Below, one piece after another: positions 1-64,000 of a stretch of DNA of 64,000 nt (positions are counted from its first letter, which is position 1; each line of letters starts with the position of its first letter). The position numbers were made by a program, and so were the translations under genes. Origin of the DNA: Flavipsychrobacter stenotrophus (GTDB lineage: Bacteria; Bacteroidota; Bacteroidia; Chitinophagales; Chitinophagaceae); the NCBI RefSeq assembly GCF_002954265.1, contig NZ_PPSL01000003.1, positions 310,001 through 374,000 on the forward strand, written 5' to 3'. A model generated the notes under the pieces. That model saw only the letters and a list, made by a program, of their open reading frames with translations, did not search any database and was not told the DNA's origin.

Positions 1-41
1 ACCTGCTTCATCTGCCTGACTGTTAAGCGGGCTTGCTACAT

Positions 42-49
42 TAACTTTG
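42..49 (+). promoter_or_regulatory. candidate -7 box (TAACTTTG)
   Basis: TAACTTTG matches the Bacteroidota -7 consensus TAnnTTTG and lies 17 bases before the ATG at 67. No convincing -33 TTTG is visible within the few bases available upstream. Confidence 0.45.
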
Positions 50-66
50 CCTTACAAATATAGAAT

Positions 67-972
67 ATGAAGAAACTATTATTACTATGTACAGCTACTT
101 TGGCATTGCAATCTATTAGCTATGCACAACAATTGTATACCCGTATTGGCTTGGGTTATGCAATACCACAGGCGGGGCAAACTATGGATGGTACTGCAAC
201 TCCCTATAATGGATCAGCGGTAAATTCATCTCCGGCAGGCAACACAACGTATAGTTTGAAAAATATGTCTTTTGGGGCTGGTGTTCATGGCGATCTGGGA
301 TTCGGGTACATGTTCAATAAACATGTTGGTATTGATGTGTCGCTCGATTTCCTTCTTTCTGCCAAACAATATACAGGTACAATAGGCAATGTATTGGTAG
401 ATAGTGTGCCATCTAACGTTAACATGAACCAAAAGGGAAAATGTACTTTATTTATCCCTGCATTGGTGTTACAGTCTGATGGGGAGAAGATGAATCTTTA
501 TACAAGAGTAGGTATCGCGTTGCCTTTGCGTAGCCGAGTTACGTGGGATGAGGTGTACGTAAACCTACCGGGAACAGGAGCGACAGAAGTTGTTGACTTT
601 ACCTGGGAAATTAAAAACAAACTATCGTTGGGGTTGACCGCAGCTGTAGGCGCAAAATTCGCGGTAAATAATAAAATGAAATTTTGGTGTGAAATGGGCT
701 TCCTCTCTTTTGCTCCATATGCCAAAGAGGCTAATCTTACAGAGGTAAGTGTAAACGGGCAAGGAGGCTATTTAAACCAGATATCTTCGGCCCAGCGGGT
801 GATTACGTATAGCACCGCGTTTACCGGCAGAACAAATGACTTTTTTCACCAACCGGCCTATTCGCAGCCATTCAGTAACTTTTCTATTAATGCAGGTCTG
901 AGTTTCGATCTCCAAAATAATGGCAGGGGCAGGCAGAGAGGCAAGAATGATGTGAAGTCGAGAAGAAGATAG
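67..972 (+). CDS. outer membrane beta-barrel protein
   Basis: A 301-residue secreted protein. It begins with a clear signal peptide (MKKLLLL..., cleavage expected after SYAQ near residue 21). The mature part alternates short amphipathic strands with glycine/asparagine turns (for example YTRIGLGYAIP, GVHGDLGFGYMF, SLGLTAAVGAKF, FSINAGLSFDLQ), as expected of an 8-to-12-strand outer-membrane barrel of the OMP_b-brl type. A basic tail (RGRQRGKNDVKSRRR) follows the last strand, which is unusual because barrels normally end on an aromatic residue. Family assignment is by pattern, not a specific motif, and the ligand is unknown. It stands alone, with its own promoter and a strong terminator after it. 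Confidence 0.75.
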   Translation: MKKLLLLCTATLALQSISYAQQLYTRIGLGYAIPQAGQTMDGTATPYNGSAVNSSPAGNTTYSLKNMSFGAGVHGDLGFGYMFNKHVGIDVSLDFLLSAKQYTGTIGNVLVDSVPSNVNMNQKGKCTLFIPALVLQSDGEKMNLYTRVGIALPLRSRVTWDEVYVNLPGTGATEVVDFTWEIKNKLSLGLTAAVGAKFAVNNKMKFWCEMGFLSFAPYAKEANLTEVSVNGQGGYLNQISSAQRVITYSTAFTGRTNDFFHQPAYSQPFSNFSINAGLSFDLQNNGRGRQRGKNDVKSRRR

Positions 973-995
973 AATTGCAGATTTTCCGACAAAGC

Positions 996-1027
996 AGAGG
1001 GCGCTGATAATTTTATCAGCGCCCTCT
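996..1027. terminator. bidirectional terminator
   Basis: A perfect 15-bp inverted repeat (AGAGGGCGCTGATAA and its complement) with a 2-base centre lies between two convergent genes. It has A-rich sequence on the left and T-rich sequence on the right, so it can serve the gene at 67-972 and the one at 1050-1481. Confidence 0.8.
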
Positions 1028-1049
1028 TATATTTTAATTATTTTCTATC

Positions 1050-1481
1050 TTATCGTAGTCTGTCCATTGATTTTACCAGCTTGTCATCTTTGCGAATACC
1101 GGCCATAGCCAGTATGATAAATATAAATGCAACAACCGGAAGCGCGGCACCTATCCAATAAGTACCATCTATAGCATTAGCCGGAACGAGGTTACCCACT
1201 TTTGCCAACATCATACTCAAGAATGTAGTAATGCTCAACAGAGATACCCCGCACATAGCCATTTGTTGCTTGCGCTTACGGAACATGAATATAGCAACAA
1301 GGGGCAGCAGAGTGATAACTATAGCTACAAGAAATGCCGGAAAAAAAGTATTCAGCCTGAGCTCATGCCATACTGTATCGCCGGCCTCGTGCCACCTGTA
1401 AAAAGGGACGATGAACAATAGCGCATTGAGCAAAGCGGCAATGAATAAAAACAGAGATTGTTTACGTTGTATCATATACAA
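1050..1481 (-). CDS. DUF4293 family membrane protein
   Basis: A 143-residue integral membrane protein with four hydrophobic helices at roughly residues 8-26, 47-67, 76-95 and 107-128. The N-terminus IQRKQSLFLFIAALLNALLF is the typical opening of the Bacteroidota-specific DUF4293 family, whose function is not known. The start could be the first Met or, more likely by comparison with the family, Met3 (1475). It lies 22 bases downstream of serS on the same strand, so the two are probably co-transcribed. Confidence 0.8.
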   Translation of the reverse strand: MYMIQRKQSLFLFIAALLNALLFIVPFYRWHEAGDTVWHELRLNTFFPAFLVAIVITLLPLVAIFMFRKRKQQMAMCGVSLLSITTFLSMMLAKVGNLVPANAIDGTYWIGAALPVVAFIFIILAMAGIRKDDKLVKSMDRLR

Positions 1482-1503
1482 TGATTGAAATAAGTTAAGT
1501 GGA

Positions 1504-2775
1504 TTAGCTGATCATGTCTTTGCCGAAGTAAGGTTGTAGCGCCGTAGGTATTTTTATACCCTCAGCTGTCTGGTTATTCTCTAAAAGACATGCCATGATA
1601 CGTGGCAAGGCCAGTGAGCTGCCATTTAAAGTATGCACCAACTGTGTTTTGCCATCAGCGCCCTTATAACGGATCTTCATACGGTTGGCCTGGAATACTT
1701 CAAAGTTAGATACAGAACTCACTTCCAGCCAGCGTTCCTGCGCGGCACTATATACCTCAAAATCGTACGTAAGTGCAGAAGTAAAGCTCATATCGCCACC
1801 ACAAAGACGGAGAATGCGATAAGGCAATTCCAGGCTTTGCAGCAATTTTTCAACGTGATTTACCATGCCTTCCAGCAGGTCATAGCTTTCGTTAGGGCGC
1901 GATAGCTGCACTATCTCCACTTTGTCAAACTGGTGTACACGGTTCAGTCCGCGTACATCCTTACCATAAGAACCAGCTTCGCGGCGGAAGCACGGAGAAT
2001 AGGCGGTCATCTTTACCGGTAATTCAGTTTCCGGAATGATAACATCGCGGTATATATTGGTAATAGGCACTTCGGCGGTTGGTATCAGATAGAAACCGTC
2101 TTCAGTACAATGGTACATCTGTCCTTCCTTATCGGGCAGCTGGCCTGTACCGTAGGCAGTGGCGGTATTCACCATAAATGGAGGGCAATATTCCTTGTAC
2201 CCTGCATCCATGTTGAAGTTCAGAAAATAGTTGATCAGTGCACGTTGTAATCTTGCACCCTGGCCCATAAATACAGGAAAGCCGCTGCCGGTTATTTTAT
2301 TACCCAATTCAAAATCTATCAGCTTGTACTTGTCGGCCAGCTCCCAGTGAGGCATGTTGTTGCTACCCAGTGATGGCATATCACCACCGCTGCGTACTAC
2401 TTCATTTTCTTCGGGTGTTTTACCGGCAGGCACGCTGCTATGCGGCAGATTAGGCAGGCGTACCAATGTATCGTTCAGTTCATTTTCAAGATCAGCAAGA
2501 TCCTGTGCTATCTGCTTTGTTCTTTCTTTATTGGCGGTTACCTGTGCTTTTAATACGTCTGCCTGATCTTTTTCACCTTTCACCATGTGCTGACTTATAG
2601 CTTTTGCGGCCGAATTAGCAGCAGCTGCATTGGAGTCATTTTCTACCTGCAAGGCTCTACGGCGTTCATCGAGGTTGATAATGGTATCAACAAGGTCCAT
2701 CTCCTTAAAGTTCTTCTTCTTCAGGCCTTCAAGTACCAGTTCTTTATTTTGTCTAAACAGTTGTATAGGTAACAT
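1504..2775 (-). CDS. serS: seryl-tRNA synthetase
   Basis: Class II aminoacyl-tRNA synthetase of 423 residues, the normal length. It charges tRNA-Ser in the cytoplasm. The N-terminal third (about 30-105) is the long antiparallel coiled-coil arm that grips the tRNA variable loop. The catalytic core has motif 2 (PCFRREAGSYGKDVRGL, about 261-277) with the ATP-binding arginines, and motif 3 (LNGSSLALPRIMACLLENNQ, near 385-404) with the conserved Arg. Start MLPIQLFRQNKELV is the usual family start. A TATCTTTG box lies 19 bases upstream. The DUF4293 gene follows closely. Confidence 0.97.
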   Translation of the reverse strand: MLPIQLFRQNKELVLEGLKKKNFKEMDLVDTIINLDERRRALQVENDSNAAAANSAAKAISQHMVKGEKDQADVLKAQVTANKERTKQIAQDLADLENELNDTLVRLPNLPHSSVPAGKTPEENEVVRSGGDMPSLGSNNMPHWELADKYKLIDFELGNKITGSGFPVFMGQGARLQRALINYFLNFNMDAGYKEYCPPFMVNTATAYGTGQLPDKEGQMYHCTEDGFYLIPTAEVPITNIYRDVIIPETELPVKMTAYSPCFRREAGSYGKDVRGLNRVHQFDKVEIVQLSRPNESYDLLEGMVNHVEKLLQSLELPYRILRLCGGDMSFTSALTYDFEVYSAAQERWLEVSSVSNFEVFQANRMKIRYKGADGKTQLVHTLNGSSLALPRIMACLLENNQTAEGIKIPTALQPYFGKDMIS

Positions 2776-2794
2776 ATATTGGTATAATTGAGCG

Positions 2795-2802
2795 CAAAGA
2801 TA
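2795..2802 (-). promoter_or_regulatory. candidate -7 box of serS
   Basis: Read on the minus strand this is TATCTTTG, an exact match to TAnnTTTG, 19 bases before the serS ATG. The -33 element is not clear. Confidence 0.5.
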
Positions 2803-2833
2803 ATGAATGGGGGGTAGAACATAGCCCTATGCC

Positions 2834-3976
<1,143 letters not shown>

Positions 3977-3990
3977 TTACTATCAAAATT

Positions 3991-4085
3991 ATATAATTTT
4001 TCCGTTTCAATGTTAATTTTACATATAATTTTTCCGTTTCAACATCTTTTTTACATATAATTTTTCCGTTTCAGCGTCTTTTTTA
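3991..4085. repeat. three direct repeats, 32-bp period, upstream of the AAA/DUF4143 gene
   Basis: ATATAATTTTTCCGTTTCA occurs at 3991, 4023 and 4055, exactly 32 bases apart, separated by 12-13 variable bases rich in T. The array sits between the ATPase start (3964) and pheS. On the ATPase strand each unit contains TGAAACGGAAAAATTATAT. Only three units are present and there is no CRISPR context, so an operator or promoter array is more likely. Confidence 0.85.
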
Positions 4086-4159
4086 ATTGAAATGCCATTT
4101 TGTACCTGCCACATGGTTATTGGCGAATGACCCGACAATCAACTCACAAATTTTCAACT

Positions 4160-4167
4160 TATATTTG
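4160..4167 (+). promoter_or_regulatory. -7 box of pheS
   Basis: TATATTTG, an exact TAnnTTTG, ends six bases before the pheS ATG at 4174. Transcription should therefore begin at or next to the start codon, which argues for a leaderless mRNA and against the longer reading frame beginning at 4087. Confidence 0.6.
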
Positions 4168-4173
4168 TGCCCT

Positions 4174-5202
4174 ATGGCATCCTTACAGGAGCAGATCCAA
4201 CAATACGAACAAGAGATAAAGGCAATAACTATTGCCAATGCCGCTGAGCTTGAAGATTTCCGTATTCGCTTTTTGGGAGCGAAGGGTATAGTAAAGCAGA
4301 TATTCGGCGAAATGAAGAATGTGCCTGCCGACCAACGTAAAGAGGCCGGACAGTTGCTTAATTCTTTCAAAATACTGGCTGAAGAAACATTTGAGTCATT
4401 TAAAGGGCTGCAGGTAGATACTAAAGCAAAAGGTCCGGCAATTGATAATACATTGCCCGGTACTCCATTGCCTATAGGTACTCGCCACCCGCTGCGTGTA
4501 GTGGAGAATAAGATCGTTTCCATTTTTGAGCGAATAGGTTTTAGCGTAGCTACCGGCCCTGAGATCGAAGATGACTGGCACAATTTCACCTCGCTGAACA
4601 TGCCTGAACATCACCCGGCAAGAGATATGCAGGACACCTTTTATGTATCTACCAATCCTGATTGGGTGTTACGAACGCATACTTCATCAACACAAGCACG
4701 CATACTTGAAACGGAACAGTTGCCTATAAGAGTGATATGTCCAGGCCGGGTATATCGCAATGAAACCATATCTGCCCGTGCACACTGCTTTTTCCATCAG
4801 TGCGAAGGGTTGTATGTAGATAAGAATGTATCGTTTGCTGATCTGAAGCAAACGCTTTACTACTTTGTAACAGAGATGTTTGGCGAAAATACCAAGGTTC
4901 GCTTCCGTCCATCTTACTTCCCGTTTACAGAGCCTAGTGCCGAAATGGACATTTCCTGCACTGTATGTGGTGGTAGCGGTTGCAACTTGTGCAAGCACAC
5001 CGGTTGGGTAGAGATACTGGGCTGTGGTATGGTGCACCCTAATATGCTCCGCAACTTTGGTATAGACCCTGAGGTGTATACCGGCTTTGCTTTCGGTATG
5101 GGTGTAGAGCGCATTACACAGGTAAAATACCAGGTAAACGATCTGCGCATGTATTCGCAGAATGATGTGCGTTTCCTGCGGCAATTTCAGGCAATAACTT
5201 AA
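4174..5202 (+). CDS. pheS: phenylalanyl-tRNA synthetase alpha subunit
   Basis: Catalytic subunit of the heterotetrameric (alpha2beta2) PheRS, 342 residues, normal length. The N-terminal coiled coil (about 1-85) is followed by the class II core: motif 2 region (RVYRNETISARAHCFFHQCEG), the phenylalanine-pocket strand FRPSYFPFTEPSAEMD (about 240-255), and motif 3 (FAFGMGVERITQVKY, about 315-330). The CxxC...CxxC stretch near 265-280 (CTVCGGSGCNLCKHTG) is common in the family. The start at 4174 (MASLQEQIQQ) is chosen because it matches the family and follows a TATATTTG box; the open frame extends 87 bases further upstream without family similarity. pheT is not in this window. Confidence 0.96.
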   Translation: MASLQEQIQQYEQEIKAITIANAAELEDFRIRFLGAKGIVKQIFGEMKNVPADQRKEAGQLLNSFKILAEETFESFKGLQVDTKAKGPAIDNTLPGTPLPIGTRHPLRVVENKIVSIFERIGFSVATGPEIEDDWHNFTSLNMPEHHPARDMQDTFYVSTNPDWVLRTHTSSTQARILETEQLPIRVICPGRVYRNETISARAHCFFHQCEGLYVDKNVSFADLKQTLYYFVTEMFGENTKVRFRPSYFPFTEPSAEMDISCTVCGGSGCNLCKHTGWVEILGCGMVHPNMLRNFGIDPEVYTGFAFGMGVERITQVKYQVNDLRMYSQNDVRFLRQFQAIT

Positions 5203-5228
5203 TGATTAAGTCATCTTCATAAATTTGA

Positions 5229-5254
5229 TGGGCAAGTTCAGCAGAGCTTGCCCA
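5229..5254 (+). terminator. hairpin after pheS
   Basis: Stem TGGGCAAG / CTTGCCCA with a 10-base loop, 27 bases after the pheS stop. The trailing T-run is weak, so this is a probable rather than strong terminator. Confidence 0.5.
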
Positions 5255-5336
5255 TTTACATTACTATTAGTGTGTAAAGGAGATTAAGGCAAAAATTTGT
5301 TTTTATCCCTATCTTTAAACTTCAACAGTCGATCTT

Positions 5337-6374
5337 TTGCGTCAAAAACTACGGATATCCTATGCCGTAAAATCATACCCGGGTTCCTTTGCGTTACTAC
5401 TACTAGTTGCGTTAGTGTCCGTATGCTTTCTAAGTGCTTGCGGAAGTAAGGGTAAGACCATTAGCGACATTGTATTCAGAGAACGGAAAAACAGGGAAAT
5501 AGATCGCCACCCCAAAATACCTAAAGATGAGATCATTCAGCAGGCTTCAAGCAGCAGGTTGTATAGCGAACTGAGGGAGTATTACAAGAAATCACTCCTT
5601 GAGCTGAAAGTGGCTACAGACAGGGATTGTGCTAAACTGGTTGTTGTTGTACTCACCATTGAAACCGGGAAATATGCCACACCCGCCAGCACTTTTGGTA
5701 TCCCGTTCATATTTATCACAACCGATAACATGGGTGTTGATTATTATGACCTCGCCAGGAAAATTGCAGAGAACGATGTAACTGAATTAACACAAACTAC
5801 CGAGGATGGTGTGTGGTCTAAAAAGGGTGCCGTTTTTATTGCCGATCAACTGGATTCTATCATCAGTAAATACAATGATCAGCGCAGTACAAAGAAATTT
5901 CCCGATGCTAAAAAGCCTGCAACCTTCGGTGATTTGCAGCCTAACCAGGACGAAATGATGTATGACTATGGCGATGCCCCCTATCACCTGAAGGTAAATT
6001 CTCAGGGGTTGCGCATGGACCACGACCTGCAATTTCCTAAAAAGAAACAAACCATATTGATACTAGGTGATGCAGAGGTTTTTAGTCCGCTGCTGAACAA
6101 TGAGGATATAGCGACGTCGATATTGCAGCGTAGGCATCCCGATAAAGAGATCATTAATGCAGGCGTGAATAATTATACAATGGACGATTACGCATCGCTC
6201 TACACTGAAAAGGCAAGATTTACCGAACCAGATATTGTAATTGTCTGCACAAATGGCGGCGACATTATAGAGCAATACTTCACCCAGCGCAACAAATATT
6301 CCCGTAGCAACAAGATCTACGAACCCAGCGACGCAGAGCTGCAATTCTATAATGAGTTTTACGGAAAGAGATAA
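5337..6374 (+). CDS. lipoprotein with degenerate SGNH-like domain
   Basis: A 345-residue protein. It has a long positively charged N-terminus, a hydrophobic stretch (SFALLLLVALVSVCF, about 17-31) and a lipobox LSAC, so it is probably a lipoprotein. The start is TTG; no better ATG is available before the signal. The C-terminal third has the order of an SGNH/GDSL hydrolase: a strand ending in GDAEVFSP where the family has GDS, then NAGVNNYTMDDY (block II-like) and DIVIVCTNGGDII (block III-like). The catalytic Ser is Ala here, and the protein ends before the usual DxxH block, so enzymatic activity is doubtful. The middle region (about 90-190) is not recognised. The DinB-like gene starts 15 bases later and may be co-transcribed. 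Confidence 0.65.
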   Translation: MRQKLRISYAVKSYPGSFALLLLVALVSVCFLSACGSKGKTISDIVFRERKNREIDRHPKIPKDEIIQQASSSRLYSELREYYKKSLLELKVATDRDCAKLVVVVLTIETGKYATPASTFGIPFIFITTDNMGVDYYDLARKIAENDVTELTQTTEDGVWSKKGAVFIADQLDSIISKYNDQRSTKKFPDAKKPATFGDLQPNQDEMMYDYGDAPYHLKVNSQGLRMDHDLQFPKKKQTILILGDAEVFSPLLNNEDIATSILQRRHPDKEIINAGVNNYTMDDYASLYTEKARFTEPDIVIVCTNGGDIIEQYFTQRNKYSRSNKIYEPSDAELQFYNEFYGKR

Positions 6375-6389
6375 CATAAACACATTGAT

Positions 6390-6935
6390 ATGTCAGCAGA
6401 TATTGAAGAACTGAAATACCCGATCGGTCGTTATACAAAACCTACCGGTGTTACACCTCACGACATTAAAGGATGGATAAGTGCGCTTAAGGCGCTACCC
6501 TTGTGGATGGATGCTTGTATAGAGAACCTTGATGTATACCAGCTGGAGACGCCGTACAGAGATGGCGGATGGACCATACAGCAGGTAGTACATCATGTGG
6601 CAGATAGCCACATGAATGCATACATAAGGCTGAAACTGGCACTTACCGAAGATGCCCCTACCATTACACCATACAAGGAAGAATTGTGGGCTGAAATGGT
6701 GGATACAAAAATAACTCCTGTCAACATTTCCGTTACCCTGCTTCATGCCGTACACAGGCGTATGATAGATATACTGGAGCACATGAAGGATGAGGATTGG
6801 GAGCGTACCTATTACCACCCGCAGTATCAGAAAACCTTTCCCGTGTGGGAAATGGCAGCCCTCTATGCATGGCATGGCAGGCACCACACCGAGCATATAA
6901 GGAGGTTAAGAGAAAGAATGGGTTGGGGGTATTAA
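6390..6935 (+). CDS. YfiT/BstA-type DinB-fold putative metal-dependent hydrolase
   Basis: A 181-residue cytoplasmic protein of the DinB/YfiT superfamily, a four-helix bundle that holds a divalent metal through three histidines. The ligands are visible in VVHHVADSHMN (about 67-77) and in the C-terminal helix WHGRHHTEHI (about 160-169). The opening LKYPIGRYTKPTGVTPHDI is typical of the YfiT branch, which includes bacillithiol S-transferases; others in the branch have unknown substrates. Length is normal. The substrate in this organism cannot be inferred. Confidence 0.85.
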   Translation: MSADIEELKYPIGRYTKPTGVTPHDIKGWISALKALPLWMDACIENLDVYQLETPYRDGGWTIQQVVHHVADSHMNAYIRLKLALTEDAPTITPYKEELWAEMVDTKITPVNISVTLLHAVHRRMIDILEHMKDEDWERTYYHPQYQKTFPVWEMAALYAWHGRHHTEHIRRLRERMGWGY

Positions 6936-7092
6936 AAGTAAAATCTTAAAACTAAAAAGATAAAACATGTCTTGTAAGTAACGGTAATGACATAGCTGGT
7001 TAGCTCTTAACCGTTTCGCTTATAAGGGAAAACAAGCACTAATTGCTATAATTGGAAATTGGTGCTTACTTTTAGCATACAAATCGTAGATC

Positions 7093-7590
7093 ATGAGTTC
7101 TTATTCTATTTTTATTTTCGCACATAGCCTGTTGCGCTATTTTGTGATCATACTTACACTGGTCGTTGCTGTGCAAAGTGTTATGGGCATGCAGAAGAAG
7201 GGTGCATTCAAAGCCGGTAATAAAAAAACAGCGCTTTTTATGATGATAGCCTGCGACCTGCAATTGTTGGTCGGTTTGGCAGTATTCTATCTGGGTAATC
7301 ATCTGCAGGCTATACAGCAAGGTGGTTTTATGAGCGATCACTCCAGTCGTTTTTATAACATGGAGCATCCGCTAAGCATGGTAATAGGTATTGTTTTGGT
7401 GCACCTGGCATATAGCACTGCGAAAAAGGCAATGGTCGATTCGACTAAGTTCAAACGTATGTTCTGGTTCTCATTTATTGCATTGGTATTGTTTGTAAAA
7501 CAAACGCCATGGCCATCTTCTAAAGATGTTGGCAGACCATGGTTGCCTGGTGTGGCAATGACCACTACCTCTAGCCCTGCACATGCTTAG
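7093..7590 (+). CDS. four-helix membrane protein, cytochrome-b-like family of Bacteroidota
   Basis: A 165-residue integral membrane protein with hydrophobic helices near residues 5-27, 44-66, 92-110 and 122-140. Histidines lie in or near helices (AHSLLRY, EHPLS, VHLAYS), which is why similar proteins are often labelled cytochrome B, but haem binding is not proven by these alone. The C-terminal tail is short and hydrophilic (TTTSSPAHA). Its stop overlaps the next gene by eight bases, which suggests translational coupling with the acyltransferase. Confidence 0.6.
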   Translation: MSSYSIFIFAHSLLRYFVIILTLVVAVQSVMGMQKKGAFKAGNKKTALFMMIACDLQLLVGLAVFYLGNHLQAIQQGGFMSDHSSRFYNMEHPLSMVIGIVLVHLAYSTAKKAMVDSTKFKRMFWFSFIALVLFVKQTPWPSSKDVGRPWLPGVAMTTTSSPAHA

Positions 7591-8320
7591 AAAGATACTG
7601 CAGCCCTTTTATACGCTTTACGTTATTGTCACGTTTGTGATCAGTATCCTTATTGCCTTACCTCTTATTGCCATCGTTAGCCTTGCCGATAATATGAAGG
7701 GGCGCAAGATCATTCACATGCTCATAAGAATGTGGAGCATAGTATGGCTATGGCTGATAGGCATGCCTGTAAAGGTAAAAGGTATGATACCCGAAGGCAG
7801 GCACATAATTGTAGCCAACCATATTTCTTACATGGATACGCTCATCATATTTCCGGCTATTTCATCCTACTTCAGGCCACTGGGCAAGAAGGAAATGAGT
7901 AAGGTGCCTGTGATTGGTTTTATCTATAAGCAGGTGGTGATACTTGTAGACCGCAGCAATGCGGTAAGCAGGGCGGTGAGTATGCGGCTTATGTGGCGTG
8001 TGCTGAGAAAAGAGGGCAATATTGTGATCTTTCCGGAAGGCACTTTTAATGAAACGGAAGATACTTTAAAGAGTTTTTATGACGGAGCCTTCAGGCTGGC
8101 CCTTAATACGCAGACAGATATTCTGCCGCTTATTCTACCCGATACTGTTGATCGCTGGCACTTCAGTGCATGGTGGAAGATATGGCCGGGTAAGAACAGA
8201 GCTGTTTTTTTAAAGCCGGTAAAAGTTGCCGGTATGAGGCAAGATCAGGTGGCCGAGTTGAAACAGGAGGTGTTCAGCAAGATGGAGGCTGAATTAGTGA
8301 AATATAAACAGGCGAAATAA
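7583..8320 (+). CDS. plsC: 1-acyl-sn-glycerol-3-phosphate acyltransferase
   Basis: A 245-residue membrane-associated acyltransferase that should acylate lysophosphatidic acid at position 2 in phospholipid synthesis. The PlsC signature is intact: NHISYMDT (His80 and Asp85, the HX4D catalytic pair) and FPEGT (150-154) for substrate binding. One long N-terminal hydrophobic segment (about 10-34) anchors it. Some PlsC-like proteins instead acylate ornithine lipids or lyso-lipids, so the exact acceptor is inferred. It overlaps the upstream membrane gene by 8 bases. Confidence 0.9.
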   Translation: MLRKILQPFYTLYVIVTFVISILIALPLIAIVSLADNMKGRKIIHMLIRMWSIVWLWLIGMPVKVKGMIPEGRHIIVANHISYMDTLIIFPAISSYFRPLGKKEMSKVPVIGFIYKQVVILVDRSNAVSRAVSMRLMWRVLRKEGNIVIFPEGTFNETEDTLKSFYDGAFRLALNTQTDILPLILPDTVDRWHFSAWWKIWPGKNRAVFLKPVKVAGMRQDQVAELKQEVFSKMEAELVKYKQAK

Positions 8321-8563
8321 GTTGTGGATGGGGGAATTTGAGTCATCAAAAAATGGAGTAGTGTGCGGAAAATGCTAAAAAATTTATGTAAAACCGCAAA
8401 AAATAACTATCATTGGCAGGATATATGGGGCTGGGGCGAAATAAATGCGTAAAAAATGAACAATTACAATTAAAAAAGCTGTTTTAATTATAAAAAATTG
8501 TGTGAAAGTTCTAATTTTATCGCTGCAACAATCCGTTACTTATAAAAATCATTAACCGAATAA

Positions 8564-9289
8564 ATGGTCTATATGCAAAAGGGTGTATTTAAAAGTGCTT
8601 CAAAGCTGGCAATAGTATTGTTGGCTGCTTTAAGTTTTCAATCTTACGGGCAGGATATCGTAAAAATAAGGAACCAGAATTTCACTTCTTACTTTTCTAA
8701 GTCTCAGCACCTTCCTGTATTGGTGGTTTATACGCTTACCCCTGAATTATTCAATTGCAGCAAGCAAAAAGGTGAAAGCGGTATTACTCTTGGCACAGAC
8801 CCTCAGCTTCCTGAATTCTCAGATCTTAAGGACGACTACAACAATACGCAGTTCGACCATGCGCAGATGATGGCTCCTGAAGAAAACACATGCGATAAAG
8901 ATGCTTACAGAGAGAGTTATTATTTCACTAACGTAATGCCAATGCCTAAGAATCTCTACAAATCTCTGTGGGAGAAATTGCAGCAGAAAGAAATGGCAAA
9001 AGCTAAGAAATACAAAAAGGTAAAAGTATTCTCTGGTACAGTAGGCCGTAACTGGATAATTGGTGCAGATAATAACATCATTGTTCCTGAGTATTGCTGG
9101 AAGGTAATATACATACCTAGCACAGACGAATATCTTTGCTACACATTCCACAACATCGAGCCTTACTTCGATAAGGACAAGCTGGAGTTGCACAAAGTAG
9201 ACATTAATACTATCGAATCTTTGGCCGGTGTACATTTCGTAAATGGTGTCATTTCTGCCAGCTATGTGTCACCTACTCCTAATAACTAA
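8564..9289 (+). CDS. secreted DNA/RNA non-specific endonuclease-like protein with altered active site
   Basis: A 241-residue secreted protein; the signal peptide ends near SYGQ (about residue 30). The layout follows the NUC (beta-beta-alpha-metal) nucleases: a strand, FDHAQMMAPEE (97-107) where active members have DRGH or DKGH, an Asn-containing FTNVMPMPKNL (121-131) matching the metal-binding Asn helix, a Trp-Glu pair (136-137), then VFSGTV and VPEYCWKVI, the usual late strand. The residue at the catalytic His position appears to be Gln101, so it may be inactive or use another base. The start could also be Met4. A strong terminator follows. Confidence 0.65.
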   Translation: MVYMQKGVFKSASKLAIVLLAALSFQSYGQDIVKIRNQNFTSYFSKSQHLPVLVVYTLTPELFNCSKQKGESGITLGTDPQLPEFSDLKDDYNNTQFDHAQMMAPEENTCDKDAYRESYYFTNVMPMPKNLYKSLWEKLQQKEMAKAKKYKKVKVFSGTVGRNWIIGADNNIIVPEYCWKVIYIPSTDEYLCYTFHNIEPYFDKDKLELHKVDINTIESLAGVHFVNGVISASYVSPTPNN

Positions 9290-9313
9290 GATTGAAAACT
9301 AAATTATATCTGG

Positions 9314-9343
9314 AACCGCTGCAAGAAATGCAGCGGTTTTTTT
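9314..9343 (+). terminator. rho-independent terminator
   Basis: Stem AACCGCTGCA / TGCAGCGGTT with a short AGAAA loop, followed by a run of Ts, 24 bases after the NUC-like gene. Confidence 0.85.
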
Positions 9344-9495
9344 ATTGAAATTTTCAGGCGTACGGCGCATTGTGTGCAAACGGGTTGCGGGCAATATACT
9401 AAATGATAGGTGTAGCAGTTCAATAACTAGAGGGATATTATTATGCAGATAATAATTTTTTAGAATAAAAATACGTCAAGCTTAATAATCCGCAT

Positions 9496-9526
9496 TTTGT
9501 TATTCGGTTGTTAATCTGCATATTTG
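9496..9526 (+). promoter_or_regulatory. candidate promoter of the histidine kinase
   Basis: TTTG at 9496-9499 and CATATTTG at 9519-9526 (one mismatch to TAnnTTTG), with a 19-base spacer, the spacing expected for the Bacteroidota sigma factor. The leader would be about 50 bases. Confidence 0.4.
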
Positions 9527-9578
9527 CTGCCGGCTCAGAAACACTAAACAATACTATAATTACCTGAAAACTTATTCA

Positions 9579-10628
9579 ATGGTAGTCTACGACGTCCTTT
9601 CTCGTTTCCCGTTACTTAAGAAAAGCTATACTTTTAAATTTCTCTCCGTCGCCTTTCTTGGTGTGCATGTGCCTTTGATAGGCATCTGCATTTATTTCGC
9701 TTTATCCGGCACCCGCGCTGATCCGTTTACTATCATTGTTTTTATTCTGGGCCTCACACTTGCGTCAACAGCCTTTACGCTTATAGTGCTCAATAAGTTA
9801 TTAGATCCGCTAAAGCTGGGTAAAACATCTTTGGATATATACCTCAAAGAGAGAAGAATGCCCGAATTGCCTGTACACTATGAAGATGAAGCAGGTATAT
9901 TACTGGCTAACATCAATAAAACGGTCGAAAAGTTGGATGGGTTGGTCATGGAAAAGACGGGGGTGATCGACCTGCTGTCGCATGACCTGAGAAGCCCTTT
10001 GGCACGTATCATAGGGTTGTCGCAGGTGCAGAAAATAGACCATAAAGCGGGGCCGGATACACTATATGCTGATGAGATAATAGGTGAATGTAATCATGCT
10101 CTTGCACTGCTTACAGATGTACTTAATCTGCTCAAGCATGAAGAGTTGGCGAACAGGAATATTCCTTTACAGAAAATGTTCGTGTACGAGATAATAAGTA
10201 GATCCATTGCCTCATTAGATGTTCAGTCGAAGACCAAAAATATAACCTGGAGGATAGAAATAGACCCTGCGCAACAAGCTGATCTGGAGCCCACCTTATT
10301 TACGCAGGCAATAAAGAACGTACTAACAAATGCTATCAAGTTTTCAATAGAGGGCGGTGCAATAACTATCCATTCTAAAGTATCGGGAACACTGCTGTAT
10401 GTTGCGGTAGAAGATGAAGGTATAGGCTTTGATACAAAGGACAAAGACCTCATCTTTAACCGGTTTACCAAATCGGGCAGAACAGGTACTATGGGCGAGA
10501 GCTCTACAGGGCTGGGGCTTTATCTCAGCAAAAAGATTGCCCAACGTCATGGCGGAGAGCTGATAGCAGAAAGTGGCGGCACAGATCTTGGTGCCACCTT
10601 TACTTTTATACTACCTTATACTGATTAA
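9579..10628 (+). CDS. sensor histidine kinase
   Basis: A 349-residue membrane histidine kinase. Two hydrophobic helices (about 21-42 and 50-72) with almost no loop between them leave no periplasmic sensor, so the signal is probably sensed in or near the membrane. The HisKA dimerisation helix has the phospho-accepting His135 in LLSHDLRSPLARI. The HATPase domain has an N-box (NVLTNAIKFS), G1 (DEGIGFD) and G2 (STGLGLYLSKKI). No response regulator gene is adjacent, so the partner is elsewhere. The stop is 2 bases from the end of the convergent nucleotidyltransferase gene. Confidence 0.9.
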   Translation: MVVYDVLSRFPLLKKSYTFKFLSVAFLGVHVPLIGICIYFALSGTRADPFTIIVFILGLTLASTAFTLIVLNKLLDPLKLGKTSLDIYLKERRMPELPVHYEDEAGILLANINKTVEKLDGLVMEKTGVIDLLSHDLRSPLARIIGLSQVQKIDHKAGPDTLYADEIIGECNHALALLTDVLNLLKHEELANRNIPLQKMFVYEIISRSIASLDVQSKTKNITWRIEIDPAQQADLEPTLFTQAIKNVLTNAIKFSIEGGAITIHSKVSGTLLYVAVEDEGIGFDTKDKDLIFNRFTKSGRTGTMGESSTGLGLYLSKKIAQRHGGELIAESGGTDLGATFTFILPYTD

Positions 10629-10630
10629 TT

Positions 10631-11629
10631 TTAGGCCAGGTCTATTTCGGTATTATCGCCAATATTCAGGCTTTGACTAAGGCCTCGCACATAGGCGTCA
10701 CTGCCTATAATGCTGGAGTTAAGCACCACGTGATGCAACTCCGCAAACGAACCTATGATCGAGTCCTTTACAATTGAAGATTCTATCTTGGTGTTCTCGC
10801 CTATAGTTACATTGGGCCCGATAATTGAGTTTCTTATATCGCAGCCCTCAGCAATATTTACCGGGTGTATAACTACGGTGTTGTTGTAAGTTTCCAGTTT
10901 TCTTGTGCGTTGCTCATCTTCCATCTGTTTTAGCAGTATGGCGTTGGTGGAGAGTAAGGTCTCTTTCTTGCCGCAATCGAACCAGTTGTTGACCCTGAAG
11001 GCATGAAGTACTATGCCATCTTCCTGCATATGCTGCAGGGCGCTGGTAAGGTGGTATTCGCCATTCTCGTCTGCTGCGTCATTAAGGTGCCTGTTAAGGG
11101 CTTCATACATGGCGGCGGTTTCCTTAATATAGTAGATGCCTACCATTGCCATGTTAGACTTAGGGATCAGCGGCTTTTCCACCATGCGGATCACATTGTC
11201 CTTATCATTAAGCTCTGCAACACCAAAGCGGCGTGGGTCGTCAACTTTGCGAACACCTATCTGTGAAACAGGGCTATTCAATACTTCCTTTACGTTGTAG
11301 TCACATACAGTATCACCCAACACTATCATTACTTCATCGTCACCAACAGCATCTCGGGTGAGCCATATGGCATGCCCGGTACCTCTGCGGTCGTTTTGTG
11401 TAACAAATGTATGTTTAAGGTGGGGGTATCTTTTATCTATATAGCGCTGTATCTTCTCGCCAAGGTAGCCGATAACAAATACAAATTCGGTAACACCGGC
11501 GTCTATCAACTGGTCTACAATGACACCGAGAATAGTTTTGCCGGCAATAGGGATGAGCGCTTTAGGCTGTGTATATGTTAGTGGGCGTAATTTAGTGCCC
11601 GCACCTGCAACAGGAATGATTGCTTTCAC
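10631..11629 (-). CDS. sugar-phosphate nucleotidyltransferase (RmlA/GlmU-like)
   Basis: A 332-residue enzyme of the nucleotidyl transferase family. It should join an NTP to a sugar-1-phosphate to give an activated sugar for envelope polysaccharide. The N-terminus carries the nucleotide loop (AGAGTKLRPLT, then QPKALIPI); Lys replaces the more common Arg in GxGTRL. The C-terminal quarter (about 255-325) is a left-handed beta-helix with hexapeptide repeats (NSIIGPNVTIGENT, SIIGSFAELH). The exact sugar and NTP cannot be told from sequence. The start codon is GTG. It converges on the histidine kinase with only 2 bases between stops. Confidence 0.85.
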   Translation of the reverse strand: MKAIIPVAGAGTKLRPLTYTQPKALIPIAGKTILGVIVDQLIDAGVTEFVFVIGYLGEKIQRYIDKRYPHLKHTFVTQNDRRGTGHAIWLTRDAVGDDEVMIVLGDTVCDYNVKEVLNSPVSQIGVRKVDDPRRFGVAELNDKDNVIRMVEKPLIPKSNMAMVGIYYIKETAAMYEALNRHLNDAADENGEYHLTSALQHMQEDGIVLHAFRVNNWFDCGKKETLLSTNAILLKQMEDEQRTRKLETYNNTVVIHPVNIAEGCDIRNSIIGPNVTIGENTKIESSIVKDSIIGSFAELHHVVLNSSIIGSDAYVRGLSQSLNIGDNTEIDLA

Positions 11630-11714
11630 AAATCTGGTTTGAGCGGTGAAATTACGATTAAATACCGTAACCTTACAGTAACGAAAAGTGAAAAAGTTGA
11701 GTTTCAGGCGGTTA

Positions 11715-12140
11715 CTACTTAGTTACATTGTCTTTCACCATTGCTCCGTATACTTCGTCAAAAGGCTCCCACAATTCTATCTTATTTCTTTCAGGGTCCA
11801 TGATGTGCGCAAATTTGCCATACTCGTATACCTGCATCTCACCTATCTGTTCTATACCCTCTTTTTTTAGTTCAGCAAGTAGCCACTTCAGGTTTTCAAC
11901 ACGCAGGTTCATCATAAAGTCTTTTGCAGAAGGAGCAAAGTGGGTGGTATCATTGGCAAAAGTACTCCATACAGAATAACCTCTTTTCTCAGGGTTATCT
12001 ACATGCCGCCACTCGAATGATGTGCCGTACTGGTCCGTGTTAAAACCCAGGTGTTTTTTGTGCCATGCCCGTACACTTTCCGGATTATCACATTTTATGA
12101 AGATGCCACCAATGCCGGTAACTCGTTTAGGTGAAGACAT
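11715..12140 (-). CDS. VOC family protein (glyoxalase/dioxygenase fold)
   Basis: A 141-residue single-domain-length protein with the paired beta-alpha-beta-beta-beta modules of the vicinal oxygen chelate superfamily. The first module opens VTGIGGIFIKCDNPESVRAWHKKHLG and the last strand ends EYGKFAHIMDPERNKIELWEP, the characteristic ending with the Glu metal ligand. The substrate is not predictable; relatives include glyoxalases, bleomycin-resistance proteins and dioxygenases. Confidence 0.85.
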   Translation of the reverse strand: MSSPKRVTGIGGIFIKCDNPESVRAWHKKHLGFNTDQYGTSFEWRHVDNPEKRGYSVWSTFANDTTHFAPSAKDFMMNLRVENLKWLLAELKKEGIEQIGEMQVYEYGKFAHIMDPERNKIELWEPFDEVYGAMVKDNVTK

Positions 12141-12189
12141 AGCCGTATTGTATTGGAGATAAAAGGTCTGTTATAGACTTAAAACAACA

Positions 12190-12211
12190 AAAGCCCCGGA
12201 GATCATCCGGG
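12190..12211 (-). terminator. terminator of the small secreted protein gene
   Basis: On the minus strand, stem CCCGGA / TCCGGG around a GATCA-type loop, followed by GCTTTTGTTGTTTT. It lies 34 bases after the stop of the gene at 12245-12625. The stem and loop closely resemble the terminator at 16285-16326. Confidence 0.65.
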
Positions 12212-12244
12212 ACATTTGCGATATTAAAGATTGTATTTATTTAC

Positions 12245-12625
12245 TTAGAACGTAGCAGCGAATGCAAGCAGTTTTGTGTGCAGGGCAACGCGGTTAAGTG
12301 TAAGGTCTGGCTTAAGCGCCCAGATCTCACCGTATAATGTTTGTTGAGTCTGAATGGTGGTCATATAAGAGGCAGCAATAGTTGCATTAGCGGCACCGGC
12401 AATGTTAGACTTGGTAATGCCGAGTTCAGCTAGCATCATATTGTGGATTTCTGTCCAGGTAGTTTGTGCCTGTGTCATGTTTCCTGCGCCAATATAAGTA
12501 TCCATCAGATTTACTTTAGCAGTAAAATCAGCAACAGTAACTGTTGTTTGGGCAAAAACCTTCTGAGTTGGGATTGCACAGGTGGCTGTGAGCAAGCAGC
12601 ATACAAATAAAATACGTTTCATCAC
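12245..12625 (-). CDS. small secreted alpha-helical protein, function unknown
   Basis: A 126-residue protein with a good signal peptide (KRILFVCCLLTATCA..., cleavage near VFAQ, about residue 26). The mature part is predicted to be mostly helical and rich in Ala and Thr, with little charge. No known domain is recognised. It is monocistronic, with a terminator after it; translation may start at Met1 or Met2. Confidence 0.7.
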   Translation of the reverse strand: MMKRILFVCCLLTATCAIPTQKVFAQTTVTVADFTAKVNLMDTYIGAGNMTQAQTTWTEIHNMMLAELGITKSNIAGAANATIAASYMTTIQTQQTLYGEIWALKPDLTLNRVALHTKLLAFAATF

Positions 12626-12667
12626 CTAATTTTTTATAAAGTTATACAATTATACGAAAAAAAATTG

Positions 12668-14578
12668 TTATTCACTATCTAAGACAGCAGCACCCCCCCT
12701 ATATAGTTGGGTAGAATACTTTAAAGATGGAGAAATAATTAATTTTCCGAGCCCTAAAGATGACCATTTTTCATCTACAGACCTAATTGTAGCCTCATCT
12801 GCCGCTATTATGTTGGGCCATGGCCTATCGAAATTATCCAACGCTTTGGTCTTTCGGGTGCCATCAAGCCCAAGTATATTGTTATTTGCGCCCCCGAAGA
12901 AGTGATCGCGACGAGGGTCCAGGTTGTTGCAGAAGCGCCACAGCACATCGGTAACATCATCGGCGCTTACCATTTGCTCTACATATAATATCATTTTAAT
13001 GCCTTCAACTCCATTCATTTTGCATATGGCATCGTGCACCGCTCTTACATGACCCGGGCGGTCTTTCTTTATAGACACGAAAAGTATAGGCAGGTCGTAC
13101 TTGCGGGCGAGGTTGTCATTCAGGCTGGCTAACTCTGGCAAAGCGGCAAGAATTGCCTCCTTTGAAAATGCGGTGTTTAGCTTAAATGGAACCAAAGGTT
13201 CCGTCATTTCCTCTTCCCATTTCTTAGTGCCATCTATGCACATTTTACCGCCAAAGCCTAGTTTAGAGCAGCTATGGTCAAGCACATCCATCGGCCCCTG
13301 GCTGAAGTAAACATCAGTGACCGGGTTGAGGTTGTTGAACACATATTGTGCCAGCGGCAGGTAATCGTCAATTTTTACCTTACCATCTGCCAGCACCAGT
13401 ATTTTGTTGAACATCATCTGTCCCGCACCCCACATGGCATTCATTACTTTTTGGCCCTGTCCTGCATACTCTTTATTGATAGTGGCAATAACCAGGTTGT
13501 GAAACACCCCTTCTACCGGCATATTCATATCGGTGATCTCAGGCACCATGGTCATTTTGATCGGGGCCAGGAATATACGCTCAGTTGCCTTGCCTATCCA
13601 TGCATCTTCCTGTGGAGGTATACCTACTATAGTGGCAGGATATACTGCACCTTTGCGGTGGGTGATAGCAGTAACATGGAAGCGGGGATACCAATCGGGT
13701 AAGGAGTAATAGCCCGTATGGTCACCAAACGGCCCTTCCCATATCAGTTCTTCGTCTGTATCTACATAGCCCTCTATAATAAAGTCGGCATCAGCAGGCA
13801 CTTCTATATCGGGTTGGGTAATGCACTTTACCAACTCTACCTTTTTCTTACGAAGGAATCCAGCCAGCATATACTCATCCACATTTTCCGGTAATGGGGC
13901 TGTTGCTGCGTAGGTATATACCGGATCTCCACCCAGTGCCACCGCTACAGGCATGCGCTTACCCAGTTTTTTATATTCGTTATAATGGCGGGCCGATACT
14001 TTGTGTTTGTGCCAGTGCATGCCCGTCATGTTCTTTTCAAACACCTGCATACGGTACATACCTATATTGCGGATGCCATTATTAGGGTCTTTGGTGTGAA
14101 TAGCCGGTAGGGTAATGAACGGACCACCATCTTCGGGCCAGCATTTGAGTATAGGTATTTTACTCAGATCTGGGTCGGCCATGATCACTTCCTGGCAGGC
14201 ACCCTTTCCTTTTACTACTTTTGGCATCCATGAGGCAAATTTGCCCAGCTGCGGCAGCATGGCCAGCTTCTCTAGTATGCCATTCTTTGGTGCCGACATC
14301 ATTTTGAACAGGTCTTCGATCTCATGCATTGAATCATCAAGGTGATTCACCCCTAAGGCTATACACATGCGCTTTTCGCTACCCATGCTATTAATGAGCA
14401 AAGGGAACTCAGTGCCCGTATTTTCAAATAATAATGCTTTATTTCTATCAGGTGTTTTAGATATGCGGTCGGTTATTTCCGCTATGTCCAACTCAGGATT
14501 TACATACTCCTTGATCCTTATCAATTCACCTGCCTTTTCCAGTGTATCTATGAACTCCCTTAATGATTTGTAAGCCAT
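12668..14578 (-). CDS. ubiD: UbiD family decarboxylase
   Basis: A 636-residue member of the UbiD family, which decarboxylates aromatic or unsaturated acids using prenylated FMN made by a UbiX partner (not in this window). The long Bacteroidota form is usually annotated as the decarboxylase of menaquinone synthesis. The conserved region EGPFGDHTGYYSLPDWYPRF (about 285-304) and IVGIPPQED (about 321-329) carry metal and catalytic positions. The start at 14578 (MAYKSLREFI) is preferred to an in-frame Met 33 bases upstream because a TACCTTTG box lies four bases before it. The quinone role is inferred from family and lineage. Confidence 0.9.
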   Translation of the reverse strand: MAYKSLREFIDTLEKAGELIRIKEYVNPELDIAEITDRISKTPDRNKALLFENTGTEFPLLINSMGSEKRMCIALGVNHLDDSMHEIEDLFKMMSAPKNGILEKLAMLPQLGKFASWMPKVVKGKGACQEVIMADPDLSKIPILKCWPEDGGPFITLPAIHTKDPNNGIRNIGMYRMQVFEKNMTGMHWHKHKVSARHYNEYKKLGKRMPVAVALGGDPVYTYAATAPLPENVDEYMLAGFLRKKKVELVKCITQPDIEVPADADFIIEGYVDTDEELIWEGPFGDHTGYYSLPDWYPRFHVTAITHRKGAVYPATIVGIPPQEDAWIGKATERIFLAPIKMTMVPEITDMNMPVEGVFHNLVIATINKEYAGQGQKVMNAMWGAGQMMFNKILVLADGKVKIDDYLPLAQYVFNNLNPVTDVYFSQGPMDVLDHSCSKLGFGGKMCIDGTKKWEEEMTEPLVPFKLNTAFSKEAILAALPELASLNDNLARKYDLPILFVSIKKDRPGHVRAVHDAICKMNGVEGIKMILYVEQMVSADDVTDVLWRFCNNLDPRRDHFFGGANNNILGLDGTRKTKALDNFDRPWPNIIAADEATIRSVDEKWSSLGLGKLIISPSLKYSTQLYRGGAAVLDSE

Positions 14579-14582
14579 GGCA

Positions 14583-14590
14583 CAAAGGTA
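14583..14590 (-). promoter_or_regulatory. -7 box of ubiD
   Basis: Minus-strand TACCTTTG, an exact TAnnTTTG, four bases before the ATG. This implies a leaderless or nearly leaderless transcript. Confidence 0.55.
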
Positions 14591-14682
14591 ATAAGATAAA
14601 GCCTGTAGCAATATCCACCCTTATTGTAGTTTGAAGTGCCGCTATAAGGAAAAGCAATAAAGAAGCACTTACAAACAAAATA

Positions 14683-14706
14683 TCCCGCAAGCAAACGCGT
14701 GCGGGA
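14683..14706 (-). terminator. hairpin after the MoxR gene
   Basis: Stem TCCCGCA / TGCGGGA with a 10-base centre, 36 bases past the MoxR stop, followed on the minus strand by ATATTTTG. A probable terminator with a modest T-run. Confidence 0.5.
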
Positions 14707-14742
14707 TGAGATTTTTACTTTTCACTTTTAAGTTTTTACTTA

Positions 14743-15747
14743 CTATGGTACTTCTACCACATTCAATATATCGTTCAATATCTGTTCGCTGGTGATATTC
14801 TCTGCTTCTGCCTCATAGGTAAGGCCTATACGGTGGCGCATTACATCGTGGCATACTGCACGTACATCCTCAGGTATTACGTAGCCACGACGTTTGATAA
14901 AGGCATAAGCCTTAGATGCCAGGGCCAGGTTGATACTGGCGCGTGGTGAACCACCATAGCTGATGTATGGTTTCAGCTTGGCCAGTTTATACTCTTCTGG
15001 AAAGCGGGTAGCAAAAACGATATCCAGTATGTATTGTTCTATCTTTTCGTCCATGTACACCTCACGCACCAGTTTGCGGGCTTTCAGTATATCATCGGTA
15101 GTAACCACAGGGTTTATCTTAGACATACCACCCGGGTTTATGTTGGAACGGATGATCATGCGCTCCTCTTCCTTTTTAGGATAGGTGATGATGATCTTCA
15201 GCATAAATCGGTCTACCTGCGCTTCTGGTAGTTCGTAAGTTCCTTCCTGCTCTATAGGGTTCTGCGTAGCTAATACAAGGAAGGGTTCTGCCAATGGGTA
15301 AGTATGGTCGCCTATGGTTACCTGCCGCTCCTGCATGGCTTCCAGCAGTGCGCTCTGCACTTTTGCCGGGGCACGGTTTATCTCATCGGCAAGAATGAAG
15401 TTGGAGAAAATAGGCCCCTTACGCACAGCAAAAACATGTTCCTGTGGATTGTACACCATTGTTCCCAAAACGTCGGCAGGCAGCAGGTCTGGCGTAAACT
15501 GGATACGCGCAAAACCGGCATGTATGGCAGATGCCAGCGACTTGATAGCCAGTGTTTTTGCAAGTCCCGGCACCCCTTCAAGCAATACATGGCCATTGGC
15601 CAGCAAGCCTATCATCAGGCGCTCTACCATTGTCTTCTGGCCTACAACAGCCTTGTTGAGCTCCATATTGAGCAACTCAATAAATGCACTCTGCTGGTGT
15701 ATGCGTTCGTTTAACTCTCTGATGTCTACTGAAGATGATATATCCAT
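14743..15747 (-). CDS. MoxR family AAA+ ATPase
   Basis: A 334-residue AAA+ protein of the MoxR/RavA group, which acts as a chaperone-like remodeller of partner proteins, often with DUF58 and VWA proteins. Walker A is GVPGLAKT (about 59-66), Walker B is LADEINRAP (about 119-127), and the sensor region ATQNPIEQEGTYELPEAQ is intact. A lid domain fills the C-terminal third. The usual DUF58/VWA neighbours are not here, so its partners are not indicated by context. Confidence 0.93.
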   Translation of the reverse strand: MDISSSVDIRELNERIHQQSAFIELLNMELNKAVVGQKTMVERLMIGLLANGHVLLEGVPGLAKTLAIKSLASAIHAGFARIQFTPDLLPADVLGTMVYNPQEHVFAVRKGPIFSNFILADEINRAPAKVQSALLEAMQERQVTIGDHTYPLAEPFLVLATQNPIEQEGTYELPEAQVDRFMLKIIITYPKKEEERMIIRSNINPGGMSKINPVVTTDDILKARKLVREVYMDEKIEQYILDIVFATRFPEEYKLAKLKPYISYGGSPRASINLALASKAYAFIKRRGYVIPEDVRAVCHDVMRHRIGLTYEAEAENITSEQILNDILNVVEVP

Positions 15748-15878
15748 AGTATTCTTTAAAATTCTGAACTCAAAAATATAAAACGGCTATTTTATTAAAA
15801 ACCGTCGGTAGAGAATTTAACTTTTTTTAAAAAACCATGCCTCTGCCTGCACAAAAGCAATAATAGGGTATTAAACAG

Positions 15879-15886
15879 TAATTTTG
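15879..15886 (+). promoter_or_regulatory. candidate -7 box
   Basis: TAATTTTG, an exact TAnnTTTG, 58 bases before the ATG of the small gene at 15945. No clear -33 box. Confidence 0.4.
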
Positions 15887-15944
15887 CCCTTTACCCGAAA
15901 TATATGTAGTTGCAACCGCTCCGCGGTACTAAAAACAAAAATCA

Positions 15945-16286
15945 ATGGAAAGTTTTGATATTAGGTGGATAAATACACAAATGATGCTGAGAGAGAGGTT
16001 TGGGAAACTGCCTGACCTTGAAAGCATTCTGTTCCTTATTGGTCTTAATGTATTGAATGCCCCGCTGGAGACAAAATTCAGCAAGGAGCAGAAGCAGGAT
16101 CTGATGCACATAGCAGTATGCACACTGCTGGCTCAGATAGGATATTACGAAGATGCCGGAAGGGACGAAGAGGGCTGGCCGCACTTTCACGAGATAAAGC
16201 GCCCCGATGATATGGGTGGCCTGCCGGAGCAGGAAATAGTATTGAAAGAGTGCATAATGATGTACTTCGATAAAGTAGAAAAATAA
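15945..16286 (+). CDS. conserved hypothetical protein
   Basis: A 113-residue soluble protein, no signal peptide. It is acidic and mostly helical, with a central helix (FLIGLNVLNAPLETKFSKEQ) and a short Trp/His-rich stretch (EEGWPHFHEIKRP). I do not recognise a named domain. A good start, a promoter-like box and a strong terminator make it a credible single gene. Confidence 0.75.
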   Translation: MESFDIRWINTQMMLRERFGKLPDLESILFLIGLNVLNAPLETKFSKEQKQDLMHIAVCTLLAQIGYYEDAGRDEEGWPHFHEIKRPDDMGGLPEQEIVLKECIMMYFDKVEK

Positions 16287-16326
16287 AAAAATCCCGGATG
16301 ATCAATGATCTCCCGGGATTTTTTAT
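16285..16326. terminator. bidirectional terminator
   Basis: Stem built on AAAAATCCCGG / CCGGGATTTTTT around ATGATCAATGATCTC. It lies between the stops of the convergent genes at 15945-16286 and 16343-19027 and has A/T tails on both sides. Confidence 0.85.
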
Positions 16327-16342
16327 TGAGTTGAATACTCAT

Positions 16343-19027
16343 TTATCTTATCAGCGTTACATCGCCTTTATATTCTCTTAGTTTGCCATCGGCCCGGCCA
16401 ATAACTATCATGTAGTGGAATATGCCCATGTCTTGTGCAACACCGTTAAATGTGCCATCCCAGCCCTTCTTAGGGTCTGTGTCGTTATGGTACACCAGTT
16501 CACCCCAACGGTTATAAACATTGAACATAACCAGTTTGTGGTAGCGTACATTGATGATCCTGAAGATGTCATTCAGTCCATCACCGTTTGGAGTAAAGGC
16601 AGATGGCACAAACTCTACATTGCCATCAATGGTCTGTAGTGTCACGCTTGCAGAATCACGGCAACCCCACTCATTCATAGCGTATACTACAAACGTTACA
16701 GAGTCTGTTATTACAGCTATAGGGTTGTTGATGTTGGGGTTGTCCAATGTGCCATCATTTGGTGTCCACCAGTAAATGAGTGGATATGAAGTGAGGTTTA
16801 CCGCATCAAGCTGTATATGCTCGCCATAGCCTACTATGCCACTACCGGGAGTGATACCAATGTGTGCCGGCGGACGTGGAGACAAAGTAACCATGTCGGT
16901 GCTCACACAACCGTTGGGGGACGTTATGGTTATGGTATAAGGATAGTCACCGACAATATCTGAAACAAACGTAGGTGTCAATGTGGTTTCGTTGATAAGG
17001 TAGGTAGTTGGTGTCCATGAGAGTGTGTATGGCTGTCCCGGAGGGCCTGCAACAACATCCAGCTTTATGGAGTCTCCCACGCAGAATGCGGTGTCTTTTG
17101 TACGAATGTCTACATTAGGGCTTTCTACTGTGAGGTTCACAGTATGAACCATGTCAGGGCAACCGGGATAGCTTGCTGTTACGGTGAAAACAGTTGATGC
17201 AGATATGGTTGCAATAGGGTTAATAATGTTAGCGTTGTTCACAAACCCGTTAGGTTCCCAATGATAACTGAACTCAGTATCGCCGTTGACCCTCATAGGA
17301 ATTATGCCATTGAAGCAGATAACACTATCGGGATTAAGCAGCGCGAAATCATTAGGCAGTACGTGAACGATCAAAGTGCCTGGGGCTGTACAGCCGGCAG
17401 AAACTTCTGTAACCGTTAGGCTGTAGTTTAGGTCTCCAGCTACAGTTGGTGTGACAATAGGATTGGCGGTAGTGGCACCGGTCATGTAGGTAGTCGGGTT
17501 CCAGTTGTATGAAAAACTTCCCGTAGCCGGTCCTCCCCCTATGTCAAAAACAGATGCGTGTAATATCAGTGGAACGCCCACGCATGTATTCTGTATTGTA
17601 GGGCCTACATCAACGATAAACGGATGAATAACTGTTACTCTCATAGAATCAGAAGCTGACGGACAACCTGCTCCGGTAAGAATGCCGGTCAACACGTAGG
17701 TGGTAGTATTAGTTGGCATTACGTCAACCTGCAACGTGTCGAAAGCCGTTGTGCCCAGTGGTGTCCAGGAATAAGTAAGTGATGTATCTCCCTGTCCAGT
17801 TATGTGCACACTTTGCCCCTCGCAGATAGTTGTGTCGGGGTTTACAATATGCACGTAAAAACCGTCGTAGATGTTCATTACGGCGCTGTCAATGATCACC
17901 GGGCCTGCAGCACCGCAAGTGTAAGGAGACAAGATATACAATTTGATTGTCCTTATACCGGTTGCTGGAGTAACTACCAATGGGTTGATAAAGAGCGTAG
18001 CAGATGTGCCACCGGCAGGGATAACAACACTATCGGCTATGGTGGAATAATCGACACCATTAACGGCAGTACCACCAATAGCGTAATGAATGCTGAAGTT
18101 TCCTGCCATTGGGTTGGAGATGTTGAACACAAACTGGCCCGGAAGACAACCTCTTATACAGTATTGGCCACCGGTTGTAGTATCGGCAGAATTCATACCA
18201 ACAGGGTGTACGTTGATCCCGGTAGAGGTAAGGCTACCCGCCTCAATAAATACACCTGAGTCGTAGATGTGGTCGGTGCCATCTGCAATGCCAATTTTAA
18301 GGTGATAAGTATCGCATGGCGTTACGCTGGCAATTGCCTGTAGCGTGGTAGTTAATCCATAATAAGTAATAGTAGTACCTGCCGTATTGTTTACATAATA
18401 AGGACAGTAAGGCGCTCCCGGCCCAACCAGAGAGGTACATATTGCACCGGTAGAGCAGTTTACGCTATTGATACATACAGGAATAGTAGTGCCTGGCACC
18501 AATGCGATATTAGTTGGAGAAGCAAAACCAGGGCCTGAGATGAAAAACCCAAACACATCATTGAAGCTGGAGCACGTATAACCATTATACTCTTCAGATC
18601 CGAAAACGTAGTTGAACTTTACCGTATCACCTGCCGGACGAAAATCGAATTCCAGTATACAGCGGTCGAACGTAGGTTGACCTGCGAGCGCGGTCAGTTG
18701 CGGGTCTCCACCTGCACCCGTGTTAGTTGATGCAAAAAGAGATTGGGGGCCATTCGAGCCGGGTGTGCCTGGGGCGGTAAGCACTCTGCCGGAACTAAGT
18801 ACAATGCCACTATCAAAGCTTAGTGTAGAAGGTCCCACAAAGGTGCCATTGGCAACTGTAGGGCAGGTAAGTGTTGGCGCTATTATAATAACGCCCGTTC
18901 CCACTAATTTATTAGCGAGTGCGGCGGCTGTAACCGACGGAGTGATAACCAATTGCGCAGATGATGCCAGGGGTTTTAACACTGCCGTTGATATCATCAA
19001 TGCAAAAAGAAGGTATATTTTCCTCAT
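16343..19027 (-). CDS. T9SS type B secreted protein with choice-of-anchor L domain
   Basis: A large extracellular protein of 894 residues. The signal peptide ends near SSAQ (about residue 25). A choice-of-anchor L domain follows (about 30-270), with its hallmark strands CILEFDFRPAGDTVKFNYVF and GSEEYNGYTCSSFNDVFGFF. A Calx-beta-like segment (about 275-385) and several Ig/PKD-like repeats ending in SxTV/TPTVAGD motifs make up the middle. The last 85 residues are the gliding-motility-associated C-terminal domain (PSAFTPNGDGLNDIFRI ... WGELVYHN ... WDGTFNG ... GDVTLIR), the type B signal for the type IX secretion system. A surface adhesin role is likely but inferred. Confidence 0.92.
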   Translation of the reverse strand: MRKIYLLFALMISTAVLKPLASSAQLVITPSVTAAALANKLVGTGVIIIAPTLTCPTVANGTFVGPSTLSFDSGIVLSSGRVLTAPGTPGSNGPQSLFASTNTGAGGDPQLTALAGQPTFDRCILEFDFRPAGDTVKFNYVFGSEEYNGYTCSSFNDVFGFFISGPGFASPTNIALVPGTTIPVCINSVNCSTGAICTSLVGPGAPYCPYYVNNTAGTTITYYGLTTTLQAIASVTPCDTYHLKIGIADGTDHIYDSGVFIEAGSLTSTGINVHPVGMNSADTTTGGQYCIRGCLPGQFVFNISNPMAGNFSIHYAIGGTAVNGVDYSTIADSVVIPAGGTSATLFINPLVVTPATGIRTIKLYILSPYTCGAAGPVIIDSAVMNIYDGFYVHIVNPDTTICEGQSVHITGQGDTSLTYSWTPLGTTAFDTLQVDVMPTNTTTYVLTGILTGAGCPSASDSMRVTVIHPFIVDVGPTIQNTCVGVPLILHASVFDIGGGPATGSFSYNWNPTTYMTGATTANPIVTPTVAGDLNYSLTVTEVSAGCTAPGTLIVHVLPNDFALLNPDSVICFNGIIPMRVNGDTEFSYHWEPNGFVNNANIINPIATISASTVFTVTASYPGCPDMVHTVNLTVESPNVDIRTKDTAFCVGDSIKLDVVAGPPGQPYTLSWTPTTYLINETTLTPTFVSDIVGDYPYTITITSPNGCVSTDMVTLSPRPPAHIGITPGSGIVGYGEHIQLDAVNLTSYPLIYWWTPNDGTLDNPNINNPIAVITDSVTFVVYAMNEWGCRDSASVTLQTIDGNVEFVPSAFTPNGDGLNDIFRIINVRYHKLVMFNVYNRWGELVYHNDTDPKKGWDGTFNGVAQDMGIFHYMIVIGRADGKLREYKGDVTLIR

Positions 19028-19260
19028 GATATTTTATTTATTACTGTTGAGTGTAAGGGACGAACCAGTAAAATAGTAACAATTATTTAAATAATAAAAT
19101 ATTCCACATGATTTAGGGGCGTTTTTTTAAAAAAATGCCGCTATTTATTGCTTTAGGTTAATAAAAATACTCAAATCCACATAATTGCCCTTTAACAAAA
19201 CATTAGATGTTTGCTGTGTGAACTAGCCCGTTTTTTGCATCTGTAGTTAAAAATACATTC

Positions 19261-20874
19261 ATGAAACACATTACTATCTATGCCGTATTAGCTACGGTGT
19301 TATGTTCGCAGGGGTTTACTTATGCCCAGACTAATCAAAAGTTGAACCTGGAGAAAGCCACGGTATTTATAAGAGGTGCTGAACTGATCAGCACTGCCAA
19401 AGTAACTTTTTCCAAGGGCGAGAATGAATTCCTCTTTACCAATGTGGCGGGTGATGTGAACAATGAGAGCATAGTAGTCAATGCAACAAACGGAACAGTG
19501 GTAGAAGGGGTGACTTTTCAGAATAACTATACTGCTACAGATAATGTATCGCCAAGGGTAAAGGAGCTGAAAGACAGCATAGAGTTGATGAATAACCGCA
19601 GGCAACCGGTAAGTAACAAAATCACCACGCTCACTGAACAGATAAGCATTCTGCAGAGCAACCGCAAGGTGGCCGGTGAAAACACAGGCTTATCTGTAGC
19701 CGAACTGCAAAAGATGCTTGACCTTGTAGGCAATAAAATGGAAGGTTACCTGAACCAGAAAAACAAGGAGGACGACAACCTGAAGAAAATAGATGAGCGC
19801 ATTGCTGTTCTGAAAAAGCAATTGACCGAAGAGCAGGCAAAGGGCTACCAGCCGGGCGGACAACTCTTGATCAAGTTTTATGCTAAAGAGAATACCACCA
19901 GCAATATTACCATTACATACATAGTGCCTAATGCTGGTTGGACACCAACATATGATATATGGGCCGATGATGCTAAAGGCCCTGTAAAGCTTTACTATAA
20001 GGCCAACATTTACCAGAACAGTGGCGTAAAGTGGAACAATGTCAACCTTACACTGTCTACGGGTAATCCGCAGGAGGGTATGCAGGCACCGGTGCTGAGC
20101 CCATGGTATGTATCTTTTTACGTGCCAAGGCCTGTAAATATGTATAACCGCACCAACATGGCAACGGCACCAATGGCCGCTTATAACAAGTCGGCTTCGG
20201 ACGAAACAGGTTCAGCTGGTGCGATGCAGGAGCAGTCATCAATGAACGAGTATGTGAGCGTGAACAGTGAAGGCATCAACACTACATTCGACATTGATCT
20301 GCCTTACACCATACCTAGCGATGGACAGCAGCACCTGGTAGCAATTAAGAAGTACGAAACCCCTGCTACTTATGAGTATTATGCAGCGCCAAAAGCCGAC
20401 AAGGATGCATTCCTGCTGGCTAAGATCACTAACTGGCAAGACCTGAATTTGCTGCCCGGTGAAACCAATATTTTCTATGAAGGTACTTACGTAGGTAAGA
20501 GCTATATAGATACCCGCAATACTACCGATACCATTAGCCTGTCATTAGGCAGAGATAAGAAGATAGTGGTAAGAAGGGAGCGTGATAAAAAGCTGCGCAG
20601 CGTGAAGACAATTGGTAGCAATGTAAGAGAAGAATTTGCTTACAACATTATTGTACGGAACACACGCAAAGAAGCGGTAACCATAGTGCTGCAAGACCAG
20701 ATGCCTGTGAGCAATGACAAGGACCTGGTAGTTGAAGACAAAGAAACAGCAGGTGCCGACTACAACGAAACTACAGGTATGCTGAAGTGGCCGGTAACCC
20801 TTAAAGCCAATGAAACAAAGACAATCAGGTTTGGTTATACCCTGAAGTATCCAAAGGGCAAGACGATCCAGTAA
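19261..20874 (+). CDS. MuiA/DUF4139 family secreted protein (paralogue 1)
   Basis: A 537-residue protein with a signal peptide (cleavage near TYAQ, about residue 23). An N-terminal DUF4140-like domain (KATVFIRGAELISTAKVTF) is followed by a coiled-coil (about 95-200) and the C-terminal DUF4139 beta domain (from NITITYIVPNAGWTPTYDIW to FGYTLKYPKGKTIQ). The family name comes from mucoidy inhibitor A; its biochemical role is unknown. The next gene is a tandem paralogue with strongly similar sequence, including the C-terminus YPKGxTIQ. This copy has only a short linker (about 295-325) where the second has a TonB-plug-like insertion. Confidence 0.88.
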   Translation: MKHITIYAVLATVLCSQGFTYAQTNQKLNLEKATVFIRGAELISTAKVTFSKGENEFLFTNVAGDVNNESIVVNATNGTVVEGVTFQNNYTATDNVSPRVKELKDSIELMNNRRQPVSNKITTLTEQISILQSNRKVAGENTGLSVAELQKMLDLVGNKMEGYLNQKNKEDDNLKKIDERIAVLKKQLTEEQAKGYQPGGQLLIKFYAKENTTSNITITYIVPNAGWTPTYDIWADDAKGPVKLYYKANIYQNSGVKWNNVNLTLSTGNPQEGMQAPVLSPWYVSFYVPRPVNMYNRTNMATAPMAAYNKSASDETGSAGAMQEQSSMNEYVSVNSEGINTTFDIDLPYTIPSDGQQHLVAIKKYETPATYEYYAAPKADKDAFLLAKITNWQDLNLLPGETNIFYEGTYVGKSYIDTRNTTDTISLSLGRDKKIVVRRERDKKLRSVKTIGSNVREEFAYNIIVRNTRKEAVTIVLQDQMPVSNDKDLVVEDKETAGADYNETTGMLKWPVTLKANETKTIRFGYTLKYPKGKTIQ

Positions 20875-20898
20875 TTTTTCTTTAACAAAATATATTTT

Positions 20899-20928
20899 AA
20901 CGGGAACTCGTGTTGGGTTCCCGTTTTT
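20899..20928 (+). terminator. terminator between the two MuiA paralogues
   Basis: Stem CGGGAAC / GTTCCCG with a 9-base loop, then TTTTT, 27 bases after the stop of paralogue 1. The two paralogues are thus probably separate transcripts. Confidence 0.8.
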
Positions 20929-20952
20929 ACGTCTATACATAAAAGCGATTTT

Positions 20953-22701
20953 ATGTACCGGATAACTATTAACCTGCTCATTGCCATTGTGTTGTGTACA
21001 AGTGGCGTAGTGTATGCCCAAACTAGTCAGAAGCTGACAGTGGAGCGTGCTACAGTATTTATTAAGGGTGCCGAAATGGTAAGCACCGCTAAAGTAACAT
21101 TACAGAAAGGGGAGAATGAAGTAGTGTTCAGTAATGTAGCTGCCAATGCCAATAACCAGAGTATTGTGGTGAATGCCACCAATGGTGTATCGGTGCAGTC
21201 GCTTACTTTTCAGAACAGTTATACACCTACCGCAACTGCATCGCCAAGAATCAAAGAAATGGAAGACAGCATTGCGGCAATTGCAAAGAAGAAGATACCA
21301 ATAGGCAATAAGATAGCAGTCCTGGATCAGCAACTGACCATGCTGCAGAACAGTGGTAAAACCGATGATGAGAAGCCCGGTCCGGCAGTAGCGGAGCTAA
21401 GGCTGATGCTGGATCTTGTGAACGAAAAAATGGAAGGGTTGTTTAACCAGAAAAGTAAGGCTGAGCTGGAGTTGGCTGCCATTGATGCACGGATAGCCGG
21501 TTGGCAAAAGCAAATAGCAGAAGAGCAGCAGAAAGCTTATCTGCCGGGTGGGCAGATAGCAGTAAAGCTGTATTCCAGAGACGCTACATTAAGTAATATT
21601 ACCATCACCTATATTGTACCCAATGCAGGCTGGTCGCCCACTTACGACATATTGGTAGATGACGTGAAGAGCCCTGTGAAGTTTTACTACAAGGCCAATA
21701 TATTTCAGAACAGTGGCATAAAGTGGAACAATGTAAAACTCACATTGTCTACCGGTAATCCGCAGGAGGGTGTACAGGCACCAACGTTAACACCTATATA
21801 CCTTGCATTCTATGTGCCGCCGGTTACTTATGCAAGTAACAACACTGTAGTAACTGAATACAAGAGGCCGCTGGTTGACAAGTACAAACAATCGAGTATG
21901 ATGACATCGGCAGAGATAAAGAACAGTCCTACAACGCAAACCAATGATATGGCTGGTTTGTCTCCGGGAGTATACCAGCAGAGAAGAGGTGCAGGACTAA
22001 ACGCTGATGGTAGTAGAAGTAGCGGCAACCTGTATGTGATCGATGGTGCGCAGCTACAAAATTCCTCAATGAGCCAATACGTGAATGTGGACAACGAAGG
22101 AGTGAACACCACATTTGATATAGAGCTGCCTTATACCATACCTAGTGATGGACAGCAACACCTGGTATCTGTAAAGCGGTATGAAGCACCTGCAACTTAT
22201 GAGTACTACGCAGCACCGAAAGCAGACAAAGACGCATTCCTTATGGCTAAGATCACCGACTGGCAGGACCTTAACCTGTTGCCCGGACAGACCAACATAT
22301 TCTATGAAGGTACTTACATAGGTCAGGGCTCTATTGATACCCGAAACATAAAAGACACCATGAGCATATCGCTGGGCAGAGATAAGAAGATAGTGATCAA
22401 AAGAGACCGCGATAAGAAACTACATAGTGTAAAGACAATAGGCACTAATGCGAGGGAAGAATTTGCCTACAACATTACCGTACGCAATACCCGTAAAGAA
22501 TCAATAACCATACTACTGCAAGACCAGATACCCGTAAGCAATGACAAGGACATAGTAATTGATGATGTGCAGTTGAGTAAGGCAGAGCAGGACGAAGCAA
22601 CAGGTATACTCAGCTGGCCGGTTACACTTAAAGGCAATGAAACAAAAATTATTAAGTTTGGCTATACCGTTAAGTATCCTAAAGGGAATACGATACAGTA
22701 G
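20953..22701 (+). CDS. MuiA/DUF4139 family protein with TonB-plug-like insertion (paralogue 2)
   Basis: A 582-residue tandem paralogue of the preceding gene, with the same order: signal peptide (to VYAQ), DUF4140-like domain, coiled coil, DUF4139 domain. It differs by an insertion at about residues 310-372 (near 21895-22075). That segment has EIKNSPTTQTNDMAGLSPGVY and then GSRSSGNLYVIDGAQL, which is the pattern of the plug of Bacteroidota TonB-dependent receptors (PTRxxNxxAxLxxGVxQ ... GSRxxxxxYYIDG). Whether it interacts with a receptor or with TonB is unknown. The flanking DUF4139 strands are intact, so it looks like a tolerated domain insertion rather than a broken gene. Confidence 0.88.
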   Translation: MYRITINLLIAIVLCTSGVVYAQTSQKLTVERATVFIKGAEMVSTAKVTLQKGENEVVFSNVAANANNQSIVVNATNGVSVQSLTFQNSYTPTATASPRIKEMEDSIAAIAKKKIPIGNKIAVLDQQLTMLQNSGKTDDEKPGPAVAELRLMLDLVNEKMEGLFNQKSKAELELAAIDARIAGWQKQIAEEQQKAYLPGGQIAVKLYSRDATLSNITITYIVPNAGWSPTYDILVDDVKSPVKFYYKANIFQNSGIKWNNVKLTLSTGNPQEGVQAPTLTPIYLAFYVPPVTYASNNTVVTEYKRPLVDKYKQSSMMTSAEIKNSPTTQTNDMAGLSPGVYQQRRGAGLNADGSRSSGNLYVIDGAQLQNSSMSQYVNVDNEGVNTTFDIELPYTIPSDGQQHLVSVKRYEAPATYEYYAAPKADKDAFLMAKITDWQDLNLLPGQTNIFYEGTYIGQGSIDTRNIKDTMSISLGRDKKIVIKRDRDKKLHSVKTIGTNAREEFAYNITVRNTRKESITILLQDQIPVSNDKDIVIDDVQLSKAEQDEATGILSWPVTLKGNETKIIKFGYTVKYPKGNTIQ

Positions 22702-22732
22702 GTTGTAATGCAATAACAATTATTTTTCTTTG

Positions 22733-22772
22733 GGGTTGAATAAGGAGCACATGCCTTGTTCAGCCCTTTTTT
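22733..22772 (+). terminator. terminator after MuiA paralogue 2
   Basis: Imperfect stem GGGTTGAATAAGG / CCTTGTTCAGCCC (two G-U pairs in RNA) with an 8-base loop and TTTTTT after it. Confidence 0.75.
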
Positions 22773-22887
22773 GTTTTTGTAAATTGCCTGCATTGTGAAC
22801 AAGACTAACTTGATGTAGCATATTCTGTTGATTAAATTACTTGAATAATAAGTGATGTAGATATTATATTTACACAAATCACAAATT

Positions 22888-24018
22888 ATGGCGCGGTTAA
22901 AAATAGGTGAGGGTAAGATCAGTGGGTACATATCTATCTTCCTTAGCCTGCTTGGGTTGTGTGGCGTTATTTGTTTCAAATACCCCGAATGGCTCACTAC
23001 TCCTGAATTTAGAGAAGTATATACCGGTGAGAGTATGAAGATACTGATGACGTCTGTGATCATTGCCTCTTTCTTTTTCGGCCTGCTGAGCTTCGTTTTA
23101 AGCAAGCAGAAGAAGTACGCACTCATAGGGGTGGTTATTGCTGCGGCAAGTATTGTTATCGGTGGCTTTGATGTGCAGGGTAGGGCGGTGAACAAAACAA
23201 GCTGGCACCTGGGTGTTGACTGGCTGTTGCTGGATCTGCTGCTGATGGCGGTGATCTTTGTACCTATAGAATTGGCGCTACCCAAGAATAAAGAGCAGAG
23301 CAAATTTCATGAAGAGTGGCGAACTGACCTTGTGTACTTTGTGATCAGTCATCTGTTCATTCAGTTCTTTGGTGCTATCACTCAAAAGCCGGCCACGCTG
23401 CTTTTCGGCAGAATGGGGCTTACTGCATTGCATGAATGGGTGCAGTCGTTGCCATATGTAGTGGAGCTCCTGTTTGCCTTCTTAATCGCTGATCTTTTCC
23501 AGTACTGGACACATCGTTTTTTTCATAGCCATGCCTATTTATGGCGGTTCCATTCTGTGCATCATTCAACAGTGAACATGGACTGGCTGGCAGGATCACG
23601 CACACATTTTGTAGACATATTCGTTACCCGCTCTATGGCATTCATTCCGCTGTATGTGTTTGGTTTTTCTGCCATCACATTCAATACCTATATTGCTTTT
23701 ATGGCTATTCATGCCGTGTTGATACATGCTAATACGCGCATTAATTTCGGTGTGCTGAAGTACATTATTGCCACGCCTCAATATCATCACTGGCATCATT
23801 GCGAAGACCCGGAGCACTACGGCAAGAATTTCGCAACTATCTTTCCTTTTCTCGATAAGCTATTCGGTACGTATTATCTGCCGGGTAAGGAATGGCCCGC
23901 CGGCACAGGGTTACACGAGGCTAATTTCCCTAAGGGCTACCTGAAGCAAATGGTATACCCATTTACCAAGAGCCCATTTGATGACAACCTGAATATGGAG
24001 GAGCGGACAAAGCGATAA
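22888..24018 (+). CDS. sterol desaturase/fatty acid hydroxylase family protein
   Basis: A 376-residue polytopic membrane protein. The C-terminal half holds the di-iron histidine boxes of the fatty acid hydroxylase superfamily: HRFFH, HSVHHS and HHWHH, plus HAVLIH between them. The N-terminal 110 residues add three or four extra hydrophobic segments, longer than minimal family members. Such enzymes hydroxylate or desaturate lipids, sterols or carotenoids; the substrate here is not known. The start follows a TATATTTA box with TTG 21 bases upstream of it. A repeat field starts immediately after the stop. Confidence 0.88.
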   Translation: MARLKIGEGKISGYISIFLSLLGLCGVICFKYPEWLTTPEFREVYTGESMKILMTSVIIASFFFGLLSFVLSKQKKYALIGVVIAAASIVIGGFDVQGRAVNKTSWHLGVDWLLLDLLLMAVIFVPIELALPKNKEQSKFHEEWRTDLVYFVISHLFIQFFGAITQKPATLLFGRMGLTALHEWVQSLPYVVELLFAFLIADLFQYWTHRFFHSHAYLWRFHSVHHSTVNMDWLAGSRTHFVDIFVTRSMAFIPLYVFGFSAITFNTYIAFMAIHAVLIHANTRINFGVLKYIIATPQYHHWHHCEDPEHYGKNFATIFPFLDKLFGTYYLPGKEWPAGTGLHEANFPKGYLKQMVYPFTKSPFDDNLNMEERTKR

Positions 24019-24548
24019 AAGGCGGTTTTGAAAAGTGGCAGTTTTTCACAAAAGTGGCAGTTCTGCTTATGTTGATTTGGCTGTATTTGTTTGTGGGTAA
24101 GGTTTTCAAAGCATTTTAACAAACTGCTACTTTCTGCCACTTATTGCCACATGCTGCTACTTTTTCTGCCACTTTTTTTCATCAAAAATAGTTTTTTAAG
24201 ATGGTCATTGCGAGGCACGAAGTAATCTCGCATCGGGCGGCTTGCACAAATTTCGTAATCTTTACAGGTAACAAAACGAATACGTCCCGTGCGAATGTCG
24301 TGGTTCGGCGCGGCTCACCATGACATTCGGGGCTGGGTTATGATAGAGTCTATATGTCAAAGAGCACGCCGTCCTTCGGCAAGCTCAGGATGACAGATTA
24401 TAAATCGAGTGCAAATTAATATAGGAAAATGAGTTTAGAAAATAAAGATATTCACAAAATTTGCGAAAAAATCGGCTGAAATACGCTGTGGGAAAGGGTT
24501 TGAAGGTGGTTATTTTCTGTGGATATGTTTTTTGATGGGTTTTTAAAC
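24018..24548. repeat. composite intergenic repeat, inverted relative to 56.5-57.5 kb
   Basis: This 530-base stretch has no credible gene. Reading the minus strand, it contains in order: an A block (24530-24351; CATATCCACAGAAAATAACC ... TTTGTGAATATCTTTATTTT ... CTCTTTGACATAT), a REP hairpin (24292-24329), a TGCGAG...CTCGCA hairpin (24209-24232), and a B block (24180-24028; repeated AGTGGCAG-type motifs, a core TTTGTTAAAA...AAACCTTACCCACAAA, and the complementary CTGCCACT motifs). The same blocks recur in the same order on the plus strand at 56.5-57.5 kb. The known widespread element CCGTCCTTCGGCAAGCTCAG lies at about 24370. Confidence 0.8.
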
Positions 24549-24593
24549 GGGCGTTACAAACGCCCAGCCATAGCATCCGCGTTACAAACGCGG
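24549..24593. repeat. twin hairpins with identical loop and different stems
   Basis: GGGCGTTACAAACGCCC (24549-24565) and CCGCGTTACAAACGCGG (24577-24593). The inner GCGTTACAAACGC is the same, and the outer stem pairs are changed on both sides so that pairing is kept. REP-like. Confidence 0.75.
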
Positions 24594-24621
24594 ACGAGTG
24601 AGTAAACAGAGGTGGGGGGCT

Positions 24622-25434
24622 TTAGTTTTTATTCATCAGATCATAGATCGCGCTGAGGTCTCTCAGGTTGAGCTGGCGGGCAGTATCTTGCATATAGTGG
24701 CGCTTAAATGCGCGGATAGCAGCTGTGCTGTCGTGGACGTCGTAGCCTATTATGCGGAACGCCATAAGGTAGTTGAAGTCTGCGGGAGTATTTGCAAGCG
24801 TATCATTATACCACTGCCCGAAACCGTTTTGTGCTAAGGTCTTCCACGGGAACAGGATACTCGGGTCTGTCTTGCGGGTGGGGGCTATGTCGCCATGGCC
24901 TATAAAGTTGGCGGTGGGTATATTGTAGATCTGTTTTAGTTGGCGGAGCAAGGCAAGCAGGCTGGCTACCTGTGCATCGCTAAATGGTTCTGTGCCATTG
25001 TTATCAAGCTCTATACCTATAGAACATGAATTGAGGTCGGTAACATTACCTCATTTGCCGAGCCCGGCATGGTGTGCCCGCAAGTAATCATTGAGCATAT
25101 GGTAGACAGTGCCATCTCTGCCAATAAGGTAGTGTGCACTCACTTCGGTGCGTTGCAGCGTAAAGGTTTTCAGCGTTTTCTCGGCACTCTCCTGCGCAGT
25201 GTGGTGTATGACTACAAAGTTAGGCTTGCGCATAGTGAAGTTGGTAGTGCCAACAAAGTCTTCGGGTGCTTTTATGGTATCATTTGCTGTTACGCCGGGC
25301 TTTTCTTTCAGCCGAGCAGCATAAGTTCCCGCCTGCTGCCTGTAGATCTTATTAGTAGAATGATAGGGTGGCCGGTTGCATGCGGTAACTACCATGCAGA
25401 TAGCAATACAGGCGAAGTAGGTTAGGTAGCGCAT
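24622..25434 (-). pseudogene. N-acetylmuramoyl-L-alanine amidase lipoprotein, interrupted by an in-frame TGA
   Basis: An Amidase_2 (AmpD-like) zinc amidase that cleaves the bond between muramic acid and the stem peptide. The N-terminus is a lipoprotein signal (CMVVTAC). The catalytic domain reads through FVVIHHTAQESAE (first zinc His), SAHYLIGRDGTVYHML, HHAGLGK, then a TGA at 25051-25053, and continues in the same frame GNVTDLNSCSIGIELDNNG ... FIGHGDIAPTRKTDP (second His and Asp/Lys). The family has Trp at the stop position (K-W-G), so one base change TGG to TGA explains it. Without the stop it would be about 270 residues, a normal length. Either a recent nonsense mutation or a sequence error; the rest shows no decay. 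Confidence 0.85.
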
Positions 25435-25537
25435 GCTTAGACTTTTACTGTGATAAAGCTAGATGTTTGGAGTGGGAAAAAGAAGAAGTGTATCCTAATA
25501 TTTGATAGCGAAAAAGAAGAGTAAGCATGTTTTGTTT

Positions 25538-25583
25538 CGGAAACGAGACGCTTCCGATAGATAGGACGAAGCGAGACGCTTCG
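25538..25583. repeat. two REP-like hairpins (GAAGCGAGACGCTTC type)
   Basis: CGGAAACGAGACGCTTCCG (25538-25556) and CGAAGCGAGACGCTTCG (25567-25583) are imperfect and perfect palindromes with the same AGA centre. The complementary-strand form TGAAGCGTCTCGCTTCA occurs at 56778-56794. Confidence 0.7.
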
Positions 25584-25695
25584 ACCAGTGGGTTATGTTG
25601 TCGGAAACCGCCAACAGGCACGTGGTCGCCAATAGATATCAAAATCTTTTTTCTCAGCATTAATTTTTATTAACTTGAGTGTTTAAATCAAAGCT

Positions 25696-26532
25696 ATGAA
25701 TAACTCTAGGGGGTTACTGTATCCAGCATTGCATAAATTCTATAATGCGCTAAGCAGTTTAGAAAAGTTTGAAAAAGGCACAAATTTTTTCGATAATATA
25801 TCCTACTTCGATAATTTTTTCTCAGAATACAGGAATGTCACATTTGTGTTGCAGAAGTCCTTATCACATACGGAGTTTAAAGCTACTTATGAAAATTTTC
25901 GCGATGAATATCTGGTTAATAACGTTTGTAGATGGCTTATTGACAAGCGAAATGAAGTGCTTAAACAGCAGCCATTTGATTTAGAAAAACGAATTGTTAT
26001 CACTATTTACTCCGAGCAAGATCCCGTTTCACTTCCTGAGTTAATTTTTACTATTGATAATGATGTAGAATATTCGACAATTATAGAGTCGCTCAGAAAA
26101 ACATTTATCGACACTAAGCAGCTTGAAGTCATGTTTTCGGCAGAATTTTCATTTTATGAAAACGGGCACATCGAAGACTTATACGATAACCTTATTTCTG
26201 GGATTAATCACATGGACAGCTTTCTGAAGGCTATGAGAGAGGTTTTAAATGAGGACTGCGAACTATCCAACGAATTAGCAAAGAAAATAGAGCAACTGAA
26301 TTTTTCTCGAGTACCCAAAAACATGCTTTTTATAGATGATTATGTTTTTTATTGTAAGAAAAATCGCTTTGAAAGGGCTTCCAGAGTTGAATTGCGTGTA
26401 GATTCAGATAAAACAAAAAGTCCGATTGAGAATTTTAATAAGCTGTATCCTGAAGGTGACTTATATGATAAGTTCGAACTGATGCATTTAGTAATTTTCC
26501 AGATGCAAAAAAATTATTACCCACCTGCTTAG
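25696..26532 (+). CDS. hypothetical protein, N-terminal part of a probably frameshifted gene
   Basis: A 278-residue protein with no signal peptide or membrane helix and no domain I recognise. It is rich in Phe, Asn, Asp and Lys, and its DNA is clearly more AT-rich than the flanking housekeeping genes, so it may be acquired. A run of seven A at 26507-26513 lies just before its stop. Reading one more A would continue the frame (QMQKKLLPTCLVVFGDNTFQ) into the open frame at 26529-26939, giving a protein of about 410 residues. The last few residues of this ORF (NYYPPA) are therefore probably an artefact of the shift. Confidence 0.6.
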   Translation: MNNSRGLLYPALHKFYNALSSLEKFEKGTNFFDNISYFDNFFSEYRNVTFVLQKSLSHTEFKATYENFRDEYLVNNVCRWLIDKRNEVLKQQPFDLEKRIVITIYSEQDPVSLPELIFTIDNDVEYSTIIESLRKTFIDTKQLEVMFSAEFSFYENGHIEDLYDNLISGINHMDSFLKAMREVLNEDCELSNELAKKIEQLNFSRVPKNMLFIDDYVFYCKKNRFERASRVELRVDSDKTKSPIENFNKLYPEGDLYDKFELMHLVIFQMQKNYYPPA

Positions 26533-26558
26533 TAGTATTCGGTGATAACACATTTCAA

Positions 26559-26939
26559 TTGCTAACCTTCGGAGGGTCAATAAAAACAACGACTTATAGA
26601 AAGATTCACGAAGTCGCTAAACAAGTTGAAGCCGATGGTGTTGTTCAAATTATTTTCGCTACTGAAATGTATGTCTATGATACAGATGATATCATAGGCA
26701 TGGATAGCCGAGAGCGAATACAACATGCTCAGACGGAATTTCTGTCATTTTTTATGGTAGACAAAAAATTAACTACGAAGACCAGAAGTTTCGATACCAA
26801 AAGAATAAATGATTTTGAGTATATAAGATCAGTAATGATTGAAAAGCCAGGGAAGAGTGTACAGCCCAATTTTATGAAACCTGTAATACAGGAATTTGCT
26901 AGAATACTACTAAAATCAACTGGAAAAACAGAGGAATAA
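26559..26939 (+). CDS. hypothetical protein, C-terminal part of the same probable gene
   Basis: Open frame of 126 residues from a TTG codon, but the frame is open further back to the A7 run and has no ATG there. It begins with two good strands (LVVFGDNTFQLLTFGG, and VVQIIFATEMYVYDTDD after a helix) and ends in a helix (FMKPVIQEFARILLK). No known domain. The lack of a proper start and the match in base composition support it being the tail of the gene starting at 25696. A strong terminator follows about 200 bases later. Confidence 0.5.
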   Translation: MLTFGGSIKTTTYRKIHEVAKQVEADGVVQIIFATEMYVYDTDDIIGMDSRERIQHAQTEFLSFFMVDKKLTTKTRSFDTKRINDFEYIRSVMIEKPGKSVQPNFMKPVIQEFARILLKSTGKTEE

Positions 26940-27136
26940 CTCATTTTGGAGGCAAATCTCCCGACATTTTCTCTGATTCAGCGCTCTTTCAGCTTTGTTC
27001 GGGCTTGCGCAAGCGTTTCGCTTTATCTATTTAATTAGCAACATCATCGTAGATAATAGCCGAGAAGTCACCCTCTTATTCACTGTCCTCCACTTATTTT
27101 TTGTTCTCGGAAGAAAGATGGCACTGCACCCCACAC

Positions 27137-27165
27137 AAAAAAGCCTCCTTACAAGGAGGCTTTTT
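27137..27165. terminator. bidirectional terminator
   Basis: AAAAAGCCTCC / GGAGGCTTTTT with a TTACAA loop, between the plus-strand orphan gene and the minus-strand DUF4783 gene. Confidence 0.85.
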
Positions 27166-27183
27166 CATTAACTAGCGCAGAGA

Positions 27184-27591
27184 TCACTGCTTACTTATCT
27201 TAATTTCCTTTATAACGTAGTTATTATTGTCTTTTTGCTTGACCAGCAGGTAGAGGGTATAACGCCCTGAGTTGCTGGAGAAGGTGGCTATCATAGAGCG
27301 CGATGTGGGGCTGGGTGTGCCGGAGTCCATTACGTTGAAGTCGCGGACGGGGTTCTTATCAAAAAAGTCTTTTACTACCAGTCCTGCCTGGTTGCGGCTG
27401 TAGTTCGATGCATTATTATTGATAGAAACGGGTACGAAATTGTCGAAATAGCGGGTTACGTCTTCTATTTTGTTGTTGCGGAACAGGTATACGATCTCCT
27501 CCAGCGGAGATTTAACATTCTGCGCAGGCGCTGTATTGAACATTAAGATACAGCTAATAGTAAATAGTAACGTTTTAAATATTTTATTCAT
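27184..27591 (-). CDS. DUF4783 family secreted protein
   Basis: A 135-residue exported protein; the signal peptide ends near APAQ (about residue 23). The mature part has the DUF4783 pattern, an NTF2-like alpha+beta fold: EEIVYLFRNNKIEDVTRYFD, then SRNQAGLVVKDFFDKNP and strands SMIATFSSNSGRYTLYLLVK. The family is restricted to Bacteroidota and has no assigned function. The start at 27591 (MNKIFKTLLF) is chosen because it begins the signal peptide; the open frame extends 45 bases upstream. Confidence 0.85.
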   Translation of the reverse strand: MNKIFKTLLFTISCILMFNTAPAQNVKSPLEEIVYLFRNNKIEDVTRYFDNFVPVSINNNASNYSRNQAGLVVKDFFDKNPVRDFNVMDSGTPSPTSRSMIATFSSNSGRYTLYLLVKQKDNNNYVIKEIKISKQ

Positions 27592-27710
27592 TGGGATTGT
27601 GCACATTTCATTTAAATCACAACAAATTAGCATCAAAAATCAAGCCAAATATATGATTATTGGGACTTTGATGAAAATAAATTGTGGGATTGGGTGTATT
27701 GGTGGTCAAA

Positions 27711-27835
27711 AACGAGTACGTCCGTATGCGAGGGCAATCCGCAAGGGAATGCCCCTGCAGTGTGATGTGTCTCAAAGAGGTACGTCCCGTGCGAATGCCA
27801 GGGGTTCGAGGGCCTCACCCTGCCATTCGGGGGTA
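27711..27835. repeat. REP-like fragment cluster upstream of gyrB
   Basis: Contains ACGAGTACGTCCGTATGCGA and TACGTCCCGTGCGAATGCCA, with a hairpin at 27792-27829 (CGAATGCCAGGGG / CCCTGCCATTCG, one mismatch). It is related to the hairpins at 24292, 57264 and 60782. The remainder of the 27592-28057 gap holds a single DnaA-box-like site and the gyrB promoter, and nothing else recognised. Confidence 0.65.
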
Positions 27836-27880
27836 ATAGGAAGACATTTGGGTGGTTTGGCTAAATTTTTCGCCGTTTAT

Positions 27881-27889
27881 TTATCCACA
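27881..27889 (+). other. DnaA-box-like site
   Basis: TTATCCACA is a perfect match to the consensus DnaA box, 170-180 bases upstream of gyrB. A single site is weak evidence for an origin; chance occurrence is possible. Confidence 0.25.
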
Positions 27890-27928
27890 AATGTGAATTT
27901 TTAGGGTGGTTGCGGGGGCTTGTTTTAC

Positions 27929-27959
27929 TTGTTAAAACCATATAATTAAGCTACATTTG
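27929..27959 (+). promoter_or_regulatory. gyrB promoter
   Basis: TTG at 27929-27931 and TACATTTG at 27952-27959 (exact TAnnTTTG), spacer 20 bases. It leaves a leader of roughly 95 bases before the ATG at 28058. Confidence 0.6.
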
Positions 27960-27967
27960 TAAAGTAA

Positions 27968-30034
<2,067 letters not shown>

Positions 30035-30037
30035 TTA

Positions 30038-30069
30038 GTTAAAAGGTCAATAGGTTAAATAGTTAATAA
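30038..30069 (+). repeat. four-octamer module (GTTAAAAG type)
   Basis: Exactly four octamers, GTTAAAAG GTCAATAG then GTTAAATA GTTAATAA, start three bases after the gyrB stop and run into the terminator. Confidence 0.8.
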
Positions 30070-30098
30070 GGCGGCTGGATTTTCCGGCCGCCTTTACT
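30068..30098 (+). terminator. gyrB terminator
   Basis: Stem AAGGCGGC / GCCGCCTT with a TGGATTTTCCG centre. The downstream T-run is short (TTTA). Confidence 0.65.
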
Positions 30099-30139
30099 AT
30101 TGGGTTTGATAGTTAAAATGGTGTGTCGGAATTCATCTC

Positions 30140-30277
30140 AATAGCCACGACCTCCAGGTCGTGGTAAAATGAATACACCCATTTGGCTTTAGCCGAAATA
30201 TGTTATAGTCACTGTGTGTTTTGGCTAAAGCCCAAAACTATACTGTATCATACCACCACCTTCAGGTCGTCGCAACC
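30140..30277. repeat. palindromic REP pair cluster (A-B-B'-A' order)
   Basis: This non-coding stretch holds CCACGACCTCCAGGTCGTGG (about 30143-30162), TTGGCTTTAGCCGAA (about 30183), TTTTGGCTAAAGCCCAAAA (about 30219) and CCACCTTCAGGTCGTCG (about 30259). Each is a short hairpin, and the second pair repeats the first in inverted order. This is the layout of a BIME, or of a REP element that lost its transposase. The rest of the 30035-30360 gap holds the gyrB terminator and the next promoter. Confidence 0.7.
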
Positions 30278-30348
30278 GATGTAACGGGGTTATTAATATC
30301 TGCAATTGCGCTATTGATTTTTAACCATCCTTTATTATTACAATCAGT

Positions 30349-30356
30349 TATTTTTG
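30349..30356 (+). promoter_or_regulatory. -7 box of the rhomboid gene
   Basis: TATTTTTG (exact TAnnTTTG) four bases before the ATG at 30361; suggests a leaderless transcript. Confidence 0.5.
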
Positions 30357-30360
30357 CAGT

Positions 30361-31203
30361 ATGGCAAATTTCGGATCGGGTAGATTCTCTTCTGTTCCTG
30401 TTGTAGTTAAGAATATTATTATCATCAATGCTATAATGGTCTTGCTCCAGTTTGTGCTGGTGAAATTCAATATTGACTTGAGCGATTACCTTGCACTGCA
30501 TTACTGGATGTCTCCTCATTTTAAGTGGTGGCAGTTTTTCACTTACATGTTCATGCACGGCAGTCCGTTTGATATTGGCGCTACCATTACCCATATCTTC
30601 TTCAACATGTGGGGCCTGTTTATGTTTGGCAGCATACTGGAAAATATGTGGGGACCAAAACGGTTTCTTACCTTCTATATAATATGCGGGTTAGGTGCAG
30701 GTCTTTGTCATCTTGGTGTTCTGGGTATTGAGTTCTCCGGCTTTCATCATGCCTTTAGTGCATTCCAGGAACATCCTACACTATCTGAATTCTCTAAGAT
30801 CATTACTCAGAATAAGCTGGGGAAATACCCTGAATTTACCAATGTGCTTTCTTTCTGGCAGCGTACACCGGAGTGTAGTAATTGTGCTGAGGCCGGCATA
30901 AAACTGCTGCGTGAGTATAATGACATAATGATGGATGTTGGCGTTGTAGGTGCCTCTGGTTCACTATTTGGTGTGCTGTTCGCATTTGGCTATCTCTTCC
31001 CTAATACCGAACTATATATCATGTTCATACCGGTGCCTATTAAGGCTAAGTGGGCAGTGGCAGGATATGCGGCAATAGAGCTTTTCTCGGGTGTTGGCAG
31101 ATTCCAGGGAGATAATGTGGCGCACTTTGCACACCTTGGTGGCATGCTGTTTGGGTTTATTATTTTGATGATCTGGAAGCGTAATCGTAACAATTTTTAT
31201 TAA
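30361..31203 (+). CDS. rhomboid family intramembrane serine protease
   Basis: A 280-residue polytopic protease that cleaves transmembrane substrates within the bilayer. The catalytic dyad is intact: Ser199 in GASGSLFG and His258 in HFAHLGG. The conserved HGSPFDIGATITHIFFNMWGL (about 66-86) forms the L1/TM2 region with its His and Asn. About 60 soluble residues (about 128-188) separate TM3 from the active-site helix, longer than in minimal rhomboids. The adjacent gene is a rhomboid-like protein without catalytic residues, 15 bases downstream, so the two are probably co-transcribed. Confidence 0.93.
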   Translation: MANFGSGRFSSVPVVVKNIIIINAIMVLLQFVLVKFNIDLSDYLALHYWMSPHFKWWQFFTYMFMHGSPFDIGATITHIFFNMWGLFMFGSILENMWGPKRFLTFYIICGLGAGLCHLGVLGIEFSGFHHAFSAFQEHPTLSEFSKIITQNKLGKYPEFTNVLSFWQRTPECSNCAEAGIKLLREYNDIMMDVGVVGASGSLFGVLFAFGYLFPNTELYIMFIPVPIKAKWAVAGYAAIELFSGVGRFQGDNVAHFAHLGGMLFGFIILMIWKRNRNNFY

Positions 31204-31218
31204 TAACTTTACATACAA

Positions 31219-32112
31219 ATGGGAACAGGGCAAAGAAGGTCGGCATTATCATATATACCAGGTTACAAAAATAACGCGGTACTGCAGCTGATCATTGCGT
31301 CGGGTGTGGCATATATGATGCTGGCCATATCCTGGGCATTGGTGATGATCGTTTACGCAGGCGATGCTACTGCGTTCAATACCTATTTCATACCTAACAT
31401 AGGTCTGGGCCACATAGCAGAATTCAAGTCGCATTGGTGGACAATTCTTACCTATGGTATGTTTCAGTTTCCCAATAGCTTTATGGAGTTGCTGAGTAAC
31501 ATGGTGTGGCTCTATACTTTTGGTTCGGTAGTGCAAATGCTGGTAGGTCATAAGCAGGTTATACCATTGTACCTTTATTCGCTTTTTGTAGGTGGTATAT
31601 TCTATTATATAGCTCAGCTCTTGCCGGGTAAAATAGGCGAAGTTCCTGCTGCATTCTTAGGAGCACGTGCCGGCCTGGTGGGTATGGCTGCTGCTGCCAT
31701 TACGCTTACGCCGTCTTATCGTTTCTACCTCACCGAAACCTTTACCATACCGCTGATGCTGGTAGTAGGTATATTTGCATTCCTGATGCTGGCCGGCAGT
31801 GGATTTTACATCCCTGTTGTGTTACTGATGGCTGGTGGCGGCCTTATGGGCTTTGCATACGTCAAGCTACTAAAATCGGGGTATCAGCCTGCCGAGTGGG
31901 CATACAACTTTGGCAATAAACTGGAAGGGTTGGTAACACCATCTGCCAACGTGCAAAAGCCAAAAGGCAGGATCATAAATATGTATCATCCAAAGCAGGG
32001 CATTTCTCAAGGCCGCATTGATGAGATATTGGATAAGATCAACCAGAAAGGCTATAACTCTTTGACCAAAGAAGAGAAAGAAATGCTGCTGAGAGCAGGA
32101 AGCGAGCAGTAG
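31219..32112 (+). CDS. rhomboid-like pseudoprotease with C-terminal DUF6576-type tail
   Basis: A 297-residue polytopic protein of the rhomboid superfamily. The fold is recognisable (HWWTILTYGMFQFPNSFMEL, then NMVWLYTFGSVVQMLVG), but the catalytic GxSG is GARAG (148-152), and the His of the AHLGG motif is lost (MAGGGLMG). It therefore should not cleave, like iRhom proteins. After the last helix comes a soluble tail ending in RIDEILDKINQKGYNSLTKE, a short helical motif found at the end of many Bacteroidota rhomboids. A role in substrate holding or regulation of the neighbouring protease is a reasonable guess only. Confidence 0.9.
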   Translation: MGTGQRRSALSYIPGYKNNAVLQLIIASGVAYMMLAISWALVMIVYAGDATAFNTYFIPNIGLGHIAEFKSHWWTILTYGMFQFPNSFMELLSNMVWLYTFGSVVQMLVGHKQVIPLYLYSLFVGGIFYYIAQLLPGKIGEVPAAFLGARAGLVGMAAAAITLTPSYRFYLTETFTIPLMLVVGIFAFLMLAGSGFYIPVVLLMAGGGLMGFAYVKLLKSGYQPAEWAYNFGNKLEGLVTPSANVQKPKGRIINMYHPKQGISQGRIDEILDKINQKGYNSLTKEEKEMLLRAGSEQ

Positions 32113-32196
32113 GTTATTGAATATTATATGGCAACATGTCAAATGGGTTTGTTGTTATCTCCACTATAATTACTTTAGCAGTCAAATTACACATCA

Positions 32197-32895
32197 ATGA
32201 ATAAAGTTGTTGCAAACGCTGATGACGCGGTACGTGATATACCGTCAGGTGCCACGCTCATGCTTGGAGGCTTTGGCCTTTGCGGAATTCCGGAAAATTG
32301 TATTGCATCATTAGTGAAACAAGGCACTAAAGACCTCACCTGCATATCTAACAATGCCGGCGTAGATGGTTTCGGTATAGGCCTGTTGCTTGAAAACAAG
32401 CAGGTGAAGAAAATGATCTCTTCTTATGTAGGTGAAAATGCAGAATTTGAGCGCCAGCTATTGAGTGGAGAACTTGAAGTGGAGTTGGTTCCGCAGGGCA
32501 CTTTGGCTACGCGTTGCATGGCTACCGGCTACGGCATGCCCGCTGTGTTTCTACAGGCCGGCTACGGCACCGAGGTGGCAGAAGGCAAAGAAGTACGCGA
32601 ATTCAACGGTAAGAATTATCTGATGGAGATGGCATTCGATTCGGACTATGCAATTGTAAAGGCATGGAAAGGAGATAAGATGGGTAACCTGATCTTTAAA
32701 GACACTGCACGCAACTTCAACCCGCTTATGGCAATGGCCGGTAAGATCACCATTGCTGAAGTAGAGGAACTAGTAGAGCCGGGAGAACTTGACCCTAATC
32801 ATATCCACACTCCGGGTATATACGTACACCGTATTTTCCAGGGCACTAGCTATGAGAAAAGAATTGAACAACGGACAGTTAGACAGAGAAAATAG
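32197..32895 (+). CDS. scoA: 3-oxoacid CoA-transferase subunit A
   Basis: Alpha subunit (232 residues) of succinyl-CoA:3-ketoacid CoA transferase, which moves CoA between succinate and acetoacetate-type acids. It has the CoA-binding stretch [17 protein letters not shown] near the start and the ending [10 protein letters not shown]...[10 protein letters not shown] usual for ScoA. The beta subunit follows, but a 127-residue four-helix-bundle gene lies between them, which is not the usual arrangement: scoA and scoB are normally adjacent. The stop codon's last base is the first base of an octamer repeat module. Confidence 0.94.
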
Positions 32896-32926
32896 TTAAT
32901 AAGTTAAAAGGTTAAAAAGGTAATAA
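32895..32926 (+). repeat. four-octamer module, left of the S23 gene
   Basis: GTTAATAA GTTAAAAG then GTTAAAAA GGTAATAA: 32 bases, exactly four octamers, starting on the last base of the scoA stop. The module on the other side of the S23 gene is in the opposite orientation. Confidence 0.85.
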
Positions 32927-32946
32927 GGTCGCGTAATAAATGCTAC

Positions 32947-33330
32947 ATGGAACAGACCAAACCTTACAAATCATTTAATGACCTTGAAGTTTGGAAAGCT
33001 GCCAGACTTTATAAGAAAGCGATTTATGATCTTTCGATAACGTTTCCTTCAACAGAAAAATATCGTCTTGAAGACCAAATGATACGAGCGTCTCGCTCGA
33101 TCGGAAGTAATATTGCAGAAGGATACGGAAGATATACTTATAAAGACCAGCTACATTTTTGTATTCAGGCAAGGGGCTCATTATTTGAAACTGTTAACCA
33201 CCTTATTGATGCATATGACTGTAAATATATAGATAAAGAAACGCTACAAAACTTCAAAAATCAGGCGAATGAAGTTGAGAAGTTATTAAACGGATACATT
33301 GCCTGGCTTAGAACATTGACTAAAAGCTAA
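32947..33330 (+). CDS. four-helix-bundle protein of the S23/bAvd (23S rRNA intervening sequence) family
   Basis: A 127-residue all-helical protein. The signature is intact: FNDLEVWKAARLYKKAIYDL, then YRLEDQMIRASRSIGSNIAEGYGR and CIQARGSLFETVNHL. Family members are encoded in 23S rRNA intervening sequences and in diversity-generating retroelements (bAvd); free-standing copies are scattered in Bacteroidota genomes with no known function. It splits scoA from scoB and is framed by inverted octamer modules, so it looks inserted. No reverse transcriptase or rRNA is near. Confidence 0.9.
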   Translation: MEQTKPYKSFNDLEVWKAARLYKKAIYDLSITFPSTEKYRLEDQMIRASRSIGSNIAEGYGRYTYKDQLHFCIQARGSLFETVNHLIDAYDCKYIDKETLQNFKNQANEVEKLLNGYIAWLRTLTKS

Positions 33331-33351
33331 TGCCAGCTAACAGCTGCCATA

Positions 33352-33383
33352 TTAACTTTTTAACCTCTTAACCTTTTAACTTA
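33352..33383 (-). repeat. four-octamer module, right of the S23 gene
   Basis: TTAACTTT TTAACCTC then TTAACCTT TTAACTTA: 32 bases, four octamers, ending six bases before the scoB ATG. It is the reverse-complement type of the module at 32895-32926. Confidence 0.85.
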
Positions 33384-33389
33384 AAACAA

Positions 33390-34046
33390 ATGCCACTTAA
33401 TAAAGAGCAAATAGCAAAAAGAATAGCGCAGGAATTACAAGACGGATTCTATGTCAATCTTGGCATAGGAATACCAACTCTTGTAGCCAATTATATTCCT
33501 CAGGGAGTAAATGTTGTTTTGCAAAGTGAGAACGGACTGTTGGGAATGGGGCCATTCCCTTTTGCAGGAGAGGAAGACGCCGATCTGATCAATGCCGGTA
33601 AACAAACGATAACTACCTTACCGGATTCTGCATTTTTTGATAGTGCTATGAGTTTTGGTATGATCCGCGCGGGAAAGGTAGATCTTACCGTACTTGGCGC
33701 TATGGAAGTGTCTGAAAATGGAGACATAGCCAACTGGAAGATACCTAACAAAATGGTGAAGGGAATGGGCGGCGCTATGGACCTGGTAGCCGCAGCCAAG
33801 AATATCATTGTTGCTATGCAACATACAAATCCGAAAGGAGAGAGCAAGTTATTGCCTAAATGCAGTTTGCCACTCACCGGTGTGAACTGTGTACGCAAAA
33901 TAGTAAGTGATCTAGGTGTGTTTGATGTTACAGCAGATGGCTTTGTATGCCTGGAATATGCACCCGGCGTTACACTTGACGAGATCAAAGCAAAGACAGC
34001 AGGTAAATTGACCATTGCAGCAGACGTGAAGGAAATGGCAGTTTAA
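33390..34046 (+). CDS. scoB: 3-oxoacid CoA-transferase subunit B
   Basis: Beta subunit (218 residues) that carries the catalytic glutamate which forms the enzyme-CoA thioester; the Glu lies in the conserved SENGLLGMGPFP (about 48-59). Further family motifs are LPDSAFFDSAMSFGMIRAGKVDLTVLGAMEVS and TGVNCVRKIVSDLGVF. The stop overlaps the start of the ArsC-like gene by one base (TAATG), so the two are translationally coupled. Its natural partner scoA is 0.5 kb upstream, beyond the S23 gene. Confidence 0.95.
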   Translation: MPLNKEQIAKRIAQELQDGFYVNLGIGIPTLVANYIPQGVNVVLQSENGLLGMGPFPFAGEEDADLINAGKQTITTLPDSAFFDSAMSFGMIRAGKVDLTVLGAMEVSENGDIANWKIPNKMVKGMGGAMDLVAAAKNIIVAMQHTNPKGESKLLPKCSLPLTGVNCVRKIVSDLGVFDVTADGFVCLEYAPGVTLDEIKAKTAGKLTIAADVKEMAV

Positions 34047-34405
34047 TGGCAGGGATAGTTATTTATCATAATGGCGAGTGCTCAAAAAGCAAAGGAGCGC
34101 TCGAGTTGTTGCAAGATGAAGGAGTAAAGTTTGACGTTAGGTTGTATATCACAGATTCCCTTTCGGCCGATGAGTTATCGGATCTGCTGCGGAAACTGAA
34201 GTTGCAACCTTCAGAGCTGGTGAGGAAGAATGAATCGGTTGTGTTGGAAAAATACTCAGCTAAGCCATTGAATGAGCAGGAGTGGTTGCAGGCAATGGTG
34301 GACGATCCTGTAATAATTGAAAGACCCATTGTGGAAATGGGAGAAAAAGCTATTATTGCCCGGCCGCCCGATTTGGTGTTGGGTTTTATCAATGAGCGCG
34401 CGTAA
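34046..34405 (+). CDS. ArsC-family reductase-like protein
   Basis: A 119-residue thioredoxin-fold protein of the ArsC/Spx family. The N-terminal strand IVIYHNGECSKSKGALELL contains the catalytic Cys in the C-x-x-S context used by glutaredoxin-linked arsenate reductases, and the late RPIVEMGEKAIIARPP segment holds the substrate arginine region. True arsenate reduction is not certain: the usual neighbours (arsR, arsB/acr3) are absent, and many Bacteroidota homologues are simply labelled arsenate reductase family. Start overlaps the scoB stop (TAATG). Confidence 0.85.
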   Translation: MAGIVIYHNGECSKSKGALELLQDEGVKFDVRLYITDSLSADELSDLLRKLKLQPSELVRKNESVVLEKYSAKPLNEQEWLQAMVDDPVIIERPIVEMGEKAIIARPPDLVLGFINERA

Positions 34406-34441
34406 AATCGGTTATTTGTATTGTGAGCTACAAAAATTCGT

Positions 34442-34449
34442 TATCTTTG
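34442..34449 (+). promoter_or_regulatory. candidate -7 box
   Basis: TATCTTTG (exact TAnnTTTG) 40 bases before the small gene at 34490. Confidence 0.4.
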
Positions 34450-34489
34450 CATTAGATAAATTTCAACTGCCATACAATAAACTGTCGAC

Positions 34490-34630
34490 ATGATTAAAAA
34501 GATAGTTATATCGCCGAGCAACAAGGGAGCTATTTCTTTCTTTGAAGATGTTGCAAAAAGGAAGGCGGAAATCCGGAAAAAATTAGAAATTAAAGCTAAT
34601 AAGCGTTTAACAGCCCTTAAGCGTGATTAA
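34490..34630 (+). CDS. small basic protein, 46 residues
   Basis: Starts MIKKIVISPSNKGAIS and ends in a lysine-rich helix (KRKAEIRKKLEIKANKRL...). It has an ATG and a promoter-like box upstream, and its stop overlaps the GTG that opens the frame of the DUF6169-like gene, a typical sign of coupled translation. No known domain. The pairing of a short basic protein with a small partner gene is reminiscent of a two-gene module, but there is no specific evidence for toxin-antitoxin function. Confidence 0.5.
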   Translation: MIKKIVISPSNKGAISFFEDVAKRKAEIRKKLEIKANKRLTALKRD

Positions 34631-35148
34631 CGATTTCTATTCTTATATGCTTGATGAGGATGACGAAGATGTCATTTCCTATTCATTCATCACAGCAAAT
34701 AACTCATTACGTGTATTTTGACCCATATCAATATGTCGATCATATTGATAATTACCCTGCATTGCTAAGATTAGGATATGGGTTTGGTTTCCAAAGGATG
34801 TCTATACCCAACACCTTTGATGCAGATCCGTTGGTAGGCAAAACTATCTCCAGAATAATATTTGATTTTATAGAAGAAAGGAGCAATGAGGTTGTATTAC
34901 TCTATCACTGTGAGTATATAGACAAAAAACAAAAAGGGAGAGATCGTATATTCCAAGAATGGTATGATAATTCACCAGCGAAAGAACTGGTAATAAAAAA
35001 GCGGATAGAAATCAACCAGACAGATAGTTCGGGGAATCGGATCAGTTTTTTCATGGGATACCTGGTATCCGGTAAAAACAGAAACAAACTTAAAATTGAC
35101 GAAGAGTTTTCGACTTTTGCCGATAAGTTGATTGCCGGTAAGCCGTAG
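34623..35148 (+). pseudogene. DUF6169-like protein, frameshifted near the N-terminus
   Basis: The C-terminal 150 residues (from YVYFDPYQYVDHIDNYPALL through DKLIAGKP) fit the DUF6169 family of Bacteroidota: YGFGFQRM, a long helix, VVLLYHCEYIDKKQKGRDRIF and a final strand. The family's N-terminal motif is found in a different frame just before it (INDFYSYMLDEDDEDVISYS, then FITANNSLRV), starting at a GTG at 34623. The two frames meet near 34695-34715, so one base has been gained (or two lost). The open frame starting at 34651 would give 165 residues but lacks this N-terminus. Function of the family is unknown. Confidence 0.55.
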
Positions 35149-35170
35149 TTTGCAGTTAATGACTCTAGCT

Positions 35171-35235
35171 TTTTACCCTTTTAACTAATGAACATACTTC
35201 TCTCTTTTAACTTTTTAACTAATTACCCTTTTAAT
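35171..35235 (-). repeat. octamer modules upstream of panD
   Basis: Three octamers (TTTTTACC CTTTTAAC TAATGAAC, 35170-35193), then a full four-octamer module CTTTTAAC TTTTTAAC and TAATTACC CTTTTAAT (35204-35235), ten bases before the panD -7 box. Confidence 0.75.
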
Positions 35236-35245
35236 TTAAACCTTG

Positions 35246-35253
35246 TACCTTTG
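35246..35253 (+). promoter_or_regulatory. -7 box of panD
   Basis: TACCTTTG (exact TAnnTTTG) seven bases before the ATG at 35261; almost no leader. Confidence 0.55.
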
Positions 35254-35260
35254 CATCGCT

Positions 35261-35605
35261 ATGCAAATAGAAGTATTGAAGTCTAAGATCCATCGGGTAA
35301 AGATTACCGAGGCCAACTTGAACTATATAGGAAGCATTACTATTGATGAGGACTTGATGAATGCCTCAAATATCATAGAAAATGAAAAGGTGCAGGTTTT
35401 GAATATAGATAACGGCGAAAGGCTGGAAACCTATGTAATAAAAGGCACCCGTGGTTCGGGTATGATCTGTATGAATGGCCCTGCGGCGCGCCGCGTGTCT
35501 GTTGGCGATACAGTTATCGTAATATCATATGCCACAATGGATTTTGAGGAGGCTAAAACTCACATTCCTACCATCATTTTCCCTAAGGAAGACAATAGCC
35601 TGTAA
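35261..35605 (+). CDS. panD: aspartate 1-decarboxylase
   Basis: Makes beta-alanine from aspartate for pantothenate and CoA synthesis. The 114-residue proenzyme cleaves itself between Gly24 and Ser25 (NYIGSITID) to create the pyruvoyl cofactor, and both residues are present. Downstream motifs [20 protein letters not shown] and [17 protein letters not shown] are standard. The start at 35261 ([13 protein letters not shown]) is set by the family N-terminus and by the TACCTTTG box; an upstream TTG at 35243 in the same frame would place the start inside the promoter. Confidence 0.95.
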
Positions 35606-35625
35606 TTCACGTATATTTACCAGCT

Positions 35626-36636
35626 ATGAAGAAGGCCCTGATAACAATATTAAAGTATGTCATTTTCCTGGGGCTGGGAATCTGGATCACCTACCATATG
35701 CTGCACGAGCTGAGCGATCAGCAGCGTTCAGAATTGGTAAATGCCATAGAGAGTATCAATCCATGGTACCTTATTCCTATTTCTATAGTCGGTTTCTTCT
35801 CTCATTACATAAGGGCCGTTCGCTGGAAGTATCTGTTGGAGACCATTGATCTGCACCCTACTACTGCTAATACCTTTTTTGCGGTAATGATAGGCTACAT
35901 TACTAATCTGGCCCTGCCAAGAGCCGGCGAGGTAGCCAAGTGTACCGTATTGGCCAAATATGAAGATATGCCTGCCAGCAAAATGGTGGGTACAATAGTA
36001 GCCGAGCGCGCGTGGGATGTGTTGTGCCTTTTCCTCATAGCTGTAGCTGCCTTCCTCATGCAGATGGATGTTATCAATAGCTACGTCGGGAGTAAAATGG
36101 CCATCGTAAATGAAAAGATCGAACGGCACCAGACCGTCCTTTTCATATCCCTGGCTGTTTTCGTACTTATTATTGTAGGGCTGGTAATTATCTACAGGCG
36201 CAATAAAGAATCGAAGGTAGGGCTGGTGATCAAAGAGATGACCCATGGTATTCTTTCTATCATTCACATGAAGAAGAAATGGGAATTTCTGGGCTTGACC
36301 ATTGTTATGTGGGTCATGTACCTGCTGCAGATATACATAGGCCTCCGCAGCCTGCACGACACACAATCTATGTCCATAATGGCTGCGTTGGTCGTACTGG
36401 TGTATGGCAGTCTTGGTCTCATCATTACTCCCGGTGGTATAGGTGCATATCCTTATCTGGTGGCCCAGATATTGAGCGGACCGTACAACACGCCCGAAGT
36501 TCCTGCACAGGCATTTGGCTGGATAGCCTGGGCTTTGCAAACTGTATTGATCATTCTATTAGGCCTTCTATCTCTTATATTGATTCATTCCTACAACAAA
36601 AAGAGAAATGCAAAAGCTGCAGTGGATAACAAGTAA
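35626..36636 (+). CDS. lysylphosphatidylglycerol synthase TM region/UPF0104 family membrane protein
   Basis: A 336-residue membrane protein with about eight helices. The pattern SHYIRAVRWKYLLE, then MIGYITNLALPRAGEVAKCTVLAKYE and IITPGGIGAYPYLVAQIL is characteristic of the flippase-like domain shared by UPF0104, AglD2 and the N-terminal part of MprF. No aminoacyl-transferase domain is fused. It probably moves or modifies a lipid-linked substrate, but the substrate is not known. The last 29 bases overlap rfaE2, so the two are probably one operon with panD. Confidence 0.87.
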   Translation: MKKALITILKYVIFLGLGIWITYHMLHELSDQQRSELVNAIESINPWYLIPISIVGFFSHYIRAVRWKYLLETIDLHPTTANTFFAVMIGYITNLALPRAGEVAKCTVLAKYEDMPASKMVGTIVAERAWDVLCLFLIAVAAFLMQMDVINSYVGSKMAIVNEKIERHQTVLFISLAVFVLIIVGLVIIYRRNKESKVGLVIKEMTHGILSIIHMKKKWEFLGLTIVMWVMYLLQIYIGLRSLHDTQSMSIMAALVVLVYGSLGLIITPGGIGAYPYLVAQILSGPYNTPEVPAQAFGWIAWALQTVLIILLGLLSLILIHSYNKKRNAKAAVDNK

Positions 36637-37099
36637 GATACATACCCGCGAACAGATGGTACGCCAATGTAATGTATGGCGGGCCAGCGGTGAGAAAATA
36701 GTGTTTACCAATGGTTGTTTCGATATTTTACACCACGGGCACCTGGACTTGCTGGCCAATGCCGCAGACAAGGGTAACCGGCTGATACTGGCATTGAATA
36801 CAGATGCTTCGGTACAACGACTAAAAGGGCCGGAAAGACCAATAACTCACGAAAATGACAGAGCATTTCAGGCGGCATCATTGCTTTGTGTAGATGCAGT
36901 ATGCATGTTTGATGAAGATACCCCCGAAGAATTGATAAAGCTGCTGAAGCCCGATGTGCTGGTAAAAGGTGGCGATTATACGCTCGATCAGATAGTTGGC
37001 TCGTTTTTTATATTAAATAATGGTGGCTCTGTAGAGATCATCCCCTTTGTAACAGGGTATTCTACCACATCCATTATCAGCAGGATTAAGAAATTGTAA
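36608..37099 (+). CDS. rfaE2: D-glycero-beta-D-manno-heptose 1-phosphate adenylyltransferase
   Basis: A 163-residue nucleotidyltransferase of the cytidylyltransferase-like fold; it makes ADP-heptose for the LPS inner core. TNGCFDILHHGHLDLL carries the HxGH motif (HHGH), and the C-terminal region LKPDVLVKGGDYTLDQIVG is diagnostic. It is the separate C-terminal half of E. coli HldE (RfaE), as in most Bacteroidota. It overlaps the upstream membrane protein gene by 29 bases. Together with the kdsD-like gene at 52.9 kb it points to an LPS pathway. Confidence 0.93.
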   Translation: MQKLQWITSKIHTREQMVRQCNVWRASGEKIVFTNGCFDILHHGHLDLLANAADKGNRLILALNTDASVQRLKGPERPITHENDRAFQAASLLCVDAVCMFDEDTPEELIKLLKPDVLVKGGDYTLDQIVGSFFILNNGGSVEIIPFVTGYSTTSIISRIKKL

Positions 37100-37140
37100 A
37101 ATTTAATATTGAGCACCTACAACATTGGCATGTAAGGGGT

Positions 37141-37148
37141 TATTTTTG
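37141..37148 (+). promoter_or_regulatory. -7 box of ppk
   Basis: TATTTTTG (exact TAnnTTTG) 16 bases before the ppk ATG. Confidence 0.45.
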
Positions 37149-37164
37149 ACGTTTTCAGAATTAC

Positions 37165-39243
37165 ATGATCAATCACACTAAAAACACAATAGTCCGCGAC
37201 CTTAGCTGGCTGGCTTTTAATGCCAGGGTGCTGCAAGAGGCCGGAGATACTTCTAATCATATTCATGATCGCCTGCGTTTTCTGGGTATCTTCTCCAACA
37301 ACCTCGATGAGTTTTTCAGGGTAAGGGTAGCCGCACTCAGCAGAATGGTATTGCTGGGTAAGGAAGCAAAAATGCACCTGGAGGCAAACCCCGATAAAAT
37401 TCTGAAGAAGATACAGCAGACAGTTATCAGCCAGCAGGAAGAGTTTGACCGTATATTCTCTGATATCATAAAGGAACTTTCAAGGAAGGGTGTAGAGCTG
37501 AAGAATGAAAAGCAGCTATCTCGAAAGCAGAAAGAGTTTGTAAAGAACTACTTTGAGCAGAAGGTGCGTACTCAGGTCATCCCGCTGATGATCGAGACCA
37601 TACCGCATACGCCCTTACTCAGAGATAAATCTATTTATCTGGCCTGTGTATTGGGTAATACCAAGTCTTCTATGCAGCAGCGTTACGCGCTCATAGAGAT
37701 ACCTACTAAAGTGCTCCCGCGGTTTGTGATCATGCCTACAGAAGATGATTCTACTGACATTATTCTTATGGAAGACATCATCAGGTATAATCTGCCTGCG
37801 TTGTTCGCTCCATTTGGCTTCGACAGGTTCATGGGGTATATCATTAAAGTAACGCGCGATGCGGAGCTGGATATAGATAATGATGTAAGTACTAATCTGA
37901 TCACCGAACTGGAAAAGGGCCTTAAGAACAGGAAGAAGGGCCGTGCTACGCGTTTCGTGTATGACAGGATGATAGATAGTACGCTGCTCAGTTATCTTAC
38001 CCGCAGGCTGGGACTACTGAAGAAAGACAATATGATACCGGGCGGAAGGATCCACAATTTCAAAGACTTTATCGATTTCCCGTCAACCGTTTTTGATGAT
38101 ATAGCACCGCGTCAGCAACCATTTGTGCACCCGTTACTTCGCCAGCCAAAACGAATACTCGAGGTATTGGAAAAGACAGATGTGATGCTGCATTTTCCAT
38201 ACCACTCATTCGACTCTATAATAGATTTGATCCGCGAGGCCGCTATCGATCCTAATGTACAAACGGTAAAGATCACCTGCTATCGATTAGCCAAAAACTC
38301 TAAGATCGTTAATGCACTCATTAATGCCGTGCGCAATGGCAAGGAGGTTACTGTGGTACTGGAGTTAAGAGCGAGATTTGATGAGGAGGCTAACATTCGT
38401 TGGAAAGCGCAATTGGAAGAAGAGGGTGTAAAAGTAGTGCTGGGTAAGCACGACATGAAGGTACATGCCAAGATCTGCGTGATCAAAAAGAAGGAATTCA
38501 ATAAGATCAAACAATACGCTTTTGTATCTACCGGTAATCTTAACGAGAATACCGCTGCCTACTATGGCGACCATTGCCTGCTGACTACCAATAAAAATAT
38601 TATAACCGACATCAACCGGGTATTTGATCACCTGGAAGGGGTAGTAAAGAGAGGCAATGCGTTAAGTCTTTGTAAAACACTGCCGGTGTCTCCGCTCACT
38701 ATGCGTAGCGCTTTTATGGCACTCATAGACAATGAGATAAAGCAGAATAAGAAATCGAAGAAAGGAAAGATAACGATAAAGCTCAATAGCCTTGTAGATA
38801 AGGTAATGATCGAAAAGCTATATAGTGCCGCCAAGGCCGGGGTAGATATTAACCTGGTCATCAGGGGTATCTGCTGTGTATATCCAGAGCAAAAGATCTT
38901 CAAAAACCACATGAAAGCCATCAGCATTATTGATGATTATCTGGAGCATGCACGTGTGTTCATATTTGACAACGGGGGCAAACCACAGGTGTTCATTTCA
39001 TCGGCCGACTGGATGGTGCGCAACCTTGATCATCGTATAGAAGTGGCCTGTCCTATCTATAATCCCGATATTCAGCAGGAGTTGATCGATATCATGAATA
39101 TTCAGCTTGCTGAAAACGTAAAAGGTCGTAAATTAGACAACGAGCAGAGCAATGAGTATGTGGAAAGAGGTGCAAAAGATCCCGTTGTTAGGTCGCAGGT
39201 GGCTATTTATAAATACCTGCGCAATAAAAAATATATAGATTGA
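37165..39243 (+). CDS. ppk1: polyphosphate kinase 1
   Basis: PPK1 polymerises the gamma-phosphate of ATP into polyphosphate at the membrane. At 692 residues it is full length: N domain (RDLSWLAFNARVLQEA, FLGIFSNNLDEFFRVRV), H domain, and C1/C2 catalytic domains. The autophosphorylated His is His434 in MKVHAKICVIKK, and VSTGNLNENTAAYYGDH and the late AVFISSADWMVRNLDHRIE-type stretch are intact. Its stop (TGA) overlaps the TTG start of ppx, so synthesis and degradation enzymes are translationally coupled. Confidence 0.96.
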   Translation: MINHTKNTIVRDLSWLAFNARVLQEAGDTSNHIHDRLRFLGIFSNNLDEFFRVRVAALSRMVLLGKEAKMHLEANPDKILKKIQQTVISQQEEFDRIFSDIIKELSRKGVELKNEKQLSRKQKEFVKNYFEQKVRTQVIPLMIETIPHTPLLRDKSIYLACVLGNTKSSMQQRYALIEIPTKVLPRFVIMPTEDDSTDIILMEDIIRYNLPALFAPFGFDRFMGYIIKVTRDAELDIDNDVSTNLITELEKGLKNRKKGRATRFVYDRMIDSTLLSYLTRRLGLLKKDNMIPGGRIHNFKDFIDFPSTVFDDIAPRQQPFVHPLLRQPKRILEVLEKTDVMLHFPYHSFDSIIDLIREAAIDPNVQTVKITCYRLAKNSKIVNALINAVRNGKEVTVVLELRARFDEEANIRWKAQLEEEGVKVVLGKHDMKVHAKICVIKKKEFNKIKQYAFVSTGNLNENTAAYYGDHCLLTTNKNIITDINRVFDHLEGVVKRGNALSLCKTLPVSPLTMRSAFMALIDNEIKQNKKSKKGKITIKLNSLVDKVMIEKLYSAAKAGVDINLVIRGICCVYPEQKIFKNHMKAISIIDDYLEHARVFIFDNGGKPQVFISSADWMVRNLDHRIEVACPIYNPDIQQELIDIMNIQLAENVKGRKLDNEQSNEYVERGAKDPVVRSQVAIYKYLRNKKYID

Positions 39244-40127
39244 TATTAGCCGCTATAGATATTGGCTCCAACGCAGCCAGATTACTGATCTCCGAAACAT
39301 CTATTTATAAAGATGGCTCGGTGGATTTTACAAAGCTTACACTGCTGCGTATCCCCTTACGGTTGGGTTTCGATGTGTTCAACACTGGTTTTGTTTCTGA
39401 TGAAAAGAAGCAAAAGCTGATAGAGACATTGAAGGCCTACAAGTTGTTAATGAGCATCTATAATGTGGAAGCGTATAAGGCCTGTGCTACATCGGCCATG
39501 CGCGATGCCACCAATGGCCCGCAAATACGTAAAGAGATATTTGAAGAGACCGGTTTTGAGATCAAGATCATTTCAGGTCTGGAAGAAGCCAACATCTTAT
39601 ACGAAACGCATATTGCCGAAGGTCTGGCCGACAATAAATCTTACATATACATAGATGTAGGTGGTGGTAGTACCGAAGTAACTTTATTTACCGAAGGGCA
39701 TACCATATTTAAAGAGTCTTTCAATATAGGTACCATTCGTTTGTTGCAAAACAAGGTGACTGATGAGCAATGGGATCATGTGAAATGGTTCATAAAGACC
39801 CACACGAAAGACCATCAGCCGCTCGAAGCTATAGGTACCGGAGGTAATATCAATAAGATATTCTCCATCTCCAAGCGCAAAGAGGGTAAATCACTCCCGC
39901 TCGACCTGCTGAAGGACTACTACAAAGAATTAAGCTACTCTACTATAGAGGAACGCAAGCACCTCTACCACCTGCGCGATGACCGTGCCGATGTGATAGT
40001 GCCTGCCTTGCAGGTATATGTATCTATCATGCGCTGGGCAGGTGCTACAGAAATATACGTACCCAAAATAGGTTTGGCCGACGGATTGATAAAGATGCTG
40101 TATAATGAGCGGGCTGGGAAAATGTAA
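39240..40127 (+). CDS. ppx: exopolyphosphatase, Ppx/GppA family
   Basis: A 295-residue actin-fold phosphatase that removes terminal phosphates from polyphosphate (or the 5'-phosphate of pppGpp). The phosphate loops AIDIGSNAARLLISE and YIDVGGGSTEVTLF are intact, as is the adenosine-type loop AIGTGGNINKI. It is the short, single-module form without the C-terminal HD domain. The start is TTG, overlapping the ppk stop. Its last 30 codons are duplicated about 1.3 kb downstream (41362-41450), with a DUF1016 gene in between. Confidence 0.93.
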   Translation: MILAAIDIGSNAARLLISETSIYKDGSVDFTKLTLLRIPLRLGFDVFNTGFVSDEKKQKLIETLKAYKLLMSIYNVEAYKACATSAMRDATNGPQIRKEIFEETGFEIKIISGLEEANILYETHIAEGLADNKSYIYIDVGGGSTEVTLFTEGHTIFKESFNIGTIRLLQNKVTDEQWDHVKWFIKTHTKDHQPLEAIGTGGNINKIFSISKRKEGKSLPLDLLKDYYKELSYSTIEERKHLYHLRDDRADVIVPALQVYVSIMRWAGATEIYVPKIGLADGLIKMLYNERAGKM

Positions 40128-40193
40128 TAGTTGCGTTCATATAGAAGGCAACAAACTCTAATAGGCCACATTTTAATTATCCTGTAATAAAAA

Positions 40194-41327
40194 ATGGACT
40201 TTAATCAACTTGTCACATCGCTTTTAAAAATCAACAAAGACCTCAAAGAGCAAAGCATTAGTGCTGTCAATACTGCGTTAACACTGCGTAATTGGTTCTT
40301 TGGTTTTTATATTCTTGAATTTGAGCAAAACGGAATTGACAGAGCCGAATACGGGAAATCATTATTGGCAAAGATTTCAAAAGAAATGAAGGATCTGCGG
40401 ATCCCCAATACAGATGAAAGAGAATTACGTAGAAATCGTCAATTTTATGTTGCGTATCCAAGTGCTTATAAACTTCTTGCTTCCAACGAGCAAATTCGGG
40501 GTTTATTGCCCCCCGAATTCAAAAATAATGTGCCCCGTTCAGCAATAGGCCCAATTCGGGGTTTGCCAAACCCCGAATTAGAAGTAGGTGATACACATTA
40601 TGTTACCTTATTCAAAAGAGTATCATATACCCATTTTATAGAACTTATAAGAATCGAAGACCCCTTAAAACGGCTATTTTACGAGTTAGAATGTATAAAG
40701 GGAACATGGACCGTAAAAGAATTAAAAAGACAAATAGGGTCCCTGCTCTATGAGCGCACAGGGCTATCGGGAGACAAAGAAAAACTACTGGGACTAACCC
40801 ATCAAAATGCAGCCATACAAAACTTCCCCGATCTGATCAGAGATCCATACGTTTTTGAATTTCTTGGCTTAAAGCCTTATGAAGTGTTGCTTGAAAAGGA
40901 AATGGAACAAGCCTTGCTTGATCATTTGTTACAATTCCTGCTGGAGTTGGGCAAAGGATTTTGCTTTGAGTCACGGCAAAAGCGGATCATTATCGATAAT
41001 GAACACCATTACATTGACCTTGTATTCTACCATAGGCTATTGCATTGCAATATTTTGATTGACTTGAAAACAGAGCGTTTTAACTATGCCCATGCAGGAC
41101 AGTTGAACATGTATCTGGAGTATTACAAAAAATATGAAATGGCTGATGGCGATAATCCGCCGATAGGTATCTTGCTATGTACGGATAAAGACAAGGAACA
41201 TGTAGAATTTGCAACCGCAGGTATCGATGACAAAGTGTTTGTATCGCAATACCTTGTAGCATTACCGGATAAACATGAATTGGAGCAATTCATTAAAAAA
41301 GAATTCAACCAAAATAAGCCCTATTAA
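40194..41327 (+). CDS. DUF1016 (YhcG-type) PD-(D/E)XK nuclease family protein
   Basis: A 377-residue protein. The DUF1016 N-terminal domain (about 1-180; SAVNTALTLRNWFFGFYI, LRRNRQFYVAYPSAYKLL, YTHFIELIRIEDPLKRLFYE) is followed by the C-terminal nuclease domain (about 215-350) with YIDLVFYHRLLHCNILIDLK, the D...D-x-K arrangement of a PD-(D/E)XK site, and KTERFNYAHAGQLNMYLEYY. Relatives are widespread in mobile and defence-rich regions, though the activity is not well defined. Residues about 100-128 are encoded by two REP-like hairpins. The gene lies between ppx and a second copy of the ppx 3' end, so it is almost certainly inserted. Confidence 0.88.
   Translation: MDFNQLVTSLLKINKDLKEQSISAVNTALTLRNWFFGFYILEFEQNGIDRAEYGKSLLAKISKEMKDLRIPNTDERELRRNRQFYVAYPSAYKLLASNEQIRGLLPPEFKNNVPRSAIGPIRGLPNPELEVGDTHYVTLFKRVSYTHFIELIRIEDPLKRLFYELECIKGTWTVKELKRQIGSLLYERTGLSGDKEKLLGLTHQNAAIQNFPDLIRDPYVFEFLGLKPYEVLLEKEMEQALLDHLLQFLLELGKGFCFESRQKRIIIDNEHHYIDLVFYHRLLHCNILIDLKTERFNYAHAGQLNMYLEYYKKYEMADGDNPPIGILLCTDKDKEHVEFATAGIDDKVFVSQYLVALPDKHELEQFIKKEFNQNKPY
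40493..40579. repeat. two hairpins inside the DUF1016 coding sequence
   Basis: AATTCGGGG...CCCCGAATT (40493-40519) and AATTCGGGGTTT GCC AAACCCCGAATT (40553-40579, a 12-bp perfect stem). Both are in frame and encode IRGLLPPEF and IRGLPNPEL, so the reading frame is kept. Confidence 0.8.
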
Positions 41328-41361
41328 ACTATTTATATCAACATAAAATTTCTACGATAAT

Positions 41362-41450
41362 CTGGGCTACAGAAATATACGTGCCCAAAATAGGCCTTGC
41401 CGATGGTTTGATAAAGATGCTGTATAACGAGCATGCTGGGAAAATGTAAT
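41362..41450 (+). pseudogene. duplicated 3' end of ppx
   Basis: Aligns with 40034-40128 (last 31 codons of ppx, including the stop) with about nine mismatches over 83 aligned bases after one in-frame 6-base difference. Six of seven changed codons are synonymous. It lies after the DUF1016 gene, with no upstream part of ppx. Confidence 0.85.
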
Positions 41451-41484
41451 TTTTGAGTATTTTTATATCATAAATACCTGCGCA

Positions 41485-41691
41485 ATGAACAAGAAACTTA
41501 AGTTCTTCGTGATTTACATGGTTATAATTACTCCGATAAACCTACTGGCAAATTTTGCACTGAACGATAATACACTGTCTGTGAAAAGCGTCATTGGCAG
41601 CGTGTTGGGCACCTTGCTTGTTTTCGGGGTCATCAACTGGATATCGGGTCAGCAGAATAAGACGGTAGTACAGAAGCCCTTGCATAAATAG
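41485..41691 (+). CDS. small membrane protein, function unknown
   Basis: A 68-residue protein with two hydrophobic helices (FFVIYMVIITPINLLANF, about 7-24, and VIGSVLGTLLVFGVINWI, about 36-53) and a short basic tail. No family recognised. The start lies at the end of a 17-base match to the 3' end of ppk (41470-41486 versus 39209-39225), so its upstream region was probably rearranged. Confidence 0.55.
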   Translation: MNKKLKFFVIYMVIITPINLLANFALNDNTLSVKSVIGSVLGTLLVFGVINWISGQQNKTVVQKPLHK

Positions 41692-41726
41692 CGCTGCATT
41701 TGCAACGGTCTATACTTTTCAAATAA

Positions 41727-41766
41727 TTCATTGAGGCATTAAGGCATTAAGCCATTGAGCCATTTA
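41727..41766 (+). repeat. octamer module (GGCATTAA type) before ruvB
   Basis: GGCATTAA GGCATTAA then GCCATTGA GCCATTTA (41735-41766), preceded by a degenerate fifth octamer TTCATTGA. It ends 18 bases before the ruvB ATG. Confidence 0.8.
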
Positions 41767-41784
41767 TTTGCGTAATTTTAGGCC

Positions 41785-42807
41785 ATGCCCAATTCTAATG
41801 TGCGCCCTACAGATAATTTGTCGAGCCAGGAACGTGAGTTTGAAAACACGATCAGGCCTCAAAGTATCGAAGACTTCTCCGGCCAGCCCAAGCTGGTAGA
41901 GAATCTGCGTATATTTATAAAGGCGGCCAATCTTAGAGGCGAGGCACTGGATCACGTTTTGTTTCACGGCCCTCCCGGGTTGGGTAAGACCACACTTTCC
42001 CGTATCGTAGCTAATGAACTCGGCGTAAGCATAAAAGAAACCAGCGGACCCGTTATAGAAAAACCAGCCGACCTGGCGGGGCTTCTTACCAGCCTGGAAC
42101 CAAGAGATGTACTGTTTATAGATGAGATTCATCGCCTGAGCACTGTTGTAGAAGAGTATCTCTATGCAGCTATGGAAGATTTTAAGATCGATATCATGAT
42201 CGATTCAGGTCCTTCTGCGCGATCTATACAGCTATCTATATCTCCTTTTACATTAGTAGGCGCTACCACACGTAGTGGCTTACTTACTGCTCCACTGCTT
42301 TCCCGCTTTGGTATCAAATCGAGGCTCGAATATTACACTGCCGATATACTGCAAATGATCATCATCCGCGCCGCAGGTGTGCTGCATGTCCGTATCACAT
42401 CCGATGCGGCTATGGAAGTAGCCCGTCGTAGTCGGGGTACCCCACGTATTGCCAATGGCCTGCTGCGCCGTATGCGCGATTTTGCACAGGTGCTGGGCAA
42501 TGGGGTTATAGATATGGATATTGTGGAGCATGGGCTACGCGCACTTAATGTAGATGAGAGCGGACTTGATGATATGGACAATAAGATATTGACTACGCTG
42601 ATAGACAAGTTTAAAGGCGGTCCTGCAGGCATCAATAACATAGCCACGGCTGTGAGTGAAGAGGCCGGTACAATAGAAGAAGTATATGAGCCCTTCCTCA
42701 TACAGGAGGGATATATAATGCGTACACCAAGAGGGCGTGAGGCTACAGAAAAGGCATATAAACACTTAGGAAGAAAAAAAGACCCTACTAATTCAACATT
42801 GTTTTAA
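41785..42807 (+). CDS. ruvB: Holliday junction branch migration helicase RuvB
   Basis: AAA+ motor that, with RuvA, drives branch migration of Holliday junctions in recombinational repair. 340 residues, normal length. Walker A GPPGLGKT (about 61-68), Walker B FIDEIHRL (about 111-118), the sensor stretch [18 protein letters not shown], and the C-terminal winged helix ending in [21 protein letters not shown] near-consensus -7 box (TAATTTTA) lies four bases before the ATG, as in other genes here. The next gene starts at the following base. Confidence 0.97.
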
Positions 42808-43353
42808 ATGAGTTTAAGTAACGTGAAGACAAAAACAGGATTGTATTTAACTATAGTAATTGCCATGATGTTGTCGTGCAAAAACCAGGCACCGCGCAAG
42901 ACGGTAGATGCAGTGCAGGTACATATGAATAACTCCGCGGTTCAGTATGAATTGCTCAATAGGGCGCAGTGGCTCATAGGTTCGTGGAAGGGCGTTATAG
43001 GTGAAGGCGTAAGTGTTGAGAATTGGTATAAACAGGATGACTCCACTTACGTTGGTGCCGGTCTGTTCATTAAAGGCAATGTCAACCTGTCTGAGGAATC
43101 TGTTAAGCTCTACCAGAGAGGTAAGGATCTGTATTATGAACCAACCGTAAAAGGACAGAACAACGGCAAACCCATTACTTTCAAGATGGTATCTATCAGT
43201 GCTAAGAAGATGATCTTTGAAAACCCACAGCATGATTTTCCTCAAAAGATCACCTATGTGCAAATGGCTGAAGACTCTATGGTAGCCACCATATCGGGTA
43301 TAGACAAAGGCATGATGCGTGCTGAAAATTTCCCTATGATCAGGAAAAAGTAG
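42808..43353 (+). CDS. DUF6265-type lipoprotein
   Basis: A 181-residue protein with a probable lipoprotein signal (LYLTIVIAMMLSC, Cys near residue 25). The mature part matches the DUF6265 pattern: LIGSWKGVIGEGVSVENW, SVKLYQRGKDLYYEPTVKGQ and FENPQHDFPQKITY, a small lipocalin-like beta domain of unknown function. It directly abuts the ruvB stop, so it is in the same transcript, though no functional link is apparent. Confidence 0.8.
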   Translation: MSLSNVKTKTGLYLTIVIAMMLSCKNQAPRKTVDAVQVHMNNSAVQYELLNRAQWLIGSWKGVIGEGVSVENWYKQDDSTYVGAGLFIKGNVNLSEESVKLYQRGKDLYYEPTVKGQNNGKPITFKMVSISAKKMIFENPQHDFPQKITYVQMAEDSMVATISGIDKGMMRAENFPMIRKK

Positions 43354-43514
43354 AGTCGCAGCCGGGTGATGTGTACAGTAAAATGCGCCGATTGTCATAT
43401 TTTATAAAACTTAGTTAAAATATGTCCTTTGTGCCAAAAGGGGGATAAATAAACAGGTTTCTTTTCCGTTCTTCACATTCTCTTTTTTATACACACTCAC
43501 TCATTTCTCTACGT

Positions 43515-46322
43515 ATGAATAGGTTCATCGCCATTATTCTATTACTGCTATGTTCGGCAGGTTATACCAATGCACAGTATATTGTAAAAGGCAATGTAAC
43601 AGATACCCTCAATAATATGCCGCTATACATGTCATCGGTCGTATTGATACGAGCGGCCGATTCTGTAATAGAGAGCCATGGCAGAGCCGGCTACGACGGC
43701 AACGTGCAGCTCAATGCAACCAAACCCGGCAAGTATATTGTTAAGGCCATGTACCACGGCTTTGCCGACTATGTAGATGCGATCACTATCTCAAAACCAA
43801 TCACAGAACTCGGCACTATACCCATGGTTTCCAAAGAGAATTTGTTGAAAGAGTTTGTACTTACCCGACAGACAGCAGCTATAAAAATAAAGGGAGACAC
43901 TACCGAATATGTGGCAGACAGCTTTAAGACAAAAGAGAATGCAACCGTAGAAGACCTGCTTAAAAAACTGCCCGGTATACAGGTAGATAAAAACGGGCAG
44001 ATAGTAGCACAAGGCGAAACCGTAGCTAAGATATTGGTAGATGGCGAAGAGTTTTTCTCTGATGACCCCAAGGTAGTTACCAAGGGCCTGCAGGCTAAAG
44101 CCGTAGACAAGGTGCAGGTATTTGATAAGAAGAGCGACCAGGCAGAATTTACAGGTATCGACGATGGACAGAAGACCAAGACCATTAACCTGGAACTGAA
44201 AGAAGAATACAAAAAAGGTTACTTTGGCAAGGTAGATGCAGGTGGGGGAACGGATGGTTATTTCCAGAACCAGGCTATGATCAACGCATTTAAAAGCAAG
44301 CGCCAGGTTTCAGCTTTTGCTATAGCATCTAATACCGATAAGGTGGGCCTTGGTTGGAGAGATAATGACAAATTCAGCAGTGGTAATGGTACTACTGAAA
44401 TTACAGAAGATGGTGGTATTATGACAACGTACACCAGTGGCAGTGGCGATGACGATTTCGCAGGTTGGGATGGTAGCTACAGCGGAGAGGGGTTACCCAA
44501 GACATGGACAGGCGGCCTGCACTATGCCGACAAGTGGAACGATAACAAAGAACACGTTTCTGCCAACTATCGCTACGCTATGCAGAATGTGGAGATCAAT
44601 GGATTATCCATTACTAAGAATAATTTCTCTGAGCAGCGGTCTAATAAGAACCAGTTCAGTAAGGGCGACAGGCATGGCGTGGATGGGCTCTTTGAATGGA
44701 AGATAGATACCAGTACCACGCTTAAGCTGAATGTGTCGGGTGGCCTAAAAAATATGAAGACATTGTCTGAATATACGGCAAGTGGCGTTAATACAGAATT
44801 GAATAGCGGCTCTACCAACAGAAGAAATATAACCAGTAATTCAGATGGGCAATTCTTTAATGCCGATCTTCTGCTGCGCAAAAAGTTTGCAAAGAAGGGC
44901 CGCACGCTCTCTGTCGATGTAAAAGAAAATCAGAAGCAGACCAGCAGCAATGGTAATCTTACCTCTTATATAAGCGGTTACCGATTCGACACAACAACAA
45001 ATACTACCATTAATAGCCCGATAGATACTACTAACCAGAAAAAAGACAACGCCACTAGCATCCTGGCCTTTTCTGCAAAGGCAACATATACCGAGCCGCT
45101 ATCTAAGACAGTATTCCTCGAGGTTAACTATTCCACAACTATAGATAACAGCACGTCTAAGAACCTCTCTACTGACAACGGTGAACAGCAGATCAATTCT
45201 CTGTATAGCAGCAACTATAAGTTCAATATCCTTACCAACAGGGGCGGACTTAACCTGAAGTATAATCTCAAAAAGATAAACATTTCAGCAGGTTGCGATG
45301 TGGCCAATACCGACTATAACCAGGAAGATATATTGAGCGGCGCCAATAGCAGGAAGAGGAATTTTAATAACATTTTCCCTTCAGCATCTTTGACCTACAA
45401 GGTTGGCCGTCAGACAAGCCTTAACATCTATTATCACGGTAATACTACGCAGCCTACAATTACGCAGATACAGCCGTTGCGTCAAAACACAGATCCATAC
45501 AATATCACCATCGGTAACTCCAACCTGAAGCAGGAATTCAACAATACGGTCAACATCCGCTTTAATGATTATAAGGTGCTGACAGGCAGGTATACTTATG
45601 GTGGTATCACCTTCTCAACTACCAACGATGCTATCAGCACAGCGCAGATCACTAACGGAAATGGTGTGAACACTACGCAGTATGTGAATGTAGACGGCAA
45701 CTACAATGGCTATGCCTACATGGGCGGCGGTATCAAAATACCTAAAACAGTAGCCTATATAGGTGCCAACTTCAATCCAAGCCTCAGCCGCATACACAAT
45801 TTCACAAATGGTCAGGCCAACTTAAGTGATAATACTTCATTGAGTTTCGGTCTCGATTTTAACGCAGATAAAGAAGGTAAGTATGAGATCAGGGTAAGCC
45901 CTTCTATTGCTTACAACGAGAGCAAGTCAACCGTTGGTGATTTCTATACGCACTACGCAATATATTCGGGCTCGGTGTCGGGTTCTTATCAGCTGCCTAA
46001 GAAGTTTGAAATTGGTACTAATGTAGACGTTACTATCAGAGAAAAAACGAAGGTATTCACCACCAACAACAACGTGGTTATCTGGAATGCATATGTTGGT
46101 AAGAAGTTCCTGAAAAATGGCCAGCTTGAGGCACGTTTAAATGCACTCGATATCCTCAATCAGAACATTGGGTTTAACAGGAACATAGATGGTAATACCA
46201 TTAGTCAGAACAGCTACAACACTATACGCCGTTATGGTATGCTAAACCTGATCTGGAATTTCACGCACACACCTACCGGTTCACAACCGGCCGCGCAAGG
46301 GCCAATGATGATCAAGCGATAA
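43515..46322 (+). CDS. outer membrane beta-barrel receptor-like protein (OMP_b-brl_3 family)
   Basis: A 935-residue outer-membrane protein with a signal peptide (to TNAQ, about residue 21). An N-terminal carboxypeptidase-like regulatory domain (VKGNVTDTLNNMPLYMSSVV) and a plug-like region (ATVEDLLKKLPGIQVDKNGQ, KILVDGEEFFSDDPK) are followed by a long barrel with many alternating strands and an aromatic C-terminal region. This family resembles TonB-dependent receptors but lacks the TonB box and SusD partner. It is followed two bases later by a GLPGLI gene, a pairing that is common in Bacteroidota. The ligand is not known. Confidence 0.9.
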   Translation: MNRFIAIILLLLCSAGYTNAQYIVKGNVTDTLNNMPLYMSSVVLIRAADSVIESHGRAGYDGNVQLNATKPGKYIVKAMYHGFADYVDAITISKPITELGTIPMVSKENLLKEFVLTRQTAAIKIKGDTTEYVADSFKTKENATVEDLLKKLPGIQVDKNGQIVAQGETVAKILVDGEEFFSDDPKVVTKGLQAKAVDKVQVFDKKSDQAEFTGIDDGQKTKTINLELKEEYKKGYFGKVDAGGGTDGYFQNQAMINAFKSKRQVSAFAIASNTDKVGLGWRDNDKFSSGNGTTEITEDGGIMTTYTSGSGDDDFAGWDGSYSGEGLPKTWTGGLHYADKWNDNKEHVSANYRYAMQNVEINGLSITKNNFSEQRSNKNQFSKGDRHGVDGLFEWKIDTSTTLKLNVSGGLKNMKTLSEYTASGVNTELNSGSTNRRNITSNSDGQFFNADLLLRKKFAKKGRTLSVDVKENQKQTSSNGNLTSYISGYRFDTTTNTTINSPIDTTNQKKDNATSILAFSAKATYTEPLSKTVFLEVNYSTTIDNSTSKNLSTDNGEQQINSLYSSNYKFNILTNRGGLNLKYNLKKINISAGCDVANTDYNQEDILSGANSRKRNFNNIFPSASLTYKVGRQTSLNIYYHGNTTQPTITQIQPLRQNTDPYNITIGNSNLKQEFNNTVNIRFNDYKVLTGRYTYGGITFSTTNDAISTAQITNGNGVNTTQYVNVDGNYNGYAYMGGGIKIPKTVAYIGANFNPSLSRIHNFTNGQANLSDNTSLSFGLDFNADKEGKYEIRVSPSIAYNESKSTVGDFYTHYAIYSGSVSGSYQLPKKFEIGTNVDVTIREKTKVFTTNNNVVIWNAYVGKKFLKNGQLEARLNALDILNQNIGFNRNIDGNTISQNSYNTIRRYGMLNLIWNFTHTPTGSQPAAQGPMMIKR

Positions 46323-46363
46323 TAATGATCCCGCAATCTGTGAACAGCTTAAAAAGTACAAAA

Positions 46364-47101
46364 ATGAAAAGCCTTTTAATAATACTCCACATAGTTTTAC
46401 TGTCTGCCATGAGCGCAAAGGCACAGTTTATAACATCAGGTAAAATAGAGTATGAGCGTAAAATAAACATACACGCCCAGATGGAAGAAATGGAGGACAA
46501 TGAGTGGATTCAGAAGATCAAATCTCAGATGCCCAAGTTCACTTCCGCGTACTTCGATATGGTGTTCGATACCGGCCGTGTCAGCTATAAGCCGGGCAGG
46601 GAATCACCCAATCCCATAAAGATGTTTGGTAACGGGCCTGCTACTGAAAACATTGTCTATACAGATCTTACGGGTAAACACGTCAAGTCTATGAAAACAG
46701 TCTATGAGCAGAAATTCCTTGTTCAGGACACCCTTCGCACGTTGAAGTGGAAGGAGAAAGATGAGATAAGAATGATAGCCGGTTACAAGTGCCATAAGGC
46801 CGTTAGCATCATCTGCGACAGTGTATATGTTGTTGCCTTCTATGCCGAAGATCTGCCGGTAACGGGTGGTCCCGAAATGTTTTGCGGCCTGCCGGGTATG
46901 ATACTGGAACTGGCCGTACCACGCCTGCACACCACATGGGTAGCCACTAAGGTAGAACAGAAGACTCTTGCCGACGCCGATTTCGTTATCCCCGAAAAAG
47001 GCAAGAAAGTAACGCAGGATGCCATGCAGGAAACAATAAAAGAAAGCTTCAAAAGCTGGGGCAAATCTGCCACCCGCAATATGTGGTGGACAGTGCTGTA
47101 A
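46364..47101 (+). CDS. GLPGLI family protein
   Basis: A 245-residue exported protein. The start at 46364 gives a clean signal peptide (MKSLLIILHIVLLSAMSAKAQ); an in-frame ATG at 46325 would add 13 unlikely residues. The family motif appears as CGLPGMILEL (about 185-194), near AGYKCHKAVSI and AFYAEDLPVTGGPEMF. These proteins are found beside outer-membrane receptors, as here (the barrel gene ends two bases before the upstream ATG), and may take part in peptide or metal handling, which is not established. Confidence 0.9.
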   Translation: MKSLLIILHIVLLSAMSAKAQFITSGKIEYERKINIHAQMEEMEDNEWIQKIKSQMPKFTSAYFDMVFDTGRVSYKPGRESPNPIKMFGNGPATENIVYTDLTGKHVKSMKTVYEQKFLVQDTLRTLKWKEKDEIRMIAGYKCHKAVSIICDSVYVVAFYAEDLPVTGGPEMFCGLPGMILELAVPRLHTTWVATKVEQKTLADADFVIPEKGKKVTQDAMQETIKESFKSWGKSATRNMWWTVL

Positions 47102-47157
47102 GCTTCAAAGGTCAAAAATGAAACTAGTGAAGGCAAAAGCACGCCGTTATTAATAGG

Positions 47158-47187
47158 AGCCATCTGTTATTTGCAGATGGCTTTTTT
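47158..47187 (+). terminator. terminator after the GLPGLI gene
   Basis: Stem AGCCATCTG / CAGATGGCT with a TTATTTG loop, then TTTTTT. Confidence 0.85.
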
Positions 47188-47335
47188 ATTTGCATTTTGG
47201 CGGCTAGTAAACGTAATACCAAAACGAATATATATATATATGCTATGATTTTCTTTAAAGGAAATACTAACGGAGCAATTAAATCATACGTCCTACTAAT
47301 ACAGTACTATTAACTTACACCTAAATGGCATCATC

Positions 47336-49132
47336 ATGAAAAAACTCGGAATTCTTATTTTTTTCGCAATTACGGCTTTCTCTTCTTCCGCAGCTACCGA
47401 CATTACAGTAGGTGGTGTTTCCGGTCACTGGACTATCGCAGGCTCTCCGTACCGTATTTTTAATGATATTGTTGTGAATTCCGGCGATATCCTCACTATT
47501 GATCCGGGTGTGCAGATAGTATTTCAGGGTCCGTATTTCCTATACATCTATGGTAATATACAAGCATCCGGTTCGGCAGCAGCACACATCAGTTTTACAG
47601 TGCAAGACACCACCGGTTGGTACATAGATACAGGGTATGTGGGTGGATGGAGAGGTATGGAAACAATTTACCCGGGGTTGCCAACAGATACAACATTCTT
47701 CAACTATTGTGATATGCAGTACATGAAAAACGGAGGTTTTCATATGGAAAAGCCTATTACGATGGACCATACAAACTTTAGTAACAACAAGATAAATGAT
47801 AACATCGGTTCACTGGTAGACTTGAACAACTACATTCCTGGCACAGGTACTTTTGAGGTAACTAATTGTACTTTTTCTCATAACATACAAAGTTCGTGGG
47901 CGCTGTTAATGTGCTGGAGCGATGCGAACATTACAAACACCATAGTGCATGATAATACGCTGAGGAGGGGAGTAAGTGCCTGCTTCCTGGTTTATGGTAA
48001 TTATATTTTTAAAGACAATGAAATATATAATAATGGCTCAACAGCGGACAGCGGTATTGGTAATGCAATTGGCGCAAGCAATACAATTGCTTTGATTGAA
48101 GGAAATAAAATACATGATAATGTCATGTATGAGCAAGGAGCGATTGGTGTCAGTGAATCTATTGCCGATATAAATCACAATTACATCTGTAATAACAGGG
48201 TATTGAAGCCGTTTACAGGCGCGGCATGTGGGCTGGTGCAGGGCGGTGGCGGAGTGCGTGTAGGCGATAACCCTGACAGTAGCAACCTGCAGCGTAAAAC
48301 CACAGTAAGGAATAATATCATTGCCAATAATTATACCGGTTTTGCAGGGGCTGCTGTGTATATAATCTTTGCCAATGTAGATGTGCTCAATAACCAAATT
48401 ATTAATAATAACGAGGGTTGGAAGGGCGACATCTATGTATTCAATAACCCTGGTGTAGGCTGGTATGGGACGGTAAATATTCAGAACAATGTCTTATATA
48501 AAAATGCTCCGCTGGCTGATGGTGATACAATTTTAGTACGTGTAGAGGCAGCGGATACACTTGTTTATGCTAATAATTGGATGCAAAAGTCAATTGAATC
48601 CAACCTCCATATCGGTATGTTTGGCATTGCTAATTGGGGAGATACTAGCAATAATGTTATTGGCACTTCGCCGGGTATGGTAGCGCCAACAATAAATGCA
48701 AACGTTACAGAAAGTGCCCTCACATCCGACTTTAGCTTGCTTGCAAGTTCTCCCTGCATTGATAAGGGTGATAGCTTATGCGCTCCTCTGGGGGCTGTTG
48801 ATTATGCAGGCTATGCCCGTATTTCTGGAACAAACGTAGATATCGGGGCTTACGAATATCAGCAAACTATCGTGGTAAATGCTGTTGGAAATATTAATGC
48901 ATCCCGTATTAAAGCGCACCCCAATCCCGCCCATAATCTGTTGTTTATATCTACCCCCGATGCAACAGGTGTAATGACATTGAGAGATATTACAGGCAAA
49001 GTCGTAATACAGGAGAAAGTAAACAGCAAACTCATCTATCTTGATGTGCAGTCTATTCCTCGGGGCTTGTATATAGCCACGTGGAGTGATGAGAATGGAA
49101 TTAGTGAAACGCAAAAGATAATTGTTGAATAA
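47336..49132 (+). CDS. T9SS type A secreted parallel beta-helix protein
   Basis: A 598-residue extracellular protein. The signal peptide ends near SSSAA (about residue 20). The body (about 90-470) consists of repeated asparagine-rich turns (NNKINDN, GNKIHDN, NNIIANNYTGF, NNQIINNNEGW) typical of a right-handed parallel beta-helix such as in pectate-lyase-like proteins; no catalytic triad of a known lyase is recognisable. The last 75 residues are the type A sorting domain (AHPNPAHNLLFIS, ITGKVVIQEK, PRGLYIATWSDE, QKIIVE) recognised by the type IX secretion system. A polysaccharide or adhesin role is inferred from the fold. Confidence 0.88.
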   Translation: MKKLGILIFFAITAFSSSAATDITVGGVSGHWTIAGSPYRIFNDIVVNSGDILTIDPGVQIVFQGPYFLYIYGNIQASGSAAAHISFTVQDTTGWYIDTGYVGGWRGMETIYPGLPTDTTFFNYCDMQYMKNGGFHMEKPITMDHTNFSNNKINDNIGSLVDLNNYIPGTGTFEVTNCTFSHNIQSSWALLMCWSDANITNTIVHDNTLRRGVSACFLVYGNYIFKDNEIYNNGSTADSGIGNAIGASNTIALIEGNKIHDNVMYEQGAIGVSESIADINHNYICNNRVLKPFTGAACGLVQGGGGVRVGDNPDSSNLQRKTTVRNNIIANNYTGFAGAAVYIIFANVDVLNNQIINNNEGWKGDIYVFNNPGVGWYGTVNIQNNVLYKNAPLADGDTILVRVEAADTLVYANNWMQKSIESNLHIGMFGIANWGDTSNNVIGTSPGMVAPTINANVTESALTSDFSLLASSPCIDKGDSLCAPLGAVDYAGYARISGTNVDIGAYEYQQTIVVNAVGNINASRIKAHPNPAHNLLFISTPDATGVMTLRDITGKVVIQEKVNSKLIYLDVQSIPRGLYIATWSDENGISETQKIIVE

Positions 49133-49153
49133 GACCTGGACATATTCCAACGT

Positions 49154-49186
49154 AAAAATCCCCGCTCGATATGAACGGGGATTTTT
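49154..49186. terminator. bidirectional terminator
   Basis: Stem AAAAATCCCCG / CGGGGATTTTT with an 11-base loop, between the convergent T9SS protein gene and gltX. Confidence 0.85.
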
Positions 49187-49211
49187 CATAATTAATTTAT
49201 TGATCAGGCTC

Positions 49212-50732
49212 TTATCCTATCACTCTCTTTATTCTGGCTATTGTCTCCGCCTTGCCTATCAACTCTGCTATGTGATATACACCCGGGCCAAATTTGCCGC
49301 CTACCAGCATTATACGAAGCGGCAGCATAATGTCGCCTTTCTTCAATGTAAATGATGGCAACAGTTCTATTGCACTTTGTTCTATTGCTACGTCTGTCCA
49401 GTCGGCAAGTTCATTGAGCTTGTCCATCCATGCGGCAAAGAATAGTTCCTTATTCTCAGTCCACTTGGCATCTCTTATCAATGTCTCATCAATGGTCTCA
49501 GGAGTTGTAAAGAAGAAGCTGCCCTGTGCCCAGAAATCTGAAAGAAGTGTGCAGCGGTCTTTTACCAGCGCTATAACTTTTATCATTAACTCTTTCGATG
49601 GGTTCTGACCTTGTGCTGCAATATAAGGCATTGCCAGGTCGGCAAGTGTTTCATTATCGGTCTGCTGTATATATTGATTGTTGAACCACTTGGCCTTTTC
49701 AAAGTCGAACTTGGCACCACCCTTATGTACACGATCTATTGAGAACTTATCCACCAGTTCTTCCAGTGAATAGATCTCCTTTTCTTCGCCGCTGTTCCAG
49801 CCCAGCATGGCCAGCATGTTTACAAAAGCCTGTGGCATAAAGCCCATCTCTCTGAAACCCATTGTGGTCTCATCCTTAGCCGGGTCGTACCAGTTCATTG
49901 CAAATACCGGGAAGCCCAGCCTGTCGCCATCGCGCTTGCTTAGCTTACCATTACCATCAGGTTTTAGTATCAGTGGTAAATGCGCCCATTGAGGCATGTC
50001 GGCTATCCAGCCAAGGTATTGCCACAACAGCAGGTGTACAGGCGCACTAGGCAGCCATTCTTCACCCCTGAAGGCATGCGTGATCTTCATGAGGTAGTCA
50101 TCAACAACCACTGCCAGGTGATAAGTAGGCATACCATCTGCTTTCAGCAATACCTTATCATCAACCAGGTTAGATTCAAACATGATGTTGCCACGTATCA
50201 TATCATTGAATACGATCGTTTCATTCTCCGGTACCAGTATGCGTATAACGTGCGGCGTACCATTATTCAGCAGGTCATTCACCTCGTCGGCCGACAGAGT
50301 AAGTGAGTTGCGCATACGCTTGCGGGTATTGTGGTCGTACTGTACCGATGAGTGTTCGTCGGTCTTCAGCACTCGGCGCATTTCTTCCAGCTCTTCAGTA
50401 GTATCAAATGCATAATACGCGTGTCCCTGGCCTACCAGTTGCATAGCATATTCCCTATACATTTCTTTACGCTCACTCTGCCTGTAAGGGGCATAAGGGC
50501 CACCCACTACAGGGCTTTCATCCGGCATCAGTCCACACCATTTCAGGCAGTCCAGTATATATTCTTCGGCGCCTTTTACAAAGCGTGTCTGGTCGGTATC
50601 TTCAATACGCAGCACAAAGTCGCCACCATTAGCGCGTGCATATAAGTAATTATACAATACGGTACGCACACCACCCAGGTGCAATCCACCCGTAGGGCTT
50701 GGTGCAAATCTTACCCTTACTCTTTTTTCCAT
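49212..50732 (-). CDS. gltX: glutamyl-tRNA synthetase
   Basis: Class I aminoacyl-tRNA synthetase, 506 residues. The HIGH-type motif is HLGG in APSPTGGLHLGGVRT (about 10-24), and the KMSKS-type motif is KLSKRDG (about 256-262). The C-terminal anticodon-binding domain (about 330-506) contains KWFNNQYIQ. It charges tRNA-Glu (and tRNA-Gln if an amidotransferase is used). A TATCTTTG box is four bases before the ATG. It converges on the T9SS protein gene. Confidence 0.97.
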   Translation of the reverse strand: MEKRVRVRFAPSPTGGLHLGGVRTVLYNYLYARANGGDFVLRIEDTDQTRFVKGAEEYILDCLKWCGLMPDESPVVGGPYAPYRQSERKEMYREYAMQLVGQGHAYYAFDTTEELEEMRRVLKTDEHSSVQYDHNTRKRMRNSLTLSADEVNDLLNNGTPHVIRILVPENETIVFNDMIRGNIMFESNLVDDKVLLKADGMPTYHLAVVVDDYLMKITHAFRGEEWLPSAPVHLLLWQYLGWIADMPQWAHLPLILKPDGNGKLSKRDGDRLGFPVFAMNWYDPAKDETTMGFREMGFMPQAFVNMLAMLGWNSGEEKEIYSLEELVDKFSIDRVHKGGAKFDFEKAKWFNNQYIQQTDNETLADLAMPYIAAQGQNPSKELMIKVIALVKDRCTLLSDFWAQGSFFFTTPETIDETLIRDAKWTENKELFFAAWMDKLNELADWTDVAIEQSAIELLPSFTLKKGDIMLPLRIMLVGGKFGPGVYHIAELIGKAETIARIKRVIG

Positions 50733-50736
50733 ACTG

Positions 50737-50744
50737 CAAAGATA
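50737..50744 (-). promoter_or_regulatory. -7 box of gltX
   Basis: Minus-strand TATCTTTG (exact TAnnTTTG), four bases before the ATG; suggests a leaderless transcript. Confidence 0.55.
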
Positions 50745-50806
50745 GTTTTTGTTGCTCTATTCTTTTCCCTCGCCCTTCGCTCCCCACTCATGACTTTCCC
50801 CCGCAC

Positions 50807-50834
50807 AAAAAAGCCACCCTTGCGGATGGCTTTA
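50807..50834 (-). terminator. terminator after the membrane protein gene
   Basis: Minus-strand stem AAAGCCATCC / GGTGGCTTTTTT (one mismatch) with a GCAAG loop, starting four bases after the stop at 50839. Confidence 0.75.
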
Positions 50835-50838
50835 AAAA

Positions 50839-52299
50839 CTATTTTTTCTTATTCATGTTTACTGGCGGCTTATTCCCCACCGGCACTACCTTAGGCCGTG
50901 GTGTCTCGTCTTTTATGCCATACTCCCACTTATTCAAAATGTCGGTAAGCTTCAGCAGTAGCCCACTGTTCCTGAAGTACAACAGCATCAGCGGGAACAT
51001 CTTGAATAATCCCCTTTTAATGGTATGCATTAGATCTACCAGCGGGAAGATATAACTCAATGCTACCAGGCCAACATACACAACGCATATGCCATAGATC
51101 GCTATTATTTTTTCTCTCGACGAATTCTTCCGATAAAATATAAGGTCTACAACAAAGATCAGTACGAACAATTGTACAAAGTAACCGTAGTACAACGCAC
51201 CGTTGGCAGAAAATATAAGCTCTGTAGACATATCTCCCATTATCTTAAAGAAGATGCTCACGTCGCTTATGTGTTTGTTGATCTCGGTAGCCACGTCGTA
51301 GTGCTGCGGTAGGTAGTATTTGTCATATACACCAATTGCCAGGTAGTACACGGCAAAAGGGAATATTAGAAATAGAGCCGTGTTGATCACTATCTTCTTC
51401 ATTTCCATCTTATCCTTTAGGAAGTAGAATAGTAAGAGTGGGGTAGCCATCGCTATCAGTATAGGTGTCTCAGAGCGGACATACGATGCTATGGAGAAGA
51501 ATAGAATAGACAGCAGGAAGTAGTTTTTCCTTTCCAGATCAGATAAGTACAAGCTAAGGAAATAGAACCCGCAGAAGAAGTAGATCATGTTGCTGTAATC
51601 AAATAGCAGCAGGTAGGTATAACCGAACACTTCCGGCATGGCGAAGAAATACACCATTATAAAACCTACAATTACAGGATGCAGCTTCTGTTTAAGAATA
51701 GAGATAATAAGGGTAATAAAACTAAGCACTATGATGCTCAACCATGTCTGGCCAAATGGCTGTACAAATATTTTGTAAATAACCTGTAGACTGGCTATGA
51801 ACAAAGGTTTCAGCTGGTTGTTAGTTGTAGACAGGTCTACTGAAAATATCGAGTTGACCATTGTTTTTTCCCTTACTGCAAATTCGGCAATGGCTTCAGG
51901 GCCCGCCAGCATATCTCGTGGGTTGGGCGCGTAATAGAAGCAGCGCCATACACTTAGTGAAAGCAATGAAAAGAACACAAACAGGAACGGCAGCTCATAG
52001 ATCTTTGGCCACTTCACACTCTGCAAAGACAATGACATGGTGGACCCCCTAAAATACTTGAACAGGGGAATAAATGCCAATACAGTTGCAGACAGTATTA
52101 CCCCAACCAACACTTCTCTGGAGATAGGCAGGTGCAATAATGCAAGTATGAACGGGAAGAAGGACACAATGCCCACGCCCATAATAAATGACAACGGAAT
52201 AATTACCAGCAATGGAAGCTTCACTTTGAAAAGTTCAATCACGCCTCTCCCGGTAATAAAATGCGTTATCAGCAAGAATAATAGTCCGGCGAAATTCAT
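50839..52299 (-). CDS. polytopic membrane protein, possible GT-C glycosyltransferase
   Basis: A 486-residue protein with about 11-13 transmembrane helices. An acidic/aromatic loop after the third or fourth helix (YYAPNPRDMLAGPEAIAEFA, about 124-143) and RSETP after a later helix resemble the catalytic and C-loop regions of GT-C-type glycosyltransferases, but no signature is decisive. The basic tail ends NMNKKK. Its start overlaps the stop of the upstream 157-residue gene by four bases, so both belong to one transcript. The likely role is in envelope polysaccharide synthesis, inferred only from topology. Confidence 0.65.
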   Translation of the reverse strand: MNFAGLLFLLITHFITGRGVIELFKVKLPLLVIIPLSFIMGVGIVSFFPFILALLHLPISREVLVGVILSATVLAFIPLFKYFRGSTMSLSLQSVKWPKIYELPFLFVFFSLLSLSVWRCFYYAPNPRDMLAGPEAIAEFAVREKTMVNSIFSVDLSTTNNQLKPLFIASLQVIYKIFVQPFGQTWLSIIVLSFITLIISILKQKLHPVIVGFIMVYFFAMPEVFGYTYLLLFDYSNMIYFFCGFYFLSLYLSDLERKNYFLLSILFFSIASYVRSETPILIAMATPLLLFYFLKDKMEMKKIVINTALFLIFPFAVYYLAIGVYDKYYLPQHYDVATEINKHISDVSIFFKIMGDMSTELIFSANGALYYGYFVQLFVLIFVVDLIFYRKNSSREKIIAIYGICVVYVGLVALSYIFPLVDLMHTIKRGLFKMFPLMLLYFRNSGLLLKLTDILNKWEYGIKDETPRPKVVPVGNKPPVNMNKKK

Positions 52300-52769
52300 A
52301 TAGGGTTGTACTTTTTGTAGGTGATCAGTAATTTATGCAATTCTTCTTTTGTTATTGGCACTAGTGCTACACTGCCCTCACCTCTTGGTATGAATGTCCA
52401 GTTGGCATCTTCTACATTGGGGCTGGTAGTAATTACGGCCTTTATGCCACCTGTATGATAGTAGAAAGAGAGCGGCTCAGGAAAATCAAATCCACTCTTT
52501 ATTGATCTCATATATTCATTAGGAGGTAATAATATTACATTGTTCTTCGTATGTACGGTATCCATGGTCTTCTTGGCATACTGCACCAACGCGTATAGGT
52601 TACCAAACCTATACTCTTTTCTTTCTTCCACGCCTGTACGCTCCATCTGGTCGCTGAGAGACGGGCTCAGAATAAACCTGTCCAGCCACCGCTCAACCCT
52701 TTCTGTCTTAGAGATGATGAGTATCCCCAATATAGACGCTACCATTAATATTAGCCGTTTAAATCCCAT
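52296..52769 (-). CDS. hypothetical membrane-anchored protein
   Basis: A 157-residue protein with one N-terminal hydrophobic helix (KRLILMVASILGILII, about 4-19) and an extracytoplasmic domain (KNNVILLPPNEYMRSIKSGF, FYYHTGGIKAVITTSP, NWTFIPRGEGSVALVPI). No family recognised. It overlaps the polytopic membrane gene by four bases (ATGA-type), which suggests the two proteins act together. Confidence 0.7.
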   Translation of the reverse strand: MGFKRLILMVASILGILIISKTERVERWLDRFILSPSLSDQMERTGVEERKEYRFGNLYALVQYAKKTMDTVHTKNNVILLPPNEYMRSIKSGFDFPEPLSFYYHTGGIKAVITTSPNVEDANWTFIPRGEGSVALVPITKEELHKLLITYKKYNPI

Positions 52770-52894
52770 CGGTATTTTTTAATACTTGAATGGCAATAAT
52801 ACAAAATTCCTTGCAAAGCCTGCCGCAAATAGCTAAAAAAACAGGTTGTTTTGATGCTCATATGTGCTGCCTGCCCGGGTGTCTCCACATCAGG

Positions 52895-52934
52895 GGCATT
52901 AAGCCATTGAGCCATTAAGCAATTAAGCCATTAT
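52895..52934 (+). repeat. octamer module (GGCATTAA type) before kdsD
   Basis: GGCATTAA GCCATTGA then GCCATTAA GCAATTAA (52895-52926), plus a fifth unit GCCATTAT whose end forms part of the TATCTTTG box. The first two octamers repeat the order seen before ruvB. Confidence 0.8.
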
Positions 52935-52939
52935 CTTTG
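52932..52939 (+). promoter_or_regulatory. -7 box of the kdsD-like gene
   Basis: TATCTTTG (exact TAnnTTTG) four bases before the ATG at 52944. Confidence 0.55.
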
Positions 52940-52943
52940 CACC

Positions 52944-53912
52944 ATGTTTTCTGTAGATTCTGTACTGGCCAGCGCCCTTGAAACCATTAGACTCGAAGCC
53001 GAGTCGGTAAGTAAATTGGCTGATTATATCAATGCTTCTTTTGCTGAGGCGGTGCGTGTTATACATGAAGCTAAGGGCAGGGTAGTGGTAAGCGGTATTG
53101 GTAAAAGTGCGGTAATAGCGCAGAAAATGGTAGCCACCTTCAATTCTACAGGCACACCTTCTTTGTTTATGCATGCTGCCGATGCCATTCATGGCGATCT
53201 GGGTATGATACAACCAGACGACGTAGCTATAGTGATCTCCAAAAGTGGTAACAGCCCCGAGATAAAAGTACTGGTGCCGCTGATCAAAAACTTTGGCAAC
53301 TCGGTTATTTCTATCTGTGGCAATGAAGATTCTTTTCTGGCAAAGCAGTGCGATATATTTCTCAATACTACCGTTGAAAAAGAAGCCTGCCCTAATAACC
53401 TCGCCCCCACTACCAGCACTACCGCACAGATGGTAATGGGCGATGCCCTGGCCGTATGCCTGCTCAACCTGAAAGGCTTTACAGATAAAGACTTTGCCCG
53501 CTACCACCCCGGTGGTGCATTGGGTAAGCGCCTTTACCTGCGCGTATCAGACATGAGCGACGCCAATGAAAAACCCGTGGTCAGTCCATCAAGCTCGCTC
53601 CGTGAGGTAATCTATGAGATCTCCGGCAAGCGCCTGGGGGCAACTGCGGTTATTGATGAAGATGGCCAACTAAAAGGCATCATCACCGATGGCGACCTGC
53701 GCCGCATGCTAGAGAAATACGACAACCCCGCACAATTAAAAGCTGCTGACATTCTCTCTGCCGGTGCAAAGTCTATTGATGGCGGTGAGCTGGCTACAGA
53801 AGCACTCGCCCTTATGCGCAAGCACGACATCAGCCAGTTGATAGTAACCAAAGACGGAAAATATGCCGGTATCCTGCACATCCACGATCTTGTGCGCGAG
53901 GGGATAATTTAA
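52944..53912 (+). CDS. kdsD: D-arabinose 5-phosphate isomerase (KdsD/KpsF)
   Basis: A 322-residue SIS-domain isomerase with two CBS domains; it converts ribulose 5-phosphate to arabinose 5-phosphate for Kdo synthesis in LPS. The SIS motif VVSGIGKSAVIAQKM (about 51-65), the loop HGDLGMIQPDDVAIVISKSGNS, and LAPTTSTTAQMVMGDALA are typical. The CBS pair spans about 205-320. The nearby presence of rfaE2 and uppP in the window fits an LPS/cell-wall setting. Confidence 0.95.
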   Translation: MFSVDSVLASALETIRLEAESVSKLADYINASFAEAVRVIHEAKGRVVVSGIGKSAVIAQKMVATFNSTGTPSLFMHAADAIHGDLGMIQPDDVAIVISKSGNSPEIKVLVPLIKNFGNSVISICGNEDSFLAKQCDIFLNTTVEKEACPNNLAPTTSTTAQMVMGDALAVCLLNLKGFTDKDFARYHPGGALGKRLYLRVSDMSDANEKPVVSPSSSLREVIYEISGKRLGATAVIDEDGQLKGIITDGDLRRMLEKYDNPAQLKAADILSAGAKSIDGGELATEALALMRKHDISQLIVTKDGKYAGILHIHDLVREGII

Positions 53913-54798
53913 TTCATTATGTGAAATAATTTTATGCATCCTGATATCCACGGCGACTGCTACGGCAAACTTCAGTATATGTGTCACACAATAGATCAGT
54001 TGCCGTCACCTTCAGGTCAATGTCATTTGGTTAACAATCAGAATTACATGTAATGATGCCGAAGGTATCATATGTCTATAGCAAAGCAAGATTGTATATG
54101 GTTCCGATGCCGAAGGTATCGCATGTCTGTATAAGCGACTTTCTCTTAACTTAATGACATTTCCTGAAGGGGCGAAACAACTCCGGAAGCAACCTGCGAT
54201 GTCCATAGACAAATCCCCATTCCTGCAACTTTCATAACCACCCGTGAAAACCACCCCGTGAAAAATACCCTCTTTGGTGTGGTATTTTTCATGTACCCAG
54301 GCATATTTCCTGAAAGTACTTTTACCGGTACATAAGGTTAGTCCTTATCACCATGATTTACGATGCCTGTAATACCTATCATTGGCAGAAATGGGAATTG
54401 GATGCCGGGTTTGATCCCCCGGTTGTCCATTGCGAAACATCAAAAAATGTTTTGTTTGTTTGTTGCCCCTATGCTGACATCATTTGAAACTTACTTGCCT
54501 TCCGCATCATACCGGAAGGCAAGTTTGCTTTTAGCCTTGCCACAACATGAAATATCATTAAATTAAACTGAGTGCAACGAATTATAATTGTTGGTTACAA
54601 GCCCTGAAAAGCCTGCCGGTAGGCAGGGGCTTACGTCTTGCAAGATCCCTTTGAGCTACTTCGCGCCCATTTCTTTGCGCTCTTTGCGTGAAATCTATGA
54701 TATACTGCGCCCCATATTATAAAATCTAACAAAATTTTGAGGTTAATTAAGGTGATTAAATTCCCTGTCAATTACAAAAAACGTGTATTTTGCGCCCT
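53913..54798. other. 886-base intergenic region with REP-like direct repeats
   Basis: No credible gene. Two copies of GATGCCGAAGGTATC...CATGTCT lie at 54055-54079 and 54106-54131; each unit is itself a weak hairpin (GATGCC/GGTATC with a G-U pair). A hairpin CCTGCCGGTAGGCAGG lies near 54616. Short open frames at 54012-54254 and 54363-54566 have no support. Confidence 0.6.
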
Positions 54799-55755
54799 AT
54801 GAGCCTTGACCTGTCTGTTGTCATACCCTTATATAACGAAGAAGAGTCACTTCCCGAGTTGGTGGAGTGGATAGAACGCGTATGTACCGAGCATAAATTA
54901 TCGCATGAGATCATCATGATAGATGATGGCAGCACCGACGATAGCTGGAAGGTTGTTGAGGAGCTGGCAAGGGATCACCAATCAGTAAAAGGCATCAAAT
55001 TTCAGCGTAACTACGGCAAGAGCCCTGCGCTACATGAAGGCTTTAAAGCAGCCATGGGCAATGTGGTCATCACCATGGATGCCGACCTGCAGGACAGCCC
55101 CGATGAAATACCCGAGCTCTACAGCATGATCATGACCGATGGTTATGACCTGGTAAGCGGCTGGAAAAAGGTGCGCTACGATAATGCTGTTACCAAAAAT
55201 CTTCCTTCAAAACTATACAATGGTGTAAACCGCCGCCTTACCGGCATAAAGCTGCATGATATGAACTGCGGCCTTAAGTCTTACAAGCGCAAGGTGGTGA
55301 AGAGCATAGAAGTATATGGTGAGATGCACCGCTTTATACCTGTACTGGCTAAGTACGCAGGTTTCAAGAAGATCGGTGAAAAGGTAGTGCAGCACAGGCC
55401 ACGTAAATACGGTTCATCTAAGTTTGGTTGGGAGCGATTCATTAATGGCTTCCTCGATCTGCTTTCTATACAATTTGTAAGTCGCTTTGGTAAGAAGCCT
55501 ATGCACCTGTTTGGTGCCCTGGGTTCATTTACCTTTCTGTTAGGGTTTTTCTTTACAGCATCACTTATTATAGATAAGATAAGGCTGGGAGCTGATTTTG
55601 GCATTACCAACAAGCCCGCATTTTATCTTTCCCTACTGGCCATGATGATGGGTACCCTTTTCTTCCTTACAGGTTTTATAGCAGAACTCATCACTCGCAA
55701 TGCTGCCGATAGGAACGTATACCTGATGGACGAAAAAATAGGCTGGGAAAATTAA
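54799..55755 (+). CDS. GT2 family glycosyltransferase (polyprenyl-phosphate sugar transferase type)
   Basis: A 318-residue membrane-attached glycosyltransferase. The N-terminal GT-A domain shows LSVVIPLYNEEESLPEL, IDDGSTDDSW, and the metal motif TMDADLQDSPDEI, all typical of DPM1/GtrB/ArnC-type enzymes that load a sugar onto undecaprenyl phosphate. Two helices (LFGALGSFTFLLGFFF, about 236-257, and FYLSLLAMMMGTLFFLTGFI, about 272-292) fill the C-terminus. The start at 54799 (MSLDLSVVIP) is chosen over an in-frame TTG at 54790. The sugar is not identifiable. Confidence 0.92.
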   Translation: MSLDLSVVIPLYNEEESLPELVEWIERVCTEHKLSHEIIMIDDGSTDDSWKVVEELARDHQSVKGIKFQRNYGKSPALHEGFKAAMGNVVITMDADLQDSPDEIPELYSMIMTDGYDLVSGWKKVRYDNAVTKNLPSKLYNGVNRRLTGIKLHDMNCGLKSYKRKVVKSIEVYGEMHRFIPVLAKYAGFKKIGEKVVQHRPRKYGSSKFGWERFINGFLDLLSIQFVSRFGKKPMHLFGALGSFTFLLGFFFTASLIIDKIRLGADFGITNKPAFYLSLLAMMMGTLFFLTGFIAELITRNAADRNVYLMDEKIGWEN

Positions 55756-55792
55756 GTCAAAATTTAAAAGTGGAAATTTAAAAGAGGATGAT

Positions 55793-55817
55793 GCCGAGCG
55801 TGTCGGCTCTTTTTTGC
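55793..55817 (+). terminator. terminator after the GT2 gene
   Basis: Stem GCCGA / TCGGC with a GCGTG loop, followed by TCTTTTTT. Confidence 0.6.
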
Positions 55818-55983
55818 CGCTATTCTGTCTTCTGACCAACAGCTATCGGGCCGGCTCTCTTTGAGTACGTAACAAAACACTGACGCCTTATTGGATTAAC
55901 CGCAAGGTTACGAGCTTAGCTGATGTAGTGAGGACCAACAAACACAACTGTTTCAAATGCTTGGCCCAAAAATTGTAATCAAT

Positions 55984-56484
55984 ATGAAGCTGATTTTTCG
56001 TGCTTTTCTCTTGTGTTTGTTGCCACTTTTTGTTCATGCCCAAACCTTTGTGGCGCTTACACCGTGTATAACCACTGGTCTGGGGAATATCGCTCAGAAA
56101 TTTAGTCCCACAATAGAAATTGGCCGGCAGTGGGATGTGTTCAGCACCGCGTTGGCCCTGGGTAAAACCGGCTGTGGTAAGACAGTTGGTAAAGACACCA
56201 CTTTCTACATGGAACTACGCCCCAATCTGAATGTCTTCCAGGTTGGTAAATTTGTCAACACCTTTACCCCCGGTATAGGCTATGTATTTGGTGCATCACA
56301 AAATATGCTGCTGGAGTTCACGTCAGGTATTGAGTATTCATTTACCGATAATCTACACATCAATATTATGTTCGGGCAGTATTATTTCAGCGGAGAAACA
56401 TCATCAAGCTCCACTGCTTTCTTCGGTATCTCGGTGGCCAAATTCTTTGCACCCGCTCATCCAAAGTCGCTTATTCAGAAATAG
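55984..56484 (+). CDS. small exported beta-rich protein, function unknown
   Basis: A 166-residue protein with a signal peptide (MKLIFRAFLLCLLPLFVHAQ). The mature part has alternating strands (FVALTPCITTGLGNIAQKF, FYMELRPNLNVFQVGKF, MLLEFTSGIEYSFTDNLHIN, FFGISVAKFF) consistent with a small outer-membrane barrel. No family assigned. The start at 55984 begins the signal peptide; the frame is open for 27 bases upstream. Confidence 0.7.
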   Translation: MKLIFRAFLLCLLPLFVHAQTFVALTPCITTGLGNIAQKFSPTIEIGRQWDVFSTALALGKTGCGKTVGKDTTFYMELRPNLNVFQVGKFVNTFTPGIGYVFGASQNMLLEFTSGIEYSFTDNLHINIMFGQYYFSGETSSSSTAFFGISVAKFFAPAHPKSLIQK

Positions 56485-56532
56485 TGTTGGTAATCAAATT
56501 CCATCACATTTTTCATTGTCCTAAACGCTTTG

Positions 56533-57535
56533 GGGAAAACATATCCACACAAAATAACCCACCTCAAACCCTTACCCACAGCGCATTGCCGAAGATTTTC
56601 TCGCAAATTTTGTGAATATCTTTATTTTATAAATCCATTTACCCATATTAATTTACACCCGATTCGGGAGTAGTTCCTGATAACTCTTTGACATATGAAC
56701 CCTTATCACAATCCACCTGCATACATTGTAGGGGCTGAAAATTTTCAGCCCTGCACCAACTACAGTCTAACACTGGTTGAAGCGTCTCGCTTCAGACACA
56801 AAATGCAACCTGAGCATCCCAACCTCAATCACAAATTGGCGGAAACACTGCGGAAAAGTGCAGAAAAACTGCGGAAAACTGCGGAAACTGGCGGTTTTAC
56901 AAATCGGCTAAAACCCTTGTCTGGAAAGTCGTTAATAGGAAACTACCCAAAAAAAACTGCCGGAAACGCAAAAAAACCACCAATGGCGGAAAAACACAAA
57001 ATAACCGCTCTCAATGAACAAAATGGCGGTAAACAAATACAGGGATTGTCTAAAAAGGTAGCAGCAAAAAGTGGCAGCATGTAGCAAAAAGTGGCAATTT
57101 GCTAAAACGACCTGAAACCCTTACCCACAAACAATTACACCCCAAATACCCGAACCAAAACTGCCACTTTTGTTAAAAACTTCCACTTCCTATTTTATGT
57201 AAGCAACAACTCCCCTTTTATTTTAAGAGGGGACGATATTCGACCGGCCCCTGGGCCAGTTGTCGAATGTCCGGGGTGATAACAACACCGGACATTCGTT
57301 TGTACCCTGCAACAACCGTACAGCACCTGTACAAGCATCCCGATGCGAGATTGCTTCGTTCCTCGCAAAGACCCTCTAAATGCAGAAGAAAGTAGAAGAA
57401 AGTAGAAAAAAGTGGAAGAAAGTGGAAGTTTTGTGAAATTTGTTAAAACACCCTGAAACCATTACCCATAAAGGCATACAGCCAAAAAACCCAAAACAAA
57501 ACTTCCGTAAACACGAAAAAACTTCCACTTTTCAA
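56533..57535. repeat. composite intergenic repeat field (A, B1, B2, REP, B3)
   Basis: About 1 kb without a convincing gene. Block A (56537-56698: CATATCCACACAAAATAACC, TTTGTGAATATCTTTATTTT, CTCTTTGACATAT) is followed by three B units: B1 (about 56838-56990, GCGGAAAACT repeats), B2 (about 57055-57195, AGTGGCAG / CTGCCACT ends) and B3 (about 57378-57535, AGTGGAAG / CTTCCACT ends). B2 and B3 share the core AAAC..CCTGAAACC.TTACCCA. A REP hairpin (57264-57298) and a GCGAG...CTCGC hairpin (57344-57367) lie before B3. The whole field corresponds, inverted, to 24018-24548. The remaining gap to purN (57536-57723) shows nothing recognised. Confidence 0.8.
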
Positions 57536-57723
57536 TTGCTCCATTGCGCTATGACGTTTTCGCCTGTAGAGTCTATACCAATTAAACGTCAAAAATAACA
57601 CCTTACATGTCATGACCCCGTAGGCGGTCACCGCTTTGTAGCAACCCCCAACCCCTACACACATGCGAGCCGTCAGGTTCGCAGCCGATTACAACCTCGC
57701 CGTTTTATGATGTTCCACCGGTA

Positions 57724-58290
57724 TTACAAATGCTCCAGTAAAAACTCTATGGTCCGTGGATAATAAAAATGCTCCAGCAAATGAATGCGTGCGGCCACGT
57801 CGCCGGCACTGTCTGATGGTAATATATTGCAGTAAGCCTGTGTTATAGTTGCACCATTATCATATACCTCATCTACATGGTGTATGGTTATGCCGGACTG
57901 CTTATCTCCGCTTTTAACTACAGCATCATGTACATGGTGCCCATACATGCCCTTGCCGCCATACTTGGGCAACAGTGCAGGGTGAATGTTGATGATACGC
58001 CCATGGAATGCATTGATAACGGATACCGGTATCTTCCATAAGAAACCTGCTAAGACAATGAGGTCAGGTTTCAGCTCTGTCAGTTGTTCCAGCATCATGG
58101 CCTGGCCGAATGTGTTGCGGTCTACTATAAGGAAAGGGATATGTTCTCTCTTAGCTATTTCCAGTACACCGGCCTCCGCCTTATTACTCACTATCAGCGA
58201 TACATGCGCCTTGCCATTCTGCTTGAAATGGTCAATAATGGCTTGTGCATTTGTTCCTGTTCCTGATGCGAAAATGACTATTGAATGCAT
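57724..58290 (-). CDS. purN: phosphoribosylglycinamide formyltransferase
   Basis: GART enzyme (188 residues) that transfers a formyl group from 10-formyl-THF to GAR in purine synthesis. Conserved elements: IVIFASGTGTNAQAI at the start, LIVLAGFLWKIP, the catalytic IINIHPALLPKYGGKGMYG (Asn and His), and QSGITIHHVDEVYDNG with the catalytic Asp. The FolD gene that supplies the folate pool is 2.5 kb away but in a separate unit. Confidence 0.95.
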   Translation of the reverse strand: MHSIVIFASGTGTNAQAIIDHFKQNGKAHVSLIVSNKAEAGVLEIAKREHIPFLIVDRNTFGQAMMLEQLTELKPDLIVLAGFLWKIPVSVINAFHGRIINIHPALLPKYGGKGMYGHHVHDAVVKSGDKQSGITIHHVDEVYDNGATITQAYCNILPSDSAGDVAARIHLLEHFYYPRTIEFLLEHL

Positions 58291-58378
58291 GGATAAAACT
58301 AAAAAGTGAAAACTAAAAACCTTCCCGGCAGTAAAAGTATGACAATGTCATTGACAGACGAAATGCGAAACAGCAACA

Positions 58379-59062
58379 AGCTCTGAAAGAGCGCATTCAA
58401 AAGCGTAGGGTGAAACCCTACGTCTTAAAAAAGTGACACACAGCTCTGAAAGAGCGCCCTCAACCTATGTATGCGGTGTGACTAATCCCATACATACCGT
58501 TCATCATATTCCACATTATATTTTTTCAGGAAGCCTCTATATTCATCCTGAAATGTTTTAACCCTGTGATGTTCATGCTGGCTATTTATGTACTCAACTA
58601 CTTTATCTATCTGAGTAGGATTTACCGAGAATGCACCGTATCCTTCCTGCCAATAAAATTCTCCGCTGTGGGTTTTCGCCCATTTTGATGATCGGGTCTT
58701 TATCCCTTTTATGAGGTCTGACAATGCCACTTTTTTCGATAGCATGCATAGAATGTGAACATGGTCAAGATGGCCGCCTACCCTGATGGGGTTACTTTCC
58801 ATATCCCTGCAAATACCACCTATGTAGTTGTATAGATCATTATCGTAAGGAGACTGTATTAATGGTTGCCTGTGTTTTGTGCTGAATATTATATGCAGAT
58901 AGTTATTGACAAGCGATTGTGCCATAGTTGGTTTTGTTTAGCCATCAATATAATTAAAATAGCGGTTGGATGTGGTAGGAGGGCGCTCTTTCAGAGCTAT
59001 GTGGCAGGATAATTTATACGTAGGGTTTCACCCTACGCTATTGAGTACGCTCTTTCAGAGCT
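58379..59062. mobile_element. RAYT element: transposase framed by mirror-image REPs
   Basis: Left of the transposase: AGCTCTGAAAGAGCGC (58379), CGTAGGGTGAAACCCTACG (58404-58422), AGCTCTGAAAGAGCGCCCTC (58442-58461). Right of it, the same three in inverted order and orientation: GAGGGCGCTCTTTCAGAGCT (58979-58998), CGTAGGGTTTCACCCTACG (59019-59037), GCTCTTTCAGAGCT (59049-59062). The 20-base inner pair is an exact inverted match. Confidence 0.85.
58482..58925 (-). CDS. REP-associated tyrosine transposase (IS200/IS605 Y1 family)
   Basis: A 147-residue HUH single-strand endonuclease/transposase. The opening NNYLHIIFSTKHRQPLI, the HUH motif in LDHVHILCMLSKK (about 54-66) and the catalytic Tyr region GYGAFSVNPTQIDKVVEYI (about 100-118) are intact. 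No TnpB gene is adjacent. Mirror-image REP palindromes on both sides fit a RAYT that mobilises or is maintained with REPs. The gene appears complete. Confidence 0.9.
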   Translation of the reverse strand: MAQSLVNNYLHIIFSTKHRQPLIQSPYDNDLYNYIGGICRDMESNPIRVGGHLDHVHILCMLSKKVALSDLIKGIKTRSSKWAKTHSGEFYWQEGYGAFSVNPTQIDKVVEYINSQHEHHRVKTFQDEYRGFLKKYNVEYDERYVWD

Positions 59063-59133
59063 ATTCATTTTGAAGTAATCCTTAACTTAACGACATTGCC
59101 TTTCAGGGCTTGGATGTTGAAGGAAATTGGCCT

Positions 59134-60015
59134 CTATTGGTTAACGAGATAGGACTCCGTTACATGTTGTGCACACGCGGCTGGCTTTGGCACCACTGTC
59201 TCTTTCGGCTCCTTCTTGATAACACCGGTATAAATGAGTGCCAAAATGGCCAGACCCGCAATGATACGATATACACCAAATGCTCTGAAGCTATGCTTCT
59301 GCACATAAGTAATGAACGACTTAATAGCCAATACCGATACTATAAACGACACCAGGCAACCCACCACCAGCATGCCCAGGTTATCGGTATTGTGGAATAC
59401 TTCAGGGTTTTTTTTATAGGTATCCAGTATGTCTTTGGCGGTAGCCGCCGCCATAGTAGGCACCGCCAGGAAGAAGGAGAACTCAGCAGCTACTTTCTTA
59501 TCCAGTTTAGCTGCCATGCCACCTATGATGGTAGATGCACTGCGGCTCAATCCCGGAAAGATGATAGACAATATCTGGCACAAGCCTACTTTAAGTGCTT
59601 GGGCGTTGGTGATGCGCTCTTCATCATGAACCTCGGGCTTTTTAAACCAGCTGTCTACAAACAAAAGCACTACACCGCCAAGAACTGTTATACAGGCAAT
59701 AACGGTGACATTACCCAGCAAGTTGTTAATGTGTTTCTTCAACAAAAGGCCAAATACCAGAGCAGGGATAACAGCTATGATCAACTTTACATAAAAGGCT
59801 ATTCCCTTAAAATCAAGGAACTTCTTCCAATAGAGTACGATGACCGCCATTACTGCAGCAAACTGTATGACTATATCAAACATGTTGCTGAAGGCCTCAT
59901 GCGGATCCATACCCATGATGGCCTTGGTAAACTTAATATGTGCGGTAGATGATATGGGGAGGAACTCCGTAACACCTTCTATAACGGCAATAACTATTGA
60001 TTGTAACCAGGTCAT
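59134..60015 (-). CDS. uppP: undecaprenyl-diphosphatase
   Basis: BacA-type phosphatase that recycles undecaprenyl pyrophosphate to the monophosphate carrier used in cell-wall and polysaccharide synthesis. 293 residues, about eight membrane helices. Both signatures are present: EGVTEFLPISSTAH (about 13-26) and the GLSRSAST motif (about 170-177) after FPG. It starts three bases after queE ends, so it is in the same transcript although the functions are unrelated. Confidence 0.95.
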   Translation of the reverse strand: MTWLQSIVIAVIEGVTEFLPISSTAHIKFTKAIMGMDPHEAFSNMFDIVIQFAAVMAVIVLYWKKFLDFKGIAFYVKLIIAVIPALVFGLLLKKHINNLLGNVTVIACITVLGGVVLLFVDSWFKKPEVHDEERITNAQALKVGLCQILSIIFPGLSRSASTIIGGMAAKLDKKVAAEFSFFLAVPTMAAATAKDILDTYKKNPEVFHNTDNLGMLVVGCLVSFIVSVLAIKSFITYVQKHSFRAFGVYRIIAGLAILALIYTGVIKKEPKETVVPKPAACAQHVTESYLVNQ

Positions 60016-60018
60016 GAT

Positions 60019-60639
60019 CTACGGAATGTTTATGTATTTGTGCGTCTGTAAAGATAATTGCCACTGTGGGTGCTGCTGTATATAATCTATGATGAGTGGG
60101 GTTACGCTATCGCGCTTGCTCCACTCGGGCTGCAGGTACAGCAGGCAGTCTTTACCCACCTTTGCCGCATGTTCTTCTGCCCACTTAAAGTCGCTGTGAT
60201 GATACACAACTACTTTTAATTCATTGGCCAGATCCAGGGCTTCTTGTATGGGCGCTTTGAATTTTTTAGGCGACAAAGTTACCCAGTCTATAGCCCCGAC
60301 AATAGGCGATGAGCCCGACGTTTCTATATGCGTTTTAAATCCTTCGCCATGCAGGAGGTTGCAAAGTGCCGTAAGATCATGCAGGGCAGGTTCGCCGCCC
60401 GTTATTACGGCTATACGGCCGGGGTTGGCAGCCGCCAGTTGTGTTATTTCGTTTGCGGTCATCTGCGGATGTATGGAGGCATCCCAGCTTTCTTTCACAT
60501 CGCACCACACGCAGCCTACATCGCAGCCGCCCAGTCTTATAAAGTATGCTGCTCTGCCTGTATGTAAGCCTTCACCCTGCAGGGTATAGAAGTGCTCCAT
60601 TACGGGGTAAGAGACAGTATTTGATTCGGTATTGGTCAA
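60019..60639 (-). CDS. queE: 7-carboxy-7-deazaguanine synthase
   Basis: Radical SAM enzyme that makes CDG from carboxy-tetrahydropterin in queuosine precursor synthesis. The cluster ligands are in GGCDVGCVWCDVKESWD (CX3CX2C), preceded by the family start FYTLQGEGLHTGRAAYFIRL. I place the start at a TTG at 60639 (206 residues), because the family N-terminus is short and because the open frame further upstream (to 60807) runs into a REP-like repeat that is unlikely to be coding. Other queuosine genes are not in the window. Confidence 0.9.
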   Translation of the reverse strand: MTNTESNTVSYPVMEHFYTLQGEGLHTGRAAYFIRLGGCDVGCVWCDVKESWDASIHPQMTANEITQLAAANPGRIAVITGGEPALHDLTALCNLLHGEGFKTHIETSGSSPIVGAIDWVTLSPKKFKAPIQEALDLANELKVVVYHHSDFKWAEEHAAKVGKDCLLYLQPEWSKRDSVTPLIIDYIQQHPQWQLSLQTHKYINIP

Positions 60640-60699
60640 TTTTTGTTTTTGTATTTGTTGTTGATTATATAGTGTTAAAGGTTTGTCCGTTACAAGGAA

Positions 60700-60815
60700 A
60701 CGAATACGTCCCGACGTGAGATTGCTTCGTTCCTCGCAATGACCCGCCAGAGCAATCTCAAAGAGAATCGGCCCAATGCCAAATGTCGTAGTTGAGAGCC
60801 ACACCATGACATTGG
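60700..60815. repeat. REP-like fragment between folD and queE
   Basis: Contains CGAATACGTCCCGACGTGAG, a GTGAG...CCTCGC hairpin (60715-60737) and an AATGTC/GACATT hairpin (60782-60813) of the same class as those at 24292 and 57264. Confidence 0.65.
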
Positions 60816-60837
60816 GAAAAAAGCAGAGTATTATTTC

Positions 60838-61728
60838 TTAGCTAACAGCCACACTTGCTTTTTGTTTAGCGGCAAGTAGTGTATTCATCATCAATCCGCA
60901 GATGGTCATTGGGCCAACGCCTTTAGGAACCGGGGTAATATAGCTGCACAAAGGTGCTACATTATCATAGTCTACATCGCCTACCAGTCTCGATCCGCTC
61001 TTTTTTGTAGCATCATCTATCCTGTTGATGCCCACGTCTATAACTATTGCTCCCGGACGCACCATGTCGGCAGTTACGAAGAATGGCTTACCGATAGCGG
61101 CAACTATTACATCGGCAGTACGGGTGATCTCTGCCAGATTCTTAGTGCGTGAGTGTGTGAGCGTTACAGTGGCATTGCCCGGCTTTGTGTTGCGGCTCAG
61201 CAATATGGTCATGGGTGTACCAACTATGTTGCTACGGCCAATAACTACGCAATGCATACCTGCTACATCTATATTATAATGCTCCAGCATTAGCATAATA
61301 CCATAGGGAGTTGCAGGCAGGAACGTTGGCTGGCCTAACATCATTTTGCCCTGAGAGATGGGGTGAAAACCATCCACATCTTTAGCAGGGTCTATAGTAT
61401 TGATGATATTGTCGCCCGAAATATGATTTGGAAGGGGCAATTGCACTAATATGCCATCTACATCGGCATTATCATTCAGTTTCTTTACTTCGGCTATCAG
61501 TTCGGTTTCAGTTATTGAAGGGTCAAAACGCAGCAATGTAGATTCAAAACCCAGCTCGGCACAGCTTTTGACTTTATGGCCCACATAGGCCTCGCTAGCG
61601 GGATTATTGCCTACAAGAATTGCAGCAAGATGGGGCTTTTTGCCGCCGGTTGCCTGCCAGTCAATAACATCTTGCTTTATTTGCTCTTTGATATGAGCGG
61701 ATACGAGTGTGCCGTCAAGTATTTGCAT
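60838..61728 (-). CDS. folD: methylene-THF dehydrogenase/methenyl-THF cyclohydrolase
   Basis: Bifunctional one-carbon enzyme, 296 residues. The substrate and cyclohydrolase region contains the conserved Tyr and Lys in ASEAYVGHKVKSCAELG, then DGILVQLPLPNH. The NADP site is GRSNIVGTPM, and the C-terminal GGVGPMT-type motif is present as PKGVGPMTICGLMMNTL. A TATATTTG box lies four bases before the ATG. Confidence 0.96.
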   Translation of the reverse strand: MQILDGTLVSAHIKEQIKQDVIDWQATGGKKPHLAAILVGNNPASEAYVGHKVKSCAELGFESTLLRFDPSITETELIAEVKKLNDNADVDGILVQLPLPNHISGDNIINTIDPAKDVDGFHPISQGKMMLGQPTFLPATPYGIMLMLEHYNIDVAGMHCVVIGRSNIVGTPMTILLSRNTKPGNATVTLTHSRTKNLAEITRTADVIVAAIGKPFFVTADMVRPGAIVIDVGINRIDDATKKSGSRLVGDVDYDNVAPLCSYITPVPKGVGPMTICGLMMNTLLAAKQKASVAVS

Positions 61729-61732
61729 AGTG

Positions 61733-61740
61733 CAAATATA
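61733..61740 (-). promoter_or_regulatory. -7 box of folD
   Basis: Minus-strand TATATTTG (exact TAnnTTTG), four bases before the ATG; suggests a leaderless transcript. Confidence 0.55.
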
Positions 61741-61778
61741 AACATTTGCAGGGTTGTTGGTAAGTGTTTACGGGAATA

Positions 61779-62803
61779 CTATGCGTTTTGTTTCATTCTT
61801 GCATAGGTGATCTTAGATATCTCACTGATCGTCTCTGCGAGTTTTTTCAGGTCGGGGCCCTTGGTCATTACGGTAATGAGGTAAGCGCTGTTGTTAAAGT
61901 AAACAATACCTGTTTCATGAAGTTCGTGTATCTGCGCAGTACCGGCTTCCCCAAACTTGTGTGCCACTTTGACATCAGCAGGCAATCCTTTCAGCAGGCC
62001 ATCTTTAAAATTGCATTGTGCCATGAGGGATGTTGCAAATTCGGAATTCGGGATAGTTAGATATGCCGCATTATATAAAGCCGCCATAAATATGGAATAG
62101 TCGCGGGTGGTGATGGTATAGGCCATGTAATCAGCGGCATTGGGCTTAGGAGGGTTTAGGCCGAGATCGGAGAATATCCTGATCAATACTTCGGGGTTGA
62201 TCTGCCTGTTCAACAACTGCGTAGCTGAGTTATCGGAGTAGGCGATCATATAGGTCAATAATTCCTTTACAGTATAAGACTGCCCCGGTTTTAACGATTT
62301 TGTTACGTAGGTCTGCTTGATATCAACTACACCTTGCGGTTGGTATGTAATTTTTCTACTCATTAACGACGGATCTGTCTCCGACATTTTTAAAATGGTC
62401 ATGAGTACAGGTAACTTAAACAAAGAGCCAGGGAGGAAGCTTTCACCGGGGTTGATAGAAGTCCAGTTGTCAGTGGAAAATTCCTTAATATAAACCGATG
62501 CTGCGTTTAGAATTCCGGCTTGTTTCTCGTTGTCTATTAAAGCGGTGATGTCCTGCTTCAATGATGCGAGTTCTTTAGATTCGCACTCAGGTTCTTCTGT
62601 GATAAGTGGCTTAATATAATTGTACCCCTTCAGCCTGGCAATTGTGTAGTTGCATTTTTCGGAGTTGGCAGAGCCATTTGTCTGCTCAGTGGCTGTTGCA
62701 GTAGGGGTAGTATATTTTTTTAATAGGACAAAGCTTACCGCACTAAATGCAATTGCCAGAATGAGCGTATAAATAACAGGAATCTTTTTTTCAGCAATTG
62801 CAT
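61779..62803 (-). CDS. serine hydrolase, class A beta-lactamase fold, N-terminus frameshifted
   Basis: The C-terminal 260 residues (from a TTG at 62561) have the class A layout: nucleophile Ser in PGSLFKLP (S-x-x-K), YSDNS (SDN loop), and HKFGEAG where the KTG triad would be (K-F-G). No Glu166-type omega loop is evident, so it may not be a true beta-lactamase. The same frame continues upstream with no start codon, encoding a transmembrane anchor (IPVIYTLILAIAFSAVSFVL) and a linker. An ATG at 62803 in another frame (MQLLKK) would lead directly into it if a run of seven A (62785-62791, T on the plus strand) had eight. The full protein would be about 340 residues, membrane-anchored and periplasmic. 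Confidence 0.7.
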
Positions 62804-63087
62804 TTAGATAGTAGCTTTAGAATAGTGACACGGTAATATTACAGATTTGCTCAGGTAATTTTGCGAAGCTAAAGTAACTATTTTGCTGCTGATACTCACC
62901 AAAAAGGGGGCGAAATTGGCGATTTTGTTAGTGGAATACGTAGGGCTTTGGTATAAAGTAATTTATGAGTAGATTATTACTACTATATCATGTAGTATAT
63001 AGAATTAATTCTACATTTGGTTTTGTGTTGTGCAAGTAAAATCTATGTCATAACATGTCGGCAACTGTTCACTAAGAGTAAATAATG
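62804..63087. other. intergenic region
   Basis: Divergent spacer of about 300 bases between the serine hydrolase and the endonuclease I genes. AT-rich; apart from the promoter-like box at 63088 I see no gene, repeat or RNA structure. Confidence 0.5.
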
Positions 63088-63095
63088 TATTTTTG
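63088..63095 (+). promoter_or_regulatory. -7 box of the endonuclease I gene
   Basis: TATTTTTG (exact TAnnTTTG) 14 bases before the ATG at 63110. Confidence 0.45.
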
Positions 63096-63109
63096 GCAAA
63101 ATATATCAG

Positions 63110-64000
63110 ATGAAGAGAATTCTCCTATCGATTTTAGCTATTTTCCCTATTGTGGCAATGGCACAGATACCAGCAGGGTATTATAATACCGCTACCGGAC
63201 TTAGTGGCCAGCCATTGAGAGTAGCATTGCGTAACATCATACGCCCGCACACCACCCTCTCTTACACCCCGGGTTTGTGGAATGCTTATTTTACAACCGA
63301 TAAAAAGGCAAACGGAAAACTATGGGATATGTATTCGGACATACCAAGTGGTACACCGGCATATGAATATACGCTTGGGCCAACGTCATCAGGAGGTAAC
63401 CAGTGTGGTAGTGTAAGCCCATCTGCAGAAGGTAGCTGTTACAACCGTGAGCATACATGGCCACAAAGCAAATTTGCCAGCGACACCCCTATGCAGAATG
63501 ACCTGTTCATAGTATATCCTACGGATTACTTTGTAAACGGACAAAGAGGTAATTTACCATATGGCAAGGTGGGCACTGCAACTCAAACATTTACCAATGG
63601 TGGCAAGATAGGTGTGAATCTGCTGTCATCGGGTAACTGCTACGAGCCAATTGATGCCTACAAGGGCGATCTGGCCCGTAACTATTTTTATGTGGCTACC
63701 TGCTACTGGACCGCACAAGATAGTGTGAAGTTCACGAGCTGGGAAACTGCTACCGGTCTTACGTTTACGCCATGGGCAATAAACATGCTGCTCGACTGGC
63801 ATCATAACGACCCTGTTAGCCAGAAGGAAATAGACCGTAATAATGCAGTATACCCATTGCAGAACAACAGGAATCCATTCATTGACCATCCGGAATATGC
63901 TGATTGCATATGGGGTAGTTGCACAGTGGGTGTGAATGATGTAAAGAGCTATATGCAGTCGGTAGTATCTTATGTAAATAGCACAACTAATACACTGGTA
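63110..64000 (+). CDS. secreted endonuclease I family protein, cut by the window end
   Basis: Starts at an ATG with a clear signal peptide (KRILLSILAIFPIVAMAQ) and stays open to the last base (297 codons seen). The endonuclease I (EndA-type) domain is recognisable: CYNREHTWPQSKFASDTPMQ with the His-metal region, DLFIVYPTDYFVNGQRGNLP, and late NPFIDHPEYADCIWG. It is expected to cut DNA outside the cell or in the periplasm. After residue about 265 comes a linker; Bacteroidota members often add repeats and a T9SS sorting domain there, which lies beyond the window. Confidence 0.88.
   Translation, partial: MKRILLSILAIFPIVAMAQIPAGYYNTATGLSGQPLRVALRNIIRPHTTLSYTPGLWNAYFTTDKKANGKLWDMYSDIPSGTPAYEYTLGPTSSGGNQCGSVSPSAEGSCYNREHTWPQSKFASDTPMQNDLFIVYPTDYFVNGQRGNLPYGKVGTATQTFTNGGKIGVNLLSSGNCYEPIDAYKGDLARNYFYVATCYWTAQDSVKFTSWETATGLTFTPWAINMLLDWHHNDPVSQKEIDRNNAVYPLQNNRNPFIDHPEYADCIWGSCTVGVNDVKSYMQSVVSYVNSTTNTLV

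Follow-up and report, generated by a model that had tools for sequence, protein, structure and literature searches.

Two composite loci in the window

The window analysed here, a stretch of 64,000 nucleotides, holds two intergenic blocks built of the same non-coding parts in opposite orientation (Table 1). The initial annotation had described each block as a composite repeat consisting of an A block, a REP hairpin, a GCGAG hairpin and B units, and all of these parts are present as described. A search with the 531-bp block at 24018-24548 returns 79 matches with E ≤ 0.01 in its own genome (G000; 5.43 Mb, 21 contigs), far above chance and not merely the two copies; some fifty copies of the non-coding unit reside in this genome. 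Composite loci are also found in the related genomes G010 and G004. The REP and GCGAG hairpins additionally match places free of A and B, in G000 and in genomes G006, G009, G015 and G030, so they are not proper to the unit. A 147-aa ORF on the minus strand at 58482-58925, 0.9 kb from locus 2, is one that we take to resemble an IS200/REP-associated Y1 transposase; it may be related to the REP hairpins.

Table 1. Positions of the parts of the two composite loci (window coordinates)
Feature	Locus	Position	Strand	Remarks
B unit, GGCA class	1	24031-24179	+	left sites 24031-24041 and 24050-24060
B core	1	24065-24117 (53 bp)	+	
B right array	1	24124-24172	+	CTGCYAC/TTGCCAC copies
GCGAG hairpin	1	24210-24231	+	
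REP	1	24292-24329	+	
boxA (putative)	1	24354-24365	-	sense GCTCTTTGACAT; rrn boxA of the same genome GTTCTTTGACAT
Variable hairpin, here REP-like, between promoter and boxA	1	24369-24395	-	
A module (putative promoter regulatory region)	1	24400-24540	- (sense)	
Predicted promoter -7 region	1	24409-24420	-	sense ATTAATTTGCAC; compared by eye with rrn promoters
Promoter-proximal paired site of A	1	24448-24457	-	sense TGTGAATATC, followed by -33 region CTTTATTTT
Distal paired site of A	1	24518-24527	-	sense CATATCCACA
A module	2	56527-56684	+ (sense)	
A paired sites	2	56539-56549 (distal), 56611-56620 (proximal)	+	
Predicted promoter elements	2	56620-56628 (-33), 56647-56658 (-7)	+	
boxA (putative)	2	56683-56694	+	ACTCTTTGACAT
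B unit, GTGG class (B1 of the initial annotation)	2	56823-56994	-	
B unit, hybrid (B2)	2	57029-57195	-	outer left motif GGAA; inner left motif and right array GGCA
REP	2	57264-57298	-	
GCGAG hairpin	2	57345-57366	-	
B unit, GGAA class (B3)	2	57384-57537	-	

A total of 140 loci were assembled from these three genomes of one genus (the first window locus from the window itself, the remainder fetched from the genomes) and scanned with four profiles built from G000 copies. At least one unit is present in 136 of the 140, and both A and B in 112 (43, 35 and 34 in G000, G010 and G004, respectively). All 112 carry their units on the same strand, with one to three B units followed by A in the orientation of the initial annotation. 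B matches number one in 86 of these loci, two in 22 and three in 4, some of the extra matches being partial; A stands alone in 11 further loci and B in 13. Model searches, which scored at most 150 candidates per genome, give A/B matches of 54/75 in G000, 51/59 in G010, 48/54 in G004 and 7/4 in G005. G006 has 20 A-like matches, and the other six of the 11 genomes of the genus have 0-3 per genome and model. Gaps between neighbouring units exceed 615 bp in 2 of 146 cases, which correspond to an IS3-family-like insertion (L115) and an HTH gene (L109). In L115 the transposase ORFs, at about 1066-2275, separate B from A, which are adjacent at the orthologous G010 locus L100.

Two ideas about placement were rejected. 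Insertion solely between convergent genes is true of both window loci, but of only 12 of the 35 loci with both neighbours; among the 37 loci for which orientation was scored from crude ORF calls, the convergent arrangement is merely the largest class. Regular chromosomal spacing fails as well, with a mean gap of 84.5 kb and a CV of 0.87 versus 0.92 for random placement, 0.35 of random sets being as regular. In the literature searched, which covered papers outside subscription, there is no description of such a unit; its parts are already known, the assembly is not.

The A module resembles the recA regulatory region

Read on the opposite strand, A has the layout of a promoter region, with paired TGTGNATAT/ATATNCACA sites, a hairpin, an rRNA-type boxA and B lying downstream. 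The order on this strand is the proximal site, CTTTATTTT, ATTAATTTGCAC, the variable hairpin and GCTCTTTGACAT. The module is bracketed by paired sites of the form ATATYCACA ... TGTGGATAT, around a core that resembles the core of B and has a nearly fixed length of about 60 bp (counted by eye). An A2 subtype keeps the promoter-proximal site while the rest has diverged. Bacteroidota promoters have the form TTTG / TANNTTTG. By eye, the promoters of the G000 rRNA operon read TTTTG / TACCTTTGC, and GTTCTTTGACATATTGG lies ahead of its 23S gene; we take GTTCTTTGACAT to be the boxA of this operon.

The boxA was scored as the best 12-mer match after the promoter in 117 of 124 A units, those having a parsed promoter and enough sequence. 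Among B-containing loci, 90 of 109 have a match of at least 10 of 12 positions to the rrn boxA downstream of the predicted promoter, versus 14 of 2340 mononucleotide shuffles; the figure for loci with A alone is 2 of 8. A good boxA is missing from 19 of the 109, which counts against the reading preferred below.

A paired-site module lies directly upstream of recA in eight of nine genomes, the ninth (G009) having been missed by the gene-start pattern. Matches to the A model occur upstream of recA in the relatives G001, G003, G005 and G006 (genes named by eye), upstream of a protein starting MRG[KE]K (99 aa in G000; also in G003 and G006) and upstream of small proteins of one family (G000, G005, G006). 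On these resemblances, A reads as a recA-type regulatory region. The recA core itself is a long perfect or near-perfect inverted repeat in G000, G010, G004, G005 and G006; upstream of recA in G000 (L257), G010 (L256) and G004 (L255) this repeat lies between the paired sites, and in G000 it reads GGCCCAAAACCTTTAC / GTAAAGGTTTTGGGCC. Separately, G006, which is without A/B composites, has other repeated promoter-like stretches of the form TTTGTGCATATCTTTATTTGG ... TATCTTTG or TACCTTTG (L207, L210, L213, L214, L216, L217, L219-L222).

The two ends of the B unit change together

Each B unit consists of two left motif copies (19 bp apart, start to start, in the window copy), a core and a right array. 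The array holds 3-8 copies per unit, mostly spaced at 10 bp (78 GGCA units, tolerant rule). It is pyrimidine-rich, and its CTGCCAC copies often precede T runs. Of 134 parsed units, 90 have a core of 53 bp, and the remainder fall within 50-55 bp; 24 further B matches were left unparsed. Three motif classes are distinguished, GTGGCA, GTGGAA and GTGGTG. A further class in G005, recognised by eye, combines GTGGTAG/GTGGGT copies on one side with CTACC/CACCC copies opposite them across the core (L068, L197 and the unit beside the HTH gene), so joint change of the two ends extends to another genome.

The initial annotation had proposed that the motif differs among units but pairs within each. For this comparison, 151 units scored at least 60, of which 136 were parsed; 24 belong to the GTGG class, and the remaining 112 were compared. 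The proposal holds for the most part: in 105 of the 108 units that allowed a decision (four were ties), the inner left motif is the one that predominates in the right array. It is not absolute, as the outer left motif agrees in 92 of 105 decided units. Eleven GGAA units retain an outer GTGGCA motif, and this lag of the outer motif tells against the preferred reading. B2 in the window is a hybrid of another kind: its inner left and right motifs are of GGCA type, but the outermost left motif is AGTGGAAG.

Turnover and constraint

Masked flanks identify about 30 loci as orthologous between G000 and G010. B is present in one species and absent from the other at L015/L078, L022/L089 and L025/L085. 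Pairs of B units from separate G004 loci share 89-98% identity over 134-191 bp, starting within about 5 bp of the B left end, while their A modules show less likeness or no match; copying or conversion can thus involve B by itself. Larger blocks move too, as in the copied pairs that include A (L156/L157 in G004; L123/L125 and L092/L104 in the other two genomes). Cores look replaced, with at least 19 positions different, in 7 of 26 comparisons (5 of 23 orthologous loci). Of the G000 loci, 12 match a G004 element locus on both flanks and 11 on a single flank; two or more of these 11 are at contig ends. Some loci lie at synteny breaks. Precise empty sites were sought in element-free relatives, with mostly one-flank matches.

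Constraint was assessed in 17 G000/G010 pairs with non-replaced cores (18 are listed; L115 is excluded for its IS insertion). Flanks differ at 538 of 5920 positions (9.1%) and spacers at 178 of 2416. The cores of B (84/904, 9.3%) and A (40/425, 9.4%) drift at the flank rate, almost without length change. The paired sites are about 2-9 times slower than flanks: B left sites differ at 18 of 609 positions (3.0%), the B right array at 35 of 736 (4.8%) and the A paired sites at 2 of 175 (1.1%). The boxA differs at 1 of 96 (1.0%). Labels based on G010 yield nearly equal rates (flanks 9.3, left 3.3, right 5.1, A sites 1.0 and boxA 1.9%), so the choice of intact copies biases the result little. The -7 segment of A (16/182) is no slower than flanks and does not stand out, which disfavours strong promoter constraint, although the segment spans variable neighbours.

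Gap positions counted in both directions number 256 beside the 5920 flank positions, 1 beside 904 for the B core and 0 beside 425 for the A core; in the right array there are 65 beside 736, as whole copies come and go. When six more pairs with replaced or length-changed cores are included, the B core differs at 189 of 1218 positions (15.5%) with 7 gap positions, the B left sites at 33 of 821 (4.0%) and the flanks at 607 of 6746. The idea that cores are strictly gap-free was dropped in view of the 1 gap position in 17 pairs and 7 in 23. One-base differences between anchors are seen in L013/L110, L028/L090, L027/L082 and L015/L078 (a GTGG unit). Hypervariable cores, in the style of retroelement mutagenesis, were suggested by some comparisons but likewise rejected, since 1-14 of the roughly 53 positions differ in the majority of orthologous cores. 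Among the counts of 19 or more, that of L028/L090 is raised by a genuine length difference of one base; the smaller count of L013/L110 (7) is raised by the position of the core cut.

These patterns bear on the possibility of a plain miniature mobile element, neutral once inserted, with A and B as its two ends. The gains and losses of B, the near-identical G004 units whose likeness is in several pairs largely confined to B, the replaced-looking cores and the one-flank matches all suit such an element. It is nevertheless an unlikely account, because the sites and boxA stay constrained at their loci even as core and flanks drift, B is copied without A (some copied blocks including A notwithstanding), and A reads as a recA-type promoter. 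The suggestion of a non-autonomous mobile element in the initial annotation is borne out in part: B is gained, lost, copied or converted between loci, but the copies are under constraint where they lie.

An HTH protein encoded beside B units

Locus L109 carries a gene for a 199-aa HTH protein between two B units. A homologue search in seven genomes identified 33 places. All eight homologues at 52% identity or more (G000, G010, G004, G005) are followed by a B-type unit 0-450 bp past the stop codon, although the G005 unit (L226) reaches only 11 bits and was identified by eye. The eight genes represent at least five distinct loci by their neighbours, with L230 outside this comparison. The class of the adjacent unit is GGCA for three, GGAA for two, GTGG for two and the G005 class for one. 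The other 22 loci scanned, with remoter homologues, have a B unit in none, and this counts against the preferred reading.

Five positions separate the owners of GGCA units from those of GGAA units, and only residue 31 differs in all four classes, being A, T, K and H for GGCA, GGAA, GTGG and the G005 class, respectively. It stands directly before a helix predicted at 32-40, taken to be the recognition helix, and the stretch PRTLFDWIREGDW that follows is identical in all eight proteins. GTGG units number 15, 10 and 0 in G000, G010 and G004, and a GTGG-type protein is found in the first two of these genomes and not in the third. Two results weigh on the other side: a GGAA-type protein was not found in G000 despite 19 GGAA units scoring at least 60, and GGCA and GGAA owners are not resolved from each other in the protein tree.

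Four proteins of the family match phrog_4151, 'DNA binding protein', with E-values of 4e-17 to 2e-22. The family is also matched by 37 phage records, those listed being 27-30% identical over 110-125 aa (best E 8e-10), and these include Porphyromonas phages annotated as terminase small subunit (TerS). In both phage records opened, the homologue lies directly before the large terminase gene (TerL). A TerS-related HTH protein is encoded beside the B site. Pfam gives only matches under the curated cut-offs, among them HTH and terminase-type models, and matches to transposase HTH parts are weak. The AlphaFold model, from a run on 13 sequences, is weak (pLDDT 68.7, pTM 0.37), a further point against the preferred reading. 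Foldseek against the PDB shows no TerS among the 50 matches shown and none below E 0.001; the partial matches of good quality (probability ≥0.9) extend over some 40 residues belonging to HTH folds. No large terminase, portal or capsid gene was identified by eye among the ORFs of at least 100 aa in seven HTH-gene loci of 3-6 kb, nor any IS200/IS605-type tyrosine transposase among the ORFs of these loci.

A homologue at E ≤ 1e-8 occurs in 28 of 294 sampled genomes of the family. No new motif class was found beside TerS-like genes of other genera in 30 loci, a weak test in which 18 loci were unparsed, two were wrongly parsed and the detector missed two of four known owners. A GTDB scan returned seven loci with no independent class; six are in MAGs titled Flavipsychrobacter or Chitinophagaceae, and the seventh has 35% identity.

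Two other groups of genes deserve mention. Remoter HTH paralogues (L239, L244, L247 and L250 in G000; L238 in G004) share an upstream block of TTATCCACA and GGTAC-type palindromes, another paired operator. A family of 165-193-aa proteins lies beside A-type regions (L126 in G000; L194, L205 and L208 in G006; L206 and L211 in G005); it shares a PT..E..Q.KLI-like segment with the HTH protein, and the three members scanned have no Pfam match.

A putative transcription unit leading to a proposed protein-binding site

We favour, with moderate confidence and on sequence evidence, a reading in which each locus would be a non-coding transcription unit running from A to B, and B a nucleoprotein site for the HTH protein. 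Transcription would proceed opposite to the orientation of the initial annotation. A would be a regulated promoter with the recA-promoter design of the genus, that is, two inverted TGTGNATAT sites round a core, followed by the -33 and -7 elements, and RNA polymerase would start there under a regulator that also serves recA. The transcript would begin with the variable hairpin and the rRNA-type boxA, where polymerase may take up a boxA complex that should make it resistant to Rho-dependent termination. It could then cross the spacer of unrelated hairpin repeats and reach the one to three B units.

At B, the solitary TerS-related protein, encoded beside some of these units, would bind the phased copies on both sides of the core, probably with several HTHs aligned along the same face of the DNA in the manner of a TerS ring. 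In such rings, the HTHs stand about one helical turn of DNA apart (PMC4737164). The ends of B would change together because one protein reads both, and a change at residue 31 would go with the motif class. The product could be an RNA, a transcription block or bound DNA. As to the earlier suggestion that the covariation reflects either a stem or paired recognition sites, the latter is supported by the co-changing classes, the 10-bp phasing, the slow sites, the near-fixed core length and the linked HTH protein, whose residue 31 follows the class.

Alternatively, ordinary parts may simply lie side by side: A would drive short transcripts as a stress promoter, B would terminate transcription, either in both directions or with Rho, and the HTH gene would do no more than use B as its terminator. 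B does lie on the 3' side of both the HTH genes and the A-driven units, and the T runs after CTGCCAC copies in a pyrimidine-rich array would fit termination. We regard this as improbable; it leaves unexplained the class switching of both ends, the residue-31 correlation and the near-fixed core length, and so large a loop is poor for intrinsic termination.

A structured RNA, in which the ends of B form a stem in the transcript and co-change by compensation, is quite unlikely: the agreement of inner left and right motifs would suit it, as would the right copies (in the orientation of the initial annotation), which vary mainly from C to T at heptamer positions 1 and 5 (107 and 91 of 418) and would keep G-U pairs with a left site that is almost invariant in a tally made with a motif-fixed pattern, but the strand concerned is antisense to promoter and boxA, RNAalifold yields 5 pairs and -1.98 kcal/mol for B (zero pairs for A), the equally wobble-capable position 4 is C in 418 of 418 copies (only partly independent, as the counting rule favoured GC at 3-4), the fixed-length core and 10-bp direct repeats better suit DNA phasing, and class-level change represents a handful of evolutionary events rather than many independent compensatory ones. 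Neither conserved structure nor independent compensatory changes were found, and the stem considered initially is not supported. Rfam matched no family to A or B in six loci; its sole match, an unrelated Acido-Lenti-1 RNA, lies in L018 (4884-4928, 41.2 bits).

Beyond the reading of each locus as an A-to-B unit with a protein site at its end, the HTH proteins may tentatively be viewed as domesticated phage packaging-recognition proteins, a solitary TerS-like family whose members would each read their own pac-like class at the ends of stress-promoted, boxA-tagged non-coding transcripts, with specificity lying largely in one residue; this we consider possible but doubtful. If true, such a system could organise the chromosome, gate transcription, or mark DNA for a helper phage or gene transfer agent. 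More generally, the loci would provide a natural case, open to counting, in which a DNA-binding protein and its sites across the genome shift specificity in step; the candidate residue is named, and several classes coexist within a single cell. They would also connect three elements not shown together in the literature searched: a promoter of recA type, non-coding units bearing an rRNA-type antitermination signal, and a phage packaging-type DNA-binding protein that is solitary in a chromosome.

Comparison with known systems

The closest parallel to B and its protein is the SPP1/SF6-type pac site with TerS. SPP1 pac has two TerS-binding regions round a cut core and overlaps the TerS gene (PMC6316719). 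The loci described here likewise have two regions of direct repeats round a core, an HTH protein encoded at the site, a spacing of about one helical turn, and relatives of that protein directly before TerL. They differ in comprising dozens of chromosomal sites of varying class that follow a promoter-boxA unit, and in the solitary nature of the genes, TerL being absent by eye from the nearby ORFs of seven loci.

The REPtron (REP and RAYT) likewise combines scattered extragenic repeats with the gene of a cognate protein, beside which a repeat copy lies (PMC3733652). Here, the protein is an HTH protein with only weak transposase-HTH matches, and the unit joins promoter, boxA and B, whereas a REP is a short palindrome.

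The beginning of the unit is like the leader of an rRNA operon in its boxA 12-mer, usually within one or two bases, and in the hairpin just before it; unlike such a leader, it is followed by no rRNA, and its spacer is not conserved among loci. Finally, recA with a paired-site regulatory region is an arrangement like that of the Bacteroidetes LexA-like SOS regulon.
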